Shown one piece after another: positions 1 through 64,000 of a DNA stretch of 64,000 nt. The DNA is taken from assembly GCF_000148645.1 (NCBI RefSeq), contig NC_014541.1, positions 3,247,139 to 3,311,138 of the forward strand, in the 5' to 3' direction. The stretch is from Ferrimonas balearica DSM 9799. GTDB lineage: Bacteria; Pseudomonadota; Gammaproteobacteria; Enterobacterales; Shewanellaceae. Made by a program: the position numbers and the translations under genes. Numbering within the stretch: position 1 is the stretch's first letter; each line of letters opens with the position of its first letter. A model generated the notes under the pieces. That model was not told the origin of the DNA. It saw nothing but the letters and a program-made list of their open reading frames with translations, and made no database searches.

Positions 1-327
1 GCCCACAACGTTGTGGCGCTTGAGGTATTCGGACAGGGTTTCTTCATTACGGAAGTTGGAAGCCAGGGCGGGGAGATCGCGAATCACGAGGCCCATAGCA
101 TGAATCGCGGAGGATTCAGTGTCTTCGGCGTTGGTGCCGGTATTGCCAATATGAGGATAAGTGAGGGTAACGATTTGTCGGGAATAGGAGGGATCGGTCA
201 GGATTTCTTGATAGCCGGTCATGGAAGTGTTAAAAACGACTTCTCCGACGGATGAACCGTTCGCTCCTATGGCTTTACCACGGAAAACGGTGCCATCCTG
301 GAGCACTAACAGGGCAGTTTTATTCAA
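1..327 (-). CDS. carA: Carbamoyl-phosphate synthase small subunit (5' part, cut by window start)
   Basis: The glutaminase subunit of carbamoyl-phosphate synthase supplies ammonia from glutamine for arginine and pyrimidine synthesis. Only the first ~109 codons lie in the window. The start is a TTG at 327-325, preceded by a GGGAGG ribosome site about 6 bases upstream; the protein begins [20 protein letters not shown] and continues with the typical CarA run [20 protein letters not shown] and [14 protein letters not shown]. coli carA is also known to start at UUG, which supports this choice. It lies downstream of dapB on the same strand but behind a terminator, so it should have its own promoter; carB would be expected beyond the window edge. 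Confidence 0.93.
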
Positions 328-435
328 CTTGACCTCCCACCAGAAATAATTATAAGTTGTTAATTCTTAGCCATTTAAAGCTGTAGGGTCACTTACCGGA
401 ATCCCGAAAATAGGAATTTTTGGCAAATTCCGCGC

Positions 436-464
436 AGTATACCAGTCGGATCCGGTTTTGACTA
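436..464 (-). promoter_or_regulatory. Probable carA promoter
   Basis: Read on the minus strand there is a -35-like TAGTCA (464-459), a 17-base spacer and an extended -10, TGGTATACT, with the hexamer at 441-436. It lies between the dapB terminator and the carA TTG, leaving a leader of roughly 100 bases. The -35 is weak, so an activator or the extended -10 may carry it. I could not identify convincing ARG boxes in the AT-rich leader at 345-380. Confidence 0.45.
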
Positions 465-477
465 TAGATTTACTCAA

Positions 478-509
478 CAAAAAGGCCCGCATTCTGCGGG
501 CCTTTTTGT
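478..509 (-). terminator. Rho-independent terminator after dapB
   Basis: An inverted repeat AAAAGGCCCGCA / TGCGGGCCTTTT with a 3-base loop, followed on the minus strand by a T-rich run. It directly follows the dapB stop codon and separates dapB from carA. Confidence 0.85.
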
Positions 510-510
510 T

Positions 511-1338
<828 letters not shown>

Positions 1339-1384
1339 CTAAACAGACTGTGACGTCGGGCACTATATCGGCTTTACCGGCAAC

Positions 1385-1412
1385 AAAAAAGGAAGCCGAA
1401 GCTTCCTTTTGT
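1385..1412 (-). terminator. Terminator after the FKBP isomerase gene
   Basis: AAAAGGAAGC / GCTTCCTTTT stem with a CGAA loop and flanking A/T runs, just past the stop of the FKBP gene and before the dapB promoter. Confidence 0.8.
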
Positions 1413-1429
1413 TTATGGGTTGGTTGGCC

Positions 1430-2041
1430 TTAAACGATGGCCAGCAGCTCCACTTCGAATACCAGAGCGGAGAACGGCGGGATGGCGCCGCCAGCACCGC
1501 GCTCGCCGTAGGCCAGCTGGTGCGGGATGTACAGCTTCAGCTTGGTGCCCGGGTTCATCAGTTGCAGAGCTTCGGTCCAGCCTGCGATAACGCCGCTTAC
1601 CGGGAATTCCGCCGGCTCGCCACGCTCTACGGAGCTGTCGAACACGCGACCGTCGGTGAACATACCGTGGTAGTGGCAGCGTACGGTGTCCTGCAGGCCA
1701 GGCTTGTCGCCTTCGCCCTGAGCCAGAACTTCATACTGCAGACCAGAAGCGGTCACCTGCACACCTTCGCGCTGGGCATTTTCAGCCAGGAACGCTTCAC
1801 CTTCGGCAGCCGCGGCCTTGGCCTTGGCTTCCTGGGCTTCAGCCAGGCGCTGGGAGATGATGGCGAAAGCTTCCTGCAGCTCCGCACCCGGTACCGCGCT
1901 CGGCTGGCCGGCAAAGGCGTCAGCCAGGCCAGCTTGTACTGCGGCGATATCCACGCCGTCGAAGCTGTTACCAGCCAGCTGCTCGCCCATCTGACGGCCT
2001 ACACCGTAGCTTACTTTCTGTTCAACAGAATCAAAGGTCAT
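1430..2041 (-). CDS. fklB: FKBP-type peptidyl-prolyl cis-trans isomerase (FklB-like)
   Basis: Folding helper that interconverts Xaa-Pro peptide bonds. The 203-residue protein has an N-terminal helical dimerisation arm (roughly residues 1-95, rich in Ala/Glu) followed by a C-terminal FKBP domain with VRCHYHGMFTDGRVFDSS, SGVIAGWTEALQLM and the closing FSALVFEVELLAI, the usual FKBP signature. The length equals FklB of E. coli (206). The start at 2041 (MTFDSVEQKV) has AGGA upstream; the longer frame from 2089 has no ribosome site and a non-homologous start. There is no signal peptide, so it is probably cytoplasmic. It follows the M48 protease gene by 51 bases. Confidence 0.92.
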   Translation of the reverse strand: MTFDSVEQKVSYGVGRQMGEQLAGNSFDGVDIAAVQAGLADAFAGQPSAVPGAELQEAFAIISQRLAEAQEAKAKAAAAEGEAFLAENAQREGVQVTASGLQYEVLAQGEGDKPGLQDTVRCHYHGMFTDGRVFDSSVERGEPAEFPVSGVIAGWTEALQLMNPGTKLKLYIPHQLAYGERGAGGAIPPFSALVFEVELLAIV

Positions 2042-2092
2042 TATGCGTTCCTGTAGTGTTGTCTTTATAACGAGGGGGCAGTGTACCACCCT

Positions 2093-2911
2093 TCAGCGCG
2101 GGACTCGACAGCCCGGCGCCCGACCTTCGGCCCGGGCTTGCTGATACCACTGCCCGGCCTTGCCCTGCAGGTTCTGCAGGTCTTCAATGCGGGTGCCGTG
2201 GGAGGGGTGAGTCGACAGCAGCTCCGGCGGTGCTCCGCCACTGGCCCGGGCCATATTGCGCCACAGCTCCACGCTGGCTGCGGGATCAAAGCCCGCCTTG
2301 GCCATCAGTTCCAGCCCCACCACATCGGCTTCGCTCTCCTGCTGACGGCCAAACGGCAGGGCGATGCCCACCTGTGCCCCCAGGCCCAGGCCCGCCATGA
2401 TCAGGTCCTGATTCTCGGTACCACTGGCACCGAGAGCGATCTGAACAATCTCCAGCCCGGCGTTGGTCATCTGCGCCCGCGACACCTGCTCATTACCGTG
2501 GTCCGCCAGCACGTGGGCCACTTCATGGCCCAGCACGGTGGCAAGCTGGTCCGGCGTTTTGGCCACATTCAGCAGGCCGGTGTACACCCCGATGTGGCCA
2601 CCAGGGAGGGCAAAAGCGTTCACCTGGTCCGACTCAAACACCACCACTTCCCAGGTTTCCTGCTGGGTTGGGTCGATGGTGGCCAGCAGGGCCGGGTCGG
2701 TGACCGCGTCGGCCACACAGCGCACGTAGGCGTTGATGGCACGGTCCGTCGACGCTTTCTCCTGCTGCTTAATCTGGGCAAACGACTGGGCCCCCAGCTC
2801 ACGCATCTCGGCCTGGGAATACATCAGCATCTGCCCACGACCGGTGGGAGACTTCTGGTTGGTGCAACTGACCAGTGCCAGCACCATGGCAACCATCGCC
2901 AGGATACGCAT
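2093..2911 (-). CDS. M48-family metalloprotease, lipoprotein (LoiP/YggG-like)
   Basis: A zinc endopeptidase anchored in the envelope. Residues 1-16 form a lipoprotein signal with lipobox LVSC (Cys16). The zinc motif HEVAH is at 129-133 and the third ligand motif ESEAD at 192-196, which is complete for an active M48 protease. The domain starts near residue 60 and the length (272) fits the LoiP/YcaL group rather than the TPR-bearing BepA. It begins 24 bases after the S9 peptidase gene and is probably co-transcribed with it, giving two exported peptidases in one unit. Likely role: quality control of outer-membrane or periplasmic proteins (inference). Confidence 0.88.
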   Translation of the reverse strand: MRILAMVAMVLALVSCTNQKSPTGRGQMLMYSQAEMRELGAQSFAQIKQQEKASTDRAINAYVRCVADAVTDPALLATIDPTQQETWEVVVFESDQVNAFALPGGHIGVYTGLLNVAKTPDQLATVLGHEVAHVLADHGNEQVSRAQMTNAGLEIVQIALGASGTENQDLIMAGLGLGAQVGIALPFGRQQESEADVVGLELMAKAGFDPAASVELWRNMARASGGAPPELLSTHPSHGTRIEDLQNLQGKAGQWYQQARAEGRAPGCRVPR

Positions 2912-2935
2912 AGAAATGACCTATTACCTCTACCG

Positions 2936-4876
2936 TTACAGTTTCAGGTGAGTCTCAAGGAAGCCCAGCAGAGTTTCATACATCTCGGTACGATTGTCCT
3001 CGTTGTAGAACCCGTGGCCCTCCTTATCCATCACCACCCATTGCAGGCTGTGTTGCTTGGCCTCCAGCGCCGCTTTCAGTCGCTCGGCGTGTTCAATGGG
3101 GGCGCGCTCATCCTCTTCGCCGTGAATCAACAACACCGGCGCTTTCAGTTTATCGACATGGTAGACCGGGCTAAAGGCTTTTAGTTGCGCCTCGTCATTG
3201 CCTAGGTACTTATCAAGGATTCGAAGGCCATACTCAGTTTCCGTGGTATCGCCCTCTTCAAACATCAGTGGCAGATCATAAATCCCGACAAAACCCACGG
3301 AGCAGGCAAACATGTCCGGTTCGATGATGGCACTCTGCAGCGCGGAGTAGCCGCCAAAGCTGGCGCCATAGATGCAGACCCGGGACTTATCGGCGATGCC
3401 CTGATCAATCACATAGCGGGTGGCATCGATGATGTCGTACTGGATGTCGCTGCCCCAACGCTTATAGCCTGCTGACTGGAAAGCACTGCCGTAGCCACCG
3501 GAACCCCGGAAATTGACCTGCAGGACGGCGATGCCACGATCCGCCAGCAGTTGGGCTTCCGCGTTGTAACCCCACCAGTCCCTCACCCCATGAGGTCCGC
3601 CATGGGGGTTCACCACCATCGGCAGGTTCTTGGCTTCACGACCCGCCGGCAGGGTCAGGTAACCCCGAATCAGTGTGCCGTCGCGGGCGGTAAACTCAAT
3701 GGGAGTCATCTCCGCGGATTTTTCCGCGTCCACCCAGGGGCGGGTTTGCAACAACACCTGAAGTGAGCCATCAGCTTCGTCATACAGGTAGTAGGTACCG
3801 GGATTGCGATCACTGAAAGCAAACACCACCGCTTTACTGCCGTCCTCGGTCTGGCTGGCAATCCGCACCTGGTTGCCCGGTAATGCTCCCAGGAGGCCCT
3901 TCAGCAGCGCCGATTCCGGACGTGCCTTATCAACAAACACGTATTCCGGATAGTCCGGAGCGACTTCCAGTGCATAAAGGTGACGACCATCGGCACTGAA
4001 CCAGTAATGGCTGGGGTCGGCTACCTTGTCCCGATACACCAGGGTGCGCTCACCGCTTTCCAGATCGAGCTTAAACACGCCGTTTGTTGGCGCATCGTCC
4101 GCCGCCTCGATGTACACCTCACTGTCGCTGGCAAAGGCCAACGGTGACAGCTCCAAACTGGCATTCTCGTTTTCATAGAACAGCGCCCAGTCGTCGCCCG
4201 CTTTTTTGCGGTAGAAGATCTGGAGGACGCCGCGGCTGGTCACCCCGGTGACAAAGCGGGGATCGCCATTGTGGTCGGTCAGGAACTGGCCTCGTGCGAC
4301 CGGTGAGTACCCCGCTTTGCGGGTCTTGCCGGTATAGACGTTCAGTTTCAGCAATTGAGGCTTGGTATCACCGGAGCGGCTGAATGGGGTGGAGCTGATA
4401 AGGATGTGTTTCTTATCGTCTGGCAACAGATCGACGATGGTGCCGTAGCCGTAGGTGGACTGAGCACGGGAGATGCGACTGCCGGTAGAGCCGCCGGCCT
4501 GATAACCAAACACATTGCGGGCGCGGGAGCCATCCACGTTCACCGCATACCATTCACCCGCCGACATTGGCTGCGCAAACCAGCCCTTAAAAAACTGCAG
4601 CTCAATGATGACCCGTTCATCATTGACCCAGTGATAGTCGCCCACCTGCTTGTTGCCGGGGAAACGGGCCACATAGGTGGTTTGCATCGTCTTGGCGTCC
4701 AGAATGGCCAACACGTTTTTGCCTTCTACCGGCATCAGCACCGCCAGATGACCGCCATCCGGGGAGATCTTCACCCCCTGAAACTGGCTGTTGCGGCTGA
4801 AGGTTTCAATCTCCTGCGGGGCACTCCAGCCCACAGCAGACACCAACATCAATGCCAATAGCATCCATGGCTTCAT
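2936..4876 (-). CDS. Exported S9-family (prolyl oligopeptidase-type) serine peptidase
   Basis: A 646-residue peptidase with a cleavable signal peptide (about residues 1-19, ending WSA). Residues ~25-385 are an atypical beta-propeller with WD-like strands; residues ~395-646 are the alpha/beta-hydrolase peptidase S9 domain. The nucleophile is Ser506 in GASFGGY, with Asp589 (HGEEDERAP) and His621 (EGHGFYN) completing the triad. The oxyanion region NPHGGP is near 423. The family cleaves short peptides, often after proline; the exact specificity cannot be read from the sequence. The ATG at 4876 has GGGAG eight bases upstream. The M48 protease gene follows closely. Confidence 0.92.
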   Translation of the reverse strand: MKPWMLLALMLVSAVGWSAPQEIETFSRNSQFQGVKISPDGGHLAVLMPVEGKNVLAILDAKTMQTTYVARFPGNKQVGDYHWVNDERVIIELQFFKGWFAQPMSAGEWYAVNVDGSRARNVFGYQAGGSTGSRISRAQSTYGYGTIVDLLPDDKKHILISSTPFSRSGDTKPQLLKLNVYTGKTRKAGYSPVARGQFLTDHNGDPRFVTGVTSRGVLQIFYRKKAGDDWALFYENENASLELSPLAFASDSEVYIEAADDAPTNGVFKLDLESGERTLVYRDKVADPSHYWFSADGRHLYALEVAPDYPEYVFVDKARPESALLKGLLGALPGNQVRIASQTEDGSKAVVFAFSDRNPGTYYLYDEADGSLQVLLQTRPWVDAEKSAEMTPIEFTARDGTLIRGYLTLPAGREAKNLPMVVNPHGGPHGVRDWWGYNAEAQLLADRGIAVLQVNFRGSGGYGSAFQSAGYKRWGSDIQYDIIDATRYVIDQGIADKSRVCIYGASFGGYSALQSAIIEPDMFACSVGFVGIYDLPLMFEEGDTTETEYGLRILDKYLGNDEAQLKAFSPVYHVDKLKAPVLLIHGEEDERAPIEHAERLKAALEAKQHSLQWVVMDKEGHGFYNEDNRTEMYETLLGFLETHLKL

Positions 4877-4935
4877 TGTCGAACTCCCTGTTCGCTTTCA
4901 ATTTGACCAGCCACGTTATCATTCTGTAACAGAAA

Positions 4936-4962
4936 GAAAAAGCCACCCGATTGGGTGGCTTT
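4936..4962 (-). terminator. Terminator after dnaJ
   Basis: AAAGCCACCC / GGGTGGCTTT stem with a GATT loop followed on the minus strand by a T-run; sits 19 bases after the dnaJ stop. Confidence 0.85.
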
Positions 4963-4980
4963 GATCGAACGGGGTTCGGC

Positions 4981-6108
4981 TTAGCTGGTGAGGTCGTCGA
5001 AGAACTTCTTCACGCCGTCGAAGAACCCTTCCGCCTTGGGCTTGTGGCGCTTGGCGGAGGCGGCGCAGGTCTCATCCAACTCACGCAGCAGCTCTTTCTG
5101 GCGCTCGGTCAGGTTCACCGGAGTTTCGATGATCACCTTGCATACCAGGTCGCCTACCGCGTGGCTGCGGACCGACTTCACGCCTTTACCGCGCAGACGG
5201 AACATGCGGCCGGTCTGGGTTTCCGCCGGCACTTTCAGCACCACGCGCCCATCCAGAGTCGGCACCTCAATCTCGCCGCCCAGTGCCGCGTTGGCAAAGG
5301 AGATCGGCACTTCGCAGTAGAGGTTGTTGCCATCGCGGACGAAGATCGGGTGCTCCTTGATGTGCACCTGAACGTACAGGTCACCAGCCGGGGCGCCCAT
5401 TTCACCGGCTTCGCCCTCACCCGCCAGGCGGATGCGGTCACCGGTGTCGACACCAGCCGGAATGGTCACAGACAGGGTCTTGGTCTTCTCAACCCGGCCC
5501 TGGCCACGACAGCTGGTGCAGGGGTCGGTGATCACCTTGCCTCGGCCACCACAGCTCGGACAGGTTTGCTGAACCGCGAAGAAGCCCTGACGCATCTGCA
5601 CCTGGCCGGTACCGTGACAGGTGCCACAGGTGTTGGCACTGGTGCCCGGCTTGGCGCCGCTGCCATGACAGGTTTCACAACCCACCAGTGAGGGGATCTT
5701 CAGCTCTTTCTTACAACCTTTCACCGCCTCTTCCAGAGTCAGCTCCAGGTTGTAACGCAGGTCAGCACCGCTGCGCGCTTGCTGACGACCGCCACGGCGG
5801 CCACCAAAGATGTCGCCAAACACGTCGCCAAAGATGTCGCCGAAGTCTGCGCCACCGCCAAAGCCGCCACCACCGCGGTTCGGGTCCACGCCGGCATGAC
5901 CAAACTGGTCATAGGCCGCACGCTTCTGCTCGTCAGCGAGGATCTCGTAGGCTTCTTTCACCTCTTTAAAGGAGGCTTCCGCTGCGGCATCACCAGGGTT
6001 GCGGTCCGGGTGGTACTTCATCGCCAGGCGCTTGTAGGCCTTTTTGATGTCCCGTTCGCTGGCGTCCCGGCCCACTCCCAGCACTTCGTAGTAATCACGT
6101 TTTGACAT
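4981..6108 (-). CDS. dnaJ: Chaperone DnaJ (Hsp40)
   Basis: Co-chaperone that delivers substrates to DnaK and stimulates its ATPase. The J domain occupies residues 1-70 with the HPD motif at 33-35. It is followed by a Gly/Phe-rich linker (78-112) and the zinc centre with four CxxCxGxG repeats starting at Cys144, 161, 183 and 197, then the C-terminal substrate domains. The length of 375 matches E. coli DnaJ (376). It lies 89 bases downstream of dnaK, with a hairpin between them, and is probably expressed from the dnaK heat-shock promoters. Confidence 0.98.
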
Positions 6109-6139
6109 GTCAGATCGCCGTCTTCTTTTTTAATACGAA

Positions 6140-6170
6140 AGCGGGCGGCCGGGATGGCCGGTCGCCCGCT
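6140..6170 (-). other. Hairpin between dnaK and dnaJ
   Basis: An 8-base-pair stem, AGCGGGCG / CGCCCGCT, with further GC pairing inside, in the dnaK-dnaJ gap. On the minus strand it is followed by TTCGTATT rather than a clean T-run. It therefore looks like a partial terminator or an RNA-stability element that could set the dnaK:dnaJ ratio (inference). Confidence 0.55.
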
Positions 6171-6197
6171 TGCTGTGCAGTCTCAGTGCGAAAAGAC

Positions 6198-8111
<1,914 letters not shown>

Positions 8112-8166
8112 CGTAGAGCCTCCAAATAAAACTTGAAACCGATGTGGTTATTCACTGTTAACTGGG

Positions 8167-8195
8167 ATTTGGGGCCAGGGGTTGCCCCTTTCAAG
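8167..8195 (-). promoter_or_regulatory. dnaK heat-shock promoter, proximal
   Basis: On the minus strand CTTGAAA (8195-8189), 14 bases, then CCCCAAAT (8174-8167), close to the sigma-32 consensus CTTGAAA-N13/14-CCCCATNT. The -35 lies within the inverted repeat GCCCCTT-TC-AAGGGGC (8184-8199). Confidence 0.75.
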
Positions 8196-8239
8196 GGGCC
8201 AATTCCAAAAATTTTTGGCTGCCCCGCAACTGGAAAACG

Positions 8240-8268
8240 AAATGGGGGAGCCAGCGCACGTTTTCAAG
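8240..8268 (-). promoter_or_regulatory. dnaK heat-shock promoter, distal
   Basis: On the minus strand CTTGAAA (8268-8262), 14 bases, then CCCCATTT (8247-8240), a full match to the sigma-32 consensus. The predicted leader to the dnaK ATG is about 120 bases. Confidence 0.85.
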
Positions 8269-8360
8269 GGGCAGACGTCAAAATTTCATCTCGAGTCCAA
8301 CTTGCTGAAATAGTATACTTTCTACAATTCCCACCATGTTGTTCGAGTGAGCGGTTCGAA

Positions 8361-9278
8361 ATGGTTAAAAACCAAGCCCGCGCGATGAGTTACGGCATTG
8401 GCGCCGTGCTGTTGTGGTCTACCGTGGCGACGGCATTCAAGCTGTCCCTAGCGGAGATGACGCCTGCCCAGCTTTTGCTGTTTGCGTCCATCGCATCCAC
8501 CCTGGTCTTGGCCCTGATCCTCGGGGTGCAGGGCAAACTGTCCCGCCTTAAGGGCCAGTTTATGACCCATCCGCTGATCTACCTGCAAAGCGGTTTGCTC
8601 AACCCCTTCCTCTATTACCTGGTGCTGTTTGCTGCCTACGACATGCTGCCAGCCCAGCAGGCTCAACCACTCAACTACACCTGGGCGATTCTGCTGAGCC
8701 TGTTGGCGGTGCCCATGCTGGGACAGAAACTGCGGGGCTGGGACGTCGGCGCAGCGCTGCTGGCCTACTTTGGCGTGGTGGTGATCGCCACCGGCGGTGA
8801 TTTGATGGCACTGGAGTTTGAGCGCCCGGTGGGGGTTGCGCTGGCGCTGCTGTCGACCCTGCTCTGGTCGCTGTACTGGATCGTCAACACCCGCGACAAA
8901 GGCGACCCGGTGATCAGCCTGCTGCTCAGCTTCCTTATCGGTCTGCCCTTTATCGTGGCCGTCTGTGCCTGGCGCGGTGAACTGGCGCTGCCCAGCTGGC
9001 AGGGACTGGCCGGAGCCACCTACGTGGGCCTGTTCGAGATGGGCTTTACCTTTGTGCTGTGGCTTAAGGCGATGCGCACCGCCGAACAGACCGCACCGCT
9101 GACCAATCTGGTGTTTCTGGGACCGTTCCTGTCGCTGTTCTTTATCTCCACCTTCCTGGGTGAACAGATCGCCCCGGCCACCTTCCTCGGCCTGGCTTTG
9201 ATCGTGTGCGGCCTGCTGGTACAGCAGTTGGGGCCCAAGCTGCGCGCCCGCCTGGCGCCCAGCCGCAGCGCCAGTTAA
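8361..9278 (+). CDS. DMT-superfamily (EamA) inner-membrane transporter
   Basis: A 305-residue integral membrane protein with about ten hydrophobic helices arranged as two EamA repeats (roughly 10-145 and 155-290); the second repeat begins near RPVGVALALLSTLLWSLYW. Such proteins usually export amino acids or other metabolites; the substrate cannot be told here. The ATG at 8361 (MVKNQARAMSYGIG) is preferred over the in-frame upstream region, which is the dnaK control region; the ribosome site is weak (GAGTGAG). Met9 is an alternative start. Its 3' end overlaps the convergent LysR gene by 4 bases. Confidence 0.85.
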   Translation: MVKNQARAMSYGIGAVLLWSTVATAFKLSLAEMTPAQLLLFASIASTLVLALILGVQGKLSRLKGQFMTHPLIYLQSGLLNPFLYYLVLFAAYDMLPAQQAQPLNYTWAILLSLLAVPMLGQKLRGWDVGAALLAYFGVVVIATGGDLMALEFERPVGVALALLSTLLWSLYWIVNTRDKGDPVISLLLSFLIGLPFIVAVCAWRGELALPSWQGLAGATYVGLFEMGFTFVLWLKAMRTAEQTAPLTNLVFLGPFLSLFFISTFLGEQIAPATFLGLALIVCGLLVQQLGPKLRARLAPSRSAS

Positions 9279-10108
9279 CCCTGGCGCGCTACTGCTAACA
9301 GGGCGGACAGGGCTTCACTGTCCGCCCGGTCGGCTTCCACACACAAACCAATACGCCGGAACATCCGCGGCGCCGCCAGCGGTACCGCCTTCAACACCCG
9401 ACTCCCCTCCAGCACGCCACTGGGCAGGAACGAGATCCCCACCCCCGCCTCCACCAGGTGCCGCACCTGAGTCTTATGGGTGGCCTTGGCCACCAAATCC
9501 ACCGAGAAACCGGCACTGGCCAACAGGCTTAGGGTTTGCTGATGGGCTTCGCAGGCGGCGCACTCGATAAAGGGGTAGTCATCCAGCTGGGCAATACTGA
9601 CGCTCTCCTGCTCCGCCAGCGCGTGGTCGTTCGGCACACACAGGCGGTAATCCTCCTCCCACAGCGGCAGGAACAGATCCTGGGGACGCTTAAACACATC
9701 CAGGGTGATGCGCGCATCCCAGCCGGGAGCGTCATGGTCCATCAACGACAGTTCAAGGCGGGGTTCCGCCTGCTGGGCGCGGCGCAGGAACCCGGCCAGC
9801 TGACTGGGGCTGATGTCGTGAAAATTGGCCACCCCCAGCTTCAGCCGACGTTGCCGACTTTGGAACAACTTGGGCAACTGCTCCGCTTGGGCCAGTACCT
9901 GGCGGGCCAGAGGATAGAGCTGGTGGGCACTGTCGGTCAGGTCAACGCCACGCTTGTGGCGGATGAACAGTTCGGTGCCCAACTCCTGTTCCAGCTGCTT
10001 GATGGCGCTGGACAACGACGGCTGGGTCACAAAGCAGCGCTCGGCGGCGGCGGTCATATTGCCGGTCTCAAATACGGCCACAAAGGCACGGAGGCGACGC
10101 AGATCCAT
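9275..10108 (-). CDS. LysR-family transcriptional regulator
   Basis: The first 60 residues form the LysR winged helix-turn-helix (MDLRRLRAFVAVFETGNMTAAAERCFVTQPSLSSAIKQLEQELG), followed by a linker helix and a substrate-binding co-inducer domain (about 88-277). At 277 residues it is slightly short for the family but complete. It is divergent from the SDR gene starting at 10220, with 111 bases between, the classic arrangement for a LysR protein controlling its neighbour and itself; the effector is unknown. Confidence 0.9.
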   Translation of the reverse strand: MDLRRLRAFVAVFETGNMTAAAERCFVTQPSLSSAIKQLEQELGTELFIRHKRGVDLTDSAHQLYPLARQVLAQAEQLPKLFQSRQRRLKLGVANFHDISPSQLAGFLRRAQQAEPRLELSLMDHDAPGWDARITLDVFKRPQDLFLPLWEEDYRLCVPNDHALAEQESVSIAQLDDYPFIECAACEAHQQTLSLLASAGFSVDLVAKATHKTQVRHLVEAGVGISFLPSGVLEGSRVLKAVPLAAPRMFRRIGLCVEADRADSEALSALLAVARQG

Positions 10109-10219
10109 AGATAAAACCTATCACTGTTCCAGAAAGATAATATTTTATCCCAATGTCTAGGCTCTCTATAGTGCGCCCATCGCGGTTTTCACCGCCCCTC
10201 TGACACACTGGAGAGCCCC

Positions 10220-10942
10220 ATGTCCAAGCCCCTGATCGTGATTACCGGTGCCAGCTCCGGCATTGGTGAAGCCACTGCCCGTACCCTGTCTGCCGCTGGC
10301 CACCCGCTGCTGCTGATCGCCCGCCGTCTTGAGCGTCTGCAGGCTCTGGCGCTGCCCAACACCCTGTGTCGCCAGGTCGACATCACCGACGGTGCCGCCA
10401 TGGCCGCCGCCATCGCCGAGGCGGAAGCCCAGTACGGCCCGGTGGACGCGCTGATCAACAACGCCGGCGTGATGCTGCTGGGCCAGGCCCACGAGCAGAA
10501 CCCGGCCGAATGGCAGCAGATGTTCGACGTCAACGTGATGGGCCTGCTCAACGGCATCCACGCGGTACTGGCCGGTATGCGCCAGCGTAAGCGCGGCACC
10601 ATCATCAACGTCAGCTCCATTGCCGGCCGCAAAACCTTCCCCAACCACGCCGCCTACTGCGGCACCAAGTTTGCGGTCCACGCCATGTCGGAGAACATCC
10701 GCGAAGAGGTGGCGATGGACGACGTGCGGGTGATCACCATCGCTCCGGGTGCGGTGGAGACCGAACTGCTCAGCCACACCACCAGCGACGACATCAAGGC
10801 CGGTTACGACGACTGGAAAACCGACATGGGCGGTGTGCTCGCCGCCCAGGATGTGGCCAACGCCATCCAGTACGCCTATGCGCAACCTCAAAATGTGTGC
10901 ATTCGCGAGATCGTACTGGCCACCACTCGCCAGCAGCCGTAA
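10220..10942 (+). CDS. Short-chain dehydrogenase/reductase
   Basis: NAD(P)-dependent oxidoreductase of the classical SDR family, 240 residues. The cofactor motif GASSGIG is at 10-16, NNAG near 79, and the catalytic Ser (NVSSIAG), Tyr and Lys (YCGTK) are present, followed by the PGxV segment (APGAVET). The Arg-Arg after beta-strand 2 (IARRLERL) suggests NADP preference (inference). The substrate is unknown. A GGAGAG ribosome site precedes the ATG. The divergent LysR gene is the likely regulator. Confidence 0.9.
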   Translation: MSKPLIVITGASSGIGEATARTLSAAGHPLLLIARRLERLQALALPNTLCRQVDITDGAAMAAAIAEAEAQYGPVDALINNAGVMLLGQAHEQNPAEWQQMFDVNVMGLLNGIHAVLAGMRQRKRGTIINVSSIAGRKTFPNHAAYCGTKFAVHAMSENIREEVAMDDVRVITIAPGAVETELLSHTTSDDIKAGYDDWKTDMGGVLAAQDVANAIQYAYAQPQNVCIREIVLATTRQQP

Positions 10943-10958
10943 GCCACTTTTAAATAAC

Positions 10959-10986
10959 AAAAAAGCCCGCAGACGCGGGCTTTTTT
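10959..10986 (+). terminator. Terminator after the SDR gene
   Basis: AAAAAAGCCCGC / GCGGGCTTTTTT stem with an AGAC loop and a T-run. Confidence 0.9.
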
Positions 10987-11080
10987 GTGCAAACTTGTTC
11001 AATAGCGCAGAGAAATTGAACGATTGATCCGCCGTGACTCCTGTGGAACACTCCAGCGCCAAACAATAAAAGGAGGCCCT

Positions 11081-11827
11081 GTGGTCCAACCCCTGCTGTT
11101 CATTCTGCTGTGCCTGTTGCTGGCACAACCCGCCTGGAGTCAGTCAACCGACCGCACCGTTGAGCAGGTTTTGCGTACCTATGGCCCCGATGCCCGACAG
11201 CGTCTCGCCCCCTTCTTTGCCACCCTGCCCGAAGGCTTTAAACCGGTGGCGATGAAGCTGGTGGCGATCAAAGCTGACCGCCGCATGGAGGTGTGGCTGC
11301 AAGGTGCCGATGGCCAATGGGGGGAGCTGCGCAGCTACCCTATTCTGGAGGCCAGTGGCAGCTTGCGACCGAAGATGCGCCAGGGCGATTTCCTGGTGCC
11401 GGAGGGGGTATATCGCATCGAAGCGGCCAATCCCAACAGCCTCTATCACCTGTCACTGAAGATCGATTATCCCAACGCCATGGACCAACACTATGGTGCC
11501 ATGGAGCAGCGGGGCGATCTGGGCGGCGACATCTTTATCCACGGCCGTGACGTTTCCCAGGGCTGTCTGGCCATGGGCGACCGCTATATCGAAGAGTTGT
11601 TCGTGCTGGCCCATGACATCGGCCTGGAGAACATTGAGGTGGTGATCAGCCCACGCGACCCGCGCCACAGCGAGCTGACCGTGCCCTTTGGCCTGCCGGG
11701 ATGGGTGGCCGATAAGTACAGTGAGATCGCCCAGAGCATGGCACCGCTGGCCCCGGACAATCCGCTGCTGGCACCGCGCGTCGAAGCGGAGATGGCTCAG
11801 CAGGAAACCGTGCAGCTTCAGCCCTGA
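11081..11827 (+). CDS. YkuD-fold L,D-transpeptidase-family protein (YafK/DpaA-like)
   Basis: Exported peptidoglycan enzyme of 248 residues. The GTG at 11081 is chosen because AAAGGAGG lies just upstream and it yields a clean signal peptide (VQPLLFILLCLLLAQPAWSQ). The catalytic YkuD motif appears as IHGRDVSQGCLAM, with the nucleophilic Cys and upstream His in the expected spacing. Conserved surroundings (KMRQGDFLVPEGVYRIE, YPNAMDQHYG) resemble E. coli YafK/DpaA, which removes Braun lipoprotein from peptidoglycan. Whether this protein links or releases lipoprotein cannot be decided from sequence. The 3' end overlaps the convergent response-regulator gene by 10 bases. Confidence 0.85.
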   Translation: MVQPLLFILLCLLLAQPAWSQSTDRTVEQVLRTYGPDARQRLAPFFATLPEGFKPVAMKLVAIKADRRMEVWLQGADGQWGELRSYPILEASGSLRPKMRQGDFLVPEGVYRIEAANPNSLYHLSLKIDYPNAMDQHYGAMEQRGDLGGDIFIHGRDVSQGCLAMGDRYIEELFVLAHDIGLENIEVVISPRDPRHSELTVPFGLPGWVADKYSEIAQSMAPLAPDNPLLAPRVEAEMAQQETVQLQP

Positions 11828-12426
11828 GCCTGATGTCGCCCCAACAGCAGCGCCAGCTCCGCGGCGTTGCTGACCCCCATCTTGTCGAACAGGTTGTGGC
11901 GGTGGATCTCCACCGTCCGCTGGGCGATAAACAGCTCCGCCGCGATCACCTTATTGGCTTTACCGGCCACCACCCGCTCCATCAGGTCCCGCTCTCGAGG
12001 CGTTAACGAAGCCAGTCGCTGCTCCAGGTCCGCCTTTTGTCGGCTGCTTTGCGCCAACTGGCTGGAGCGCGCCAGTCCCTGCCTGATGATGGCCAGCAAC
12101 TTGTCGCCATCGACCGGTTTCTCGAGAAAATCCAGCGCCCCGTTCTGCAGCGCCTGAACCGCTTTGGGCACCGTCGCATTGCCGGTCAGAAACACCTGGC
12201 TTAACGGGCTGCCCACACGATTCAGCTCCGCCTGCAGCTCAAGCCCATCCATCACCGGCATCTTGATGTCGATGATCGCTACGCCGGTCTGTGTCGGGTC
12301 CAGTTCCGCCAGAAAAGCCTGGGCCGAGGCAAAGCAGCGAGGCTGGTAGCCACAGCCCTCCAGCATCCAGCTCAGGGCCTCGCGTACGTCCGCTTCATCA
12401 TCAATGACAAAAATCGCGTTGCTCAT
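11818..12426 (-). CDS. Response regulator, FixJ/TtrR type (receiver + LuxR helix-turn-helix)
   Basis: 202 residues. The receiver domain has the acidic pair DD at 9-10, the phospho-acceptor Asp53 in IIDIKMP, Thr near 82 (LTGN) and Lys near 102 (EKPV). The C-terminal LuxR-type DNA-binding domain begins LTPRERDLMERVVAGKANK and contains the recognition helix AQRTVEIHRHNLFDKMG. The ATG at 12426 overlaps the kinase stop by 4 bases (ATGA), so translation is coupled and the two proteins form a cognate pair. The best family match by eye is TtrR/FixJ. The repeated motif at 14343, 14545 and 17108 is the likely binding site (inference). Confidence 0.9.
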   Translation of the reverse strand: MSNAIFVIDDEADVREALSWMLEGCGYQPRCFASAQAFLAELDPTQTGVAIIDIKMPVMDGLELQAELNRVGSPLSQVFLTGNATVPKAVQALQNGALDFLEKPVDGDKLLAIIRQGLARSSQLAQSSRQKADLEQRLASLTPRERDLMERVVAGKANKVIAAELFIAQRTVEIHRHNLFDKMGVSNAAELALLLGRHQAQG

Positions 12427-14219
12427 TGTTGCTCTCCCGGCAGCCATACCTTTATCTCCAGCCCCGGGTTGGCATTCCGGGCGCGAATTGTACCTTGGTG
12501 TTCATCAACAATGCGTTTGCACACCATCATCCCTAGCCCCAGCCCATCCGGTTTGCTGCTTTCAAACGGGAAGAACAGCCGCCCCAGCGCATGCTCGGAG
12601 AGGCCGCTGCCGTGGTCACGAATGGACACTGTCCAGCCGCCCTGTTCCGGTTGCAGGCTTAACTCCAGTGCGCGCTGCGAGGGGGTCAGAGTCTCCATGG
12701 CATCCAGACCATTGCGCAGCAGGTTTACCAGCACCTGTTGAATCAATACCCCATCGCCGGGAACACTGGGATGCTGATGCGCCGGCAATACCAGCGCCGG
12801 GGTGCAATCAAAGCGGCGGAAGTCTGGTGCCATCATCTCCAGGGTTTCCTGGATCAAGGGCACCAGCGCCACCGACTCAGTGGCCATCGGTCGGGCGCAG
12901 AAGCTCTTCAGGCGCTGAATAATGCCTTGAGCTTTCTCGGTCTGCCGGCCAATACGCGCCAACCCCTCTTTCAACTCCTCGGGCTGCGCCCCGCTCTCCA
13001 GCCGGTAGCCACACCCCTGAGCCAGATAACGGATGCTGGCCAGCGGCTGATTCAGCTCATGGGCGATGCCTGCGGCCATCTCTCCGGTCAGCAGAATTCG
13101 CTGCGCTTTGTAAAACGCCCGCTCCTGCTCGGTCAGGCGCCGCTGTGTCTGCTCATGTTGCGCCATCTCCTGGCGCAACTCCTGAGTTCGACGCGCCACC
13201 ATTGCGCGCACCCGCAGGTGATGCAGATAGCCCGCCACGAGCAGCAGGGCCAGGACCAGCGCATAGGGCATCGCCTCTCCGGCCAGATAGCGCCAGTCGG
13301 TCTCGAACGGCCACAGGCCGATGGACTTCAGCAGCGCGTAAACCTCCCGGTCGTTCACCGGCACCGTCCAGTGGCGATACAAACCACTTTGGGCGGCCGG
13401 GTGCGTTGAATCCAGCTCCAGCAGTCGCCGCACCAGATACGTGGCCACATCGCTGTCGGCGCTGCTCAGCATCGTCACGGTAAAGTAGGGATAGAGCGCG
13501 CTGCTCACGCCACAGGGGAACCCCTGCGGGCGCTGATCCAACGCCACAGTCAAAGCCCCGGGTGGCACCCGGCCGTCCCGGACAGCGTTCTCCAGCAGGC
13601 AACTCGGCAGAATCGCCACATCCGCGCTGCCATCCAACACCCGCTGCAACAGGGCCCGCTGCGGGAAACCGACAAAGTTAAGGTTCTGGAAAAACGACTC
13701 CGGCGACAGCCCGTGCTCCGCCAGCTCTCGCCAGAACGCGTAATAGCCGCCAAAAGCATGGGGCGAGGTGGAGACCACCCTCAGTGGCGCGAGCTCGTCG
13801 ATCTCCGTCACCGCCTCGCCAGCGCGCATCACCAACGCAGAACCAATGGCTTTCTCGGCCGAATCTGTCCACAGCGGTGCCGCGGTCAACAGCTGGCTGG
13901 CGCCAAACTTCTCTTTGAACTGCACCGCCTTGACCGAGTTCTGAATCATAAAATCGAACTCACCACGTTCGGCCGCCTGGCGCAGCTCCTGCGGTGGCAG
14001 GGCACGAACTTCAAAGTGGTAATCGGACTGGCCCTGATTGAGGTAGTCGAGTGTCGGTTGCCAGCGCCGCTCCACCCGTTCCGGGTGGTCAAACGACGCC
14101 ACGGCGACCGGCACCCGCTGTTGGCCGAGGGCGCTGCCGGCAAAGCACAGCACCCACCCGGCCAGCAGCCATCCCCCATTTCGCCATCGCCCGAAAAGGC
14201 GCTTACTGTTTCGCTGCAA
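12423..14219 (-). CDS. Membrane sensor histidine kinase with periplasmic PhnD-like domain (TtrS type)
   Basis: 598 residues. A signal peptide/first membrane segment (about 15-33, ending SALGQ) is followed by a periplasmic phosphonate/tetrathionate-type binding domain (about 36-310). A membrane helix (317-333), a coiled linker, the HisKA box with His387 in GIAHELNQP, and an ATPase domain with N box NLLRNGLDAM, DHGSGL and GLGLGM follow. This is the architecture of the tetrathionate sensor TtrS. The start is a TTG at 14219 with GGAG six bases upstream; nearby ATGs are out of frame. No tetrathionate reductase lies in the window, so the ligand may differ. Confidence 0.88.
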   Translation of the reverse strand: MQRNSKRLFGRWRNGGWLLAGWVLCFAGSALGQQRVPVAVASFDHPERVERRWQPTLDYLNQGQSDYHFEVRALPPQELRQAAERGEFDFMIQNSVKAVQFKEKFGASQLLTAAPLWTDSAEKAIGSALVMRAGEAVTEIDELAPLRVVSTSPHAFGGYYAFWRELAEHGLSPESFFQNLNFVGFPQRALLQRVLDGSADVAILPSCLLENAVRDGRVPPGALTVALDQRPQGFPCGVSSALYPYFTVTMLSSADSDVATYLVRRLLELDSTHPAAQSGLYRHWTVPVNDREVYALLKSIGLWPFETDWRYLAGEAMPYALVLALLLVAGYLHHLRVRAMVARRTQELRQEMAQHEQTQRRLTEQERAFYKAQRILLTGEMAAGIAHELNQPLASIRYLAQGCGYRLESGAQPEELKEGLARIGRQTEKAQGIIQRLKSFCARPMATESVALVPLIQETLEMMAPDFRRFDCTPALVLPAHQHPSVPGDGVLIQQVLVNLLRNGLDAMETLTPSQRALELSLQPEQGGWTVSIRDHGSGLSEHALGRLFFPFESSKPDGLGLGMMVCKRIVDEHQGTIRARNANPGLEIKVWLPGEQQ

Positions 14220-14342
14220 TCTGTGCTCCAGGACGTCATTCAGCCCACTTCAGGGCCCAAGACCGATATGAACGCGGTTTGACAGCTATTGTGACGCAAT
14301 TTGGTCCTGGCCGACGGCGTCAAGGTCACATCCCTTGCCGGT

Positions 14343-14358
14343 TTGCGGAAAACCACTA
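14343..14358 (+). promoter_or_regulatory. Shared motif copy A
   Basis: TTGCGGAAAACCACTA, identical over 16 bases to the reverse complement of copy C at 17109-17130. It lies ~125 bases upstream of the kinase start and may allow autoregulation (inference). Confidence 0.6.
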
Positions 14359-14544
14359 GTCCCCTTTACGCCCAAATGTGGCATCCCGACGGCGTGTGAA
14401 CGCGCCCCCTCAGCAAAATGTGATCGCAATGTCGCTTTCGCCAAAATCGGGAGCCGCCCCACCAAATTCACCCAATGAAATAACCAACTTATCCATTATC
14501 GCTCTGTCAGCATCGTGACCACCCTCACCGCTCACCGGCCCCTT

Positions 14545-14561
14545 CGGAAAACCACTATATC
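14545..14561 (+). promoter_or_regulatory. Shared motif copy B
   Basis: CGGAAAACCACTATATC, identical over 17 bases to the reverse complement of copy C (17108-17124). A further AAACCACC half-site follows at 14568-14575. It lies upstream of the porin gene. Confidence 0.65.
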
Positions 14562-14707
14562 GGGTTCAAACCACCCTCGGTTGTAATCCCAGCGTCGATA
14601 ACGCCCCGGCGGGGCCACCACCACTCGGCGGGTGCCATTGCGCAACGCGCACTGCCTGGCATCCAGAAGCCACCGGGCCAGTAAGGTCCGAAACACTGGG
14701 ATAACTG

Positions 14708-15745
14708 ATGAACACGATGACACGTTCCACGCTCGCTGCAGCCTGTACCACCGCACTGTTTCTCTCTGCCAATGCCCAGGCCGATATGCCGACCTTTTAC
14801 GGCACTCTGGATTACTCCATCACTCACAGCTCCTCAGGCGTGGGCACCCAGCAAACCGGTCAGGACGGCTGGTTGCTGGAAAACAACTTCACCCGACTGG
14901 GTTTGCGCGGCACCCACGCCATCTCCGAGAGCACCGAACTATTCTATCGTGCTGAGGTGGGACTGAACGCCGACGACAACGGCGACACCTTCTCCTCCCG
15001 TCCGACGTACATCGGCTTAAAGCACGACGTTGCAGGTGCGATCTCTGCGGGCCGCATCGACCCGGTGCTGAAGATGATCAAGGGCGGTGCCGACATCTTC
15101 GGCCTGACCACCATGACCATGGACCGGGTGTTTGCCGGTAACAAACGCCACGGTGACTCTCTGGAGTATCGCTCTGCAAAGTGGAACAACATCCATCTGG
15201 GTGCCAGCGTCATCCTCAAGGACGACGCCAACAGCCCCTATGACGACAACTACCAGTTGGCACTGACCTACGGCGACAAGCAGTTCTCCCAAAGTAACTT
15301 CTACCTGGCCGCCGCTTACGGCAATGGCATTGAGGGGATTGAAGCGATCCGGGCGGTAGCACAGTACAAAATCAATAACCTGAAACTGGGTGTGATTGTG
15401 CAAAGCACCCAGGCACTGGAAGGGTTCAACAAAGACACCACCCACTATGAGTCCCGCGACGGATTTGGCTACATCATCAACGCCCAGTACCAGTACAACG
15501 CCTGGAAGCTGAAGGCGCAGTTTGGTCAGGACGATTCCGGTACCGGCCGGGTGGCCAACGAGGTTTATAAGGCGGGCGCATATCGTGGCGACGAAACCCC
15601 GACCGTGACTCAGATGGCACTGGGTGCGGAATACAAGATGGCGCGTCAGGTCACCATGCACACCGAACTGGGCCACTACAACGTGGACGGTTACAGCGAC
15701 TTTGATGACAGCATCGCCAGTATTGGTCTGAAATACCAATTCTGA
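14708..15745 (+). CDS. Outer-membrane porin (Gram-negative general porin type)
   Basis: 345 residues with a signal peptide (cleavage after ANAQA near residue 25). The mature start DMPTFYGTLDYSITHS and the run of alternating amphipathic strands ending in the terminal Phe (SIGLKYQF) are typical of 16-strand trimeric porins recognised by the Bam machinery. The loop 3 region cannot be used to predict selectivity. It is divergent from the two-component genes and carries motif B in its control region, so it is a likely target of that system. Met4 is an alternative start; the ribosome site is weak for both. Confidence 0.88.
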   Translation: MNTMTRSTLAAACTTALFLSANAQADMPTFYGTLDYSITHSSSGVGTQQTGQDGWLLENNFTRLGLRGTHAISESTELFYRAEVGLNADDNGDTFSSRPTYIGLKHDVAGAISAGRIDPVLKMIKGGADIFGLTTMTMDRVFAGNKRHGDSLEYRSAKWNNIHLGASVILKDDANSPYDDNYQLALTYGDKQFSQSNFYLAAAYGNGIEGIEAIRAVAQYKINNLKLGVIVQSTQALEGFNKDTTHYESRDGFGYIINAQYQYNAWKLKAQFGQDDSGTGRVANEVYKAGAYRGDETPTVTQMALGAEYKMARQVTMHTELGHYNVDGYSDFDDSIASIGLKYQF

Positions 15746-15791
15746 ACCACAGGCCATCGTTGCATCTCATTAGCGTGTAACGGTGGATGAT

Positions 15792-15823
15792 AAAAAAGGG
15801 CACCGAATCGGTGCCCTTTTTTT
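15792..15823. terminator. Bidirectional terminator between porin and apbE
   Basis: GGGCACCGA / TCGGTGCCC stem flanked by A-run and T-run, serving the two convergent genes; it reaches the apbE stop codon. Confidence 0.85.
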
Positions 15824-16997
15824 AGTTCATCTCTATTTGGTACTTTTCAAACCCGCTGGTTGACACTTTATTTCCCTGTTCATCCAGATACCAAACCGCT
15901 TCCAGATAGGGAATGGATTCGGCCATATCCATCGCTTCTTTCATTGGCATAAGAAACAATGTTGTTGACAGTACGTCGGCATAAATATGCTGTTCATTCA
16001 TTACCACAGAGACAGACACCCCTTCGGTTTTGGGGTACCCCGTATTCGGGTTAATGATATGGTGATACTCTTTATCACCAACACGGTAATACTTCAGGTA
16101 ATTACCACTGGAAACAATCGTCAGGTTTTCTCCAGCCACAATTTCGTGAAACTGCCCTTCAAGTTGCTGACATTGGCTTGGTTGAAAGTCATATTTCTTA
16201 CAGACCGGGTCTTCAATCGCCGTCACAAAGGCACGGCCTTGTGGATGGCGGCCCCAGTGACGAATGTTGCCACCGGCGTTGATCACAAAGGAGCGCATCC
16301 CGGCCGCCACCAACTGGTCTTTCACCTTCTCTGCCATCCAGCCTTTGGCAATCCCGCCCAGATCCAGGCTCATCCCTTCACCCAGCGTGACGGTGTTAGC
16401 ATCCACATCGAGGTTTATCTTGCTGATGTCCGTGTATTTTGAGGCATTTTCAATCGCTTGCGGCGACGGCAGCGAACACCCGTTATCCGCCGCTTCCGGC
16501 TCGGCGCAAGCATTGCGTTTTTGGCGCCACTGCTGAACCACGGGCCCAACGGCAATATTAAAATAGCCCTTGGAGATCCGGTGCCAGTCGATGCCGGCCT
16601 GGATAAGCTCAGTCAACTCCGGGTCAATCTTGTGAACCTCGGTGGGCGCATTATTGATGGAGCGGATATTCACCACCCCATCATAGGTCTGGTAATCCGA
16701 CCCCTGCTGATGGAGTCGTTTGATGGTGGCCAGGCTGTCACACAACGCCTGTTTTGCATCGCCCTCCCCGGCATCATAAACCTGGATGGCGATGGAGGTA
16801 CCAAAGTATTTCAGTGTGGTCAGATTGGTATAACCCGACGTTTCAGAAATAATGCCATCGAGCTCACATTGAGTATCGAATTGATTTCGCTCGCTTGTTT
16901 TTGCCGGGAGTTGATCGGCAATAACATCCGCGTTTGAGAACACAGGGGACGCAGGCATAAGAAGTGCTATTGCGCACACAATTTGTTTTGGTTTCAT
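15822..16997 (-). CDS. apbE: FAD:protein FMN transferase (ApbE), exported
   Basis: Transfers FMN from FAD covalently to a Thr/Ser of target proteins outside the cytoplasm. 391 residues from the ATG at 16997. The signal peptide (MKPKQIVCAIALLMPASPVFS) implies a periplasmic location. The ApbE core is recognised by EGMSLDLGGIAKGWMAEKV, FVINAGGNIRHWG and GYPKTEGVSVSVV. It is divergent from a lipoprotein with the SGAT flavinylation motif, its probable substrate. The longer frame reaching 17039 begins in sequence without ribosome site. Confidence 0.93.
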   Translation of the reverse strand: MKPKQIVCAIALLMPASPVFSNADVIADQLPAKTSERNQFDTQCELDGIISETSGYTNLTTLKYFGTSIAIQVYDAGEGDAKQALCDSLATIKRLHQQGSDYQTYDGVVNIRSINNAPTEVHKIDPELTELIQAGIDWHRISKGYFNIAVGPVVQQWRQKRNACAEPEAADNGCSLPSPQAIENASKYTDISKINLDVDANTVTLGEGMSLDLGGIAKGWMAEKVKDQLVAAGMRSFVINAGGNIRHWGRHPQGRAFVTAIEDPVCKKYDFQPSQCQQLEGQFHEIVAGENLTIVSSGNYLKYYRVGDKEYHHIINPNTGYPKTEGVSVSVVMNEQHIYADVLSTTLFLMPMKEAMDMAESIPYLEAVWYLDEQGNKVSTSGFEKYQIEMN

Positions 16998-17184
16998 CAA
17001 ACAACCGATTGCTGGATTGGGATGAAAATATCTTAGCACAACCCATCATCCGGAATAGCAATTTAAATCATGGCGATCGGGATCACAATTTCAAATAAAA
17101 ACACCCGGATATAGTGGTTTTCCGCAATTGTCCAAAACCACCAATTCCCTATTCTCACCTTCATACACTATTCATCAGAAAAGT
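16998..17184. promoter_or_regulatory. Divergent control region apbE / flavoprotein with motif copy C
   Basis: Motif C lies at 17108-17124 (minus-strand reading CGGAAAACCACTATATC). An inverted half-site makes a palindrome GTGGTTTT (17114-17121) - 12 bases - AAAACCAC (17134-17141). A CRP-like site, TGTGA-N6-TCGCC read on the minus strand, covers about 17070-17091 (left half strong, right half poor). Either divergent gene could be controlled from here. Confidence 0.6.
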
Positions 17185-18528
17185 ATGGGTGAGACCGTGA
17201 ACCACTTTAATCGCATCAAGTTGTGCCTGGTAAGCTCTGCAGTGGCGCTGGCCGTTGCAGGTTGCTCCGCGACAGCCCCGGCTGGCAAATACGTAGATGG
17301 CACCCACGACGTGTCCGCCAGAGGCAAGAAAAGTGACATCGTACTGACCGTGGTGGTTGAGCAGGGCAAGATCCAGCAGATCAAAACCAAATCCCACAAC
17401 GAAACGGAATCACTGTTCCTGAATGCCGAGCGTTTGCTGCCGCAGATCGTCGCCAACAACGGCCATGAAGGGATCGACGCTGTCTCCGGTGCCACCATCT
17501 CCTCTAACGGGATTCTGCGTGCCATCAACGACCTGCCGCGGGCAGACGGTTCTCAGCCGGAGTTTCAAACCGTTGCCGCCAAGCAGGCTGACGAGGAGGA
17601 GTTCAAGCTGAAGTGGTCCATTCAGCCCCAACTGGGCCTGATTAAAGGCGACTACTACTACGAAGAAGCACGCTTCCGCCAGGGCCATATGGGCTCCATG
17701 GCCGTGGTTGTCGACAGCAACAACCCCAGCGACGTGATCTTCGCCGAGTTCAACGAGGATGGCCGTCCCAACTACTACACCCGCCTGTACCAGAACGTGC
17801 CGAAGCGGATGTCCGAGTACAACTTCTCCATGGGTAAAAAGAAGGGCACTGCCTGGGTGCAGTCCTCCCTGACCATGGAGCGACTGATGGTGGAAGAGGA
17901 CAAGCTGACCTTTGAACTCAACCCGGATTGGGATCCCAAGCTGGCCAACAAGCTGAAAGAGCCGAACCGCCTGAAGTACCAGGACCTGGACATCGTGGCC
18001 GGTGCATCCAACTCCATTCAGCAGTCCATGGTGCCGCTGACCGCCAAGATCCACAGCCGCATCACTGGTGAAGGCACCACCCTGAAGTTCTACCAGCAAG
18101 CCGAGAAGCTGCTGGATGAGAAGGGTAAGTGGACCGGCCTGACCGCAATGCTGCGCTTTGTGGTCGACACCAACACTCAGCAGATTGTCGACGTTTACTA
18201 CGACGAGATCTTCGCGGACGAGAAAGCCCAGATCACCGACGCGTCGCTGAAGAAGTTCTACCGTCAGTCCAAGTACCAGTCCATCGGTTACGAAGAGCCG
18301 GCCCGCATCGGTTTCAACGTGATGTTTGATGCGCTGGAAGCCCACATCGTTGAAGGCGGCTCCATGTTCGACATCAACGACCTGCCTGCGACCGGCGACA
18401 CCGGCAGCTACGCCGCCACCGGCTTTACCAAGCTGTCCACCAGCTGGGCGAACTACCTGAAGCTGGCCGACACACTGTACCAACAGATGCGTGCGGACGG
18501 TGTGGTCGCCGAGCACAGCAAAGGCTGA
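17185..18528 (+). CDS. FMN-binding-domain lipoprotein, probable ApbE substrate
   Basis: 447 residues. A lipoprotein signal ends at Cys27 (AVAGC). Residues ~35-115 form an FMN_bind domain with the covalent flavinylation motif DAVSGATISS; Thr104 is the predicted attachment site. The remaining ~320 residues repeat FMN_bind-like features (GHMGSMAVVVD, GLTAMLRFVVD) without another SGAT. A flavin-bearing outer-membrane or periplasmic electron carrier or reductase is the likely role; the electron acceptor is unknown. ATG 17185 was chosen; GTG 17197 is a possible alternative that keeps the signal. It is divergent from apbE. Confidence 0.85.
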   Translation: MGETVNHFNRIKLCLVSSAVALAVAGCSATAPAGKYVDGTHDVSARGKKSDIVLTVVVEQGKIQQIKTKSHNETESLFLNAERLLPQIVANNGHEGIDAVSGATISSNGILRAINDLPRADGSQPEFQTVAAKQADEEEFKLKWSIQPQLGLIKGDYYYEEARFRQGHMGSMAVVVDSNNPSDVIFAEFNEDGRPNYYTRLYQNVPKRMSEYNFSMGKKKGTAWVQSSLTMERLMVEEDKLTFELNPDWDPKLANKLKEPNRLKYQDLDIVAGASNSIQQSMVPLTAKIHSRITGEGTTLKFYQQAEKLLDEKGKWTGLTAMLRFVVDTNTQQIVDVYYDEIFADEKAQITDASLKKFYRQSKYQSIGYEEPARIGFNVMFDALEAHIVEGGSMFDINDLPATGDTGSYAATGFTKLSTSWANYLKLADTLYQQMRADGVVAEHSKG

Positions 18529-18562
18529 ACCGGCTCAACCCATTACGTCATTATTCCCTGCA

Positions 18563-18588
18563 AAGCCTCCCCTTCGGGAGGCTTTTTT
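18563..18588 (+). terminator. Terminator after the flavoprotein gene
   Basis: AAAGCCTCCC / GGGAGGCTTT stem with a CTTC loop followed by a T-run. Confidence 0.88.
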
Positions 18589-18616
18589 TGTGCCCTTGTC
18601 GGGGGAAAAAGGCACA

Positions 18617-18642
18617 AAAAAGCCGCCCGGAGGCGGCTTTTT
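18617..18642 (-). terminator. Terminator after grpE
   Basis: AAAAGCCGCC / GGCGGCTTTT stem with a short loop, T-run on the minus strand, just past the grpE stop. Confidence 0.85.
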
Positions 18643-18657
18643 GCGATGATTTCAGGC

Positions 18658-19272
18658 TCAGGCCTGGGTATCCACTGACGGGGCATCGGAGCCACGGGAT
18701 ACGATCACCATGGCCGGGCGCAGCAGGCGGCCATTCAAAGCGTAGCCTTTCTGCATTACCGAGATCACGGTGTTGGCGGCGAACTCCTCGCTCGGCAGCA
18801 TGGAGATGGCCTGGTGGAACTCGGGGTTAAAGGCTTCGCCTACCGGATCAACCACCTCAATACCAAACTTAGCCACGCTGGCCAGCATGCTCTTCAGGGT
18901 CAGTTCCACCCCTTCCAGCATCGGCTTGATCGCCTCGTCATCGCTGTTGGAGACCTCCAGAGCGCGCTCCAGGTTGTCGATCACCGGCAGCAGTTCATTG
19001 GCGAACTTCTCCAGTGCGAACTTGTGGGCTTTCTCCACGTCCTGTGCGGTACGGCGGCGGATGTTCTCCACCTCCGCGGCAGCGCGAACCACGCTGTCCT
19101 TTTGTCCGGCGATGGTGTCATGAGCCTTGGCCAGCTCCGCTTCCAGCTCGGCAATGCGCTCGGCGGCAGCGTCCTCGGCGTGCACTTGTTCCTCGGCGGA
19201 TTGCTCTACCGCGTCAGTCTCAGTTGCTTCAATTTCCTCATTCGGCGCTACTTTTTGCTGCTTGTCAGCCAT
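18658..19272 (-). CDS. grpE: Nucleotide exchange factor GrpE
   Basis: Releases ADP from DnaK. 204 residues from ATG 19272 ([15 protein letters not shown]), with GGAG upstream; the frame extends to 19302 but without support. The acidic N-terminus, the long coiled coil (residues ~40-95, ending [20 protein letters not shown]) and the C-terminal beta domain ([37 protein letters not shown]) are all GrpE hallmarks. It is divergent from nadK, as in E. coli, and has its own heat-shock promoter. Confidence 0.97.
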
Positions 19273-19318
19273 CTCAACTCCAGGCAAAACCACTTTATTC
19301 AATAAATCACTGAGCCTA

Positions 19319-19346
19319 TTATGGGGACGAACTCCGCCACTTCAAG
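19319..19346 (-). promoter_or_regulatory. grpE heat-shock promoter
   Basis: On the minus strand CTTGAAG (19346-19340), 13 bases, CCCCATAA (19326-19319): one mismatch in each half from the sigma-32 consensus. The leader is about 45 bases. It lies just upstream of the divergent nadK start. Confidence 0.7.
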
Positions 19347-19365
19347 GGCCAACACCAACAACATC

Positions 19366-20250
19366 ATGACCAATCCCTTCCATACCATCGGCCTGATTGG
19401 CAAACCGGATCATGACGGCGCCAACCAGACCCTGACCCGGCTGTTTTACTGGCTGCGCAAACAGGGCTACGAGGTACTGCTGGAACAGCGGGTGGCCAAA
19501 CACCTCGGCTGCGATAAAGCCGAACGCGTTGACCTTACCACTCTCGGACAGCGATGTGACCTGGCCATCGTCGTGGGCGGGGACGGCAATATGTTGGGCG
19601 CCGCGCGGGTGTTGTCCCGCTTCGATGTCGCGGTAATTGGGGTGAACCGGGGCAACCTGGGCTTCCTGACCGATCTCGACCCGGAACATTTTGAGGCACC
19701 GCTTGAGCGGGTGCTGGCTGGCGAATTCGATATTGAACGTCGCTTCCTGCTGCAGGCGGAGGTGTATCGTCATGGTGAGCTCAAAGCCTGCAATACCGCA
19801 GTGAACGAAGCGGTACTGCACCCGGGCAAAGTGGCGCACATGATCGAGTTCGAGGTGTATATCGATGGCCGCTTTATGTACAGCCAGCGCGCCGACGGCA
19901 TGATCGTTTCCAGCCCCACCGGCTCCACCGCGTATTCCCTCTCCGCCGGAGGCGCCATTCTCACCCCCAACCTGAACGCCGTAATTCTGGTGCCGATGTT
20001 CCCCCATACCCTGTCAGGCCGCCCCATCGTGGTGGACGGCGACAGCGAGGTGAAACTTATCGCGTCACCGGACATGGGCAGTCGGCCACTGGAGGTCAGC
20101 TGTGATGGCCACATTACTCTGGCGGCGCTGCCCGGCGATGAGATCGTCATCCGCAAGGCGGACCACGCGCTGCGCCTGATCCACCCCAAAGGCCACAGCT
20201 ACTTTCAGGTACTGCGCAGCAAACTGGGCTGGGGCAGCAAGTTGTTCTGA
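19366..20250 (+). CDS. nadK: NAD kinase
   Basis: Phosphorylates NAD to NADP in the cytoplasm. 294 residues from ATG 19366 ([20 protein letters not shown]), matching E. coli NadK (292). The ATP/NAD motif GGDGN is at 71-75, and the conserved [10 protein letters not shown], the [20 protein letters not shown] segment and the region [10 protein letters not shown] follow. An in-frame ATG at 19321 lies inside the grpE promoter and is unlikely to be used. Followed by a convergent SDR gene with only 3 bases between the stop codons. Confidence 0.97.
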
Positions 20251-20253
20251 CCC

Positions 20254-20952
20254 CTACCAAGGGATCACTTCGCGATACCGCAGAAAGGCCCCGCTGGGGC
20301 CTTTTTCGTCGAGGGTGGCCGCCCACACCAGATCCGCAGCGGCCTCCTCCGGCGAACGTGTCGCGCTGGCGCCGCCCATCTCCGTCCGCACCCAGCCCGG
20401 GCAGACCGAGTTCACCTTAATATTGGTGTCCGTCAGCTCCGCCGCCAGTTCCGCCGTCAGCGCATTCAGCCCCGCCTTGGAGATACGGTAAGCGGCGATA
20501 TAGGGCCCCATGTCGTTAAGGGCACCGTAGCCTGATGAGACGTTAACGATGCGGCCATACCCTTTGGCCTTCATCAGTGGCACCAGGGCACGGCACAAAT
20601 AGATGGGCCCCAGCAGGTTGGTTTGCAGCGTCAGGTTGAGCACCTCGTCGCTCAGGTCCATCAGTGACACGTCGTTGTCCAGAAACACCCCGGCGTTATT
20701 GACCAGCACATCCACCTGGCCAAAGTGGGTCTCCAGCCAGCCGGCTAACCCAGCCGCCGCCTGCGGGTCCCGCACATTCAATGCATAGGGCAGCGCCTGC
20801 CCGCCGCGCTGACGAATCTCCGCCGCCGCACGCTCTGCCGCTCCGGCATCGCGGGCACTCAGCACCACCTGAAATCCCCGTTCCGCCAACTGCAATGCCA
20901 CCTGCCAACCGATCCCCCGATTGGCGCCCGTTACCACCGCCACTGCACTCAT
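20254..20952 (-). CDS. Short-chain dehydrogenase (carbonyl-reductase-like)
   Basis: 232 residues. Cofactor motif GANRGIG at 8-14, NNAG, catalytic Ser in NVSSGYG, Tyr/Lys in YRISK, and PGWVRTEMGG. The sequence TGANRGIGWQVALQLAERG and the AxxSPEEAAADLVWAATL ending resemble carbonyl reductase 1-type SDRs, which reduce ketones or quinones with NADPH; the true substrate is unknown. ATG 20952 is backed by GGAGGAG upstream. It shares the ~150-base divergent region with recN. Confidence 0.88.
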   Translation of the reverse strand: MSAVAVVTGANRGIGWQVALQLAERGFQVVLSARDAGAAERAAAEIRQRGGQALPYALNVRDPQAAAGLAGWLETHFGQVDVLVNNAGVFLDNDVSLMDLSDEVLNLTLQTNLLGPIYLCRALVPLMKAKGYGRIVNVSSGYGALNDMGPYIAAYRISKAGLNALTAELAAELTDTNIKVNSVCPGWVRTEMGGASATRSPEEAAADLVWAATLDEKGPSGAFLRYREVIPW

Positions 20953-21029
20953 GACCCGCTCCTCCAGGCAAAATGTCAGCGTACGCACAAAATTTTAGGC
21001 CCGCCGCTTTACCGGGTAAAAAAACCGCA

Positions 21030-21069
21030 TATACTGTATCTCCGTACAGCACTGTTTATCTGCACAGTT
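21030..21069 (+). promoter_or_regulatory. recN promoter with two tandem LexA boxes
   Basis: Box 1 TACTGTATCTCCGTACAG (21032-21049) and box 2 CTGTTTATCTGCACAG (21052-21067) both fit CTGT-N8-ACAG. A -10 (TATACT, 21030-21035) overlaps box 1, with a weak -35 (TTTACC, 21008-21013), so LexA would block the promoter directly. Tandem LexA boxes are also known at E. coli recN. Confidence 0.88.
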
Positions 21070-21101
21070 AACGACACAGATTAACTACACAGGGACGCGT
21101 C

Positions 21102-22772
21102 ATGCTCACTCAACTGACGGTTGCCAATTTTGCCATCGTAAAATTTTTGGAACTCGATTTTGCCCCCGGAATGACCACCATCACCGGCGAAACCGGCGCA
21201 GGGAAATCGATCGCCATCGATGCCCTCAGCCTCTGCCTCGGTGGTCGTGGCGAAGCCGGCATGGTGCGCCCCGGCGCAGAGCGGGCTGAGATCTCCGCCC
21301 GCTTTGACGTTGCCGCCATCCCCGCTGCCCTGCAGTGGCTGCGCAGCAACGCCCTGGACGACGACGAAGAGTGCATCCTGCGCCGTAGCATCAGCAGTGA
21401 GGGGCGCTCCCGCGCCTGGATCAACGGCAATCCGGTGCCGCTTTCCCAGCTCAAAGCCCTGGGCGAAACCCTGATCAGCATCCATGGCCAGCATGCCCAT
21501 CACGGCATGCTGCACAGCGATACGCAGCTGGCCCTGCTGGATCAGTACGCCGGTCACTTCAACCTGCTGAAACAGTGTCAGGATGCCTACCAGCAGTGGA
21601 AATCCCTCGACCTGCAGCTGAAACAGCTCAAAGAGCAGCAGGAGCAGCGCCAGGCGCGGGCGCAGTTACTGGAGTATCAGGTACAGGAGCTGGACGAATT
21701 CGCCCTGCAACCGGGCGAGTTTGAAGCCATTGAGGTGGAACACCGCCGCCTGGCCAACTGCGGCACCCTGCTGGAACAAAGCCAACGCGCTCTGTATCTG
21801 CTCAGTGAGGGGGATGAGGTCAGCGTTCAGGCCCTGTTGCAGCAAGCCATCAGTCAGGTGGATGCCCTCGCCGGCGAAGACCCGGCCCTGGCCGACATCA
21901 CCAACATGCTGCACGAAGGCCTGATTCAGGTGCAGGAGAGCAGCAGCGAACTGGAGCGCTATCGCGACCGGCTGGAGATGGACCCAGAGCGCTTTAATGA
22001 GCTGGAAAACCGCCTGTCACGCGCCATGACCCTGGCCCGCAAGCATATGGTCTCCGCCCATGAACTGGCCCAGCACCACCAGCAATTGGCGGACGAGCTG
22101 GCCGACCTGGCAGGCAGTGACGAACAGATCGAACAGCTGGGCGAGGCCCGCGATGCCGCCCGTGAGCAACTGGCCGAGCGTGCCCTGAAGCTGAATAAGA
22201 GCCGCCAGCGCTACGCCCGTGAACTGGATAAACTGGTGACCGACAATCTGAAAGCCCTGGCCATGCCCCATGCCCGCTTCCAGATCAGCGTCGAGCATCG
22301 TGCCGACGCGCTGTCGCCCACCGGGGCAGACCGGGTGCAGTTCCTCGTTACCACCAACCCGGGGCAGCCGCTGCAACCCATCGCCAAATCCGCCTCCGGT
22401 GGCGAACTGTCACGCATCGGCCTGGCCATTCAGGTGATCACCGCGAAGAAGGTGGCCACCCCAACCCTGATTTTCGACGAAGTGGATGTGGGGATCTCCG
22501 GCCCCACCGCCGCCGTCGTCGGCCGCATGTTGCGCCAGCTGGGCCAGTCCACTCAGGTGTTCTGTGTGACCCACCTGCCCCAGGTGGCGGGGAATGGCCA
22601 TAACCACATGTTTGTGGCCAAACAGAGCCAGGGCAAGAGCACCGAAACGCGCATGACGCCGCTGCTGGGAGAAGCCCGGTTGCAGGAACTGGCCCGTTTG
22701 CTGGGTGGCGATACCATCACCGACAACACCCTGGCCAATGCCCGCGAACTGCTGGTGTCGGACACGGATTGA
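21102..22772 (+). CDS. recN: DNA repair protein RecN
   Basis: SMC-like ATPase for double-strand break repair, part of the SOS response. 556 residues (E. coli 553). Walker A GETGAGKS at 29-36, the Q-loop region SIHGQHAHHGML near 125, a long central coiled coil (about 155-370), the signature SGGELSRIGLAIQV and the Walker B TLIFDEVDVGISG followed by VTHLPQVAGNGH. Induction by DNA damage is indicated by the tandem LexA boxes. It lies downstream of nadK as in many gammaproteobacteria, separated here by one SDR gene. Confidence 0.97.
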   Translation: MLTQLTVANFAIVKFLELDFAPGMTTITGETGAGKSIAIDALSLCLGGRGEAGMVRPGAERAEISARFDVAAIPAALQWLRSNALDDDEECILRRSISSEGRSRAWINGNPVPLSQLKALGETLISIHGQHAHHGMLHSDTQLALLDQYAGHFNLLKQCQDAYQQWKSLDLQLKQLKEQQEQRQARAQLLEYQVQELDEFALQPGEFEAIEVEHRRLANCGTLLEQSQRALYLLSEGDEVSVQALLQQAISQVDALAGEDPALADITNMLHEGLIQVQESSSELERYRDRLEMDPERFNELENRLSRAMTLARKHMVSAHELAQHHQQLADELADLAGSDEQIEQLGEARDAAREQLAERALKLNKSRQRYARELDKLVTDNLKALAMPHARFQISVEHRADALSPTGADRVQFLVTTNPGQPLQPIAKSASGGELSRIGLAIQVITAKKVATPTLIFDEVDVGISGPTAAVVGRMLRQLGQSTQVFCVTHLPQVAGNGHNHMFVAKQSQGKSTETRMTPLLGEARLQELARLLGGDTITDNTLANARELLVSDTD

Positions 22773-22920
22773 GCAGTCAGAGTCGGTTGTGAACTGGATC
22801 GGGAACGGGCGGACAAAAGCCTGATCCGGATCACGCCGATGCCCCTATGGCAATGCTAGCGTTACCCCTAGGAAGCCTTTTGAACCCGATTTCTCAAAGC
22901 TTAAAACTAGGAGGACGCCT

Positions 22921-24072
22921 ATGTCCGCAACTAAGTTTTTTATCCCTTCCGTCAATACCTTAGGTCGTGGTGCGTTGGATGATGCCATCCAGGACATCAG
23001 CACCCTGGGCTTTACCAAGGGGCTGGTGGTGACCGATACCCCACTGGTTGAGCTGGGGCTGGTGGCCAAACTGACCGAAGCCTTGGGTCAACAGGGGATC
23101 GGCTCGGTGGTTTTCGATGGCGTTCAGCCCAACCCCACCACCGCCAACGTCGAAGCCGGCCTGGCCCTGTTCCGCCAGCACCAGTGTGACTTCGTTATCT
23201 CCTTCGGCGGCGGCTCTCCCCACGACTGCGCCAAGGGCATCGCTCTGGTGGCCACCAACGGTGGCGATATCCGCGATTACGAAGGGGTCGACCAATCCGC
23301 CAAACCGCAAGCCCCGCTGGTGGCGATCAACACCACCGCCGGCACCGCCTCCGAGATGACCCGGTTCTGCATCATCACTGACGAAGCCCGTCACATTAAG
23401 ATGGCCATCGTGGACAAGCACACCACCCCGCTGCTGTCCGTTAACGACCCCGAGCTGATGCTGGCCAAACCCAAAGCGCTGACCGCCGCCACCGGCATGG
23501 ACGCGCTCACCCACGCCGTGGAAGCCTACGTTTCCATCGCCGCCACCCCGATCACCGACGCCTGCGCCGAGAAAGCCATCGCTTTGATCAGCCAGTACCT
23601 GCGTCGCGCCGTTGAAGACGGCAGCGATATCGAAGCCCGGGAACAGATGGCCTACGCCCAGTTCCTGGCCGGCATGGCCTTTAACAACGCCAGCCTCGGC
23701 TACGTGCACGCCATGGCCCACCAACTTGGCGGCTTCTATGACCTGCCCCACGGCGTCTGCAACGCCATCCTGCTGCCCCACGTGCAGGCGTACAACGCCA
23801 AGGTGGCAGCACGTCAGTTGGCCGGCGTTGCCCGCTGCATGGGCGTGGATACCCGTGGTATGAGCGATGACGAAGCAGCCCAACAGGCCCTGGCCGCCAT
23901 CCGCACCCTGTCCGCCGACATCCAAATCCCGGCCAACCTGACCGAGTTGGGCGTAAAAGCCGAGGACATTCCGACTCTGGCCACCAACGCCCTGAACGAT
24001 GCCTGCGGCCTGACCAACCCGAAACAGGCCACTCACGAGGAGATCTGCGCCATCTTCCAGGCCGCCATGTAA
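22921..24072 (+). CDS. yiaY: Iron-containing alcohol dehydrogenase (YiaY-like)
   Basis: 383 residues, exactly the length of E. coli YiaY, with near-identical stretches such as [37 protein letters not shown] and [20 protein letters not shown]. The metal ligands are supplied by the region [10 protein letters not shown] and the two His in [16 protein letters not shown]. Uses NAD(H) to interconvert short alcohols and aldehydes; the physiological substrate is not certain. A strong ribosome site (AGGAGG) is present and the ~145 bases upstream are free for a promoter. A terminator follows. Confidence 0.93.
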
Positions 24073-24086
24073 CGGCCCTGGCCACC

Positions 24087-24114
24087 AAAAGCTCCCTCCG
24101 GGGAGCTTTTTTTG
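24087..24114 (+). terminator. Terminator after yiaY
   Basis: AAAAGCTCCC / GGGAGCTTTT stem with a TCCG loop and T-run. Confidence 0.9.
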
Positions 24115-24169
24115 TCCCCCCGGCTTGGTTATGATGCCTCTCTAACGCCAAGGTAACGCAGAGATTAGG

Positions 24170-24541
24170 ATGAAGCAGTTCAGGATGCTGATGGTGGCCG
24201 CCGCACTCAGTGCCGGTGTCACCGGTTGCTCGGTCTTCGATTGGATGGTTTACAAGATCGACATCCCTCAAGGGAATTTTATCGAGCAGAATCAGGTGGA
24301 AAAGCTGCGTATTGGCATGAACCGCGAGCAGGTGGAGTTTGTCCTCGGCCGCCCGGTGCTGCGTGACAGCTTCGCTTCCGACACCTGGTACTACGTCTAC
24401 CAGTTTAAGAATGGCCGCACCAATGAGCTCACCCGCAAAGAGCTGGTGGTGCACTTTGCCGATGACGCGGTGGTCTCCGTCGACGGGGATTACACCCTGA
24501 GCGACAACTTCAACACCCCACTGCAGGGCGGTCGTCCGTAA
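24170..24541 (+). CDS. bamE: Outer-membrane assembly lipoprotein BamE
   Basis: Small lipoprotein of the Bam complex that helps fold outer-membrane proteins. 123 residues with lipobox VTGC (Cys20). The conserved motifs YKIDIPQGN, RIGMNREQVEFVLGRP and DTWYYVYQFKNG are diagnostic. It has its own promoter region and is convergent with rnfH-ratA; this bamE/rnfH/ratA/smpB/ssrA order is conserved in the group. Confidence 0.95.
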   Translation: MKQFRMLMVAAALSAGVTGCSVFDWMVYKIDIPQGNFIEQNQVEKLRIGMNREQVEFVLGRPVLRDSFASDTWYYVYQFKNGRTNELTRKELVVHFADDAVVSVDGDYTLSDNFNTPLQGGRP

Positions 24542-24558
24542 CCGCACCATCAGACAGC

Positions 24559-24588
24559 AAAAAGGGCGGCCAATGGCCGCCCTTTTGT
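24559..24588. terminator. Bidirectional terminator between bamE and rnfH
   Basis: GGGCGGCCA / TGGCCGCCC inverted repeat with A-run and T-run flanks between the convergent genes. Confidence 0.8.
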
Positions 24589-24612
24589 TTTCGGGTTGCA
24601 GTAGTCGAAGCG

Positions 24613-24960
24613 TTATTCCGGCTTGGCCCGCAGCGGGTTCGGCTTGCCACCGGTCACCGCATCAGCGCGACCTTCGCTCTTCGCTTTTTCTGCCCGGCGC
24701 TTGCGCACCTCGCGCGGGTCCGCAATCAGCGGCCGGTAGATCTCGACGCGCTCACCCGGTTCCAGCACCTGAGTCAGCTTTACGGTACGGCTGAAGATGC
24801 CGATCTTCAGTTTGGTCAGATCAATCTCAGGAAACCGCGCCAGTACGCCGGACGCTTCGATGGCCGCCTCCGCCGTGCTGCCCACCGGCACCATCAACTT
24901 ACGGATAAAGGCTTCATCCGGCAGCGCGTACACCACCTCCACCTGCATCATCTCAGCCAC
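24613..24960 (-). CDS. rnfH: RnfH family ubiquitin-like protein
   Basis: 115 residues from the GTG at 24960, which has AAGGAGG six bases upstream; the ATGs at 24951 and 24948 are less well placed. The beta-grasp fold protein reads [41 protein letters not shown], followed by a basic tail ([18 protein letters not shown]). The ratA-rnfH pairing is widespread; the biochemical role is not settled. The start overlaps the ratA stop by 8 bases, indicating coupled translation. Confidence 0.92.
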
Positions 24961-25387
24961 GGTAGACCTCCTTGGCACGTTCGGAGAAGGCGTGCACCAT
25001 GTTCTGGGCCAGTTCGTTGAACACCTTACCGAACGCCTTTTCCACCAGCGCATTGGTGAATTCAAAGTTGAGGCTCAGCTCCACTTTGCAGGCGTCCTCG
25101 CGCAGCGGCAGAAAACGCCAAACGCCCTGCAGCTGCCGGAACGGACCGGATTCCAGCGCCATCGCAATCTCGGAATCCGCCACCAGGGTGTTGCGGGTGG
25201 TAAAGGTCTGGGCAATGCCCGCCTTGCGCACCGAAACCGAGGCACGCATCTGGGCGTCATCGGCCTCGTGCACCTCGGAGCCAACACAGCCAGGCAGGAA
25301 CTGCGGGTACGCCGCAACGTCGTTCACCAGGGCGTACATCTGCGGCGCGCTGAAGCGCACCAGGGCGCTTCGATTGATCTCGGGCAT
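24953..25387 (-). CDS. ratA: RatA family START/coenzyme Q-binding protein
   Basis: 144 residues of the polyketide-cyclase/START fold (COQ10-like): [39 protein letters not shown], then FTTRNTL and the C-terminal helix [20 protein letters not shown]. In E. coli RatA is described as interfering with ribosome subunit joining, while eukaryotic relatives bind ubiquinone lipids; which applies here is open. Divergent from smpB, overlapping with rnfH. Confidence 0.92.
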
Positions 25388-25459
25388 ATAACCTCTCCCA
25401 AATTCGGAATTGGGCTATTTTGCCACAGCGAAGACGATACCAAAATGGCGTCGGGCGGG

Positions 25460-25465
25460 TATAAT
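25460..25465 (+). promoter_or_regulatory. smpB -10 box close to the start codon
   Basis: A perfect TATAAT lies only 9 bases before the smpB ATG, with no convincing -35 at the usual distance and no ribosome site in the gap. A transcript starting 6-7 bases later would be nearly leaderless. Confidence 0.5.
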
Positions 25466-25474
25466 GCTGCGCCT

Positions 25475-25963
25475 ATGGCAAAGAAAAACGCAAAGAAATC
25501 CACGCCCACTTCCTCGACCATCGCGCTGAACAAAAAAGCGAAGCACGAGTACAAGTTCCTCGAGAAGTTTGAGGCGGGTCTGGCCCTGCAGGGCTGGGAA
25601 GTCAAATCCATGCGGGCAGGTAAAGTGAACCTGACCGACTGCTATGTGATCATCCAACGTGGTGAGGCCTACCTCGTGGGCTGCAACATCACCCCGCTGA
25701 ACACCGCCTCCACCCACGTGGTGTGTGAACCCATGCGCTCCCGTAAGCTGCTGCTCAACCGCCGCGAGCTGGACCGGCTGATTGGCCAGGTGGAGCAGAA
25801 GGGTCTCACCATCGTGCCGGTGGCGCTGTACTGGAAGAAGTCGTTCGCCAAGCTGGAGATTGCCCTGGCCCAGGGTAAACAGACGCACGACAAGCGCCAG
25901 GACAGCAAAGAGCGCGACTGGCAGCGGGAGAAAGCCCGCGTGATGAAAGGCTCGATGCGCTGA
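25475..25963 (+). CDS. smpB: SsrA-binding protein SmpB
   Basis: Binds tmRNA and brings it to stalled ribosomes. 162 residues: basic N-terminus, then [35 protein letters not shown], the motif [28 protein letters not shown] and a basic tail ending [10 protein letters not shown], all as in E. coli SmpB (160). The in-frame region upstream overlaps ratA and is not coding on this strand. Its partner ssrA begins 68 bases downstream. Confidence 0.96.
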
Positions 25964-25989
25964 TTGCTGTCGATCTATCCAGTTATGGC

Positions 25990-26019
25990 TTGGCGCCGCC
26001 GAGCCAGCCGTGGTAGACT
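25990..26019 (+). promoter_or_regulatory. Probable ssrA promoter
   Basis: TTGGCG (25990-25995), 18 bases, TAGACT (26014-26019), a few bases before the mature 5' end of tmRNA at 26032; a short precursor leader would be removed by RNase P. Confidence 0.6.
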
Positions 26020-26031
26020 GACGAAGTACTT

Positions 26032-26391
26032 GGGGTCGATTCAGGATTCGACGGGATATTAAAGCCCAAGGTGCATGCCGTGGGGCGGTTGGCCACGTAA
26101 AAAGCCGCAAAAAAATAGTCGCAAACGACGAAAACTACGCACTCGCTGCCTAATAAGCAGTAGAGAGCCTGCCTCCAAAGCCCCGCCTACTGGCTGAGGA
26201 TTCAAGGCAGTCAAACCCTGTAGGATCGCGTGGAACCTTTGTCCGTAGGTGAAGCGTTAAAACTAATCGGACTCGCCCTAGCGAAGCCTGCCACTCGGCG
26301 TCGTACGGGTTAACTAAATGAGATGGCTAAGCATGTAGGACCGACGGTGTAGGTATTTCGGACGCGGGTTCAACTCCCGCCGACTCCACCA
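26032..26391 (+). ncRNA. ssrA: Transfer-messenger RNA (tmRNA)
   Basis: Rescues stalled ribosomes and tags truncated proteins. The 5' end GGGGTCGATTCAGGATTCGA and the 3' end with the T-arm GGTTCAACTCCCGCC and encoded CCA pair into the tRNA-like domain. The resume codon GCA at 26121 opens the tag reading frame ANDENYALAA followed by TAA (26121-26153), the same tag as E. coli. Conserved AAAAAAATAGTCGCAAACGA precedes it. About 360 nt. The 3' end is intact, with its terminator next to it. Confidence 0.98.
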
Positions 26392-26401
26392 AACGCGTTT
26401 G

Positions 26402-26430
26402 AAAAGCCCATCCGAAAGGATGGGCTTTTT
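26402..26430 (+). terminator. Terminator after ssrA
   Basis: AAAGCCCATCC / GGATGGGCTTT with a GAAA loop and T-run. A copy with one mismatch is at 29529-29554. Confidence 0.88.
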
Positions 26431-26666
26431 GGTTTTCTGGCTCCGGTAAATTCTGTCTTTCCAAAGACTTACCAACCCGCTTCCTCTGCCAGCTCCCAGC
26501 CCTCCCCCAACCTTCCGTCCCGTGGCATCGGACGATCCAATTCACACATTCCGACTCCGGTATGCAATCAACCATTCGGCTCCCTTTTTCTACCTGTTCC
26601 CGACCGGTGTTGAACTTTATTTTCTCGCCAATTCAAGAAGGTGTGATGAAGTCCTGAGGATCAGCC

Positions 26667-28187
26667 ATGAAACACAGTTGGGCCGGAACCAAACGAGAGA
26701 GCCAGTTCGCTCTGATTGCCGTAGCCATGATGAGCGCGACCATCGCGGGTTGCAGCGGCCAAGCCCCAACGTCCCCCGAACCGTTGACCACCTCTGCGGT
26801 GATTGGCGAGGTCACGATGATCAATCCCATCAGCCACATTGGCGATGACCAGGATGGGTGGCGCTTAGATGTGGTTGCCGTCGAGGCGGAGAAGGGGGTG
26901 GCGAGCGTTGAGAATAACCGGATCCGCTTTCAGCCCCGACAGATTGGCGTTGCCCGCCTGGATTACACCCTGACCAGTGCACAAGGCGCGCAGCGGCACT
27001 CCTATGTTGAGGTGACGGTTCAAGCCCACCACCTGAGCTATGTGGGCAGCGAGGCCTGCCTGACCTGTCACATCGATCAAGAGTCCTTCCTGCTGACTGG
27101 ACATAACTTTAAGCTGAGCCCAATCAAGGATGGCCAGGCACCCGAACTGCCCTACACCGATGTGTCTGGCGCCCTGAAATTCGTCAAAGGGGTGAACAGT
27201 TCGCAGGGTGATCCGCAAGGGTTTGAAGACGTCAGCCATGTCATCGGCGGCTATATGCGCACCGTGATGTTTCTGGATAAGAACGGCTACATCTTTGCCG
27301 GTGACAATGCCCGACTGGACCTGCCAGCCGATGGCGAACCTTTCGGTCCTGAGCACATCATTCCGGTGCCGACCCGGGGAGACGGTCACGATACCCGTCC
27401 GTACGTTTGCGGCCGCTGCCACACCACCGGTTGGCTGGATTACACCAAACAGCCCGGCGATCTGCGCCATCGGCAACGACAGAATGACCTGCCCGGCATG
27501 ACCGGCACCTTCGAGCAACCGGGGGTTCAGTGCGAAGCGTGTCACGGTGCTGGCAGCGAGCACATCGCCATGCCGACCAAAGAGAACATCACCCGTGTGG
27601 CCCAGGGCCGCTCCCGGGCAACGCTATTGAGCCCGGGCATGGGCTTTGGCGAAGCGATCAGTTGCGGTGAGTGCCACTCTGAAGATGGCCAGCGTCATTA
27701 CCCCTCGTTTATGAGTCACTACAATAAAGACTTTGGTGGCGACAGCCTGGGGGGACGGGTTACCGAATACGCTTATGGCGGGCGCTACACGCTGGATGGT
27801 CTGCTGGGGATGGACCCGGATACCGGCATCGCCGAAGGGGCCAAACGCGACTTCCAATGCACCGATTGCCACAACCCGCACAAATCGACGGTAAACCGGG
27901 ACAAACCGGAACACGCCGGCGCATTGAAAACCGCCTGCCAGGATTGCCACACAATGGCCTTCAACGATAAAGCCCACGAGAAGATGGCGGCTTGTACAGA
28001 TTGTCATATGCCAACCTCTGCGCACATCTTTAAGATTGACCTGTCTGAGCCGTCAGACTCGGCGTACCACTACTCGGCAGATGGTCGTTACCGCCAGCCC
28101 TGGCTGCGGGCAGTGGAAGCCTGTAAGCGCTGCCACCAGCAGGATTATGAACAGCGGGCACGCACCCTTACCACGGTGCACAAGTAA
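26667..28187 (+). CDS. Octahaem c-type cytochrome lipoprotein
   Basis: 506 residues with a lipoprotein signal (IAGC, Cys29), so attached to a membrane facing the periplasm or exterior. Residues ~35-122 look like an Ig/cadherin-type beta domain without haem. Eight CxxCH haem motifs start at Cys131, 248, 289, 333, 398, 424, 443 and 486. The spacing with a long gap between haems 1 and 2 does not match the decahaem Mtr proteins. A role in periplasmic or extracellular electron transfer is likely; the partner is unknown. Met1 at 26667 is followed by several Met (21, 22). It has no haem-protein neighbours in the window; an AraC regulator follows. Confidence 0.88.
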   Translation: MKHSWAGTKRESQFALIAVAMMSATIAGCSGQAPTSPEPLTTSAVIGEVTMINPISHIGDDQDGWRLDVVAVEAEKGVASVENNRIRFQPRQIGVARLDYTLTSAQGAQRHSYVEVTVQAHHLSYVGSEACLTCHIDQESFLLTGHNFKLSPIKDGQAPELPYTDVSGALKFVKGVNSSQGDPQGFEDVSHVIGGYMRTVMFLDKNGYIFAGDNARLDLPADGEPFGPEHIIPVPTRGDGHDTRPYVCGRCHTTGWLDYTKQPGDLRHRQRQNDLPGMTGTFEQPGVQCEACHGAGSEHIAMPTKENITRVAQGRSRATLLSPGMGFGEAISCGECHSEDGQRHYPSFMSHYNKDFGGDSLGGRVTEYAYGGRYTLDGLLGMDPDTGIAEGAKRDFQCTDCHNPHKSTVNRDKPEHAGALKTACQDCHTMAFNDKAHEKMAACTDCHMPTSAHIFKIDLSEPSDSAYHYSADGRYRQPWLRAVEACKRCHQQDYEQRARTLTTVHK

Positions 28188-28551
28188 TCGGATAAGAGGG
28201 GGCTGTCGCGGTCGATTGCCCCCTTTTGTCAATAAACCCGGCCGACACTCCCCCTTCCCTATTCTCAGTGGCGGAGCAAGTCACCGTATGGATCCCACAG
28301 ACCCGTTTCACATTTTTTCAACCTGGTATCGAATTGACCATTTGGCGGTCCGGCTGGACCTGTGCTGTTGTTCCGCGAAACAGTACGTTTTTTCACAAAA
28401 CTGGAAACCTGCTCATCCTGCGGGCCAAACCATAAGGCGCTGAAAGTAATCATGGCCTTGGTCACCGATGAATTAGAATCAAGACTTCAGGCATCTTCGC
28501 GTTTCCCTTTGATGGCCGTCAGGCCAGCTGGGGGGTATTGAGGGCAATATT
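28188..28551. other. Gap between cytochrome and AraC genes
   Basis: 364 bases. Near its left edge, GGGGG(C) and GCCCCC arms followed by TTTTGT (about 28197-28230) form a modest terminator for the cytochrome gene. A 29-codon frame from ATG 28452 to TGA 28541 precedes the AraC gene but has no clear ribosome site. Nothing else could be supported. Confidence 0.45.
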
Positions 28552-29502
28552 GTGAACCGTTTTGACAACCTGCCGACCCTGAGAGACCAGCTCTCCTCCG
28601 ACTCTTGTCCGGGCATTGAGGTGTCTGAGCTGGCGGATCTGGCGTCACTCGCGACCTATCAGGACGCCGATCCCTATGCCCCCCACCCGGTCGAGTATTT
28701 CTGCATGATCTTCATCGAGCAGGGGCAGGGTCGCCATCAGATCGACGGCATCGATTACCCCTATCAGGATGGCAGCATCATCTTCGTTAACCGGGAACAG
28801 ACACACGCCTTCGACCCCACCGACAAGCCGACAGGGAAGATGCTGCGGATCACACCGGCGTTCTTTACCGAGTGCTCCGCCAACATTCGCAAATCCTACT
28901 TCGTGCCCGTGCACATGAGCCTGGCCTACTCGCCGGTTCTGAAGTTGGACCCGGCGCTGATCCAAACCTGCCAGACGTTACTGCATGAAATTGCCATTTC
29001 ACAACAGGAGAAAGGGGGCGATGACGTCGTTACCCAACTGCTGTTCTCCGCGTTGATGCTCAGGCTGGCGCAGGCCCGGCGGCTTGGTAGTTCCTGTGCC
29101 AACGATGAGGACAGAGCACGCTTCAACGAGTTTCTTAAGCAGGTTGAGCAGCACTTTACTGACCACCGGGAGGCCAAGACTTACGCCAACAAAGTGGGCT
29201 TGAGTTATAAGTCACTCAACCTGTTGTGCCGGCGCTGCTGTGGCAAAACGGCAAAGCAGATCATCGATTTCCGGCTCAACCTGGAGATCACCCGCAAGCT
29301 GTCGATGAAAGGGGGCTCCATTCAGTCCATCGCGTTTGAGCTGGGTTTTGACGATACAACGAACTTTGTGAAGTACTTCAAGCGCTTCAATAACGTGACT
29401 CCCTCGGCGTACCGCAGTCGGTATTACGAGGAGGGGATGTTTGAAGAGCCGGAGACGCCGGCAGCTGAATCAACGCTCCGTCCGGAACACCATCCCGCCT
29501 GA
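28552..29502 (+). CDS. AraC-family transcriptional regulator
   Basis: 316 residues from GTG 28552, with GAGGG eight bases upstream. Residues ~30-170 form an N-terminal cupin sensing domain (HPVEYFCMIFIEQGQGRHQIDG, DGSIIFVNREQTHAF). Residues ~195-300 carry the two helix-turn-helix units of AraC, ending with the signature SIQSIAFELGFDDTTNFVKYFKRFNNVTPSAYR. The effector is unknown; by position it may control the cytochrome gene before it or the secreted lyase-like genes after it. The C-terminal 15 residues are Pro/Glu-rich and variable. Confidence 0.9.
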   Translation: MNRFDNLPTLRDQLSSDSCPGIEVSELADLASLATYQDADPYAPHPVEYFCMIFIEQGQGRHQIDGIDYPYQDGSIIFVNREQTHAFDPTDKPTGKMLRITPAFFTECSANIRKSYFVPVHMSLAYSPVLKLDPALIQTCQTLLHEIAISQQEKGGDDVVTQLLFSALMLRLAQARRLGSSCANDEDRARFNEFLKQVEQHFTDHREAKTYANKVGLSYKSLNLLCRRCCGKTAKQIIDFRLNLEITRKLSMKGGSIQSIAFELGFDDTTNFVKYFKRFNNVTPSAYRSRYYEEGMFEEPETPAAESTLRPEHHPA

Positions 29503-29528
29503 CCCACGCCCTGCCAGCAACGCAAAAC

Positions 29529-29554
29529 AAAGCCCATCCGAAATGATGGGCTTT
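29529..29554. terminator. Hairpin between AraC gene and lyase-like operon
   Basis: AAAGCCCATC..GATGGGCTTT stem with a T-rich run on the minus strand (TTTGTTTTG), so best read as the terminator of the lyase-like operon. It matches the ssrA terminator at 25 of 26 positions. Confidence 0.7.
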
Positions 29555-29584
29555 GGGGCTTGTCCGCCTCGGCACAGCATCGGG

Positions 29585-31276
29585 TTACTCCACTTCGCTG
29601 GCCATGTTATGCAGCCACACCTCCAGCTTGGTGTAGCCCGACGCATCAAGGGCGTTGTAGTCCTCCGGCAGTTTCAGCGGGCGCGGGTTCACCGCCAGTT
29701 CAGGCCAGCCCCCCGCATTGCTGGCGCAATCAATCTCCCTGCCGTCATAGCTGAAGTCCTGGGTTCCGACGCAGTTGATCAGCTTGCCGGTGCCATTGAT
29801 GACGTCGTTGATAAGACGGGTATCCACGTCGTCCCGATCCTTGGGCCGGGCGCCGGCATTGGCCAGCACATATTCCAGGGTCTGGCTGGCGGGCAATACC
29901 TTCAGGCCATACAGCCACAGTGGCGGCTGCTTCACCCGGAAATCGCCACCGTTGTCGCTGTCCACCCGCACACAGGGCCAGTCGGTGTTGTCCCAGCCCT
30001 CGCACAGGTTGTCCTCGATGTAGATCTTCGACCCATCCCGGGATTCGTTGATCACCACCCAGGCGGTGTCCCGTCCGGAGTCGGAGCTGGGCCCTTTCAG
30101 ACGCACATTGCCCGCAATGGTAGTGGTGCGTACTTTGCCGTCATGGGCGGCGTTGTTGGACAAGGGGGACAGGCGCATCGCCACCTGTCGGGTGTCGTAG
30201 GTAACGTTATTGACGGTGATGGTGCTGGGGCTGGTCTCCAGCGGGGCCCGGTCGTCATGGTGCGCCATCAGGTTGCCCTGCAACAGGGTATTCGGCGAGG
30301 ACACCATCAACCCCTTAGAGTGGCCCCCTTTCGGGTGCATGTTGTACCACAGCCCTTCACCCACAATGCTGTTGAGGATGCTGACGTTCTCTGCGGTGTC
30401 CTTCACCGTAAAGGTTTCATCAATGCCCCAGCTGACCGAGATATGGTCAAACACCACGTTATAAGGCCGACGGTTGGGGTCGTCGCTCTTGCCGATCACG
30501 TAGATGCCATCCCGGTCGCCCGGTGTCCGCCCCTCAATCGCGTCACCGGTACGCACCCGGATGTGCTGAATCAACACATCGTTCGCCTCAATACGGACTG
30601 ACGCCCCGCGCAGGTTGATGCCCGGACTCGGTGCCGTCTGGCCAGCGATGGTGATGTAGTCGTTGTTGATCGACAGCAATCCCAGCTCGGTCAGATCGAT
30701 GGTGCCGCTGGTTTCAAAGATGCACACCCGCGGCCCGGACGCGTCGATGCAGGCTTTCAGCGACCCACTGCCGCTGGCATCCAGGTTGGTGACACGATGT
30801 ACCGTGGTTTTGGCCGGTTTAAGATTACGGCCGCTGCCTGCGGGTGTGGTGATGCCAAAGCCCTCGGTACAGGGGATGATAGGCAGCGCGCCATCGGGCC
30901 GGTCGGGACAATCGGGGGCCGGGTCGGGATCCGGCGTCGGGTCAGGCGCGGGATCGGGGTCCGGCTCTGGATCAGGCTCCGGGTCAGGGTCAGGGTCAGG
31001 GTCGGGGTCCGGGGTCGGGTCGGGGGCGGGGTCCGGATCCGGCTCTGGGTCTGGGTCGGGATCCGGGTCCGGTGTCGGGTCTGGCTCCGGGTCTGGGTCT
31101 GGGTCTGGGTCCGGCTCAGGCTTCCCGGGCTTTTCCGGTTTCTCCTTGGGAGGCTTCTCCTGACCCGGAGGTTTTTCCGGTTTGGCGGCCTCGGCGGGGG
31201 CCAGCCCCACCAGGCTAAAGGCCGACACCACCAGGCCGACCACCATCACCTTCAACAGCTGCATTCTGGTCTGCAT
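29585..31276 (-). CDS. Secreted pectate-lyase-like beta-helix protein with Asp-Pro linker (paralog 3)
   Basis: 563 residues. Sec signal (cleavage near APAEA, residue 30), then a Lys/Pro-rich stretch (PPGQEKPPKEKPEKPGKPE), then a long Asp-Pro/Glu-Pro linker to about residue 125. The catalytic-type region begins with GFGITTPAGSGRNL and contains TSGTIDLTELGLLSI, YITIAGQTAPSPGINLRGA, DVLIQHIRVRTGD, FDHISVSWGIDET and ends GGWPEL...GYTKLEVWLH. This pattern is that of polysaccharide lyase family 1 right-handed beta-helix proteins. Unlike its two paralogs it has no lipobox and would be released. It starts 9 bases after paralog 2 and is surely in the same operon. Confidence 0.8.
   Translation of the reverse strand: MQTRMQLLKVMVVGLVVSAFSLVGLAPAEAAKPEKPPGQEKPPKEKPEKPGKPEPDPDPDPDPEPDPTPDPDPDPDPEPDPDPAPDPTPDPDPDPDPDPEPDPEPDPDPAPDPTPDPDPAPDCPDRPDGALPIIPCTEGFGITTPAGSGRNLKPAKTTVHRVTNLDASGSGSLKACIDASGPRVCIFETSGTIDLTELGLLSINNDYITIAGQTAPSPGINLRGASVRIEANDVLIQHIRVRTGDAIEGRTPGDRDGIYVIGKSDDPNRRPYNVVFDHISVSWGIDETFTVKDTAENVSILNSIVGEGLWYNMHPKGGHSKGLMVSSPNTLLQGNLMAHHDDRAPLETSPSTITVNNVTYDTRQVAMRLSPLSNNAAHDGKVRTTTIAGNVRLKGPSSDSGRDTAWVVINESRDGSKIYIEDNLCEGWDNTDWPCVRVDSDNGGDFRVKQPPLWLYGLKVLPASQTLEYVLANAGARPKDRDDVDTRLINDVINGTGKLINCVGTQDFSYDGREIDCASNAGGWPELAVNPRPLKLPEDYNALDASGYTKLEVWLHNMASEVE
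30915..31120 (-). repeat. Hexanucleotide-type repeat coding the Asp-Pro linker (paralog 3)
   Basis: Degenerate tandem repeats of the CCCGAC/CCGGAC type read on the minus strand give alternating Asp-Pro and Glu-Pro dipeptides. Repeat-unit changes of six bases keep frame. Confidence 0.8.
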
Positions 31277-31285
31277 GTTCGCCCC

Positions 31286-32917
31286 CTACTCCACCGCACT
31301 GGCCAGCTGGTGCAGCCAGACTTCGAGGTTGGTGTAACCGGAATCGTCGAGGCCATTAATCTCCTCGGGCAGAGTCAACGTGTGCGTGTTCACCGCCATC
31401 TCAGGCCATCCACCCGCATTGGCCGCTTCACAATCGATCTTGCGGCCATCGTATTCAAAGTTCTTGGTTCCCACGCAGTTGATGATCTGGCCGGTGCCGT
31501 TGATCACATCGTTGATGATGCGACTGTCCACCTCATCGCGGTCTTTGGGGCGTGCTCCGGCGTTGGTCAGCACGTAGTCCAGGGTGTCATCCGCCGGCAA
31601 GACCTTGAGCCCTTCAATCCACAGCGGAGGCTCTTTAACCCGGAAGCTCTCCCCTTTCTCGCTGTCCACCCGGACACAGGGCCAGGAGGGATTCTCCCAA
31701 CCATCGCAGAGGTTGTTTTCGATGTAGATTTTGGAGCCGCTGCGGTCCTCATTCACCACCACCCAGGCGGAGTCCCGGCTCTCTTCCGAGTTCGGGCCTT
31801 TGAGGCGAACGTTACCCGCTACCGTGGTGGTGCGGGTCTTGCCGCTGTGGGCATCGTTATTGGACAGCGGCGACAACCGCATTGCCACCTGGCGGGTGTT
31901 GTAGGTGACGTTATTGACGGTGATGGCGCTGGGGGTCGTTTCCAGCGGCGCCCGATCATCGTGATGGGCCATCAGGTTGCCCTGCACCAGCATGTTTTCC
32001 GCCGACATCATCAGGCCTTTGGAGTGCCCCCCTTTCGGGTGCATGTTGTACCACAGCCCTTCACTGACAATGCTGTTGAGGATATCAACGTTTTTGGCGG
32101 TGTCTTTCACCGTAAAGGTTTCATCGATGCCCCAGCTGACCGAGACATGGTCAAACACCAGATTGTGCGGCTGGCGACTGGTATCGTCCGACTTGCCGAT
32201 GGCGTAGATGCCATCGCGATCACCCGGTGTGCGCCCCTCAATGGCGTCACCGGTGCGCACCCGGACGTGCTGAATCAGCACATCACTGGCTTCAATCCGT
32301 AGCGAGATGCCCCGAATCATGATGCCCGGGCTGGGCGCCGTCTGGCCGGCGATGGTGATGTAATCGTTGTTGATGGACACCATCCCCAGCTCGGTCATGT
32401 CGATGGTGCCGCTGGTTTCAAACACGCACACCCTGGGCCCGGAGGCTTCGATGCAGGCCAGCAGGCTGCCATCGCCACTGGCATTCAGGTTGGTGACCTT
32501 GTGCACCGTAGTTTTCGGAGGATTCAGGTTACGGCCGCTGCCCGCCGGCGTGGTGATGCCGAAGCCCACCTTGCAGGGCACGATAGGCAGCTCGCCATTG
32601 GCCGGCTGCGGGCAATCGCCCGGCGAGGGTTCCGGATCAGGATCGGGTCCCGGTTCGGGCGTCGGGCCCGGATCAGGGTCCGGTTCCGGCTCTGGCGCGG
32701 GGTCAGGATCCGGCTCAGGAGCGGGGTCAGGATCCGGGTCCGGGCTGGGCTCAGGAGAGGGATCGGGGGATGGGTCAGGCGCCGGATCCGGCTCAGAACT
32801 GCTGGAAGACTGTTCACTGCACCCGGTACTGATCGAGCCTATCATCACCACCGGAACGGAAAGCACCAGGATTTTCAAACCCGTTCGCCAAACGTTAAGC
32901 CACGCGCGCCACGTCAT
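31286..32917 (-). CDS. Pectate-lyase-like lipoprotein with Asp-Pro linker (paralog 2)
   Basis: 543 residues from ATG 32917, which has GGGAGG five bases upstream; the frame open to 32983 is not needed. The lipoprotein signal ends at STGC, followed by Ser-rich and then Asp/Glu/Ser-Pro linker. The beta-helix domain repeats the family motifs (GFGITTPAGSGRNLNPP, TSGTIDMTELGM, IAGQTAPSPGIMIRG, HPKGGHSKGLMMS, NLMAHHDDRAPLETTPS) and ends GGWPEM...YTNLEVWLHQ. The three paralogs are clearly related along their whole beta-helix, so recent tandem duplication is likely. Confidence 0.8.
   Translation of the reverse strand: MTWRAWLNVWRTGLKILVLSVPVVMIGSISTGCSEQSSSSSEPDPAPDPSPDPSPEPSPDPDPDPAPEPDPDPAPEPEPDPDPGPTPEPGPDPDPEPSPGDCPQPANGELPIVPCKVGFGITTPAGSGRNLNPPKTTVHKVTNLNASGDGSLLACIEASGPRVCVFETSGTIDMTELGMVSINNDYITIAGQTAPSPGIMIRGISLRIEASDVLIQHVRVRTGDAIEGRTPGDRDGIYAIGKSDDTSRQPHNLVFDHVSVSWGIDETFTVKDTAKNVDILNSIVSEGLWYNMHPKGGHSKGLMMSAENMLVQGNLMAHHDDRAPLETTPSAITVNNVTYNTRQVAMRLSPLSNNDAHSGKTRTTTVAGNVRLKGPNSEESRDSAWVVVNEDRSGSKIYIENNLCDGWENPSWPCVRVDSEKGESFRVKEPPLWIEGLKVLPADDTLDYVLTNAGARPKDRDEVDSRIINDVINGTGQIINCVGTKNFEYDGRKIDCEAANAGGWPEMAVNTHTLTLPEEINGLDDSGYTNLEVWLHQLASAVE
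32632..32800 (-). repeat. Asp-Pro linker-coding repeat (paralog 2)
   Basis: Same type of degenerate six-base repeat as in the neighbouring paralogs, with some Ser-Pro and Gly-Pro units mixed in. Confidence 0.75.
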
Positions 32918-33028
32918 ACCGCCTCCCGGGCTGTTTGCCCGTACTTCACTGCCGCTAAAGCTGTCTTTAGGTATAGCAAGCATCCGGGGCGACCAGACCA
33001 GTAATCTCGGCCCCCCGGATACCCGGCA

Positions 33029-34825
33029 CTACTCCACTGAACGCGCCATCGAGTGCAGCCACAACTCCAGATTGGTATAGCCGGATGAGGACACCTCATT
33101 GGGGTTGTCCGGCAGCGTCAGTGGGCGCTTATTAATGGCCATCTCCGGCCAGCCTCCGGCGTTAATGTCACAGGGGATGTGGATGCGGAACTGGGCATCA
33201 GAGCCCGGCCGGGTATCCCAATCGGTAGTGACGTTCAGGGTCACGGTATTGCCGCTGCAACTCTGGCTTGCCACTTCCCGCATCTGACCGGCCCCGGTGC
33301 CTTCGAAAATCTCCACCGTGCGTCCCACGTAGGCGGTTTTGCTGCTGTCGCAATCCGGAATGCCACCGGAAACCGAGCGGCTGCCTGAACTGCTGACATT
33401 GGCCACCGGGTAAAGAATGGTGCCGGGGCCAACACAGTTGATGATGGTGCCGGTACGGTTGGCCACATCGGCAATGATGCGGGCATCCACCTCGTCCCGG
33501 TCACCGGGGCGAGCGCCGGCGTTGGCCAGCACGTAATCCAGCGTCTGACTGGCCGGCATCACCTGCAGTCCGTCAATCCACAGCGGTGGCTCTGACACCC
33601 GGAAGCTCGCACCATTGCTGGTGTCCACCCGCACACAGGGCCAATCGGTGTTATCCCACCCGTCGCAGAGGTTGTCCTCGATGTAGATCTTCGAGCCACT
33701 GCGATTCTCACTCAGCACCACGGTGGCCGAATCCCGGTTCGAATCGGAGCTGGGGCCCTTGAGGCGGACGTTGCCCGCCACCGTGGTGGTGCGGGTTTTG
33801 CCGTCGTGGGCGGAATTATTGGACAGGGGCGCCAGGCGCATCCCCACCTGGCGGGTGTTGTAGGTAACGTTGTTGACGGTGATGGCACTGGGAGTCGTTT
33901 CCAGTGGCGCCCGGTCATCGTGGTGCGCAATCAGGTTGCCCTGCACCAACATGTTTTCCGCCGAGATCATCAACCCCTTGGAGTGCCCCCCTTTGGGGTG
34001 CATGTTGTACCACAGCCCCTCACTGACGATGCTGTCGAGAATGGTGACATTGCGGGCGGTGTCCTTCACGGTAAAGGTCTCATCCAGGCCCCAGCTCACC
34101 GAGATGTGGTCAAACACCACATTAATGGGCTGTCGGGTCGGATCGTCCCGCTTGCCGATGGCGTAGATGCCATCACGATCCCCCGGGGTGCGGCCCTGGA
34201 TGGCATCGCCGGTGCGGATGGCGATGTGCTGAATCAACACGTCGCTGGCTTCGATGCGCACCGACGCCCCTCGGATCATAATGCCGGGGCTTGGTGCGGT
34301 CTGGCCCGCCACCGTCAGGTAATCGTTGTCGATGGAGATCATCCCCAATTCGGTCAGGTCGATGGTGCCGCTGGTTTCGAATACGCAGACCCTTGGTCCG
34401 GTGGCATCCAGGCACGCTTTGAGTGTGCCAGCACCGGTGGCTTTCAGGCTGGTCACCCGGTGTACGGTGGTCTTGGGCGTATTCAGATTGCGGCCGCTGC
34501 CCGCTGGCGTTTCGATGCCGAAGCCCACTTTGCAGGGTACGATCGGCAACTCACCGCTGGGCAGAGGAGGACAATCCGGTTCCGGATCAGGGTCGGGGTC
34601 AGGATCCGGTCCGGGCTCCGGGCCCGGGTCTGGATCGGGGTCCGGGTCTGGGTCTGGGTCGGGATCAGGATCGGGGTCCGGACCCGGGTCGGGGTCAGGA
34701 TCCGGTGCCGGCTCGGTACTGGATTGCTCACTGCACGCGGTCATCGTGGCCACCCCAGCCAGACTTAACAGCACCAGCAACCATCTCAGTGGCTCTGCCC
34801 ACCACGCGGAAATGCGCCCCTTCAT
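33029..34825 (-). CDS. Pectate-lyase-like lipoprotein with Asp-Pro linker and C-terminal insertion (paralog 1)
   Basis: 598 residues, ATG 34825 with GAGGAGGGGG just upstream. Lipoprotein signal ending MTAC, then almost pure Asp-Pro repeats to about residue 80. The beta-helix domain follows the same motif order as the other two paralogs. Between the family segments TGTIINCV and NAGGWPEM it carries an extra ~75 residues (about 33180-33425) with repeated Ser/Gly, two Cys and Thr/Val-rich strands; this is absent from paralogs 2 and 3. First gene of the operon. Substrate unknown; other polysaccharides than pectin are possible. Confidence 0.8.
   Translation of the reverse strand: MKGRISAWWAEPLRWLLVLLSLAGVATMTACSEQSSTEPAPDPDPDPGPDPDPDPDPDPDPDPDPDPGPEPGPDPDPDPDPEPDCPPLPSGELPIVPCKVGFGIETPAGSGRNLNTPKTTVHRVTSLKATGAGTLKACLDATGPRVCVFETSGTIDLTELGMISIDNDYLTVAGQTAPSPGIMIRGASVRIEASDVLIQHIAIRTGDAIQGRTPGDRDGIYAIGKRDDPTRQPINVVFDHISVSWGLDETFTVKDTARNVTILDSIVSEGLWYNMHPKGGHSKGLMISAENMLVQGNLIAHHDDRAPLETTPSAITVNNVTYNTRQVGMRLAPLSNNSAHDGKTRTTTVAGNVRLKGPSSDSNRDSATVVLSENRSGSKIYIEDNLCDGWDNTDWPCVRVDTSNGASFRVSEPPLWIDGLQVMPASQTLDYVLANAGARPGDRDEVDARIIADVANRTGTIINCVGPGTILYPVANVSSSGSRSVSGGIPDCDSSKTAYVGRTVEIFEGTGAGQMREVASQSCSGNTVTLNVTTDWDTRPGSDAQFRIHIPCDINAGGWPEMAINKRPLTLPDNPNEVSSSGYTNLELWLHSMARSVE
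34578..34715 (-). repeat. Asp-Pro linker-coding repeat (paralog 1)
   Basis: Most regular of the three six-base repeat tracts; encodes near-uninterrupted Asp-Pro dipeptides. Confidence 0.8.
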
Positions 34826-35030
34826 ACCCCCTCCTCGGTCCAGCCCGCTTCACTTGCACCGTGTTTAGGTATAGACCCTCCCCCTCCCAAACGGACGTTT
34901 GCACTTCTGCGGAAACATACCGATTTGGCCGAATGCTACGGAAATGCTTGAAGTTCTCGTCGCGGAACCTATGTTGTACCCAATAAGGAAATTTTCTGCA
35001 GTGCACTCGTAAATAGGGAAATTTATCGAA

Positions 35031-37316
35031 ATGCTCTGGACATCCTGGACGCCCTTCCGCGTCCGTCTTCTGCTGCTTCAATTGCTGCTGATCCTGGCGG
35101 GTACCGCACTCTCCTGGCAGGTCTATCACAGTGGCAGAGTGGTCAACAGCAACACCCAGATCCTGGTCAATGAGCACCTGCCGGAACTGCTCCAGATCCG
35201 CAATCTGATTGAGGAGCAACTGCGCACCGAACGCCTGCTCTATGAGTACTATGCCGACCAGAGCCGCGACCACTACCTGACCGAATACTTCGAAGCGCAT
35301 CACCGCCTCGCTCAGGTAATGGGTGACCTCAAACGGCAGCTGCCGGAACAGGACACCCTGCACCACATCGAACGTTACCAGGCGGAATATCACGAGCTCG
35401 CCAAGCGCCTCGATCATGCCCTGAGTCAAACCCCGGTGGACTGGGACCTGAGCCGCATGCTGCTGAGCCAGATCAGCGCACTGCGCGCCCAAACAGAACC
35501 CCTGCTTCAACAACTGGAGCGACAGCTCAATCAATCCGCTCAGCACGGTCTGGCGGAAACCCAGCAAAGCACCCGCGCCAATACCCGCTACGTGGTGTCG
35601 TTCTCTGTGCTGATCGTGCTGCTGGCCTTTATCGGCAGCGTTGTCGCCAATCGCCTACTGACCGATCGCTCCGAGCGCCGCCGTCTTGCGGCCTTTGCCG
35701 ACCGCAATCCCGACCCCATCCTCAGTGTTACCCTGCAGGGGCAGCTGTTGTCATTGAACCCCGCCGCGGCCCAGTTGGCTCAGGACCAGGGCATCCCACC
35801 CAATCCCCAACTGCTGGTGCCCGACCTCACCACCCAGTTGGCCAGGATGCAGCGTGAAGCGATCAGCGACTACGACTGGGAGTTTGCGCTGGGGCGGCGC
35901 TACCTGACCGCCCGTGCGGTCATGCTGGCCGAGCTTAAACAGGTACAGGTCCACCTGCGGGACATCACCGCAGCCAGCCGTGCTGAGGCGGAGTTGCGCC
36001 ACCGTGCCAGCCATGACCAACTGACCGGCTTACCCAATCGCCACCAGTTTGAACTGGACGCCCAACTGCAGATCGAACAGCATCCGGAGCAAAGCCTGAC
36101 TTTTGGGCTGCTCACCCTTAACCGGTTTCATCAGGTGACCTCCCAGGTGGGTTTTCAGGCCGGTGATGCCATTCTCCGCACCTGCTCACAGCGACTTTGT
36201 CGTGCACTCAACCCCTTCAATCTGATCGACCGCCCCATCGTGCTTTACCGCTTTGGCGGCACCCGTTTCGCCATACTGATTCAGGGGCAGGTCAGCACCG
36301 ACACTCTGGCTGAGCTGGCTGATACCATTGCCGATGTGTTCCACAAGCCGGTCTATGCCGATAACGCCCCCGCCAGTTTCCACCTCAGCGTTGAGCAGGG
36401 TTTTGCCCGCTACCCGGAGCACGCGGCCAACAGCCAGGAGCTGCTGCGCTGCGCCGATGCCGCCGTGCGGGAACCCCGCCAGGACGACGCCAATTACGTG
36501 CTGTACGCGCCGGCGCTGCGTGAACAGGAAGACCGTCTGATCACCCTGGAGAATGAGCTGCACCAGGCGATGAAAGAGAACCAATTCCTGCTCTACTTCC
36601 AGCCCCAGCAACGGCTGTGTGACGGTGCCATGATTGGCGCCGAAGCGCTGCTGCGTTGGCAACACCCTACGCGCGGCGTGCTCAGCCCCAACGAATTTAT
36701 CCATCTGGCGGAGCGCACCGGCCTGATTGTCAGCATCGGCGAATGGGTGCTGACTGAGGCCTGCATTCAGGCCCGCCAGTGGCAGGAGCAGGGGCACGAC
36801 ATGCTGATTTCGGTCAACCTGTCGGCACGCCAGATGCAGCAGGCCGACTTTGTGGAACGGGTGACCACCATTCTGGCGCGCACCGGAGCCCCGCCTCACA
36901 AAGTGGAGCTTGAGTTGACCGAAAGCCTGCTGATGACCGACCTCGACCGTGGCCACGACATGCTGTGCCAACTTAAAGCGCTGGGCCTGAAGCTGGCGAT
37001 TGACGACTTTGGTACCGGTTACTCTTCGCTGGCCTACCTGAAGCGCCTGCCGATGGACACCCTCAAGATCGATCGGCGTTTTGTCTCCAGCCTGCCCGGG
37101 GATAAACAGGACGGCGCCATCGTCCGCGCCATACTGGACCTGGCCGAACACCTTGATCTGAACGTCGTGGCAGAGGGGGTGGAAACCCAGGCCCAGCATG
37201 ACTGGCTGAAGCGTGCCGGTTGCGACGTGCTGCAGGGCTACTGGTACAGCCGCCCACTGGCTTGCAGCGACTGGGTCAGGATGGTGGAATCACGGCCCTG
37301 CAAAGCCCTTGCATAG
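35031..37316 (+). CDS. Membrane GGDEF-EAL protein with degenerate cyclase site; probable c-di-GMP phosphodiesterase
   Basis: 761 residues. Two membrane helices (about 10-30 and 187-207) enclose a helical periplasmic sensor domain. A PAS-like segment (about 220-310) and a GGDEF-type domain (about 320-480) follow. The cyclase signature is GGTRF at 409-413 instead of GGDEF, so cyclase activity is unlikely. The EAL domain (about 500-755) keeps Glu538 in EALLRW, ELTESLL, DDFGTGYSSL, KIDRRFV and EGVET, the metal and catalytic residues of an active phosphodiesterase. It faces away from the lyase-like operon, sharing a ~205-base divergent region. Confidence 0.9.
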   Translation: MLWTSWTPFRVRLLLLQLLLILAGTALSWQVYHSGRVVNSNTQILVNEHLPELLQIRNLIEEQLRTERLLYEYYADQSRDHYLTEYFEAHHRLAQVMGDLKRQLPEQDTLHHIERYQAEYHELAKRLDHALSQTPVDWDLSRMLLSQISALRAQTEPLLQQLERQLNQSAQHGLAETQQSTRANTRYVVSFSVLIVLLAFIGSVVANRLLTDRSERRRLAAFADRNPDPILSVTLQGQLLSLNPAAAQLAQDQGIPPNPQLLVPDLTTQLARMQREAISDYDWEFALGRRYLTARAVMLAELKQVQVHLRDITAASRAEAELRHRASHDQLTGLPNRHQFELDAQLQIEQHPEQSLTFGLLTLNRFHQVTSQVGFQAGDAILRTCSQRLCRALNPFNLIDRPIVLYRFGGTRFAILIQGQVSTDTLAELADTIADVFHKPVYADNAPASFHLSVEQGFARYPEHAANSQELLRCADAAVREPRQDDANYVLYAPALREQEDRLITLENELHQAMKENQFLLYFQPQQRLCDGAMIGAEALLRWQHPTRGVLSPNEFIHLAERTGLIVSIGEWVLTEACIQARQWQEQGHDMLISVNLSARQMQQADFVERVTTILARTGAPPHKVELELTESLLMTDLDRGHDMLCQLKALGLKLAIDDFGTGYSSLAYLKRLPMDTLKIDRRFVSSLPGDKQDGAIVRAILDLAEHLDLNVVAEGVETQAQHDWLKRAGCDVLQGYWYSRPLACSDWVRMVESRPCKALA

Positions 37317-37435
37317 CCCTTGCCTAGCCCTTACATAGCCCATTCCAATGCGTTGCCTAACAAAGAGTTAACCTTTAGACTTTGGGGTCTACCCGGCCAT
37401 CTTATCGGGCCTGCCGGGGGGCCACAGGAGTCGCA

Positions 37436-38452
37436 ATGAAGATCACCATCAAGGACGTGGCCGCCAAGGCTGGCGTCAGCATTAAAACCGTCTCCCGGGT
37501 GATCAACAACGAACCCTCCGTCAAAGCCCCCACCTTCGAGAAGGTGCAGGCCGCCATTGATGAGCTGAACTACCAGCCCAACGCGGCAGCCCGCAACCTG
37601 GCCAGCACTAAGTCGTACGCCATCGGCTTTATCTACGACAACCCCAACGCCTACTACGTGATCGATATGCAGAACGGCATCCTGGATGCCTGCCGCAGCC
37701 AGGGCTATGAACTGCTGATCCATCCTTGCGATGCCCACGCTGAGAACATCTGCCAACAGCTGGCGGCGATGGTAAAACGCTCCCGCATCGCCGGGCTGGT
37801 GCTGACGCCGCCGTTCTCCGAGTCACCGGCCATCGTCAACACCCTGGAGCAGCTGGACGTCGCCTTTGTCCGCATTGTGTCCGGCTCCGGCGAGGGCGAT
37901 GCCGACCCCAACTGTCTCTACATTGATGACCGCCAGGGTGCCTACGCCATCACCGAACACCTGATTGAGCTGGGCCACCAGCGCATCGGCTTCCTGTGCG
38001 GCGACAGCGAACACCACTCCAGCTATGAGCGTTTGAAAGGGTTTAAGCAGGCTCTGACCGACCATCAACTGAAAGTGGAGCCGCAACTGATTCTGGAGGG
38101 GCGTTACGCCTTCGAGTCCGGGGTGGAAAACGCCCAGCGCCTGCTGGCCCAGGACAATCCGCCCAGTGCGCTGTTTGCCTGTAACGATGAGATTGCGGCG
38201 GGGGCCCTGTTTGCGGCCCGATTGGCGGGGGTCTCCATTCCGGAGCAGCTCTCCATTGTCGGCTTTGAAAACAGCCCCTTCTCACGCCAGACCTGGCCCA
38301 AGCTGACCACCGTGGATCAGCCCATTGTCACCATCGCCCAGCAGGCCACCGAGCAGTTGATTCACCAGATCCGCCGCAATGGCCAGGGCGAGGCACAAAC
38401 CTTTGTCCCCCGCCCGGTGGTGCGCGACTCCTCCGGGCCGCACCCCGCTTAA
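37436..38452 (+). CDS. nagR: LacI-family regulator of GlcNAc utilisation (NagR-like)
   Basis: 338 residues from ATG 37436. The LacI helix-turn-helix is at the very N-terminus (TIKDVAAKAGVSIKTVSRVINNEPSVK), the hinge helix follows, then a periplasmic-binding-protein-like effector domain. LacI-type NagR proteins control GlcNAc genes in Shewanella and relatives, which suits its place beside nagX-nagP-nagA. The palindromes TGACA-N4-TGTCA at 44533, 47355, 47442, 55011 and 55196 have the perfect dyad symmetry expected for a LacI dimer and are its likely operators. No such site lies before nagR itself, so autoregulation is not indicated. Assignment rests on context. Confidence 0.85.
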   Translation: MKITIKDVAAKAGVSIKTVSRVINNEPSVKAPTFEKVQAAIDELNYQPNAAARNLASTKSYAIGFIYDNPNAYYVIDMQNGILDACRSQGYELLIHPCDAHAENICQQLAAMVKRSRIAGLVLTPPFSESPAIVNTLEQLDVAFVRIVSGSGEGDADPNCLYIDDRQGAYAITEHLIELGHQRIGFLCGDSEHHSSYERLKGFKQALTDHQLKVEPQLILEGRYAFESGVENAQRLLAQDNPPSALFACNDEIAAGALFAARLAGVSIPEQLSIVGFENSPFSRQTWPKLTTVDQPIVTIAQQATEQLIHQIRRNGQGEAQTFVPRPVVRDSSGPHPA

Positions 38453-38459
38453 ATTAGGT

Positions 38460-38830
38460 CATCGCGGATTAACGGGAAAAGAAAACAGAAGCGACTTCTC
38501 CAAGAAATTGCTTCTTGATGAGCTTTGTTCTCTTAAAGGACCGGTGCCGTTTCCGACTTGGAATGTGCACCCAGCCATCACGGCGCAGCCGTCCACCGAA
38601 GGCCGACTCGCGGCGCTGAGCGGGAGCGACTGGGAGTGAAGCCGAGGGCCAGGGATGGCCCGAGTGCCAGCCGAGCAGGACGCGAGTCTGGCCAGTGCTG
38701 AACGGGAAGGAGTGGGAGCGAGGGGCTTTCGCCGCGCCGGAGGCAAAGGGGAGTCCAGAGGGGCAACGCCCTTCTGGTGCCCGCCGGGGCATCCCGGCAA
38801 CGGCTCGATAGGTAGCAACGAGCCCGGAGC
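38460..38830. repeat. Structured intergenic element, probable dispersed repeat
   Basis: A GC-rich stretch between the convergent nagR and nagX genes with several perfect or near-perfect stems: GGGCCA/TGGCCC (38646-38661), CCAGAGGGGC/GCCCTTCTGG (38755-38777) and GCCGGG/CCCGGC (38783-38798). Open frames on both strands are low-complexity, Pro/Ser/Arg-rich and lack ribosome sites. The look is of a non-coding repeat or structured RNA; copy number cannot be judged from one window. Confidence 0.5.
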
Positions 38831-38865
38831 CAAGATTCCCACGGAAATATGCGATAAACCTTAAA

Positions 38866-39966
38866 TTACACCTTCAGAAACAACCCTCGCCGCGCCATCA
38901 GGGCCAGCACCGCCCACTGCAGTGCCAGCAGGCCCACCGCGGCAGCCAGCGCCTGCGCCGGTTCCGGCAGGGCGCGGATCACGCCCCCAGCCAAACTCTC
39001 CACGGTGTAGCCCCAATCGAACCAGGCGCTGGCCAGGTAGATAAAGATGGAGTTCACGCCGATAAGGGCAAACAGCTTGCCCAGCCGGTGCCACCCCAAC
39101 CCATCCACCACGGCCAGAAATCCCGCCAGAAACAGGCCACTCCACCCCACTGTGACCAGCACAAAGCTGAGGGTCCACAGGGTCTTGTTGACCGGCACCA
39201 GCGGGTGCAACAGCCAGCCCAGCAACAGGCTGGCCAGCGCCACCAGCGCCAGTACCCCGGCGCGCTGCCAGACACTGCGGGGCTGGCGCAGCCAGTAACC
39301 CGCCCACACCCCAACCAGAGCGTTCAGTGCCGCGCTCAGGTGGGACATCAGCCCCTCCGGGTCCAGCGGTGCATTCTGATAGGTGATGCCCGGCAGCCAG
39401 TGCTGGTCCACCCAGGTGTTGAGGGACAACTCGGAACTGTAGGGCGCGCTGCCCCACAGGCCCTGTGCCAGGCCATAGCCCAGCGCCAACACCAGCCCCG
39501 CCATCAGCTGACTGCGCCAGGGCAGATGCCAGGCGATCATCGCCGCCAGGAACCAGGCCATACCGATCCGGCCCAGCACACTGGCGTAGCGGATCTCATC
39601 CAGCGCCATAGGCATGCCGGTGCCCCAGCCGTGGTTGTACAACACCCCCAGCAGCGCCAACAGCAGCAGACGTTTGAGCGCTTTGCGGTAATGGGGTTGG
39701 CGATCGGACCAGGCGATCCCGATCAGGGACTGACGCTGCAGCCCGATGGTGACGCCGGAGAGGAAGATAAAGAGGGGGAAGATCAGGTCGTAAAAGGTGA
39801 AACCGTGCCAGGGGCTGTGCAGCATTTGGTCCGCCGCCACCTGCCACAGTGGCCAGCCGGTCAGCAGCAACAGCGCCGCAAACAGCTTCTCGCCACCGAT
39901 AATCCAGAACATATCAAAGCCCCGCAGGGCATCCAGCGCCTGTAGGCGTTGCTTAACTGTCGACAT
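38866..39966 (-). CDS. nagX: Inner-membrane acyltransferase-like protein NagX (DUF5009)
   Basis: 366 residues with about ten hydrophobic helices. It starts QRLQALDALRGFDMFWIIGGE, the signature of the HGSNAT-like (heparan-alpha-glucosaminide N-acetyltransferase) family; the His-containing loop HSPWHGFTFYDLIFPLFIFLSG is also conserved. NagX is linked to GlcNAc/chitin regulons in Shewanella; a role in acetylating or moving amino sugars across the membrane is inferred, not shown. ATG 39966 fits AGGA spacing better than the GTG two codons upstream. Last gene of the nag operon. Confidence 0.88.
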   Translation of the reverse strand: MSTVKQRLQALDALRGFDMFWIIGGEKLFAALLLLTGWPLWQVAADQMLHSPWHGFTFYDLIFPLFIFLSGVTIGLQRQSLIGIAWSDRQPHYRKALKRLLLLALLGVLYNHGWGTGMPMALDEIRYASVLGRIGMAWFLAAMIAWHLPWRSQLMAGLVLALGYGLAQGLWGSAPYSSELSLNTWVDQHWLPGITYQNAPLDPEGLMSHLSAALNALVGVWAGYWLRQPRSVWQRAGVLALVALASLLLGWLLHPLVPVNKTLWTLSFVLVTVGWSGLFLAGFLAVVDGLGWHRLGKLFALIGVNSIFIYLASAWFDWGYTVESLAGGVIRALPEPAQALAAAVGLLALQWAVLALMARRGLFLKV

Positions 39967-40012
39967 AACCACGTCCTGTGAACACCGGGGCCAACGGCCC
40001 CGGTGCTATCGA

Positions 40013-41326
40013 TTACCAGCTGCGGCGCTTATGGCCTTTCACCGCGTAGTAGAAGATAAACAGGTAGCAGGGCAAGCCGATCCAGTACGCCACCTGAGTG
40101 TCGCCGGTCAGGTGCGCCACCTTACCAAACAGCAGCGGCAGGATGGCGCCACCGGAGATCCCCATGATCAGCAGGGCGGAACCCTGGGCGGTGAACTTGC
40201 CCAGGCCATCCAACGCCAACGGCCAGATGGCTGGCCACACCAGCGCGTGAGCCAGACCCATCAGGGCGACAAAGGCGATCGGGTCCGGCACCAGCGGGAT
40301 ACCGCTCCAGCCCCACAGCACCGAGGCGATCAGGTCGCTCTGCTCCGAGGCTGTGGTGGCCCCCAGCACACACAGCATACCGGCCACACCGGACAGCAGC
40401 AGGGCCTTCTGCTGGGACAGGAAGCGGGGGATGCAGGTGACGCCAATCAGGTAACCAATCACCATAAATACCATGGTATAGGAGGTCAGCGCGGCAAAGT
40501 TGGGCACGCCCAGATTGCTGCCATACAAGCCGATGGTGTCGGCGGCGATCACCTCGATGCCCACGTAGAAGAACAGGGCAATGGCGCCCAGCACCACCTG
40601 CGGAAACTGGGTGATGCTGCCTTTATCCGCGTGCTCCGCTTCCTCTTCAAACTCCAGCTCCGGCAGCGAAGAGAACTTCACCAGGCCAATCAGGGCCGCC
40701 AGCACAGCGGCCATGTAGAGGTAGGGTTCCACCAGACGGTTGGAGAGTTCCTCCACCTGAGCCAGACGCTCGGCTTCCGGCAGTTGAGCCAGGTGCTCAG
40801 CGGTAAAGCCCTCGAAACCGGACAGCACCAGGGCGGTAAACACCACCGGTACAATCACCCCGGCGCCCTTGTTGATCAGGCCCATAATGCTGATCCGCAC
40901 TGCGGCGGTCTCTTTCGGACCAATCATCACCACGTAGGGGTTGGAGGCCGTCTGCAGGATGGTCAGGCCGGTACCCAAGACAAACAGGGCGGCCAGGAAC
41001 AGCGCGTAGTCGGCGCTTTGTGCGGCGCCGATAAACACCAGAGCCCCCACTGCCATCAAACCCAGGCCAACCGCCATGCCGTTCTTATAACCGGTGCGTT
41101 TGAGGATGCTGGACATCGGCAGCGCCATCACCGTGTAGGCGATATAGAACGCAAAGGTCACAAACAGAGCCTGGAACTCGTTGAGCTCACAGATGATCTG
41201 CAGAAAGGGGATCAACGAGCCGTTGAGCCAGGTAACAAATCCGAAGATAAAGAACATGGTGCCGATGATGAACATCGGCAGCAGGCTGCTTTTGCTCCCG
41301 GAGACCGCTGGTTTGGCATCTATCAT
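40013..41326 (-). CDS. nagP: N-acetylglucosamine permease NagP (MFS, FucP-like)
   Basis: 437 residues, 12 predicted membrane helices, of the sugar:proton symporter branch of MFS. Start at ATG 41326 (MIDAKPAVSG) with GAGAAG upstream. Typical stretches are FFIFGFVTWLNGSLIPFLQIICELNEFQALFVTFAFYIAYTVMA-type helix 1-2 and LTILQTASNPYVVMIGP in helix 4-5, as in FucP/NagP. Between nagA and nagX, it would bring GlcNAc released by Hex into the cell for NagK. Confidence 0.93.
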   Translation of the reverse strand: MIDAKPAVSGSKSSLLPMFIIGTMFFIFGFVTWLNGSLIPFLQIICELNEFQALFVTFAFYIAYTVMALPMSSILKRTGYKNGMAVGLGLMAVGALVFIGAAQSADYALFLAALFVLGTGLTILQTASNPYVVMIGPKETAAVRISIMGLINKGAGVIVPVVFTALVLSGFEGFTAEHLAQLPEAERLAQVEELSNRLVEPYLYMAAVLAALIGLVKFSSLPELEFEEEAEHADKGSITQFPQVVLGAIALFFYVGIEVIAADTIGLYGSNLGVPNFAALTSYTMVFMVIGYLIGVTCIPRFLSQQKALLLSGVAGMLCVLGATTASEQSDLIASVLWGWSGIPLVPDPIAFVALMGLAHALVWPAIWPLALDGLGKFTAQGSALLIMGISGGAILPLLFGKVAHLTGDTQVAYWIGLPCYLFIFYYAVKGHKRRSW

Positions 41327-41442
41327 AGTTATCGCTTCTCTTCCGTTGGCTTGCTTGGTGGAAGTGACGTGTCGGCATCCATGCTCGGCCTTCCACTCAT
41401 ACACAATGGCCGGTCCCTCGCGGGCCCGGCCTGTGGTTATCG

Positions 41443-42573
41443 TTATGGTTTCAGTACCGCCTCTCCCCCGATCCAGCACTGCTGAACCTGGAAGTCGTCA
41501 TCCAGCAGCACCATATCGGCGCGGCCGCCAACCCGGAGGCGACCGGGCTGCTCCAAACCGAGAAACTCCGCCGGATAGCGGCTCGCCATCCTGAAAGCCT
41601 CGGCTTCTGACACACCCAGACGATGCACGCTGTTGCGCACCGCCGAGGCCATATCCAGCACCGAACCGGCCAGTTCACCGGTGGGGGCCGTCAGCTTGTC
41701 GCCGTCGCGACGAATGGTGCGGCCCAGCAGGGTGAAGGTGTCGCCCTCCACCCCCACCGGCGGCATCGCGTCGGTGACCAGCATCATCTTCTGCGCGGCC
41801 TTGGCCTGGATCGCCAGCTTCAGGCTGGCGTCATCCACATGGTGGCCATCCACAATCAGGCCACACCAGCTGTGGGGGTCGAGCAGGGCCGCACCCACCA
41901 TGCCCGGCTCGCGGGAGGTGAAGGGCGACATGGCGTTGAACAGGTGAGTAAAGCCGCTGGCACCGGCTTCCAGTGCCGCCTGCGCGGTGGCGTAATCGGC
42001 ATTGGAGTGGCCCAGGCACACCCTGACGCCCGCCGCGACCAGCTCGGCAATCTGGCTGGCCGGAACGGTTTCCGGCGCCAGCGTCACCACCACGGTGCCC
42101 AGGTCGGACCGGGTGTACACCGCCATCTCGGCGTCGGTCAGCGGACGGATATGCTCGGCGCTGTGTACCCCTTTTTTGGCGACCGACAGGTGCGGCCCTT
42201 CGAAATGCACGCCAATCACCCCCGGGCACTGCTCACGCAGCGCAGCGGCAATGGCGTCGGCGCCCTCCTGCAGCACCGACAGGCTGTCGGTGATCAGGGT
42301 GGGCAGGAAGGCGGTGGTGCCATAGCGGGCGTGAGCGGCGCCGATGGTGGCGATGGCGTTGACGGAGCGATCGCCGTTAAACAGCGCGCCACCGCCGCCA
42401 TTGACCTGCACATCAACAAACCCCGGCACCAGCGTACCGGTCAGGACTTTGGCCTGACTGGGCGCCTGACCGTGGCCCAGCGCCACGATTTTGCCATTGT
42501 CGATGGTGAGCCAGGCGTCGCGGTGAAAACGCTCACCGTTAAACAGCCGGGCAATCTGATAGGTCTGGGTCAT
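41443..42573 (-). CDS. nagA: N-acetylglucosamine-6-phosphate deacetylase
   Basis: Removes the acetyl group from GlcNAc-6-phosphate. 376 residues of the amidohydrolase fold. Motifs in order: PGFVDVQVNGGGGALF, HFEGPHLSVAKKGVH, CLGHSNADYATAQAALEAGA, THLFNAMSPF, VDGHHV and the catalytic Asp268 in LVTDAMPPVG. The start ATG 42573 lies 7 bases after the nagB-II stop; nagP follows after 116 bases. Confidence 0.96.
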   Translation of the reverse strand: MTQTYQIARLFNGERFHRDAWLTIDNGKIVALGHGQAPSQAKVLTGTLVPGFVDVQVNGGGGALFNGDRSVNAIATIGAAHARYGTTAFLPTLITDSLSVLQEGADAIAAALREQCPGVIGVHFEGPHLSVAKKGVHSAEHIRPLTDAEMAVYTRSDLGTVVVTLAPETVPASQIAELVAAGVRVCLGHSNADYATAQAALEAGASGFTHLFNAMSPFTSREPGMVGAALLDPHSWCGLIVDGHHVDDASLKLAIQAKAAQKMMLVTDAMPPVGVEGDTFTLLGRTIRRDGDKLTAPTGELAGSVLDMASAVRNSVHRLGVSEAEAFRMASRYPAEFLGLEQPGRLRVGGRADMVLLDDDFQVQQCWIGGEAVLKP

Positions 42574-42580
42574 CTCGGCC

Positions 42581-43573
42581 TCACAGGGTTTGGGTCACTT
42601 TCTTCAGACCCTTGGGGTTGTCCGGGTCGATGCCGCGGGCCAGCGCCACCTTCTCCACGTCAAGGTAGAAGCGTTGCATCAGGGTCAACGGCGCCAGACG
42701 CGGGTGCGGCTGACCCACCTGGCTCATCCGGATAACGGTGGCACCGCGGTGGGCGATCTCTGCCATCTGTTCACGGTGCGCGGCAGCGGACTCGTCGTCA
42801 ATATCCAGGTCCAGTACCGTCAGCTGTTGCTCCACCAGCGTCACCGGGCCATGCAGGAACTCAGCGCTGGAGAAGGCTTCGGCGTGAATACCACACACCT
42901 CTTTGAGCTTCAGGGCGATCTCCTTGGCGATGGCGTAGCCAAGACCACGGCCCAGTACCACCAGGTTCTTCACCTCGGCCAGCGGTGCTGCACTGAGCTG
43001 AACCGGCGCTTCAGCCGCCGCCGTCAGAGCCTGCGGCAGTTGTTCCATCGCGCCCGCCAGTTCACGGCGGCCACTCCAGGCCGCGACCAGTTGCAGCAGG
43101 GCGCTGAGGGTGGCCAGGTAGCTCTTGGTGGCGGCCACCGCTTTCTCTTCCCCGGCGCGCAGGGGCAGCACAAAGTCCGCCAGCGCCGCCAGCGGCGACT
43201 GTTCGTCGTTCACCAGCGCCACCACACGGGCACCGCTCTCTTTGGCCATGCGGGCCTGAGCCAGGATATCCGGGCTGCGGCCGGACTGAGAGATCACCAG
43301 AACCAGCGCCCCCTCCAACTGCAATGGGCGGCCATAGATGCTGGCGATGGAGGGCGCCGAGGCAAAGGTGGGAATGCCCATCTCGATCTCGATCAGGTAC
43401 TTGGCAAAGACCCCGGCATGGTCGGAGCTGCCCCGGCCTACCCACATCACGAACTTGGGCGGGGTGGTGCGCAGTTGCGCACCCAGTTGCTGCAGTACCG
43501 CACCATTGTGGGCCAGTTGGTCGCGAACTCGTGCGGAGGCTTCCAGCGCCTCACGCTCCATAATGCTGGTCAT
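42581..43573 (-). CDS. nagB-II: Glucosamine-6-phosphate deaminase, SIS-domain type (NagB-II)
   Basis: 330 residues with two SIS domains, unrelated to classical NagB. N-terminal SIS: FVMWVGRGSSDHAGVFAKYL, LVISQSGRSPD, EEKAVAATKSY; C-terminal SIS: LVVLGRGLGYAIAKEIALKLKEV and EAFSSAEFLHGPV. This replaces NagB in Shewanella and relatives, making fructose-6-phosphate and ammonia from GlcN-6-P. Its ATG overlaps the nagK stop by one base (TAATG), so translation is coupled. Confidence 0.93.
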   Translation of the reverse strand: MTSIMEREALEASARVRDQLAHNGAVLQQLGAQLRTTPPKFVMWVGRGSSDHAGVFAKYLIEIEMGIPTFASAPSIASIYGRPLQLEGALVLVISQSGRSPDILAQARMAKESGARVVALVNDEQSPLAALADFVLPLRAGEEKAVAATKSYLATLSALLQLVAAWSGRRELAGAMEQLPQALTAAAEAPVQLSAAPLAEVKNLVVLGRGLGYAIAKEIALKLKEVCGIHAEAFSSAEFLHGPVTLVEQQLTVLDLDIDDESAAAHREQMAEIAHRGATVIRMSQVGQPHPRLAPLTLMQRFYLDVEKVALARGIDPDNPKGLKKVTQTL

Positions 43574-44478
43574 TATCCTTGCTCCTTAACTGCGCCAGCC
43601 TGGCGCTGATCCTGGGCGAAAAACACGGCGCCCATCTCCGGGGTCGCCTGGGCCGGTGACAGCGCCTGCTGCACATCCTCGCCAAGATGGGGGATCACCA
43701 GCGGCCCGAGGCCGCCCAACAGGGACAGACGCGGCGCACCGGCTTGCAGCAACTGGCGCGCCAGTCGGTTGATGTAATCGGCGCCTTCAGCACGCAGCGC
43801 CAGCGCCTGCTCATCGCCCTGCTCCGCGGCTTCGAACACCACGGAGGCCAAACGGGCGTAGGCGGTGGAGCGCTGCCCCGCCAACTGTTCAACCCAATCA
43901 AGCGGTTGGTCGCTGCCCAGCGCCCGGGCCAGACCCACGCTCATGGCGGTGGGCGGAGCCAGGGTGTCACTGGCTTCCAGCGCACGTTGTACCGCCATCA
44001 GGCCGTACCAGGCGCCACTGCCCTTATCCCCTTGCGGGAAGCCGTGGCCGCCGACGATGGTCTGCTTGCCGGCCAGGTCGAGGAAACCGCAGGAGCCGGT
44101 GCCGGTGATCATGATGGCGCCGTCCTGACGGCCGTGAGCCCCCAGGCAGGCGATATGAAGGTCTGTGGTGAGGTGGAGTTCGGCAAACGGGTGCTGCCAG
44201 GCGTTCATCGCGGCAAAGCAGGAGGGCAGGTTCACCCCGGCCAGACCCGCACCGGCGATGCACTGGCCCAGCTGGCTGGCTTCCAGGCCCGCCGCTGCCA
44301 GCGCCTGTACGCAGGCGTCCACAATCGCCTCACGGGCGGCGTCCAACCCGTTGACCGGATTGGCGGCACCGGACAGACCGGTGCCCATCACCCCTTTTGT
44401 GGGGTGGTACAGAATGGCGCGACACTTACTGCCGCCACCATCGATCCCCAGCAGCAGGGGACTGTCAAAGCTCGCCAC
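43573..44478 (-). CDS. nagK: N-acetylglucosamine kinase (BadF/BadG type)
   Basis: Phosphorylates imported GlcNAc. 301 residues from GTG 44478 (VASFDSPLLLGIDGGGSKCRA), which has AGGAG nine bases upstream. An in-frame ATG at 44547 falls inside the NagR operator and lacks a ribosome site. ATPase-fold motifs: LLGIDGGGSKCRAI (phosphate 1), MITGTGSCGFLDL (phosphate 2), GGHGFPQGDKGSGAWYG, and SLLGGLGPLV near the C-terminus. First gene of the nag operon after the hexosaminidase gene. Confidence 0.92.
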   Translation of the reverse strand: MASFDSPLLLGIDGGGSKCRAILYHPTKGVMGTGLSGAANPVNGLDAAREAIVDACVQALAAAGLEASQLGQCIAGAGLAGVNLPSCFAAMNAWQHPFAELHLTTDLHIACLGAHGRQDGAIMITGTGSCGFLDLAGKQTIVGGHGFPQGDKGSGAWYGLMAVQRALEASDTLAPPTAMSVGLARALGSDQPLDWVEQLAGQRSTAYARLASVVFEAAEQGDEQALALRAEGADYINRLARQLLQAGAPRLSLLGGLGPLVIPHLGEDVQQALSPAQATPEMGAVFFAQDQRQAGAVKEQG

Positions 44479-44532
44479 GGTGTGGTTCTCCTGTTCGCTC
44501 TGGCCGGTCGATGGCTCGGAATGATCTGATAA

Positions 44533-44546
44533 TGACAACGCTGTCA
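44533..44546. promoter_or_regulatory. Probable NagR operator 1 (before nagK)
   Basis: TGACAACGCTGTCA within an extended AATGACAACGCTGTCATT. It overlaps the stop codon of the hexosaminidase gene and lies ~55 bases before the nagK GTG. Confidence 0.85.
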
Positions 44547-47141
44547 TTTGTTGTCCACCCCATTTTGTTCCTGCTCCGGGTTCAGCCACTGGCTGCGGCC
44601 GGGGCGTTGATCGTTGGCAGAACGGGCACGCACTTCGACCGGCCCTTTGACATCAACCGGTTGCTGATAGTGTTGCCACTCCCCGCCTTCCACCCGGTAC
44701 TCCAGCACCAGGCCCGGGAAGATCAGGTTCATCTCCAGCTTGCCGGCCTCGATTCGGGCACCGGCCGTGGGGATGCGGTAAGCGATGCCCGCCTTATCGA
44801 GCTTGGCCAGCTCCTGTTGCCCCAACAGCGCGGCAAAGCGCTGCCAGTCGGCCAGCCGTTCCGCTTCCGCGGTAAAGTGGTCGCTGTCGACGCTGAAGGT
44901 GCGACCCGGCACATAGTCCAGTTCCCAGTCAGCGCGGTGCCAGGCCCGCTCCGCCAGCGCCAGCAGGCGGGGGAACAGCTTGTACTCCACCACATCGGCA
45001 TGGCGGACGGTTTCGCTCCAGAACTGCGCCTGAATCCCCCGGATGGTTTCCCCCTTAAGGGCAAACTCGGTGTCTTCGGCCTGGTATGGGTTGCCCTGAC
45101 GGTCACGCCACACCTCAGCGTGGGCCGGAAGGTTGTCCGGCATCAGGGAGAACACCTTGAGGGTGTTGATGGCACGCGCGCCCCAGTAGTAGCCGCCCTC
45201 GTTCGGGTCGGTCTCGTAGGGGAAATCGAAGTAGAGGGCGTCCGGACTGGCCAGCACCACGTCCCAGCCACGCTTGAGCTGCTCATGGGCTTTGTTGTGG
45301 CCGCCCCAGGCCAGCAGATCCCAGCTGTAGGAGGTCACCGGCACCGCCAGCTGCTCTTTCGACTCCAGCAGGCCGTCGCTCCAGCCACCGGCGCGAATGC
45401 CACGCTCAGCCAGCATGTCCACCACCCGGCGGATAAAGTAGCCGAGCAGGTCATGGGTATCGTGCAGGTCCAGCTCTGAGGCGATCAGGGCTTCACAGCG
45501 CGGGGAGCGCTCCCAGGCACCGGCGGTTTCATCGGCGCCGATGTGGTAGAGGGTCAGCGGGGTGCCCGCCGCCTCGTGCATCGCCTGGACCTCGTCCAGC
45601 ACCTTGCCAAGGAACACATAGCTGGAGTCGAGACAGGGGTTGATGGTGTTGTCTTTGTAATACTGCACCGACAGGTATTCGGGAGCGTCTTCCAGATCAG
45701 ACAGCAGGTACTGCCCCGCCTCGGCGGTGCGGCCCTCAGCCATCAGACGGCGATGACGCTCTGTCATGGCACGAACCGCAGCACGGCTGTGGCCGGGCAT
45801 ATCCAGCGACGGGATCACTTCGATATGGCGGGCGTCCGCGTAACGCAGCAGGTCGATGTATTGCTCGCGGCTGAAGTAACCGTTCACTTCCGCACCGGCA
45901 TCGACACCGGAGCCCAGCTGCGGCAACAGGCAATCGCGCTCCTCGGCTTCGGCACAGCGGCGGGCGCCAATCTCCGTCAGCTCAGGCAGGCCAGGAATGG
46001 CCAGGCGCCAGCCCTCATCGTCCGCCAGATGCAGATGCAGTTTATTGAGCTTGTAGGCCGCCATCTGGTCGATGATCTTGTACACCACCTGGTGACCGGG
46101 GAAGTTCCGGGACAGGTCCAGATGCATGCCACGGTAGTCGTAGCGGGGCGCGTCTTCGATGGTCAGTGCTGGCAGTTGGTCCTGGCCGGGGCGGATCAGC
46201 CCGGACAGGGATTGCAGGGCATAGAATGCGCCGGTATCGGTGCTGGCCTGCAGTTCGATGCCTTCACCGCTGACACTCAGGCGATAGCCCTCCTCGCCCA
46301 GCCCTTCAACCCGCTGCAGGGTCAGCGGTACGCCATCACGCGCCACCAGAAAACCCAGTGACGACAAGCGCTCCCAGGCGGCATCCAGATCACTGAACGC
46401 CTGACCACCGGGCTGATAGCCGCGCTGCAGTGACAGCGGTGCGGCGTCGGTAAAGCTCAGTTGGCGGGGAGTGGGGATCACGCCAGCGGCAGGCAGGGCA
46501 GACTCAGCCGGTGCCAGAGCGGCATTGTCGGAAAACAGCTGGCGCGGAGTGGCCTGCGCCATATTGTCCTCGGCGGTGCGCCTGAGCTGGCGCTCCGGGT
46601 CGGTAAGCGGCTCAACGAAGGGCAGTTGCCACAGCCCGGTTTCCGGGTCACGCACCTCTTTGGTGCTGGCGATCACCACCGGCTCCAGCCCTTCGGCGAC
46701 GAGGTAGTAGTTGGGCATCGGGTCGGAGTTGGACACACTCCAGAAGTTGGCGGTATAGGGCACCGCCTGAGTCTGCTGCGCGGCCAGCCCGGCAAAGTCG
46801 TCGCCGGGGAACAGGCGATGCAGATCGCCATTGATGTGTTCGATGGTGAGGGGGCCGGTGCTGCCCTGAACATAGGAAACCTGGCTGAATCGCAACTCCC
46901 AGCCGGTGGCAGGCAGGGCGGTGTCGCCGGTGGTCAGTTCAATCTCAGCACGGTAGCAGGCGCCATCGCCCTTATCTTCCCGGCAGTGGGGGCCTGGCCG
47001 GTTGTCCACCACCCGGTGCACCACCTGAAGCTGTTCGGCAATGCGGTTAAGAGTGTCCTGATCCAGGGTGGTGTTTGGCGTGGCGCTTCCTTGCTGGCAT
47101 CCGGCCAGCACCATCAGCGCCAAAGGCAAGACTGCTCGCAT
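44544..47141 (-). CDS. hex: Beta-N-acetylhexosaminidase (chitobiase, GH20), lipoprotein
   Basis: Releases GlcNAc from chitobiose and short chito-oligomers. 865 residues with lipobox VLAGC (Cys15), so envelope-attached. Order: an N-terminal carbohydrate-binding CHB_HEX domain (about 30-180), a GH20b domain (about 220-335), the GH20 TIM barrel (about 340-730) and a C-terminal CHB_HEX_C Ig domain (about 770-855). The catalytic pair Asp537-Glu538 lies in HIGADETAG; RGMHLDLSRNFPGHQVV opens the barrel. Divergent from the TauE/SafE gene, with an operator in front of each. The nag kinase operon follows directly. Confidence 0.95.
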   Translation of the reverse strand: MRAVLPLALMVLAGCQQGSATPNTTLDQDTLNRIAEQLQVVHRVVDNRPGPHCREDKGDGACYRAEIELTTGDTALPATGWELRFSQVSYVQGSTGPLTIEHINGDLHRLFPGDDFAGLAAQQTQAVPYTANFWSVSNSDPMPNYYLVAEGLEPVVIASTKEVRDPETGLWQLPFVEPLTDPERQLRRTAEDNMAQATPRQLFSDNAALAPAESALPAAGVIPTPRQLSFTDAAPLSLQRGYQPGGQAFSDLDAAWERLSSLGFLVARDGVPLTLQRVEGLGEEGYRLSVSGEGIELQASTDTGAFYALQSLSGLIRPGQDQLPALTIEDAPRYDYRGMHLDLSRNFPGHQVVYKIIDQMAAYKLNKLHLHLADDEGWRLAIPGLPELTEIGARRCAEAEERDCLLPQLGSGVDAGAEVNGYFSREQYIDLLRYADARHIEVIPSLDMPGHSRAAVRAMTERHRRLMAEGRTAEAGQYLLSDLEDAPEYLSVQYYKDNTINPCLDSSYVFLGKVLDEVQAMHEAAGTPLTLYHIGADETAGAWERSPRCEALIASELDLHDTHDLLGYFIRRVVDMLAERGIRAGGWSDGLLESKEQLAVPVTSYSWDLLAWGGHNKAHEQLKRGWDVVLASPDALYFDFPYETDPNEGGYYWGARAINTLKVFSLMPDNLPAHAEVWRDRQGNPYQAEDTEFALKGETIRGIQAQFWSETVRHADVVEYKLFPRLLALAERAWHRADWELDYVPGRTFSVDSDHFTAEAERLADWQRFAALLGQQELAKLDKAGIAYRIPTAGARIEAGKLEMNLIFPGLVLEYRVEGGEWQHYQQPVDVKGPVEVRARSANDQRPGRSQWLNPEQEQNGVDNK

Positions 47142-47354
47142 ACTCCCTTCCTTGTCGATGCTCGGCCGCTTTGCTGCGACCTGTCAGAATAAAAAACACT
47201 GGCTGCCGAGACGGCTGGCAGGCCAGCGGACGCCTGGACCGAGGGAGTGGCAAGGCAAGAAATCAACGGCACCTTGTTCGGGGTAAATCGCCACTGCCTG
47301 GCAGGCCAACCATTGGGAGAGCCCAATCGCAAAAACTACAAATTGGTTACATCA

Positions 47355-47368
47355 TGACAACGCTGTCA
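47355..47368. promoter_or_regulatory. Probable NagR operator 2 (hex side)
   Basis: TGACAACGCTGTCA, identical to operators 1 and 3, about 215 bases before the hex ATG. Confidence 0.85.
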
Positions 47369-47441
47369 TTCTCTGTCCAGAGTCAAAACCACTTTTTTTA
47401 GGCTGCCACAGTGCGACTCCGGCGCCAGCGCCCGGCAGGAC

Positions 47442-47455
47442 TGACAACGCTGTCA
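47442..47455. promoter_or_regulatory. Probable NagR operator 3 (permease/halogenase side)
   Basis: TGACAACGCTGTCA, identical to operators 1 and 2, 60 bases before the permease ATG. Confidence 0.85.
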
Positions 47456-47514
47456 ATTGGTGGTAGCTTATCGACCATCCCAATTTGATAACAGCAACAA
47501 TACAGAGGGGATAC

Positions 47515-48384
47515 ATGGCCACATCGCGTACCCTGCAATACCGCAGCCTGTATTGGCCCAGCGCCATTGTGCTGGGTGCCGCCGCACTGCTTTACAGCGC
47601 CGCTCGCCTGCCACTGGTGGCGGACTATGGTCATTTCTCCCTGCTCGGGCTGCTGGGGGCACTGGTGGCCAACAGCACCGGTGCCGGTGGCGGTGTGGTG
47701 TTCATCCCCGCCTTTCATCAGCTCGGCCTGGATGCCGACGCGGCCGTGGCCACCTCCTTTGCCATTCAAAGTTTCGGTATGACTGCCGGTGCGGTGGCCT
47801 GGTGGCGCTATGCCCGCCGCGACCGCCTGGGTGCCCACGAGGGGATCTGGCGTCCGCTGCTGCCCTCGGTCGGCTATACCCTCGCCGGTACCCTGCCCGG
47901 TTTGCTGCTGGGCCGCATTCTGCCCTCCCCCAGCGAACTGCATGCCCTGTTTGCCCTGTTCTCGGTGATGCTGGGCAGCGTGATCCTGTTAATGTCGTTT
48001 CGGGCGATACCGGACCAGCCCCGACAGCGGCTGACCCCACGCTGGAACATGGCGCTGATAATGCTGGGCCTGGTGGGCGGCGTGATCACGGCGTGGCTGT
48101 CGGTGGGGATAGGTGAACTGCTGGTGATTGTGCTGATGCTGCTGCGTTGCCACAGTGCCACAGCGGTGGCCGCCGGAGTGATCGTTTCCGCCCTGACGGT
48201 CTGGGTCGCGATGATCCTCAACCTGACCCAGGGGGCGCCGTTCCAGTGGCCCATCGTGCTGTTTGCCGGGCCCGCAGCGGTGCTCGGTGGCCTGCTGGCC
48301 CGACACCTGGCCACGGTGATGTCACCGCTTCAGCTCAAACGATTTTTTGCCTGTTGGATCCTCTTTGTCGGCCTGCTGGGCTGA
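47515..48384 (+). CDS. TauE/SafE-family (TSUP) inner-membrane permease
   Basis: 289 residues with about eight hydrophobic helices. The family hallmark appears as GALVANSTGAGGGVVFIPAF in the first repeat and GGVITAWLSVGIGELLVIVLML in the second. Members move anions such as sulfite, sulfoacetate or other organosulfur compounds; the substrate here is unknown. ATG 47515 has GAGGGG upstream. It lies 21 bases before halogenase-like gene 1 and behind operator 3, so both are probably induced with GlcNAc use. Confidence 0.85.
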   Translation: MATSRTLQYRSLYWPSAIVLGAAALLYSAARLPLVADYGHFSLLGLLGALVANSTGAGGGVVFIPAFHQLGLDADAAVATSFAIQSFGMTAGAVAWWRYARRDRLGAHEGIWRPLLPSVGYTLAGTLPGLLLGRILPSPSELHALFALFSVMLGSVILLMSFRAIPDQPRQRLTPRWNMALIMLGLVGGVITAWLSVGIGELLVIVLMLLRCHSATAVAAGVIVSALTVWVAMILNLTQGAPFQWPIVLFAGPAAVLGGLLARHLATVMSPLQLKRFFACWILFVGLLG

Positions 48385-48405
48385 CCTTTTCGCAAGGATG
48401 GCGTT

Positions 48406-49914
48406 ATGACTCAACCGCTTAATCGCATCACCATTGTCGGCGGCGGCAGCGCAGGCTGGATGACCGCTCTCTACCTCAACCGTTATTACAACCAGGGCGG
48501 GCACAAGACCCACATCACTCTGGTCGAGAGTGAGGACATCGGCACCATCGGCGTCGGTGAAGCCACGGTGCACAGCATCCGTTTCTTCTTTGCCGCCATG
48601 GGACTGGACGAAGCCGAGCTGATGCGGGAAACCGGCGCCACCTTTAAGACCGGCATCCGCTTCCGCAACTGGAAGAAGCCGGTGGACGGCAAGATGCATG
48701 AGTACTTCCACCCGTTTGAGGAGCAGCGCACCAACGGGCCTCTGGATCTCGCCACCAGCTGGTTCAGCAGCGAGCGCCCCGCCGGTGAGCGCTACGACCA
48801 GCTCAACTGCCTCTCTTCCGCCCTCGCCGATGCGGGCCACAGCCCCAAAAGCCACACCTCCGCCCCCTATCAGGGGCTGGTGCCCTACGGCTACCATCTG
48901 GATGCAGTCCGACTGGGGCGCTACCTGCGCCGCAAGGCGGTGGAAGCAGGCGTAGAGCACCGGATCGGTACCGTCGATAAGCTTGAGCTGGATGGCGAGC
49001 GCATCCGCGCGGTTCACTGCGGCGGCGTTCGCTTTGAATCGGACATCTTTATCGACTGCACCGGATTCCGGAGCCTGTTGATGCGCCAGCTGAAATCCGA
49101 CAATTGGCAAAGTTTTGAGGACGCCCTGCCCTGCAATAAAGCGGTGGCGCTGCAGCTGCCTTACGGGCCCGAAGCCCAACCGCGCCCCTATACCCAGGCC
49201 ACGGCGCTGGACCATGGCTGGGTCTGGGAGATCGACCTGCAAGAGCGCCGCGGTAACGGCTATGTCTATGACGGCAAGCGTCTGAGCCGGGGGCAGGCCG
49301 AAGCGGAGCTGCGCCAGTATCTGGGCGTACCGGCGGACATGGGCCAGGCTCTGCACCTGGATATGAAGATCGGGTGCCTGAAATCGTTTTGGGTCGGCAA
49401 CTGCATCGCCATCGGACTGTCCGGCGGCTTTATTGAGCCGCTGGAATCCACCGGCCTGCACCTGATCAACCTGAGTGTGCGGCTGCTGGCCACCCACCTG
49501 AACGGCGCCGATGTGGCCCAGCCGGTCAAGGATTCCTACAACCGCCTGATGAATGGCATCTACGATGACCTGAAGCGCTTTATCATCCTGCACTACTGCC
49601 TGACCGACCGGGACGACACCGAGTTCTGGCGCAAAGCCGCCGCCAGCGCCGAACACAGTCCCCGCCTGAGGCAGGACCTGACGCTGTGGCAACACAAGGT
49701 CTGTGAATTTATGGACCAGGCGGGCAGCTACGCCACGGTGTTTACCGATGAAAACTACCGCTTTGTCCTGTACGGCATGGGCCACTGGCCCCAATTTGCC
49801 CCTCTTGGCAGCGCCCAACAGCACCAGCAGCTGCGCCAGCAGTGTGAAGCCCGAACCCGGATGGCGCTGGATCAGACGCTACCCCACCCCGCGGCACTGC
49901 GTGCCCTGAACTGA
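48406..49914 (+). CDS. Flavin-dependent halogenase-like protein 1 (tryptophan-halogenase family)
   Basis: 502 residues. FAD motif GGGSAGW at 12-18. Lys81 in TFKTGIRFRNW is at the place of the catalytic lysine of PrnA/RebH by my manual alignment. The halogenase signature is W272-V-W-E-I-D277, that is WxWxI with Asp in place of Pro. SGGFIEPLESTGLHL is also conserved. Proteins like this accompany TonB receptors in sugar-uptake loci of Alteromonadales and Xanthomonadales; halogenase activity is unproven there. A good ribosome site (AAGGA) lies upstream; a terminator follows. Confidence 0.88.
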   Translation: MTQPLNRITIVGGGSAGWMTALYLNRYYNQGGHKTHITLVESEDIGTIGVGEATVHSIRFFFAAMGLDEAELMRETGATFKTGIRFRNWKKPVDGKMHEYFHPFEEQRTNGPLDLATSWFSSERPAGERYDQLNCLSSALADAGHSPKSHTSAPYQGLVPYGYHLDAVRLGRYLRRKAVEAGVEHRIGTVDKLELDGERIRAVHCGGVRFESDIFIDCTGFRSLLMRQLKSDNWQSFEDALPCNKAVALQLPYGPEAQPRPYTQATALDHGWVWEIDLQERRGNGYVYDGKRLSRGQAEAELRQYLGVPADMGQALHLDMKIGCLKSFWVGNCIAIGLSGGFIEPLESTGLHLINLSVRLLATHLNGADVAQPVKDSYNRLMNGIYDDLKRFIILHYCLTDRDDTEFWRKAAASAEHSPRLRQDLTLWQHKVCEFMDQAGSYATVFTDENYRFVLYGMGHWPQFAPLGSAQQHQQLRQQCEARTRMALDQTLPHPAALRALN

Positions 49915-49934
49915 TCATGACGGTACTGAGCAAC

Positions 49935-49962
49935 AAAAAGGCCCCTTTCCGGGGCCTTTTTT
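49935..49962. terminator. Bidirectional terminator between the two halogenase-like genes
   Basis: AAAAAGGCCCC / GGGGCCTTTTT stem with a short loop; reaches the stop codon of the convergent gene 2. Confidence 0.88.
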
Positions 49963-51508
49963 ACACCTTCTGCAAGCCGTGCTGACGTATCCGCTCCAGC
50001 AACTGGCGATGGGGCAGGAGTTGGCTGGCCAGGCGCTCTGCCTGTTGTGCCAGCTGGGCCATTTTTTGCCGGGCCGCTTCCCCCTGGTCCAATCGTTCCG
50101 CGCACACCTCGGTGTCAAACTCCATGCCGTACAACACGTAGAGGTAGTTCTCCAGGTTGAAGATCGACAGGTTGCTGGCAAAGTCATAGCCACTGGGCTG
50201 CTGCTGTTGCCAGTACGCCAGATTGTCTTTCAGGGACTGGGGGATCGACTCCGGCGCCCGGTTGTCACGCCAGAACGCGCTGTCCTCCCGCTGCGACAAC
50301 ACATAGTGCAGCTTGATAAAGTCGATCACCCGGTCCCAGCTGTGGCGCACCCGCTGGTTAAATCGCTCGGCCACCGCCGGCATCGCCTCGCGCTGGCCCG
50401 GCAGCATCTCTGCCAGCATCCGGGCCGTCAGGTCGAACACCAGTAGGCCCGTGGCCTCCAGCGGTTCAACAAAACCGCCGGACAGGCCGATGGCCACGCA
50501 GTTGCCCTGCCAGGCACGCTCCCGGTACCCCACCTTCATGGCAATCTTGCGGCAACTCAGCCCCTCGGCCACCGGCCCCAGGTACGCCCGCAAGACACGC
50601 TCCGCCTCTTCGTCACTGCAGTGGCGACTGGAATAGACGTGGCCCACCCCGCGCCGTTCGGTCAGGCCGATGTCCCAGATCCATCCACTGTGGGTGGCGG
50701 TGGAGAGGGTGTGGCAGGGGATGGGGGCATCCGCGCGCTCATAGGGCACCTGAATCGCCAGGGCCGAGTCGACAAACAGCACATCGCTTTTGTCGATAAA
50801 GGGCACCTTCAGGGTTTGCTCCGCCAGCAATGCGGAGAACCCGGTACAGTCGACAAACAGGTCGCCCTCCAGGGTACCGGCCCGGTCGGTGACAATGGCC
50901 GCGATGCCGCCGTTGCCATCGGCCACCACCTCGGTCACCTCCGCCAGCACATGGTGCACCCCTAACTGATTCACCGCATGGTCGGTGAGCAGGGCGGAAA
51001 ACTTGGCGGCATCGAGGTGGTAGGCGTAGGCGGTGGCCCCGCCAAACTCGGGGTGCATCAGGGTTTTCGGCCCCAGTCCCTGCTCACACAGGTGAGCCTG
51101 TACCGACACGGCATCGGCGTAAGGCGTGCCGCCGGGATCCTGGCACCAGTATGGGGTGGGGTCGAGCCCCTGGATGGCCGGGTAGTCGAACAGGTGATGG
51201 TAGGCGTGGGACTGGCCACCCGCCGGGGGCCGCAGCCAGTCGATAAATTTGATGCTCTGCTTAAAGGTGACATCGCACTGGCGGATAAAATCGGTTTCCC
51301 GAATCCCCAACCAGTGCAAGGTCTGGCGCATGGTGGGCACCGTCCCCTCCCCCACGCCGATGGTGGGGATATTGGGCGATTCCACCAGGGTCACGCTGAT
51401 GGTCGGGTGTTGATTCACCCGAAACTTGCGGGCCAGGTGGCTGGCCGCGAGCCAGCCAGCGGTGCCGCCGCCGACCACAATCAGCCGGCGGATCCCTTGC
51501 TGCGCCAT
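49961..51508 (-). CDS. Flavin-dependent halogenase-like protein 2
   Basis: 515 residues, same family as gene 1 but clearly diverged. FAD motif GGGTAGW at 13-19, Lys83 in TFKQSIKFIDW, signature W276-I-W-D-I-G, SGGFVEPLEATGLLV. As in gene 1 the proline of the classical WxWxIP is missing. It follows the SapC gene by 13 bases and is probably in one unit with it. The C-terminal helix is rich in Gln/Ala. Confidence 0.88.
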   Translation of the reverse strand: MAQQGIRRLIVVGGGTAGWLAASHLARKFRVNQHPTISVTLVESPNIPTIGVGEGTVPTMRQTLHWLGIRETDFIRQCDVTFKQSIKFIDWLRPPAGGQSHAYHHLFDYPAIQGLDPTPYWCQDPGGTPYADAVSVQAHLCEQGLGPKTLMHPEFGGATAYAYHLDAAKFSALLTDHAVNQLGVHHVLAEVTEVVADGNGGIAAIVTDRAGTLEGDLFVDCTGFSALLAEQTLKVPFIDKSDVLFVDSALAIQVPYERADAPIPCHTLSTATHSGWIWDIGLTERRGVGHVYSSRHCSDEEAERVLRAYLGPVAEGLSCRKIAMKVGYRERAWQGNCVAIGLSGGFVEPLEATGLLVFDLTARMLAEMLPGQREAMPAVAERFNQRVRHSWDRVIDFIKLHYVLSQREDSAFWRDNRAPESIPQSLKDNLAYWQQQQPSGYDFASNLSIFNLENYLYVLYGMEFDTEVCAERLDQGEAARQKMAQLAQQAERLASQLLPHRQLLERIRQHGLQKV

Positions 51509-51521
51509 AACGCCTCCTTGG

Positions 51522-52220
51522 TTAGCCGTTCACCTTCTTGTCCGCCAGGCGGTTAACCTGGTGCAGGGAGAACAGGTGGGCGTAAACCAGCGGCAGGAAG
51601 CCACGCTTGCGCAGTTCACCAAAGGCCTCATCGGACAGCTCGTTGAGCTTCTGCTCGTTGACCATGTAGATGCCGCCGATGTTGTACTCGTCACCTTGGA
51701 TCTTCAGGTTGAGGGTGCGGTTTTCCAGCAACTCAAGCTCATTCAGTTTGGTGACGAACGCGGTGGTGATCTGGTCGGATTCGACGAAGCGACCCAGGCT
51801 CTCTTTTTTGCGCTGCAGGTACTCGGAGGGCTCGCTGCCTTCAAACAGGGCGTTGCCTTCCGCTTCGCTGACCCGGTCGCTGGCGGTGTTAACGGCCATC
51901 ATCAGCTGACCCGGGTTCTGCATGTCCGGCACCAGTGCCAACGGGTAGTGAGTGACGGCGGCCGGAATGTAGAGGCCTTTCCAGGTGTCACCGGCAAAGT
52001 AGTTCTCACCGGGCTTCAGGCCCAGCATCAGTACGGCGCGGAACTGGCCGGTTTCGGCGTTCTTGACGAACAGGATGGGAAACTCGTTGCTGGCGCGAAC
52101 AAACTCATGCACCACCACAGGCACAATGTGCTGCTCTTTAACGTGGGCAAAGCCGGGATCGTCCTTGATTTTGGTGTTGGCGTGCTTCTCTTGTTGTAGC
52201 GGTACGATTTGGGCTTCCAT
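51522..52220 (-). CDS. SapC-family protein
   Basis: 232 residues, no signal peptide or membrane segment. Family features: VPVVVHEFVRASNEFPILFVKN, GLKPGENYF, THYPLALVPD and the C-terminal LPLVYAHLFSLHQVNRL. Named after a Campylobacter S-layer gene, but in carbohydrate loci of marine bacteria it occurs next to TonB receptors and halogenase-like genes with no proven role. Start ATG 52220. A terminator-like hairpin separates it from the TonB receptor gene. Confidence 0.85.
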   Translation of the reverse strand: MEAQIVPLQQEKHANTKIKDDPGFAHVKEQHIVPVVVHEFVRASNEFPILFVKNAETGQFRAVLMLGLKPGENYFAGDTWKGLYIPAAVTHYPLALVPDMQNPGQLMMAVNTASDRVSEAEGNALFEGSEPSEYLQRKKESLGRFVESDQITTAFVTKLNELELLENRTLNLKIQGDEYNIGGIYMVNEQKLNELSDEAFGELRKRGFLPLVYAHLFSLHQVNRLADKKVNG

Positions 52221-52273
52221 GTGAATACTTCCTTATTACGACGATGCAGTGGTGAGCCACTGTTCTAGAGGTA

Positions 52274-52303
52274 TAAAAAAGGGGAGTCAGACTCCCCTTT
52301 TGT
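52274..52303 (-). terminator. Terminator or attenuator between TonB receptor and sapC
   Basis: AAAAGGGGAGTC / GACTCCCCTTTT inverted repeat with a T-run on the minus strand, between the receptor stop (52332) and the SapC start (52220). Partial read-through would give more receptor than SapC/halogenase (inference). Confidence 0.75.
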
Positions 52304-52331
52304 TTCCGTTCACTACCTTGTCACGAGTTCA

Positions 52332-54956
52332 TCAGAAGCGCAACGCTGCGCCCACGGCGACAGTGCGGGCCATCTGGTACTCGAACGCGGGGAAGCCGTT
52401 GGTGAAGGCGCTGCGATCGGTCTGGTAGGCGTTGTTACCAAACTGACTGGAGCTCTCTTCGGTCAGGTTGACCGCATCCAGAGTGATGTCCAGGTAGTCG
52501 GTCACGTGCCAGCGGGCAGACAGGTCCAGTGAGCCAAAGTCGTCGTGCAGACGGTTACCGTAGGAACCGGTTTCACGAATCATGTACTCATCACGCCAGG
52601 CGTAGGAGAGACGCACTTCCAGCCAGTCGTTTTCGTAGTAACCGGTCACGTTGTAGCTGTGCTTGGAGCTGTTGCTCAGGAACGGGTTACCGTCGGTAAA
52701 GGTGTCCTCAGAGGTGTCGGTATCGGTGTAGGTGTAGTTGACGATGGCACCCAGACCGTTATCGAAGTCCTGCTGGTATTGCAGTTCCAGACCTTCGATG
52801 GTGGCAGACTCGCCGTTGCTCTTCTCCTGCTTGGTCCACTCCAGTTCGTCCGGACGCAGCTCGCCGCCAAAGTCGATGCCGGCTTCACCGTTCATGTAGG
52901 GGCCGCTTTCCTGGATGGTCACAAAGTTGGAGACATCCTTGCGGAACAGGGCGGCAGACACCATGGAGGCGCTGTTGAAGTACCACTCCACGCCCAGGTC
53001 ATACTGGTTGGCGATAAAGGGCTTCAGGCCAACGTTACCCACAATCCAGTACTGGTTGTTCGGCACATCGTCGTTGGCACCGCGCACATCCGGGTTAACG
53101 TACATATCAACGTACTGAGGACGCGCCATCACACGAGCCGCGCTGAAGCGCAGAATCATGTCATCGGTCAGGTCATAGGCGGCGTTAAAGCTCGGCAGCA
53201 TCTCGGTGTAGTCGGCGCTGGTCTCGCCTTTTACGTCGTCCACGTAGTAGGTGGAGGTGGCGTCAGTGCCCACAAAGCGGAGGCCGAAGTTACCACGCAG
53301 GCCATCGGCATCGTAGGAGGCCATGGCGTATACCGCGTAGTTGTCTTCGTCGATCTCACTGTAGGAGCCCAGATCTTCGGTTTCACCGATGATGCTGGAG
53401 CGGGCCCAGGCTTTCAGGGCTTCATCGTCAACGCGCAGGATCTGGTAGTCATCCGCGCCCACATCGATCAGGCCGCCGTTAACGTCACCGGTGCTGATGG
53501 AGGGGTTGAAGTTCGGATCCTGAATGTAGTCAAAGCGACGGCTGGTGGTGTTGTGGCTGGCGTAGCGGCCACCAAACTTCAGCTCGTTGATCACACCCAG
53601 TTCCACCTCAAAGGCGATGTCGGCCTGAACGTAGGTCTCGTCATCGGTTTTGGGGGTACGGTTGAAGTTGGAGCCGGTGCCCATGTTGAGGGAGCCCGGA
53701 TCGTAGGCGGCAGTGTCAAACCCGTTCAGGTCCCAGGTCTGGCTGCCACCGGTGAAGTCGTAGCGACCACCCGGGATCGGGGTGCCGCCGGTGCCGTCGT
53801 CCACCACCATTTCGAAGTCGGTACCACCGGTGGAGGAGGTATCACCCACCTGGAACTCGAACACGTAGCCATCGCCCGCGTACTCCAGCTGCAGGTCATA
53901 CACTTCGGAGCTCATGGTCGCTTCACGGGGACGGGCCTGGTAGTAGGCCACGTTCAGCGGACCCGCAATCTGAGTACCGGAACCCGCACCCGGGGCGTCG
54001 CCGCCACACAGGCCACAGCCGCCAATCCAGGAGGTTTCATCCCAGGCGCCGGAGCCGGGCTCACCGGCCCAGGAGGTGTCACCCTGGGTCAGCCACAGGG
54101 CGTAGTTGGTGTTGTTGGCCTTCATCTCCATATCGATGGCGTTCACCACGATGTTGAGACGGTCGGTCGGGGCCCACTGCAGGGTGGCGGTCAGGGCGGT
54201 ACGCTCACGCTCCTGCTCAAAGGCCACCGGGCCAGCACCCCACTCCCAGAACGCTTCGTTACCCTGACGCTGCAGGCTACGGTCCTGCATCACGCCGGAC
54301 ACCATCACACCGAAGGTTTCAGAATCGTTCTTCCAGCTGCCCAAGGCAGACAGCAGCGGATCCCAGGTATCGGAATCGGACTGGTACTGGGAAGCGGCAG
54401 AAGCAAAGAAGGACAGGCTGTCCAGATCCAGCGGCTTGCGGGTGTTCACCTCAACGGTACCGCCCACGCCACCTTCCAGCAGGTCGGCCTGGGAGCTCTT
54501 GTAAACTTTCAGATCACCCACGATTTCGGACGGCAGCAGCTCGTAGTTGAACGAACGCTTGGCCGGCTCCAGTACGAACCAGCCGGTAGAGGCCACGTTC
54601 TGGCCATTCAGGGTGGTCAGGGTGAGGTCGTCACCGGCACCACGGATGGACACGGATGCGCCCTCACCAAATTGGCGCTGAATGGTCACGCCAGGGATCC
54701 GCTGCAGGGACTCCGCTACGTTCTTATCGGGGAATTTACCGATATCTTCTGCGGTGATGGCGTCCACCACGCTGTTAGAGAAGCGTTTTTCATTCAGGCT
54801 GGCCTGCTGAGAGGCGCGGATACCACGAACTTCAATACGCTCAACGTTGGCTTCGGCTTCTTCGGCCATTGCGGTGGCCGGCATCAGGGTGCCCGCCCCC
54901 AAAATCATGGCGATGGAACTCGCCAGCAGTTGTTTCTCGAACTTAACAGATCCCAT
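52332..54956 (-). CDS. TonB-dependent outer-membrane receptor, probable chito-oligosaccharide type
   Basis: 874 residues from ATG 54956 (MGSVKFEKQLLASSIAMILG), with GGGG upstream; signal cleavage near AMAEE. Plug domain (about 50-170): IEVRGIRASQQASLNEKR, DAITAEDIGKFPDKNVAESLQRIPGV, SVSIRGAGDDLTLTTLNG, GGVGGTVEVNTRKPLD. The 22-strand barrel ends in the C-terminal Phe (VAVGAALRF). The SLNEKRFSNSVVDAI/NVAESLQ pattern is that of carbohydrate-type receptors. Operators at 55011 and 55196 place it in the GlcNAc regulon, so chitin fragments are the likely cargo. Confidence 0.92.
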   Translation of the reverse strand: MGSVKFEKQLLASSIAMILGAGTLMPATAMAEEAEANVERIEVRGIRASQQASLNEKRFSNSVVDAITAEDIGKFPDKNVAESLQRIPGVTIQRQFGEGASVSIRGAGDDLTLTTLNGQNVASTGWFVLEPAKRSFNYELLPSEIVGDLKVYKSSQADLLEGGVGGTVEVNTRKPLDLDSLSFFASAASQYQSDSDTWDPLLSALGSWKNDSETFGVMVSGVMQDRSLQRQGNEAFWEWGAGPVAFEQERERTALTATLQWAPTDRLNIVVNAIDMEMKANNTNYALWLTQGDTSWAGEPGSGAWDETSWIGGCGLCGGDAPGAGSGTQIAGPLNVAYYQARPREATMSSEVYDLQLEYAGDGYVFEFQVGDTSSTGGTDFEMVVDDGTGGTPIPGGRYDFTGGSQTWDLNGFDTAAYDPGSLNMGTGSNFNRTPKTDDETYVQADIAFEVELGVINELKFGGRYASHNTTSRRFDYIQDPNFNPSISTGDVNGGLIDVGADDYQILRVDDEALKAWARSSIIGETEDLGSYSEIDEDNYAVYAMASYDADGLRGNFGLRFVGTDATSTYYVDDVKGETSADYTEMLPSFNAAYDLTDDMILRFSAARVMARPQYVDMYVNPDVRGANDDVPNNQYWIVGNVGLKPFIANQYDLGVEWYFNSASMVSAALFRKDVSNFVTIQESGPYMNGEAGIDFGGELRPDELEWTKQEKSNGESATIEGLELQYQQDFDNGLGAIVNYTYTDTDTSEDTFTDGNPFLSNSSKHSYNVTGYYENDWLEVRLSYAWRDEYMIRETGSYGNRLHDDFGSLDLSARWHVTDYLDITLDAVNLTEESSSQFGNNAYQTDRSAFTNGFPAFEYQMARTVAVGAALRF

Positions 54957-55010
54957 CAGAATCCCCTTCCGTGCTCTTGTTATCTCTGTCGCTTGGATTT
55001 CCATGTCATA

Positions 55011-55024
55011 TGACAGCGCTGTCA
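55011..55024. promoter_or_regulatory. Probable NagR operator 4 (TonB receptor)
   Basis: TGACAGCGCTGTCA, a perfect palindrome, about 55 bases before the receptor ATG. Confidence 0.88.
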
Positions 55025-55195
55025 TGGATGTAACTTAACTTACACAAATTAATCCCCGATAACCACATTTGAGGAATATTTTTTTAACAGTTAAGAATCA
55101 TGCACTTACGGTTAAAAACCACAAGAATCACCTTAAAAAGCCGGGGTTTGGAACTGTGGTGATACAGGCAAAAGGGCATTTTTTTGTGGCCAAAA

Positions 55196-55209
55196 TGACA
55201 AGGCTGTCA
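55196..55209. promoter_or_regulatory. Probable NagR operator 5 (distal)
   Basis: TGACAAGGCTGTCA, one base off the other sites, centred ~185 bases from operator 4; could act as an auxiliary site. Confidence 0.65.
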
Positions 55210-55617
55210 ATTAACTTGGCGGAGAAAACGGGCGACAAGGAGGGTTGGGCGGGGAAGCGTTGCGAAGGACAAATTTTTAAATTGTTATGATGTGATTGCC
55301 CATTTAATACTCCCCCTCTTTTGTTTGCCCGATCACACCCAGTAATTAAATTACAAAAAATATTTTCACATTAAGCGCCATACTCGTTGCGCAAGATCTC
55401 ACAATGTAGCCACAAAGCCCGAAAAATAAGGGACAGGACGCAAAAATAGAGTGGCAACACCAATTAAGTCATTTTGAAAGAAAACAACACAATTGCTAGA
55501 CTTCAGGTATTACGCCACACCAACCCAAGGATTGACGCCACGTCGGCGCCCATGACCTTTGCGCCTATGGTTAGGGTGCGCATTGCTGTTTCAGTCTCAA
55601 ATACCTGGAGTCAACCT

Positions 55618-56907
55618 ATGACCAATATCGTGATCGTCGGCGGCGGTGCCGGCGGTATGGAGATTGTGACCAAGCTGGGCCGTAAGCTCGGACGCAAGGG
55701 AAAAGCCCAAATTACCCTGGTGGATCAATCTGACCACCATATTTGGAAACCCCTGCTGCACGAACTGGCGACCGGTAGCCTGGATGAGGGCCTGAATGCC
55801 CTGGATTACCGGGTTCACGCGTCGCAGAACGGCTACCGTTTTGAGCAAGGCACCCTGCATGCGCTGGATCAGGTGAACCACCAGATTGTGCTGGCTCCGA
55901 TCTACGACAATAAAGGCAGTGAAGTGCTGCCTGAGCGTCGTATCGATTACGACTACCTGGTGCTGGGAGTTGGCGCCATCACCAATGACTTCGGCATTCC
56001 GGGCGTCAAAGAGCACTGTGACTTCCTCGACCTGACTGAGCAGGCCATGGGCCTGCGCAAGAAGATCCTCAACCGCTTCCTGCGCTACGCCAAAAACCAC
56101 GATCACAAGCATTTCGAGATCACCATTGTGGGTGCCGGTGCCACCGGTGTTGAGATGGCTGCCGAGATGCACCATGCCGCCGACACTCTGCGCGGTTATG
56201 GTTATGAAATCAGCGAAGACCTGCTGCGCGTCACCTTGGTGGAAGCCGCAGACCGCGTTCTGCCGCGCGTCGAGAAACCGCGCATCTGTAACGCCGTGGC
56301 TGAGGAGTTGGAGAAGCTGGGCGTAGTGGTGAAGACCCACACCCGCATCACCGAAGTGACCGAGCGTGGCATGCAGACCGCCGATGGCGAGTTCCTGCCC
56401 TCTGACCTGATGATCTGGTCCGCGGGCGTGATGGGCCATCCGTTCCTGACCACTCTGGGCCTGGAAACTAACCGTGCCAACCAGATCCTGGTGAAACCCA
56501 ACTGCCAGGTGCCGAGCAATGACCGCATCTTCGCCTTTGGTGACTGCGCGGCCTGCCCGCAGCCGGACGGCAGCTTTACGCCGCCGCGCGGCCAGACTGC
56601 CCGCCAGATGGCCCTGATGATTGGCGACAACATCCAGCGCCTGATGGACAACCCCAACGCCGAGCTGAAAGAGTACGTCTACAAGGATCTGGGCTCGCTG
56701 GTGAACCTGTCCAAGTTCCACACCGTGGGCAACCTGATGTCCTTTATGGGCGGCGGCATCGCGGTGGAAGGCAAAGTGGCACGACTGGTGTACACCTCTT
56801 TGTACCGTCGCCATATGATCGCCCTGCACGGTCCGGTAAAGGGCCTGTTCCTGATGGGCCTGAACGGCCTGCAGCGCCTGATGCGCCCGGAACTGAAACT
56901 GCACTGA
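55618..56907 (+). CDS. ndh: NADH:quinone oxidoreductase type II (NDH-2)
   Basis: Non-proton-pumping respiratory NADH dehydrogenase on the inner face of the membrane. 429 residues (E. coli Ndh 434) from ATG 55618 with GGAG upstream. FAD motif IVIVGGGAGGMEIV at the start, NAD motif ITIVGAGATGVEMAAEM near 165, the second FAD motif IFAFGDCAACPQPDG near 300, and a C-terminal amphipathic membrane-binding region (ALHGPVKGLFLMGLNGLQRL). Longer in-frame starts lack support. Confidence 0.95.
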   Translation: MTNIVIVGGGAGGMEIVTKLGRKLGRKGKAQITLVDQSDHHIWKPLLHELATGSLDEGLNALDYRVHASQNGYRFEQGTLHALDQVNHQIVLAPIYDNKGSEVLPERRIDYDYLVLGVGAITNDFGIPGVKEHCDFLDLTEQAMGLRKKILNRFLRYAKNHDHKHFEITIVGAGATGVEMAAEMHHAADTLRGYGYEISEDLLRVTLVEAADRVLPRVEKPRICNAVAEELEKLGVVVKTHTRITEVTERGMQTADGEFLPSDLMIWSAGVMGHPFLTTLGLETNRANQILVKPNCQVPSNDRIFAFGDCAACPQPDGSFTPPRGQTARQMALMIGDNIQRLMDNPNAELKEYVYKDLGSLVNLSKFHTVGNLMSFMGGGIAVEGKVARLVYTSLYRRHMIALHGPVKGLFLMGLNGLQRLMRPELKLH

Positions 56908-56923
56908 GCCAACGCTCAGAAAC

Positions 56924-56953
56924 AAAAAAGGAAGCCCGAGGGCTTCCTTTTTT
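56924..56953. terminator. Bidirectional terminator between ndh and ruvX
   Basis: AAAAAAGGAAGCCC / GGGCTTCCTTTTTT inverted repeat between the convergent genes. Confidence 0.88.
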
Positions 56954-56971
56954 ATTGGCGTTGTTCCGCGC

Positions 56972-57388
56972 TTACTGGTACAGCGTCTCGAAGTAGCTTT
57001 CCAGGATCAGGGCCGCCGCCAGGGCATCCACCTGATCCTTTTTCAGCGCCCGGTAGCCCCCGTCCTCAAACAGTCGGGCACGGGCATCCACCGTGGTCAG
57101 ACGCTCGTCCTGGGTCAGGGTTTCGATGCCGAACCGGCCAAACAGGCGGTTGGCAAACTTACGGGCGGCGCGGGTGACGTGCTGGTCGGTGCCGTCCATA
57201 TTGAGTGGCAGGCCCACCACCAGTTTGTCCGGCTGCCACTCCTTGAGGAGGGCGGCAATCTCATCCCAGTTGGGGATGCCATCCCGGGCCTTGATGCCCA
57301 GCAGCGGGCTGGCGGTACCGGTCACGGTCTGCCCGACCGCCACACCAATGCTCTTGGTGCCGAAGTCGAAGGCCATAATGGTGCTCAT
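56972..57388 (-). CDS. ruvX: RuvX/YqgF RNase H-fold nuclease family protein
   Basis: 138 residues, same as E. coli YqgF. N-terminal [14 protein letters not shown] carries the first catalytic Asp; [12 protein letters not shown] and [13 protein letters not shown] hold the second acidic residue; [18 protein letters not shown] the third. The family processes pre-16S rRNA 5' ends and is also proposed as a Holliday-junction resolvase. The start overlaps the yqgE stop by 4 bases (ATGA). Confidence 0.95.
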
Positions 57389-57948
57389 GCGTGGCCCACC
57401 TCGGAGGAGAGCTGCCAGATGTCGATGCCGAGGCGGCGCGTGGCTTCGCTCCAGCGCTCCTCCACCGGCACATCAAATAGCAGGTCCAGGTCCGCGGGAA
57501 TGGTCAGCCAGGAGTTTTTGGCCAACTCCTGTTCCAGCTGGCCCGCATCCCAACCGGCGTAGCCCAGTGCCACCAGGTACTGGTTGGGTGCCGCGTCGCT
57601 GCCGATGGTGCTGAGAATGTCCTTGGAGGTGGTGATCATCAGCTCCGGGGTCAGGGCCTGACTGGACGCCATGCCATCCAGCGGCGAGTGCAGCACAAAG
57701 CCGCGCTCCGGAGTGACTGGACCGCCCACCAACACCTGATTGCGCAGCCCGGTGGGCAGCACAAAATCGTCCTCTTTGACCTTCATCTGGCGCAGCAGGT
57801 CATCCAGCTCCAACTCGATGGGTTGGTTGATCACCAGCCCCATGGCGCCTTCCTCATCGTGCTTGCACAGATAGGTGACGGTACGCTGGAAGAAGGGGTC
57901 TTTCAGCGATGGCATGGCGATAAGCAGATGGTGGCTCAAGTTTTCCAT
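57385..57948 (-). CDS. yqgE: YqgE/AlgH family protein
   Basis: 187 residues of the DUF179 fold, function unknown. Diagnostic stretches: [54 protein letters not shown] and [19 protein letters not shown]. The pairing with ruvX is conserved in proteobacteria. Starts 2 bases after the yciH stop, with GGAGG inside the end of yciH, indicating coupled translation. Confidence 0.95.
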
Positions 57949-57950
57949 GG

Positions 57951-58280
57951 TTAGCCTCCAGCCAGTTTGACCCGATATCCCCGGCTCTCCAGCAACGCCT
58001 TAACGGCATCGCGGTTGTCGCCCTGGATCTCGATGTCGAACCCTTTGACGGCGCCGCCGCAACCCATCTTTTTCTTGAGTTCCGCGGCCAGCGTCTTGAG
58101 CGCTTTGGCGTCCAGTCCGAGGCCGGTCACCACCATGGCGCCCTTGCCTTTGCGGCCCTTGCGCTCCATCCGGATGCGGACGATGCCATCACCCTGGGGC
58201 ACCGCTTCCGCGGCGGGCTCGGCCTCAATTCGGCCCTTGTCGGTACTGTAGACCAGTTGCGAGTCGCTATTGGAGATCAT
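57951..58280 (-). CDS. yciH: YciH, eIF1/SUI1-like translation factor
   Basis: 109 residues (E. coli 108). N-terminal [10 protein letters not shown], then the SUI1 domain: [49 protein letters not shown], and the ending [13 protein letters not shown]. The homologue contributes to initiator tRNA/start codon checking on the 30S subunit. First gene of the yciH-yqgE-ruvX unit. Confidence 0.95.
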
Positions 58281-58351
58281 AAAGTGCAGGATCGTTTTTT
58301 ACGGGGGCTTCAGTCTACCAGAAGCCCCACACACAGGACACTGGGGGAAAC

Positions 58352-59071
58352 ATGACCTGGATGGGACGACTGCTGTCATCAGCAGGCATTGGCGCGGCGC
58401 GAGTGGATACCCTGCTGGGCAAAGACCACTACCAACCGGGTGAAACCATCGACGCCAAGGTGATGCTGTACGCTGGCCGGGTGGACCAACGCATCGACGG
58501 CATCCACTTCTCGGTTCACAGCCAGATTGGTCGCAAAGAGCAGGCCGAGATTGCCCACTGCACCCTGGCCGAGGGGATTCTGCTCAAGGCCCACTCGGTG
58601 CTGGAGTTGCCGGTTAAGCTGGCGCTGCCGGAGTTCACCCCGATCACCGCCGGGCCGATCGAGAGCTGGCTCAATACCGGCCTGGACATCCCCAAGGCAA
58701 TTGACCCCACCGACACCGATAAGATCCACATTATCCCCACCGCCACACAGCAGGCGGTACTGGATGCGCTGGAATCTTTGGGATTGGTGCACTGCGGCGT
58801 CGAGATCGAGCCACTGCCGGCACAAAGCCGCCTCGGAATGCCGTTCCTGCAACGCTGGCAATACCGGCCGGGGCCGGACTGCTCCCTGACAGCCGTGGCC
58901 AGCCTCAGCGTGGCCTGGCGGCCACAACTGGCCGGGCTGGAGCTGCTGCTGGACCACCAGAGCCCCAGCGGTCAGGACAGCAACCAGACGCTGATGGTGC
59001 GGGACGATCAGGGCAGCAAACTGAAGGCCCAACTGCGCAATCTGCTGAGCAGTCAGGAGCTCGATGACTAA
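58352..59071 (+). CDS. Spo0M-like (SpoOM) protein
   Basis: 239 residues matching the sporulation-control Spo0M family, an arrestin-like beta fold found also in non-spore-formers: GIGAARVDTLLGKDHYQPGETIDAKVMLYAG, followed by QRIDGIHFSVHSQ and LPEFTPITAGPIESWLNTGLDIPKAIDPTDTD. The function in Gram-negative bacteria is unknown. No signal peptide. Stands alone, about 70 bases from the divergent yciH. Confidence 0.88.
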   Translation: MTWMGRLLSSAGIGAARVDTLLGKDHYQPGETIDAKVMLYAGRVDQRIDGIHFSVHSQIGRKEQAEIAHCTLAEGILLKAHSVLELPVKLALPEFTPITAGPIESWLNTGLDIPKAIDPTDTDKIHIIPTATQQAVLDALESLGLVHCGVEIEPLPAQSRLGMPFLQRWQYRPGPDCSLTAVASLSVAWRPQLAGLELLLDHQSPSGQDSNQTLMVRDDQGSKLKAQLRNLLSSQELDD

Positions 59072-59180
59072 ACTCGGTTTATTCGGGGCGATTCAGGTTC
59101 CGCTCAGGCTGACCCTGCCGGAACAAAATCAACTGTGTTAGTGTCAGTGATACTGACGTAACTAAGGAAATGGAAAGCAA

Positions 59181-59750
59181 ATGAAGAAGCTGTTTGCCCT
59201 GGTTCTGGCGTTGTGGCTGACCGGATGCGCCACCATCAGCACCGACTCTGATTTCAACCCCGATGTGGACTTCAGCCAGTACAAAACCTGGAGCTGGGTT
59301 GCCCCGAGCCAAACCCCTGGCGACCAGCAGTACCACGTCGATGGCCTGACCGACCAACGCATCCGCAGCGCCATTGCCGGCAAGATGCTGGAGCTGGGGC
59401 TGGCCGAAGTGCCGGCGGGTGAAGCGGACCTGCTGGTGAACTACCTGACCCAGACCGAGAAGAAGGTCAACGTCGACACCTTCTACACCAGCTTTGGTTA
59501 CCACCCTTACTACTATGGCCGTCACCCCTACTACGGCGGGGCCAACATCCACGCCGACACCCGGGTTCGCGAGTACAAAGTGGGCACCCTGTTGGTGGAC
59601 TTCGTGGATTCCGAAAGCCGCCAGCTGGTATGGCGCGGCACCGCCTCCGACACCGTTCGGGAGTACAAAACCCCGGAAGAGCGCACCGCCAAGATCAACG
59701 AAGCGGTCAGTGCCATCATGGCGCAGTACCCGCCTCAGGTAACCAAGTAA
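59181..59750 (+). CDS. DUF4136 lipoprotein
   Basis: 189 residues with lipobox LTGC (Cys15). Conserved segments DFSQYKTWSWV, RIRSAIAGKMLELGLAEV, DLLVNYLTQTEKKVNV and GTLLVDFVDSESRQLVWRGTAS define DUF4136. A Tyr/His/Gly-rich stretch (YHPYYYGRHPYYGG) sits mid-protein. Role unknown; such lipoproteins are often envelope-stress or adhesion associated (inference). Terminator downstream. Confidence 0.88.
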   Translation: MKKLFALVLALWLTGCATISTDSDFNPDVDFSQYKTWSWVAPSQTPGDQQYHVDGLTDQRIRSAIAGKMLELGLAEVPAGEADLLVNYLTQTEKKVNVDTFYTSFGYHPYYYGRHPYYGGANIHADTRVREYKVGTLLVDFVDSESRQLVWRGTASDTVREYKTPEERTAKINEAVSAIMAQYPPQVTK

Positions 59751-59765
59751 CCCGCTCCCCGAAAC

Positions 59766-59794
59766 GCAAAACGCCCGGCAATGCCGGGCGTTTT
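59766..59794. terminator. Bidirectional terminator between DUF4136 gene and yciA
   Basis: AAAACGCCCGGCA / TGCCGGGCGTTTT inverted repeat between convergent genes. Confidence 0.88.
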
Positions 59795-59798
59795 GCTT

Positions 59799-60191
59799 TC
59801 AGGACTTGGGCAATGGCCGGGGCTTGCCCTCGGCATCAATGGCCACGTAGGTGAATATCGCTTCGGTCACCCGGTAGTGTTCATCGGTGCCCTTGGCAAT
59901 GGGCCGCACCCACACCTCCAGGCCGATCTCCATTGAAGCGTTACCCAGTCGACGGACGTTGCCGTAAACGCACACCGCGTCCCCCACCGCCACCGGGCGG
60001 TAGAAGCTCATGCCATTGACCGCCACGGTGCAGATACGACCCCGGCTGATCGCCTTGGCCATCAAGCCACCGGCCATATCCATCTGAGACATGATCCAGC
60101 CACCAAAGATGTCGCCATTGGCGTTGGTGTCTGCGGGCATCGCCAGGGTGCGCAGCAGCAGTTCGCCGGTGGGTTTTACCTGTTCAGTCAT
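59799..60191 (-). CDS. yciA: Acyl-CoA thioesterase YciA
   Basis: 130 residues (E. coli 132), single hotdog domain: TLAMPADTNANGDIFGGWIMSQMDMAGG contains the catalytic Asp, followed by TVAVNGMSFYRPVAVGD. Hydrolyses a range of acyl-CoAs in the cytoplasm. Its ATG overlaps the ltaE stop by one base (TGATG), so the two are co-translated. Confidence 0.93.
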   Translation of the reverse strand: MTEQVKPTGELLLRTLAMPADTNANGDIFGGWIMSQMDMAGGLMAKAISRGRICTVAVNGMSFYRPVAVGDAVCVYGNVRRLGNASMEIGLEVWVRPIAKGTDEHYRVTEAIFTYVAIDAEGKPRPLPKS

Positions 60192-61201
60192 CAGCCGTTC
60201 TCCTGCTCAAAGCGGTGCAGGCTGGCCACCAGGGCATCCACCGCGCTACGGTCCAGATCTTTGTGCAGCACCAGACGGGTTTTGGCCCCCACCGACACTT
60301 TGCAGCCATCCGCCTGCAGGTGCGCCTGCAGCGCTGGCAGGTTAGCGTGCGCAAACGAAGCGAACACCATGTTGGTGGCGCACTGATTCACCTCAACCTG
60401 TTTCAGCGCCGCCAGCTGCTCCGCCAGATAGCGGGCGTTGTCGTGGTCCTGCGCCAGTCGTTCAACCTGTTCGGTCAGGGCCAGCTGACCGGCCGCCGCC
60501 AAAATGCCGGCCTGGCGCATGCCGCCACCGAGCACCTTACGCCAGCGACGCGCCTTTTTAATCAGCGCTTCATCACCCACCAGCAGCGAACCCACCGGCG
60601 CCGCCAGCCCCTTGGACAGACAGATGGTCAGGGAGTCGAAATGCTGGGCAATGGCACTGAGTGACACCCCTTCAGCAACCGCCGCGTTAAACACGCGGGC
60701 GCCATCCAGGTGCAGCTTCAGCCCCTTTTCAAACGCAAACGCCTGAGCGTCAGCCAGGTAGCTCATCGGCAGCACTTTGCCACCAATGGTGTTTTCCAGG
60801 CTCAGCAGGCGGGTCCGGGCAAAGTGGATATCGTCCGGCTTGATCGCGGCTTCCACCCGTTTCAGGCAGAGGCTGCCATCGGCCTCATTGTCCAGCGGCT
60901 GCGGCTGGATGGAACCCAGCACTGCGGCGCCACCCCCCTCAAATTTGTAGTTGTGGGCCTGTTGGCCACACAGGTACTCATCGCCACGTTCGCAATGGGC
61001 CATCAGGGCCAGCAGGTTGGCCTGGGTGCCGGAAGCGGTAAACAGCGCCGCCTCGAAGCCGGCCATCTCGGCCGCCTGCTCTTCCAGGGCATTAACGGTG
61101 GGGTCATCGCCGTAGACATCATCACCGACCTCGGCCTGGGCCATGGCCCGGCGCATCGCTTCGGTGGGTTGGGTGACGGTATCAGAGCGGAAATCGAACA
61201 T
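60191..61201 (-). CDS. ltaE: Low-specificity L-threonine aldolase
   Basis: PLP enzyme that splits threonine/allo-threonine to glycine and acetaldehyde. 336 residues from ATG 61201 ([20 protein letters not shown]); E. coli LtaE has 333. PLP lysine Lys197 in [13 protein letters not shown] is at the same position as in E. coli; [16 protein letters not shown] and the [11 protein letters not shown] Asp that binds the PLP nitrogen are present. The frame open to 61249 lacks support. Confidence 0.94.
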
Positions 61202-61606
61202 GCTGGGTGCCACTTTGGATGAATGAAAATCGGCCCAATAGGGTATCAAATTGAGGCAAAAGGTCTGAGATTTGGATCACTGCGGCTTTCGCATGATTTG
61301 AATTCATGCGCCAAGCATTTCTTATCGCTGTATTCGCCGCTTAAAGGGGATAATAATGCACACATCGAAAGGGAACGCCCTTACGCATTGATTAAATTTC
61401 TCTGATTGCCTGGTTCGAGTTAGCACCTTTACCCGGCATCAAACATCAGGACGGCGCCCGCAAGCGCGGACGCCGTCCCCCTGGTCAAATACTGGAGTCG
61501 TTATGCTGAGTACTGTTCTTGTGGTTCTGTCTCCCCTGGCCGCTGAAGGTTTTCGTCGTCACTTCAAGCTGCACCCGAAAATCTCCGCGACCCTGTAAGA
61601 GACCGC
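61202..61606. other. Intergenic region holding a hairpin and a small ORF
   Basis: 405 bases between the start of ltaE and the end of mscS. It includes a GC-rich stem GGACGGCG / CGCCGTCC (about 61449-61478) and, just after it, a 31-codon ORF with a ribosome site (see separate entry). The left part (61250-61400) is AT-rich and probably holds promoters for ltaE (leftward) and the small gene (rightward). Confidence 0.5.
61503..61598 (+). CDS. Candidate small protein, 31 residues
   Basis: ATG 61503 with GGAG seven bases upstream, ending TAA 61596. The peptide starts MLSTVLVVLSPLAAEGF (hydrophobic) and ends in a basic segment (RRHFKLHPKISATL), like small membrane-associated proteins. I do not recognise the family. 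It stands alone on this strand, convergent with mscS. Confidence 0.45.
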   Translation: MLSTVLVVLSPLAAEGFRRHFKLHPKISATL

Positions 61607-62434
61607 TTAGCCCTGCTCCGGCAGGGCTTTGACGTGTACGTCCATCTGCGGATACGGGATACCAATGTTCTCCTGATCCAGACGCAGTTTAATCTCCCGC
61701 ATCAAGTCAAAACGCACGGTCCAGAAGTCCGCGGTTTTCACCCAGGGCCGCACCACAAAGTCCACTGAGGACGCGCCCAGCTCCAGCACCTCGATCACCG
61801 GCTCCGGATCCTTCAGCACCAGCTCATGGCTGGTCACCACATCGGTAATCACCTCTTTGACCTGACGCAGGTCGGCATCATACGACACCCCAACCACCAT
61901 ATCGACACGACGCCGCTCTTTGGCGCTGTAGTTGACGATCACGCCGTTCATCACGGCGGAGTTGGGCGCCACAATGCGCTTGTTGTCCGGGGTCACCAGA
62001 GTGGTGGAGAAGATGGAGATCTCCTCAACCGTACCAGCCACACCCGCCGCTTCAACGTAGTCGCCCGCCTTACAGGGACGGAACACCACCAGCAACACAC
62101 CGGAAGCGAAGTTGGACAGTGAGCCCTGCAGGGCCAAGCCAACCGCCAAACCGGCCGCACCCAATACCGCCACCAGCGAGGCAGTTTGCACCCCAAGCTG
62201 ACCCAATACTGCGATAAAGGTGAAGGCGGTGATCACCGCACTGACCATGTTGGCGACAAAGCCCACCACGGTCTGATCCATCTGGCGCTTCACCAGTACC
62301 TTGCTGACCCCTTTGGCCACCGACTTGGCCAGCCAACGACCGACGATAAAGATAACGATGGCCAACAGCACTCGGGTGCCGTACACCATCAGCAGGTCCG
62401 GGGCCTGGTCCATTAGACTTTCGATAGAACCCAT
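61607..62434 (-). CDS. mscS: Small-conductance mechanosensitive channel MscS
   Basis: Pressure-release channel of the inner membrane. 275 residues from ATG 62434 (E. coli 286). Three N-terminal helices, with the pore helix AAGLAVGLALQGSLSNFASGVLLVVFRP (Gly/Ala-packed, as in MscS), then the cytoplasmic beta domain (IFSTTLVTPDNKRIVAPNSAV) and the C-terminal cage ending IPYPQMDVHV. The start overlaps the stop of the OmpA-domain gene by one base (TAATG) and has GGAGAAC upstream. Confidence 0.93.
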   Translation of the reverse strand: MGSIESLMDQAPDLLMVYGTRVLLAIVIFIVGRWLAKSVAKGVSKVLVKRQMDQTVVGFVANMVSAVITAFTFIAVLGQLGVQTASLVAVLGAAGLAVGLALQGSLSNFASGVLLVVFRPCKAGDYVEAAGVAGTVEEISIFSTTLVTPDNKRIVAPNSAVMNGVIVNYSAKERRRVDMVVGVSYDADLRQVKEVITDVVTSHELVLKDPEPVIEVLELGASSVDFVVRPWVKTADFWTVRFDLMREIKLRLDQENIGIPYPQMDVHVKALPEQG

Positions 62435-62934
62435 TATTGTTCTCCGTTGGTTAGACGTAATCCGGTTTCGATCCACAGCTCGACACGGCGATTCAGGGTC
62501 TGGCCGGTTTCGGTCAGGTTGTCACGCCAGGGCAGGGTTTCCCCCAAACTCTGGCGTTGAATCTGGCTCGCATCAACACCATAACGCTCTGATAATGCTT
62601 TGGAAACCGCTAAGGCGCGGCGTCCACCCAAATCTTGATTGTGAGCAAGGGAGCCGCGGCTGTCCGCATGCCCCACTACCCGAACCCGGCCAGCCACCCC
62701 GTCTCCGACAAACACCGCCAGCTGGTCATGATGCTCAGGCCTCAGCCGCGCTGAGTCCGTATCGAAATAGAGCACTACCGGGCTCGCCTTACCTGGCGGG
62801 CAGCCATTGGCTTCCACCACCCAGTGTGGGGTATCGGGACAGGCGTCTTTGGCGTCAGGCACGCCATCACCATCGGCATCTCTGGCCAGGCACGGCAGCG
62901 CCAGCAGGCACAACATCAGCAAACAGGGCTTCAC
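62434..62934 (-). CDS. Exported OmpA-domain protein with calcium-type repeat
   Basis: 166 residues from GTG 62934 (KPCLLMLCLLALPCLA signal), with GGGAGA upstream; the longer frame to 63147 runs into non-homologous sequence overlapping the next gene. After the signal comes one thrombospondin type-3-like repeat (DADGDGVPDAKDACPDTP) and a peptidoglycan-binding OmpA C-terminal domain (VVLYFDTDSARLRPEH, VVGHADSRGSLAHNQDLGGRRA, NRRVELWI). Linked to mscS by a one-base overlap, so a cell-wall anchor made together with the channel. Confidence 0.85.
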   Translation of the reverse strand: MKPCLLMLCLLALPCLARDADGDGVPDAKDACPDTPHWVVEANGCPPGKASPVVLYFDTDSARLRPEHHDQLAVFVGDGVAGRVRVVGHADSRGSLAHNQDLGGRRALAVSKALSERYGVDASQIQRQSLGETLPWRDNLTETGQTLNRRVELWIETGLRLTNGEQ

Positions 62935-62977
62935 AACTTCTTTCTCCCGTTGACGCAGAAAAGATAGTCGATGTTGC

Positions 62978-63574
62978 TCAGAAAAGCCTTGGTTGGACAG
63001 GGCGATGTGGGTCAATCGGGGTGATTCGGCCCCGCCAGGATGACGCCGTTGTGACCCACTCTCCAGCCAGCCAGGCTCGCGCCGAGGCGGGGTCCAGGCA
63101 GTGGGGCATGCGGTGGTGGTAATCGGACACCGCCCCTTCTGCTGCACGGGTGACGATCACCGCGCCCCCTTGTGGCAGCCGCTCTGACGGGGGCCAGTAG
63201 AGCCCGGCGAAGTGCCACAACCGGCCCTGTTGCGGCGCAAATCGGTACCCCACCTTGTCGCTCCCTTCATGGCGCCATTCAAACCAGGCGGTCGCGGGGA
63301 TCAGGCAGTGAAAGCGGCCCAGTTGCGGGCGGAACAGGGGGCGTTGCGAGAGGGTTTCCAGGCGGGCGTTAATCACCGGCCGGGCGGCCTGTGGGACATC
63401 CCGTCCCCAGCGCACAATCTGGCTGTGCAGACGGGGGCCCTCTGCCCGCAGCAGCGAGATGGGATCGGTGGGACGCAAGTGGGGCGCGGTGCGCAGCGCC
63501 AGAGTGCCGCCATCCATTCCCAATGGGTCATGACTGTCGTAGTCGACCGGGTCCAGCGCGAAGTGACCACACAT
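62978..63574 (-). CDS. yedK: SRAP/YedK family protein (HMCES-type abasic site shield)
   Basis: 198 residues. The catalytic Cys2 directly follows the initiator Met (MCGHFALD), and WGR, NARLETLSQRPLFRP, IPATAWFEW (catalytic Glu) and YHHRMPHCLDP follow as in YedK. The family forms a covalent link to abasic sites in single-stranded DNA. No LexA box could be found upstream, so SOS control is not indicated here. Confidence 0.93.
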   Translation of the reverse strand: MCGHFALDPVDYDSHDPLGMDGGTLALRTAPHLRPTDPISLLRAEGPRLHSQIVRWGRDVPQAARPVINARLETLSQRPLFRPQLGRFHCLIPATAWFEWRHEGSDKVGYRFAPQQGRLWHFAGLYWPPSERLPQGGAVIVTRAAEGAVSDYHHRMPHCLDPASARAWLAGEWVTTASSWRGRITPIDPHRPVQPRLF

Positions 63575-63614
63575 GGCGGTTTCCTGATAAGGCGGCGTTG
63601 CTTAAAGCCTAATC

Positions 63615-64000
63615 CTATTGGCCGAAACGGGGAGCCCCATCCGCCAGGTAGGCCTCCTCCTCTTCGCTAGACTGGCGCCCAAGCACGGCATTGCGATGGG
63701 GAAAACGGCCAAAGCGCATGATGATCTCAAGGTGCAGCCGCTGAAACCGCAGGGTATCGGCCACCTTCTGCCGTGGCGCGCCCTCCAGACCGGTCAGCAA
63801 CCGCTCCAGCATCGCCTCGCCCAAGCGCTGGTCTTCCAAAGCTTCGGAGTGTTGCAGCGGCATGTAGAAAAACAGCTTGTGGGCCAGGGGCAGCATTCTG
63901 TCCACTCCCTGTTCAATGCCGGTTTTGCACAGCGCCAGGGCGATGCCATCCCAGGCAAAGGCCTGACCCTCACCGCGAAACAGGTTACGGCTGAACTGGT
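63615..64000 (-). CDS. DUF924 family protein (3' part, cut by window end)
   Basis: The reading frame runs through the window edge: QFSRNLFRGEGQAFAWDGIALALCKTG is followed by HKLFFYMPLQHSEALEDQ and ends GAPRFGQ. DQF(P/S)RN-F-RG and FYMPLxHSE are diagnostic of DUF924, an all-helical TPR-like protein of unknown function. The open-frame start at 63905 is internal, not the real start. Confidence 0.9.
   Translation of the reverse strand, partial: QFSRNLFRGEGQAFAWDGIALALCKTGIEQGVDRMLPLAHKLFFYMPLQHSEALEDQRLGEAMLERLLTGLEGAPRQKVADTLRFQRLHLEIIMRFGRFPHRNAVLGRQSSEEEEAYLADGAPRFGQ

Follow-up and report, generated by a model that had tools for sequence, protein, structure and literature searches.

The closest described relatives of the system considered here are TtrSR and ThsSR of Vibrio and Shewanella, in which a PhnD-like sensor kinase and a FixJ/LuxR-type regulator act on ttrBCA or phsA-type genes, that is, on molybdenum reductases. 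Upstream of the -35 element their promoters carry paired GG/CC half-sites separated by four bases, together with a Crp/Fnr co-site, and the TtrR box is given as GTGG-N4-CCAC, likewise upstream of -35, in the accessible portion of PMC11293645. A second point of reference is provided by the FccA/UrdA-type flavocytochromes c of Shewanella, which are fumarate- or urocanate-reductase-like, flavin-based and exported. A third is formed by the gene clusters of Meheust et al. 2021 (PMC8238504), where, in the sections available, ApbE stands beside an exported FMN_bind protein, flavinylated domains and cytochromes exchange, and in the fumarate-reductase example the carrier varies while the catalytic domain is retained. 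The same sections yielded no two-component module of the present kind, and the word porin is absent from the main text of that paper; the open part of PubMed Central likewise returned no literature on the module.

The window analyzed here, a stretch of 64,000 nucleotides from Ferrimonas balearica, contains a five-gene module that may be set beside each of these systems. Pfam searches recovered the five proteins as the original prediction had described them. The reverse strand encodes a TtrR/FixJ-like response regulator with a receiver and a LuxR-type domain (11818-12447; Response_reg, PF00072, and GerE, PF00196), whose true start, on our reading of the sequence, may be an internal ATG near 12426, and a sensor histidine kinase with a PhnD-like periplasmic sensor domain (12423-14219; Phosphonate-bd, PF12974, HisKA, PF00512, and HATPase_c, PF02518). 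An outer-membrane porin of the Porin_4 family (14708-15745, forward strand; PF13609) is followed by ApbE, the FAD:protein FMN transferase (15822-17039, reverse strand; PF02424, 222 bits against a cut-off of 25.6), for which an internal ATG near 16997 may similarly be the start. The last gene, on the forward strand, encodes a flavin lipoprotein, hereafter FLP (17185-18528), with a lipobox cysteine at position 27 and an FMN_bind domain (PF04205, 52.4 bits against a cut-off of 22); a GTG start at 17197 is possible, and residues are numbered from the ATG at 17185. As anticipated, Pfam detected no classic reductase encoded in the module, FAD_binding_2 (PF00890) being absent from FLP and from all five module proteins, and no RNA families were found between 9000 and 22000 of the window. 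We propose, with a probability of about 0.55, that these genes constitute a self-contained, Crp-gated, two-component-controlled module for anaerobic respiration, in which FLP would act as the terminal or near-terminal oxidoreductase and reduce the sensed solute.

The two DNA motifs that the original prediction placed in the control regions of these genes are both real: CGGAAAACCACTATATC occurs exactly at 14545-14561 (+) and 17108-17124 (-), and TTGCGGAAAACCACTA exactly at 14343-14358 (+) and 17112-17127 (-), with 13 bases common to the sites at 14343 and 14545. Allowing up to 3 mismatches, the window holds 3 places for CGGAAAACCACTATATC against 0.07 expected (0 of 100 shuffles reach 3) and 3 for TTGCGGAAAACCACTA against 0.34 expected (2 shuffles reach 3). 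The exact 13-mer CGGAAAACCACTA is encountered three times in the 4.28 Mb genome, each time at the module locus, and its reversed pattern, used as a control, gives 0 exact matches. With up to 2 mismatches CGGAAAACCACTA shows no enrichment (97 genome matches versus 139 for the control), and the looser pattern TTGCGGNNNNCCRCWA with 1 mismatch gives 128 matches in the same genome versus 173. Two exact matches of TTGCGGNNNNCCRCWA lie elsewhere in this genome, at 481307 and 1195873. Since the exact 13-mer is confined to the locus and the 2-mismatch matches are not enriched, the motif is not a genome-wide repeat, the outcome that had been named as fatal to the prediction. At its core we recognize three operators, two of them in the same orientation toward the porin: operator 1, GCGG-AAAA-CCAC, on the kinase side (14345-14356, +), and operator 2, TCGG-AAAA-CCAC, one base off GCGG, in the porin promoter (14544-14555, +). 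Operator 3, GCGG-AAAA-CCAC (17114-17125, -), lies between the divergent apbE and FLP genes, and its counterpart in relatives is often a symmetric GCGG-N4-CCGC. Site contexts further suggest a putative porin -10 element, TGTAAT (14582-14587, +), 20 bases downstream of the 17-base motif; several relatives read TATAAT there. For the FLP gene the window sequence, as we read it, suggests a putative promoter directly adjoining operator 3 (17128-17155, +), with -35 TTGTCC (17128-17133) and -10 TATTCT (17150-17155) 16 bases apart; one relative (L074) has TTGTTA-N16-TATTCT at this promoter.

Across the family the box reads mostly GCGG-N4-CCRC, some sites having T or A in place of the first G; it thus has the geometry of the published TtrR box with letters that differ from the exact GTGG. 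It is conserved in two genera, Shewanella and Ferrimonas, and precedes FLP or the kinase in 49 of 53 FLP loci; the pattern is absent from 12/50 kinase-upstream and 5/53 FLP-upstream regions, and four loci lack any box, one of them (L105) being cut by its contig. A pattern written after the sites had been seen gives 87 sites in 50.7 kb of DNA upstream of FLP and kinase versus 95 in the remaining 850 kb of the loci, and 100 shuffles give a mean of 2.8 and a maximum of 8. Counting k-mers with no preset motif, CGGAAAACCG is recovered from 36 of 40 Shewanella-type apbE-FLP gaps, and GCGG-N4-CCGC stands before FLP 32 times in the 53 loci. We give next to no credence to the idea that the shared motif is chance or a repeat element without relation to the genes: the lack of genome-wide enrichment at 2 mismatches could be cited for it, but the footprint in 49/53 FLP loci and 6/6 loci where FLP is replaced (see below), together with the shuffle control, contradicts it.

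A second conserved element, missed by the original prediction, is a Crp-like GTGA-N6-TCAC that spans positions -30 to -17 relative to the CGG of the box. Among 45 non-redundant sites of the CCRCT type, TCAC (at -20) is present in 35 and GTGA or TTGA in 30, and most boxes with a CCRCT right half have the Crp-like site 28 bp away, centre to centre. In the window it is complete before the porin operator (GTGACCACCCTCAC, 14515-14528, +); before operator 1 it is reduced to a TCAC half in the conserved -20 position (14326-14329, +), the left half having no match; and it is missing at -30 from the apbE/FLP box. This element, at a fixed distance from the box, marks the promoters as candidates for regulation by Crp. 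The geometry of the box, its conservation in two genera and its retention where FLP is absent point to the predicted compact regulon under a TtrR-like regulator, to which the porin and the ApbE-type flavoprotein belong.

An alternative is that kinase and regulator are a true TtrSR/ThsSR pair responding to tetrathionate or thiosulfate, and that the module serves to process these sulfur oxyanions. The domain layout is the same, the TtrS model is the best NCBIfam match of the kinase, the box is a near copy of the TtrR box, and a Crp site is reported for PphsA too in the available part of PMC5408782. However, the kinase reaches 291.3 bits against a cut-off of 750 with the TtrS model (NF040750), a cut-off passed by none of the 152 family genomes and hence a weak test taken alone, and the regulator 173.1 bits against 290 with the TtrR model (NF040749, tetrathio_RR). 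In a tree that included 25 of the 50 FLP-linked kinases and 15 ttrB-side rows (three of them duplicates of the same gene), the former make up a clade of their own (support 1.0) and the kinases beside ttrB another (support 0.97). Sensor identity is 29-30% between module kinases and either ttrB-side kinases or the remaining paralogs, versus 41% between the latter two groups. Moreover, the Ferrimonas genome has another, higher-scoring TtrS-like kinase, a TtrB query at E<=1e-90 finds nothing in it, and ORFs and Pfam reveal no ttrBCA or phsABC among the window neighbours. The notion of a tetrathionate-type sensor was therefore abandoned on the strength of the cut-offs, the missing TtrB and the separate clade, and we regard handling of these oxyanions as highly improbable. 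The module also differs from TtrSR/ThsSR in its mostly GCGG half-site. A TtrR-type box is present in all 27 of the ttrB promoters identified across the family (26 GTGG, 1 GCGG), with a Fnr/Crp-like half-site alongside as judged by eye. The GCGG instance belongs to a true ttr locus (G061), hence the box is not exclusive to the module. The window regulator has a glutamine in its recognition-helix motif AQRT, and that this residue causes the preference for GCGG over GTGG is suggestive only, the regulator of G061 being an exception that lacks the Gln signature.

Full-length FLP is encoded in 53 of 152 family genomes, nearly always beside the other four genes: when ORFs of at least 100 aa in the 53 loci were clustered, homologs of ApbE were found in 52, of the kinase in 50, and of the porin and the regulator in 49 each, and no further family exceeded 25 loci. 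In one genome (G057) the module is cut by a contig end, and its continuation on another contig comprises two symmetric boxes along with kinase, regulator and apbE; L065 and L066 yielded no porin. In the order as a whole FLP is present in 8 of 394 genomes and 2 of 114 genera, all in the family of the window.

The module sensor domain is found in 59 of the 152 genomes, and the six of these without full-length FLP have a flavoprotein of the FAD_binding_2 type with a small cytochrome in place of FLP and ApbE, as well as a porin homolog (6/6), beside the kinase and regulator; in all six the box precedes the flavoprotein gene by about 70 bp. Pfam was run on three of the six flavoproteins and one of the cytochromes; all three flavoproteins contain PF00890 and exceed the cut-off of TIGR01813 (flavo_cyto_c). 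At E<=1e-130 the replacement flavoprotein is detected in 7/152 genomes, the six and G002, and none of the 93 sensor-less genomes has full-length FLP or the replacement flavoprotein. Eleven FLP-less genomes contain the exact 13-mer, and in four (G028, G067, G070, G149) it lies just upstream of the module kinase; chance had been considered as the source of all eleven and was overturned for these four by the kinase beside the site. Exact 13-mers at places that have no known connection with the module, in G003, G068, G072, G137 and seven sensor-less genomes, we presume to be chance. Trees do not settle which of the two oxidoreductases came first, the nesting having a support of 0.38 for the kinase and 0.95 for the regulator when midpoint-rooted. 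An FccA/UrdA-type protein occupies the same slot beside the same kind of sensor and box, and the targets of the module are a porin and, depending on the genome, either the FLP/ApbE pair or a flavocytochrome c, as opposed to the molybdenum reductases of the Ttr and Phs systems. As this slot holds a catalytic-type flavoprotein plus a cytochrome, FLP seems interchangeable with a whole reductase, beyond its electron carrier alone. Here the module departs from the fumarate-reductase example in the sections of PMC8238504 available, since the catalytic subunit differs too. The original prediction had left FLP as either terminal enzyme or carrier; the flavocytochrome c pair in six relatives favours the former option over the latter. 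The exchange could also mean the same signal with different chemistry.

The FMN_bind domain of FLP contains D98-AVSGAT-104, which conforms to the ApbE motif D-x-x-[S/T]-G-A-[S/T] as given in the available part of PMC12052999; across the family it reads DAVSGAT or DAISGAT in 47/53 and DAVSGST in 6/53. The lipobox cysteine is invariant in 28 alignment rows, and with no Asp after this lipid-bearing residue FLP is predicted to be an outer-membrane lipoprotein. The C-terminal part comprises 306 residues (142-447), over which no Pfam family exceeds the cut-off in the first member; other members give weak, scattered matches. It includes D269-IVAGAS-275 and TGFT-415: D-x-x-A-G-A-S, one residue off the ApbE motif, and the degenerate TGFT are each present in 53/53 FLPs. 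T104, S275 and T415 are invariant in 25 rows including Mycoplasmatota and Clostridia, and numerous charged and aromatic positions of the C-terminal part do not vary between phyla. FLP models are weak (pLDDT 67 and 69), and the AlphaFold secondary structure in them suggests three similar units. Foldseek found no PDB match at E<=0.001, the best being 8p2b, 8p2a and 3o6u, the last with a probability of 0.99 for whole FLP and 0.85 for the C-terminal part. Profile comparison with hhalign gave no notable internal repeat, the scores of these shallow profiles not exceeding column-permuted controls. By its modeled structure FLP thus appears akin to the FMN_bind fold of CPE2226 (3O6U), but it differs from proteins of that type in having one exact, one near (AGAS) and one degenerate (TGFT) motif and a highly conserved C-terminal part.

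These features bear on a competing view, that FLP is only an electron carrier, an outer-membrane FMN wire serving extracellular acceptors or a reductase whose gene lies elsewhere, so that the module would sense the acceptor without encoding the terminal enzyme. Multi-FMN proteins of the FMN_bind fold are thought to be long-distance carriers (PMC10339131, available part), flavinylated domains replace cytochromes as carriers in the clusters of PMC8238504, and FLP has a standard FMN_bind domain and no recognized catalytic one. Yet more than a carrier differs at the six replacement slots, which hold a catalytic-type flavin subunit and a cytochrome; no additional gene family is a recurrent companion of the module, nor does the exact 13-mer occur elsewhere in the Ferrimonas genome; and the invariant charged and aromatic residues of the C-terminal part also speak against it. 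We consider a mere carrier unlikely, if a serious contender. In some organisms FLP can do without the remainder of the module, for tblastn with the window proteins found no relatives of the others beside its homologs in gut Clostridia and the Mycoplasmatota record. ApbE is encoded in 4 of 5 of these genomes, outside the stretches around the FLP homolog, and the neighbour genes, listed for all but L185, offered no functional hint. A profile of the C-terminal part searched in the class of one Clostridia homolog hit 1/291 genomes, the seed itself.

Under the reading we prefer, with FLP as the oxidoreductase of the module, the PhnD-like sensor would bind a small periplasmic solute, probably neither tetrathionate nor thiosulfate. 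In anaerobiosis and with the solute bound, Crp and the phosphorylated regulator would activate the kinase-regulator, porin, apbE and FLP genes; the porin would admit the sensed solute. ApbE would attach FMN to Thr104 and possibly a second FMN to Ser275. FLP would then draw electrons from a periplasmic quinol-linked pool and itself reduce the solute, its C-terminal region serving as the catalytic part, and would so do the job of the flavocytochrome c in six relatives. Flavin domains are reversible, and FLP itself does not tell the direction; it might instead work in an oxidative or protective sense, outside respiration, and oxidize or detoxify some reactive solute, for instance an oxyanion or a metal. 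None of the analyses speaks for this, and we judge it improbable: the Crp-like site and promoter layout resemble those of ttrB promoters, and the exchange partner of FLP is of the flavocytochrome c family. A bolder and more tentative proposal, which falls somewhat short of an even chance, is that FLP is the first member seen of a new class of periplasmic terminal reductases with ApbE-attached FMN as sole recognized cofactor. Such an enzyme would have one FMN site by exact motif and up to three possible, would use its C-terminal region for catalysis, and would take the place of a complete flavocytochrome c reductase; its neighbour would be an additional sensor lineage of the TtrSR type, with a ligand and an electron acceptor of its own. 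FLP differs from FccA/UrdA in being a lipoprotein made up of FMN_bind and an unclassified C-terminal region, without FAD_binding_2. The lack of any known catalytic domain in FLP is a counterpoint to its being an enzyme.

Taken together, sensor, box, porin and the two interchangeable oxidoreductases would make up a single anaerobic pathway in Shewanella and Ferrimonas, the acceptor of which can now be sought experimentally. Its sensor would represent a further TtrS-like biosensor lineage beside those for tetrathionate and thiosulfate that synthetic biology already employs. If FLP is an enzyme, respiratory reduction could proceed on ApbE-attached flavin alone, with no need for heme, molybdenum or an FAD reductase subunit.

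By Pfam, the five genes of the module (window 11818-18528) encode a regulator with Response_reg and GerE domains, a sensor kinase with Phosphonate-bd, HisKA and HATPase_c domains, a Porin_4 protein, an ApbE protein and a flavin lipoprotein (FLP; 17185..18528, plus strand) in which FMN_bind is the sole family. In NCBIfam the kinase matches the tetrathionate kinase model best, and the regulator retrieves FixJ first and the tetrathionate regulator model second, all far under their cut-offs. Searches of 152 family genomes recovered FLP matches of any kind in 67, with a full-length protein in 53 (68-91% identity excluding the window itself, E below 1e-200) and a match covering about the FMN_bind part alone in the remaining 14. 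The original prediction had proposed co-occurrence of the genes and their shared motif in relatives as a check, and this was borne out: in the stretches around all 53 full-length FLP genes (ORFs of at least 100 aa) we found homologues of ApbE in 52, the kinase in 50, and the porin and the regulator in 49 each, with the box, defined below, in 49; no further gene family recurs in more than 25/53. Some missing genes reflect contig or fragment ends (L069, L070, L105), and in the genome of L105 (G057) a second contig (L292) holds apbE, kinase, regulator and two symmetric boxes; in L065 and L066 no porin homologue was found within 17 kb. Three gene orders occur: regulator<, kinase<, porin>, apbE<, FLP> in the window and three near relatives; regulator<, kinase<, apbE<, FLP>, followed in most by porin>, in Shewanella-type loci and L065/L066; and FLP>, apbE> ... 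porin<, kinase>, regulator> in other Ferrimonas-type loci.

By name, the FLP-bearing records are Ferrimonas and Shewanella species, one Marinobacter nauticus title, one Mycoplasmatota and four Clostridia. The record titled Marinobacter nauticus DP3N21-5 (L146) carries a Ferrimonas-type FLP, 91% identical to that of the window, and may be misnamed. FLP homologues are rare, being present in 8/394 genomes of the order and 1/291 of the sampled Clostridia class; two peptide patterns retrieved 43 loci in genome_contigs. The Mycoplasmatota record, strain zrk6, encodes a homologue with 62% identity (L176, 8839-10254) and two ApbE genes elsewhere in the genome, and transfer of FLP between bacterial phyla is likely here. 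Among neighboring genes, the one after FLP in the porin-less Ferrimonas-type locus L066 (9730-11523) resembles by eye an aryl-sulfate sulfotransferase, and NrfA-like (cytochrome c nitrite reductase) genes, also recognized by eye, lie near the regulator in the Ferrimonas-type loci L087 (14534-15937) and L072 (16725-17102, a fragment). In the window a YkuD-family gene outside the module (11024-11827; best NCBIfam match LdtF/DpaA, under cut-off) overlaps the regulator 3' end to 3' end by 10 bases, and adjoins the module only in L061-L064.

Searching the window sequence located the shared motif where the original prediction had placed it, with boxes on the kinase side (14345..14356, plus strand), before the porin (14544..14555, plus strand) and between apbE and FLP (17114..17125, minus strand). 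The exact 13-mer CGGAAAACCACTA has three copies in the genome (one contig of 4,279,159 bases), every one in the module locus; five sites outside the locus match it with one mismatch, and with up to two mismatches there are 97 matches, fewer than the 139 of a reversed control. The motif is thus no genome-wide repeat, a reading that the prediction had named as fatal to its case and that these counts rule out. A second AAAACCAC lies at 17134-17141, between the -35 and -10 of a putative flavoprotein promoter, and forms with the apbE/FLP box the arrangement GTGGTTTT-N12-AAAACCAC, which was not seen in the relatives L062-L064.

Counting k-mers without a motif set beforehand in 40 Shewanella-type apbE-FLP gaps, we recovered CGGAAAACCG in 36, ATTGCGGAAA in 30, GAAAACCGCA in 32 and AAACCGCAAT in 18, which correspond to a symmetric box, TGCGG-AAAA-CCGCA, complete as TTGCGG-AAAA-CCGCAA in about half; this box recurs at the kinase-side and porin sites, where its right half resembles CCACTATAT. 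The pattern [AG]CGG-N4-CC[AG]C, composed only after the sites had been viewed, matches the DNA before FLP or the kinase once or more in the 49 loci (48/53 FLP and 38/50 kinase upstream regions), with none upstream of either gene in L067, L068, L086 and L105. It occurs 87 times in 50.7 kb of FLP and kinase upstream DNA versus 95 times in the 850 kb that make up the rest of these loci, and 100 dinucleotide shuffles gave a mean of 2.8 and a maximum of 8. Several Shewanella-type loci (L074 6424, L090 6476, L108 6477 and others alike) show a TATAAT-like hexamer 20 bases past the kinase-side site, between the kinase start and the apbE 3' end and aimed at the latter, from which an antisense or small RNA might possibly arise.

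By sequence the module box is a TtrR-type box. In Vibrio parahaemolyticus the TtrR box, supported there by EMSA and reporter tests, is GTGG-N4-CCAC immediately before the -35 (PMC11293645). A box of this type is present in all 27 family ttrB promoters (ttrB found at E<=1e-90), most commonly as ATGTGG-AAAA-CCACTATAG, with a Fnr/Crp-like half-site visible by eye about 13 bases ahead; a scan of 30 further loci with TtrS-like kinases, of which three are ttr loci, found GTGG-N4-CCAC in 15, nine of these as pairs 93-95 bp apart. The module box therefore differs chiefly in having GCGG in place of GTGG, the left half being GTGG in 26/27 ttrB promoters and GCGG in one (G061). The recognition helix of the regulator (AQRT/GQRT) has Gln in 47 of the 48 module regulators compared (49 known; the 48th incomplete); in 44/44 paralogous regulators this position is M, V, I or L. 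A tie between this Gln and the GCGG box is suggestive only, because the G061 ttr regulator has I there although its box is GCGG. That genome (L131, L218, L272; contig C44 around 165829) combines a ttrBC-type locus and a TtrS-like kinase with a module-type GCGG-AAAA-CCACTATAG box adjoining a Crp-like site, and cross-talk between its ttr system and a module-type system is possible.

Alignment of 45 non-redundant boxes with a CCRCT right half revealed GTGA-N6-TCAC, 30 to 17 bases ahead of the CGG, as the sole other strongly conserved positions (exact TCAC in 35/45; GTGA or TTGA in 30/45). These came from 57 sites including near copies, whose nearest gene is the kinase in 36, FLP in 10, the flavocytochrome in six, the porin in four and apbE in one; symmetric apbE-FLP sites were excluded. 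The complete Crp-like element GTGACCACCCTCAC (14515-14528) precedes the window's porin site, whereas the kinase-side site has the TCAC half only and the apbE/FLP site none. Full activation of the Shewanella halifaxensis PphsA promoter in an E. coli reporter requires Crp binding, according to its authors (PMC5408782), and with this precedent the fixed spacing suggests, on sequence grounds, anaerobic-respiration control.

In a kinase tree that included 25 of the 50 FLP-linked kinases, these form their own clade (support 1.0), apart from ttrB-adjacent kinases and the remaining paralogues. Their sensor domains are 29.5% identical to those of ttrB-adjacent kinases and 29.0% to those of other paralogues, the latter two groups sharing 41%. 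The separate clade and low identity make both tetrathionate and thiosulfate unlikely as the ligand.

The lipoprotein Cys27 of FLP is invariant in 28 aligned rows. The residue after it is A in 37 of the 50 proteins (out of 53) in which the pattern matched, S in the other 13 and never D. As lipoproteins without D after the lipid Cys go to the outer membrane under the Lol rule, FLP is predicted to reside there. The ApbE target motif, D-x-x-[S/T]-G-A-[S/T] (PMC12052999), is exact at residues 98-104 in 47/53 FLPs, with an SGST variant in 6/53. A near motif, D-x-x-A-G-A-S (Ser275), and TGFT (Thr415) are present in 53/53, and a Clostridia homologue (L187) has DTVSGAS, an exact ApbE motif, at the near-motif place. 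All three motif Ser/Thr residues are invariant in 25 rows, including the Mycoplasmatota (61%) and gut Clostridia (44-47%) proteins. No Pfam family exceeds its cut-off over the last 306 residues (142-447), which include invariant charged and aromatic positions, and weak scattered matches (best E 0.008, 3/25 members) look like noise. AlphaFold modelling (pLDDT 67 and 69) places strand-strand-strand-helix units around residues 39-115, 151-294 and 300-437. Foldseek matched the whole model to CPE2226, an FMN_bind protein (3o6u, prob 0.99), and to two FMN domains, 8p2b and 8p2a; for the C-terminal model 3o6u alone was plausible (prob 0.85, rank 6). No match reached E<=0.001, and hhalign found no internal repeats. 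The models suggest that FLP may be built of three FMN_bind-like units.

Searching with the sensor domain alone (E<=1e-45) recovered the module-type sensor in 59 of the 152 genomes. Every genome with full-length FLP is among them (53); the other six lack it and belong to the Shewanella-type genus g4. In these six loci kinase and regulator adjoin genes for a small cytochrome, an FAD flavoprotein whose N-terminus is Tat-like, and a porin that shares 43-44% identity with the porin of the window; tblastn with the window proteins found neither ApbE nor FLP in the six stretches. Pfam detected FAD_binding_2 in the three flavoproteins scanned and Cytochrom_c3_2 in the one cytochrome scanned; the same flavoproteins score 330-340 bits with TIGR01813 flavo_cyto_c, over its cut-off of 285. 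TCGG-AAAA-CCRC, preceded by a Crp/Fnr-like site, lies about 70 bp ahead of the flavoprotein gene in 6/6. Among solved structures, urocanate reductase (E 1.7e-48) and flavocytochrome c3 (E 7.2e-47) come closest to one of these proteins, but their HHTMGG and NRLGGNA stretches are replaced by NYTQGG and IRLTACS, and the flavoprotein is thus predicted to reduce neither fumarate nor urocanate. At E<=1e-130 it occurs in 7/152 genomes, the six and G002, a Ferrimonas genome with the FLP module, in which the extra flavin subunit and its small cytochrome (L301, 7329-9259) lie elsewhere without adjoining kinase or porin; the 93 sensor-less genomes have neither full-length FLP nor this flavoprotein. Flavinylated carriers can substitute for cytochromes, as in fumarate reductases that retain their catalytic domain (PMC8238504, section 17). 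Unlike in the fumarate reductases described there, catalytic subunit and cytochrome both stand opposite FLP and ApbE here, and it is simplest to infer that FLP itself would contain the catalytic function.

Sequence comparison establishes the conserved module, its box, the Crp-like site, the distinct sensor lineage and the exchange with flavocytochrome c, and we regard the regulon taken alone as highly probable. In exported proteins the SGAT Thr receives FMN from ApbE; promoters with boxes of this kind are activated by TtrR-type regulators, and Porin_4 proteins provide an entry route for small solutes. In the proposed mechanism, to which we assign a probability of about 0.55 as a whole, the kinase would sense its ligand, the module would be induced anaerobically, and FLP at the outer membrane would draw electrons from the periplasmic quinol-linked pool and act as terminal reductase. 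No paper on the module was found in the open part of PubMed Central. The module is a novel form of flavinylation-based extracytosolic redox system and, if FLP is an enzyme, it would represent a new enzyme class.
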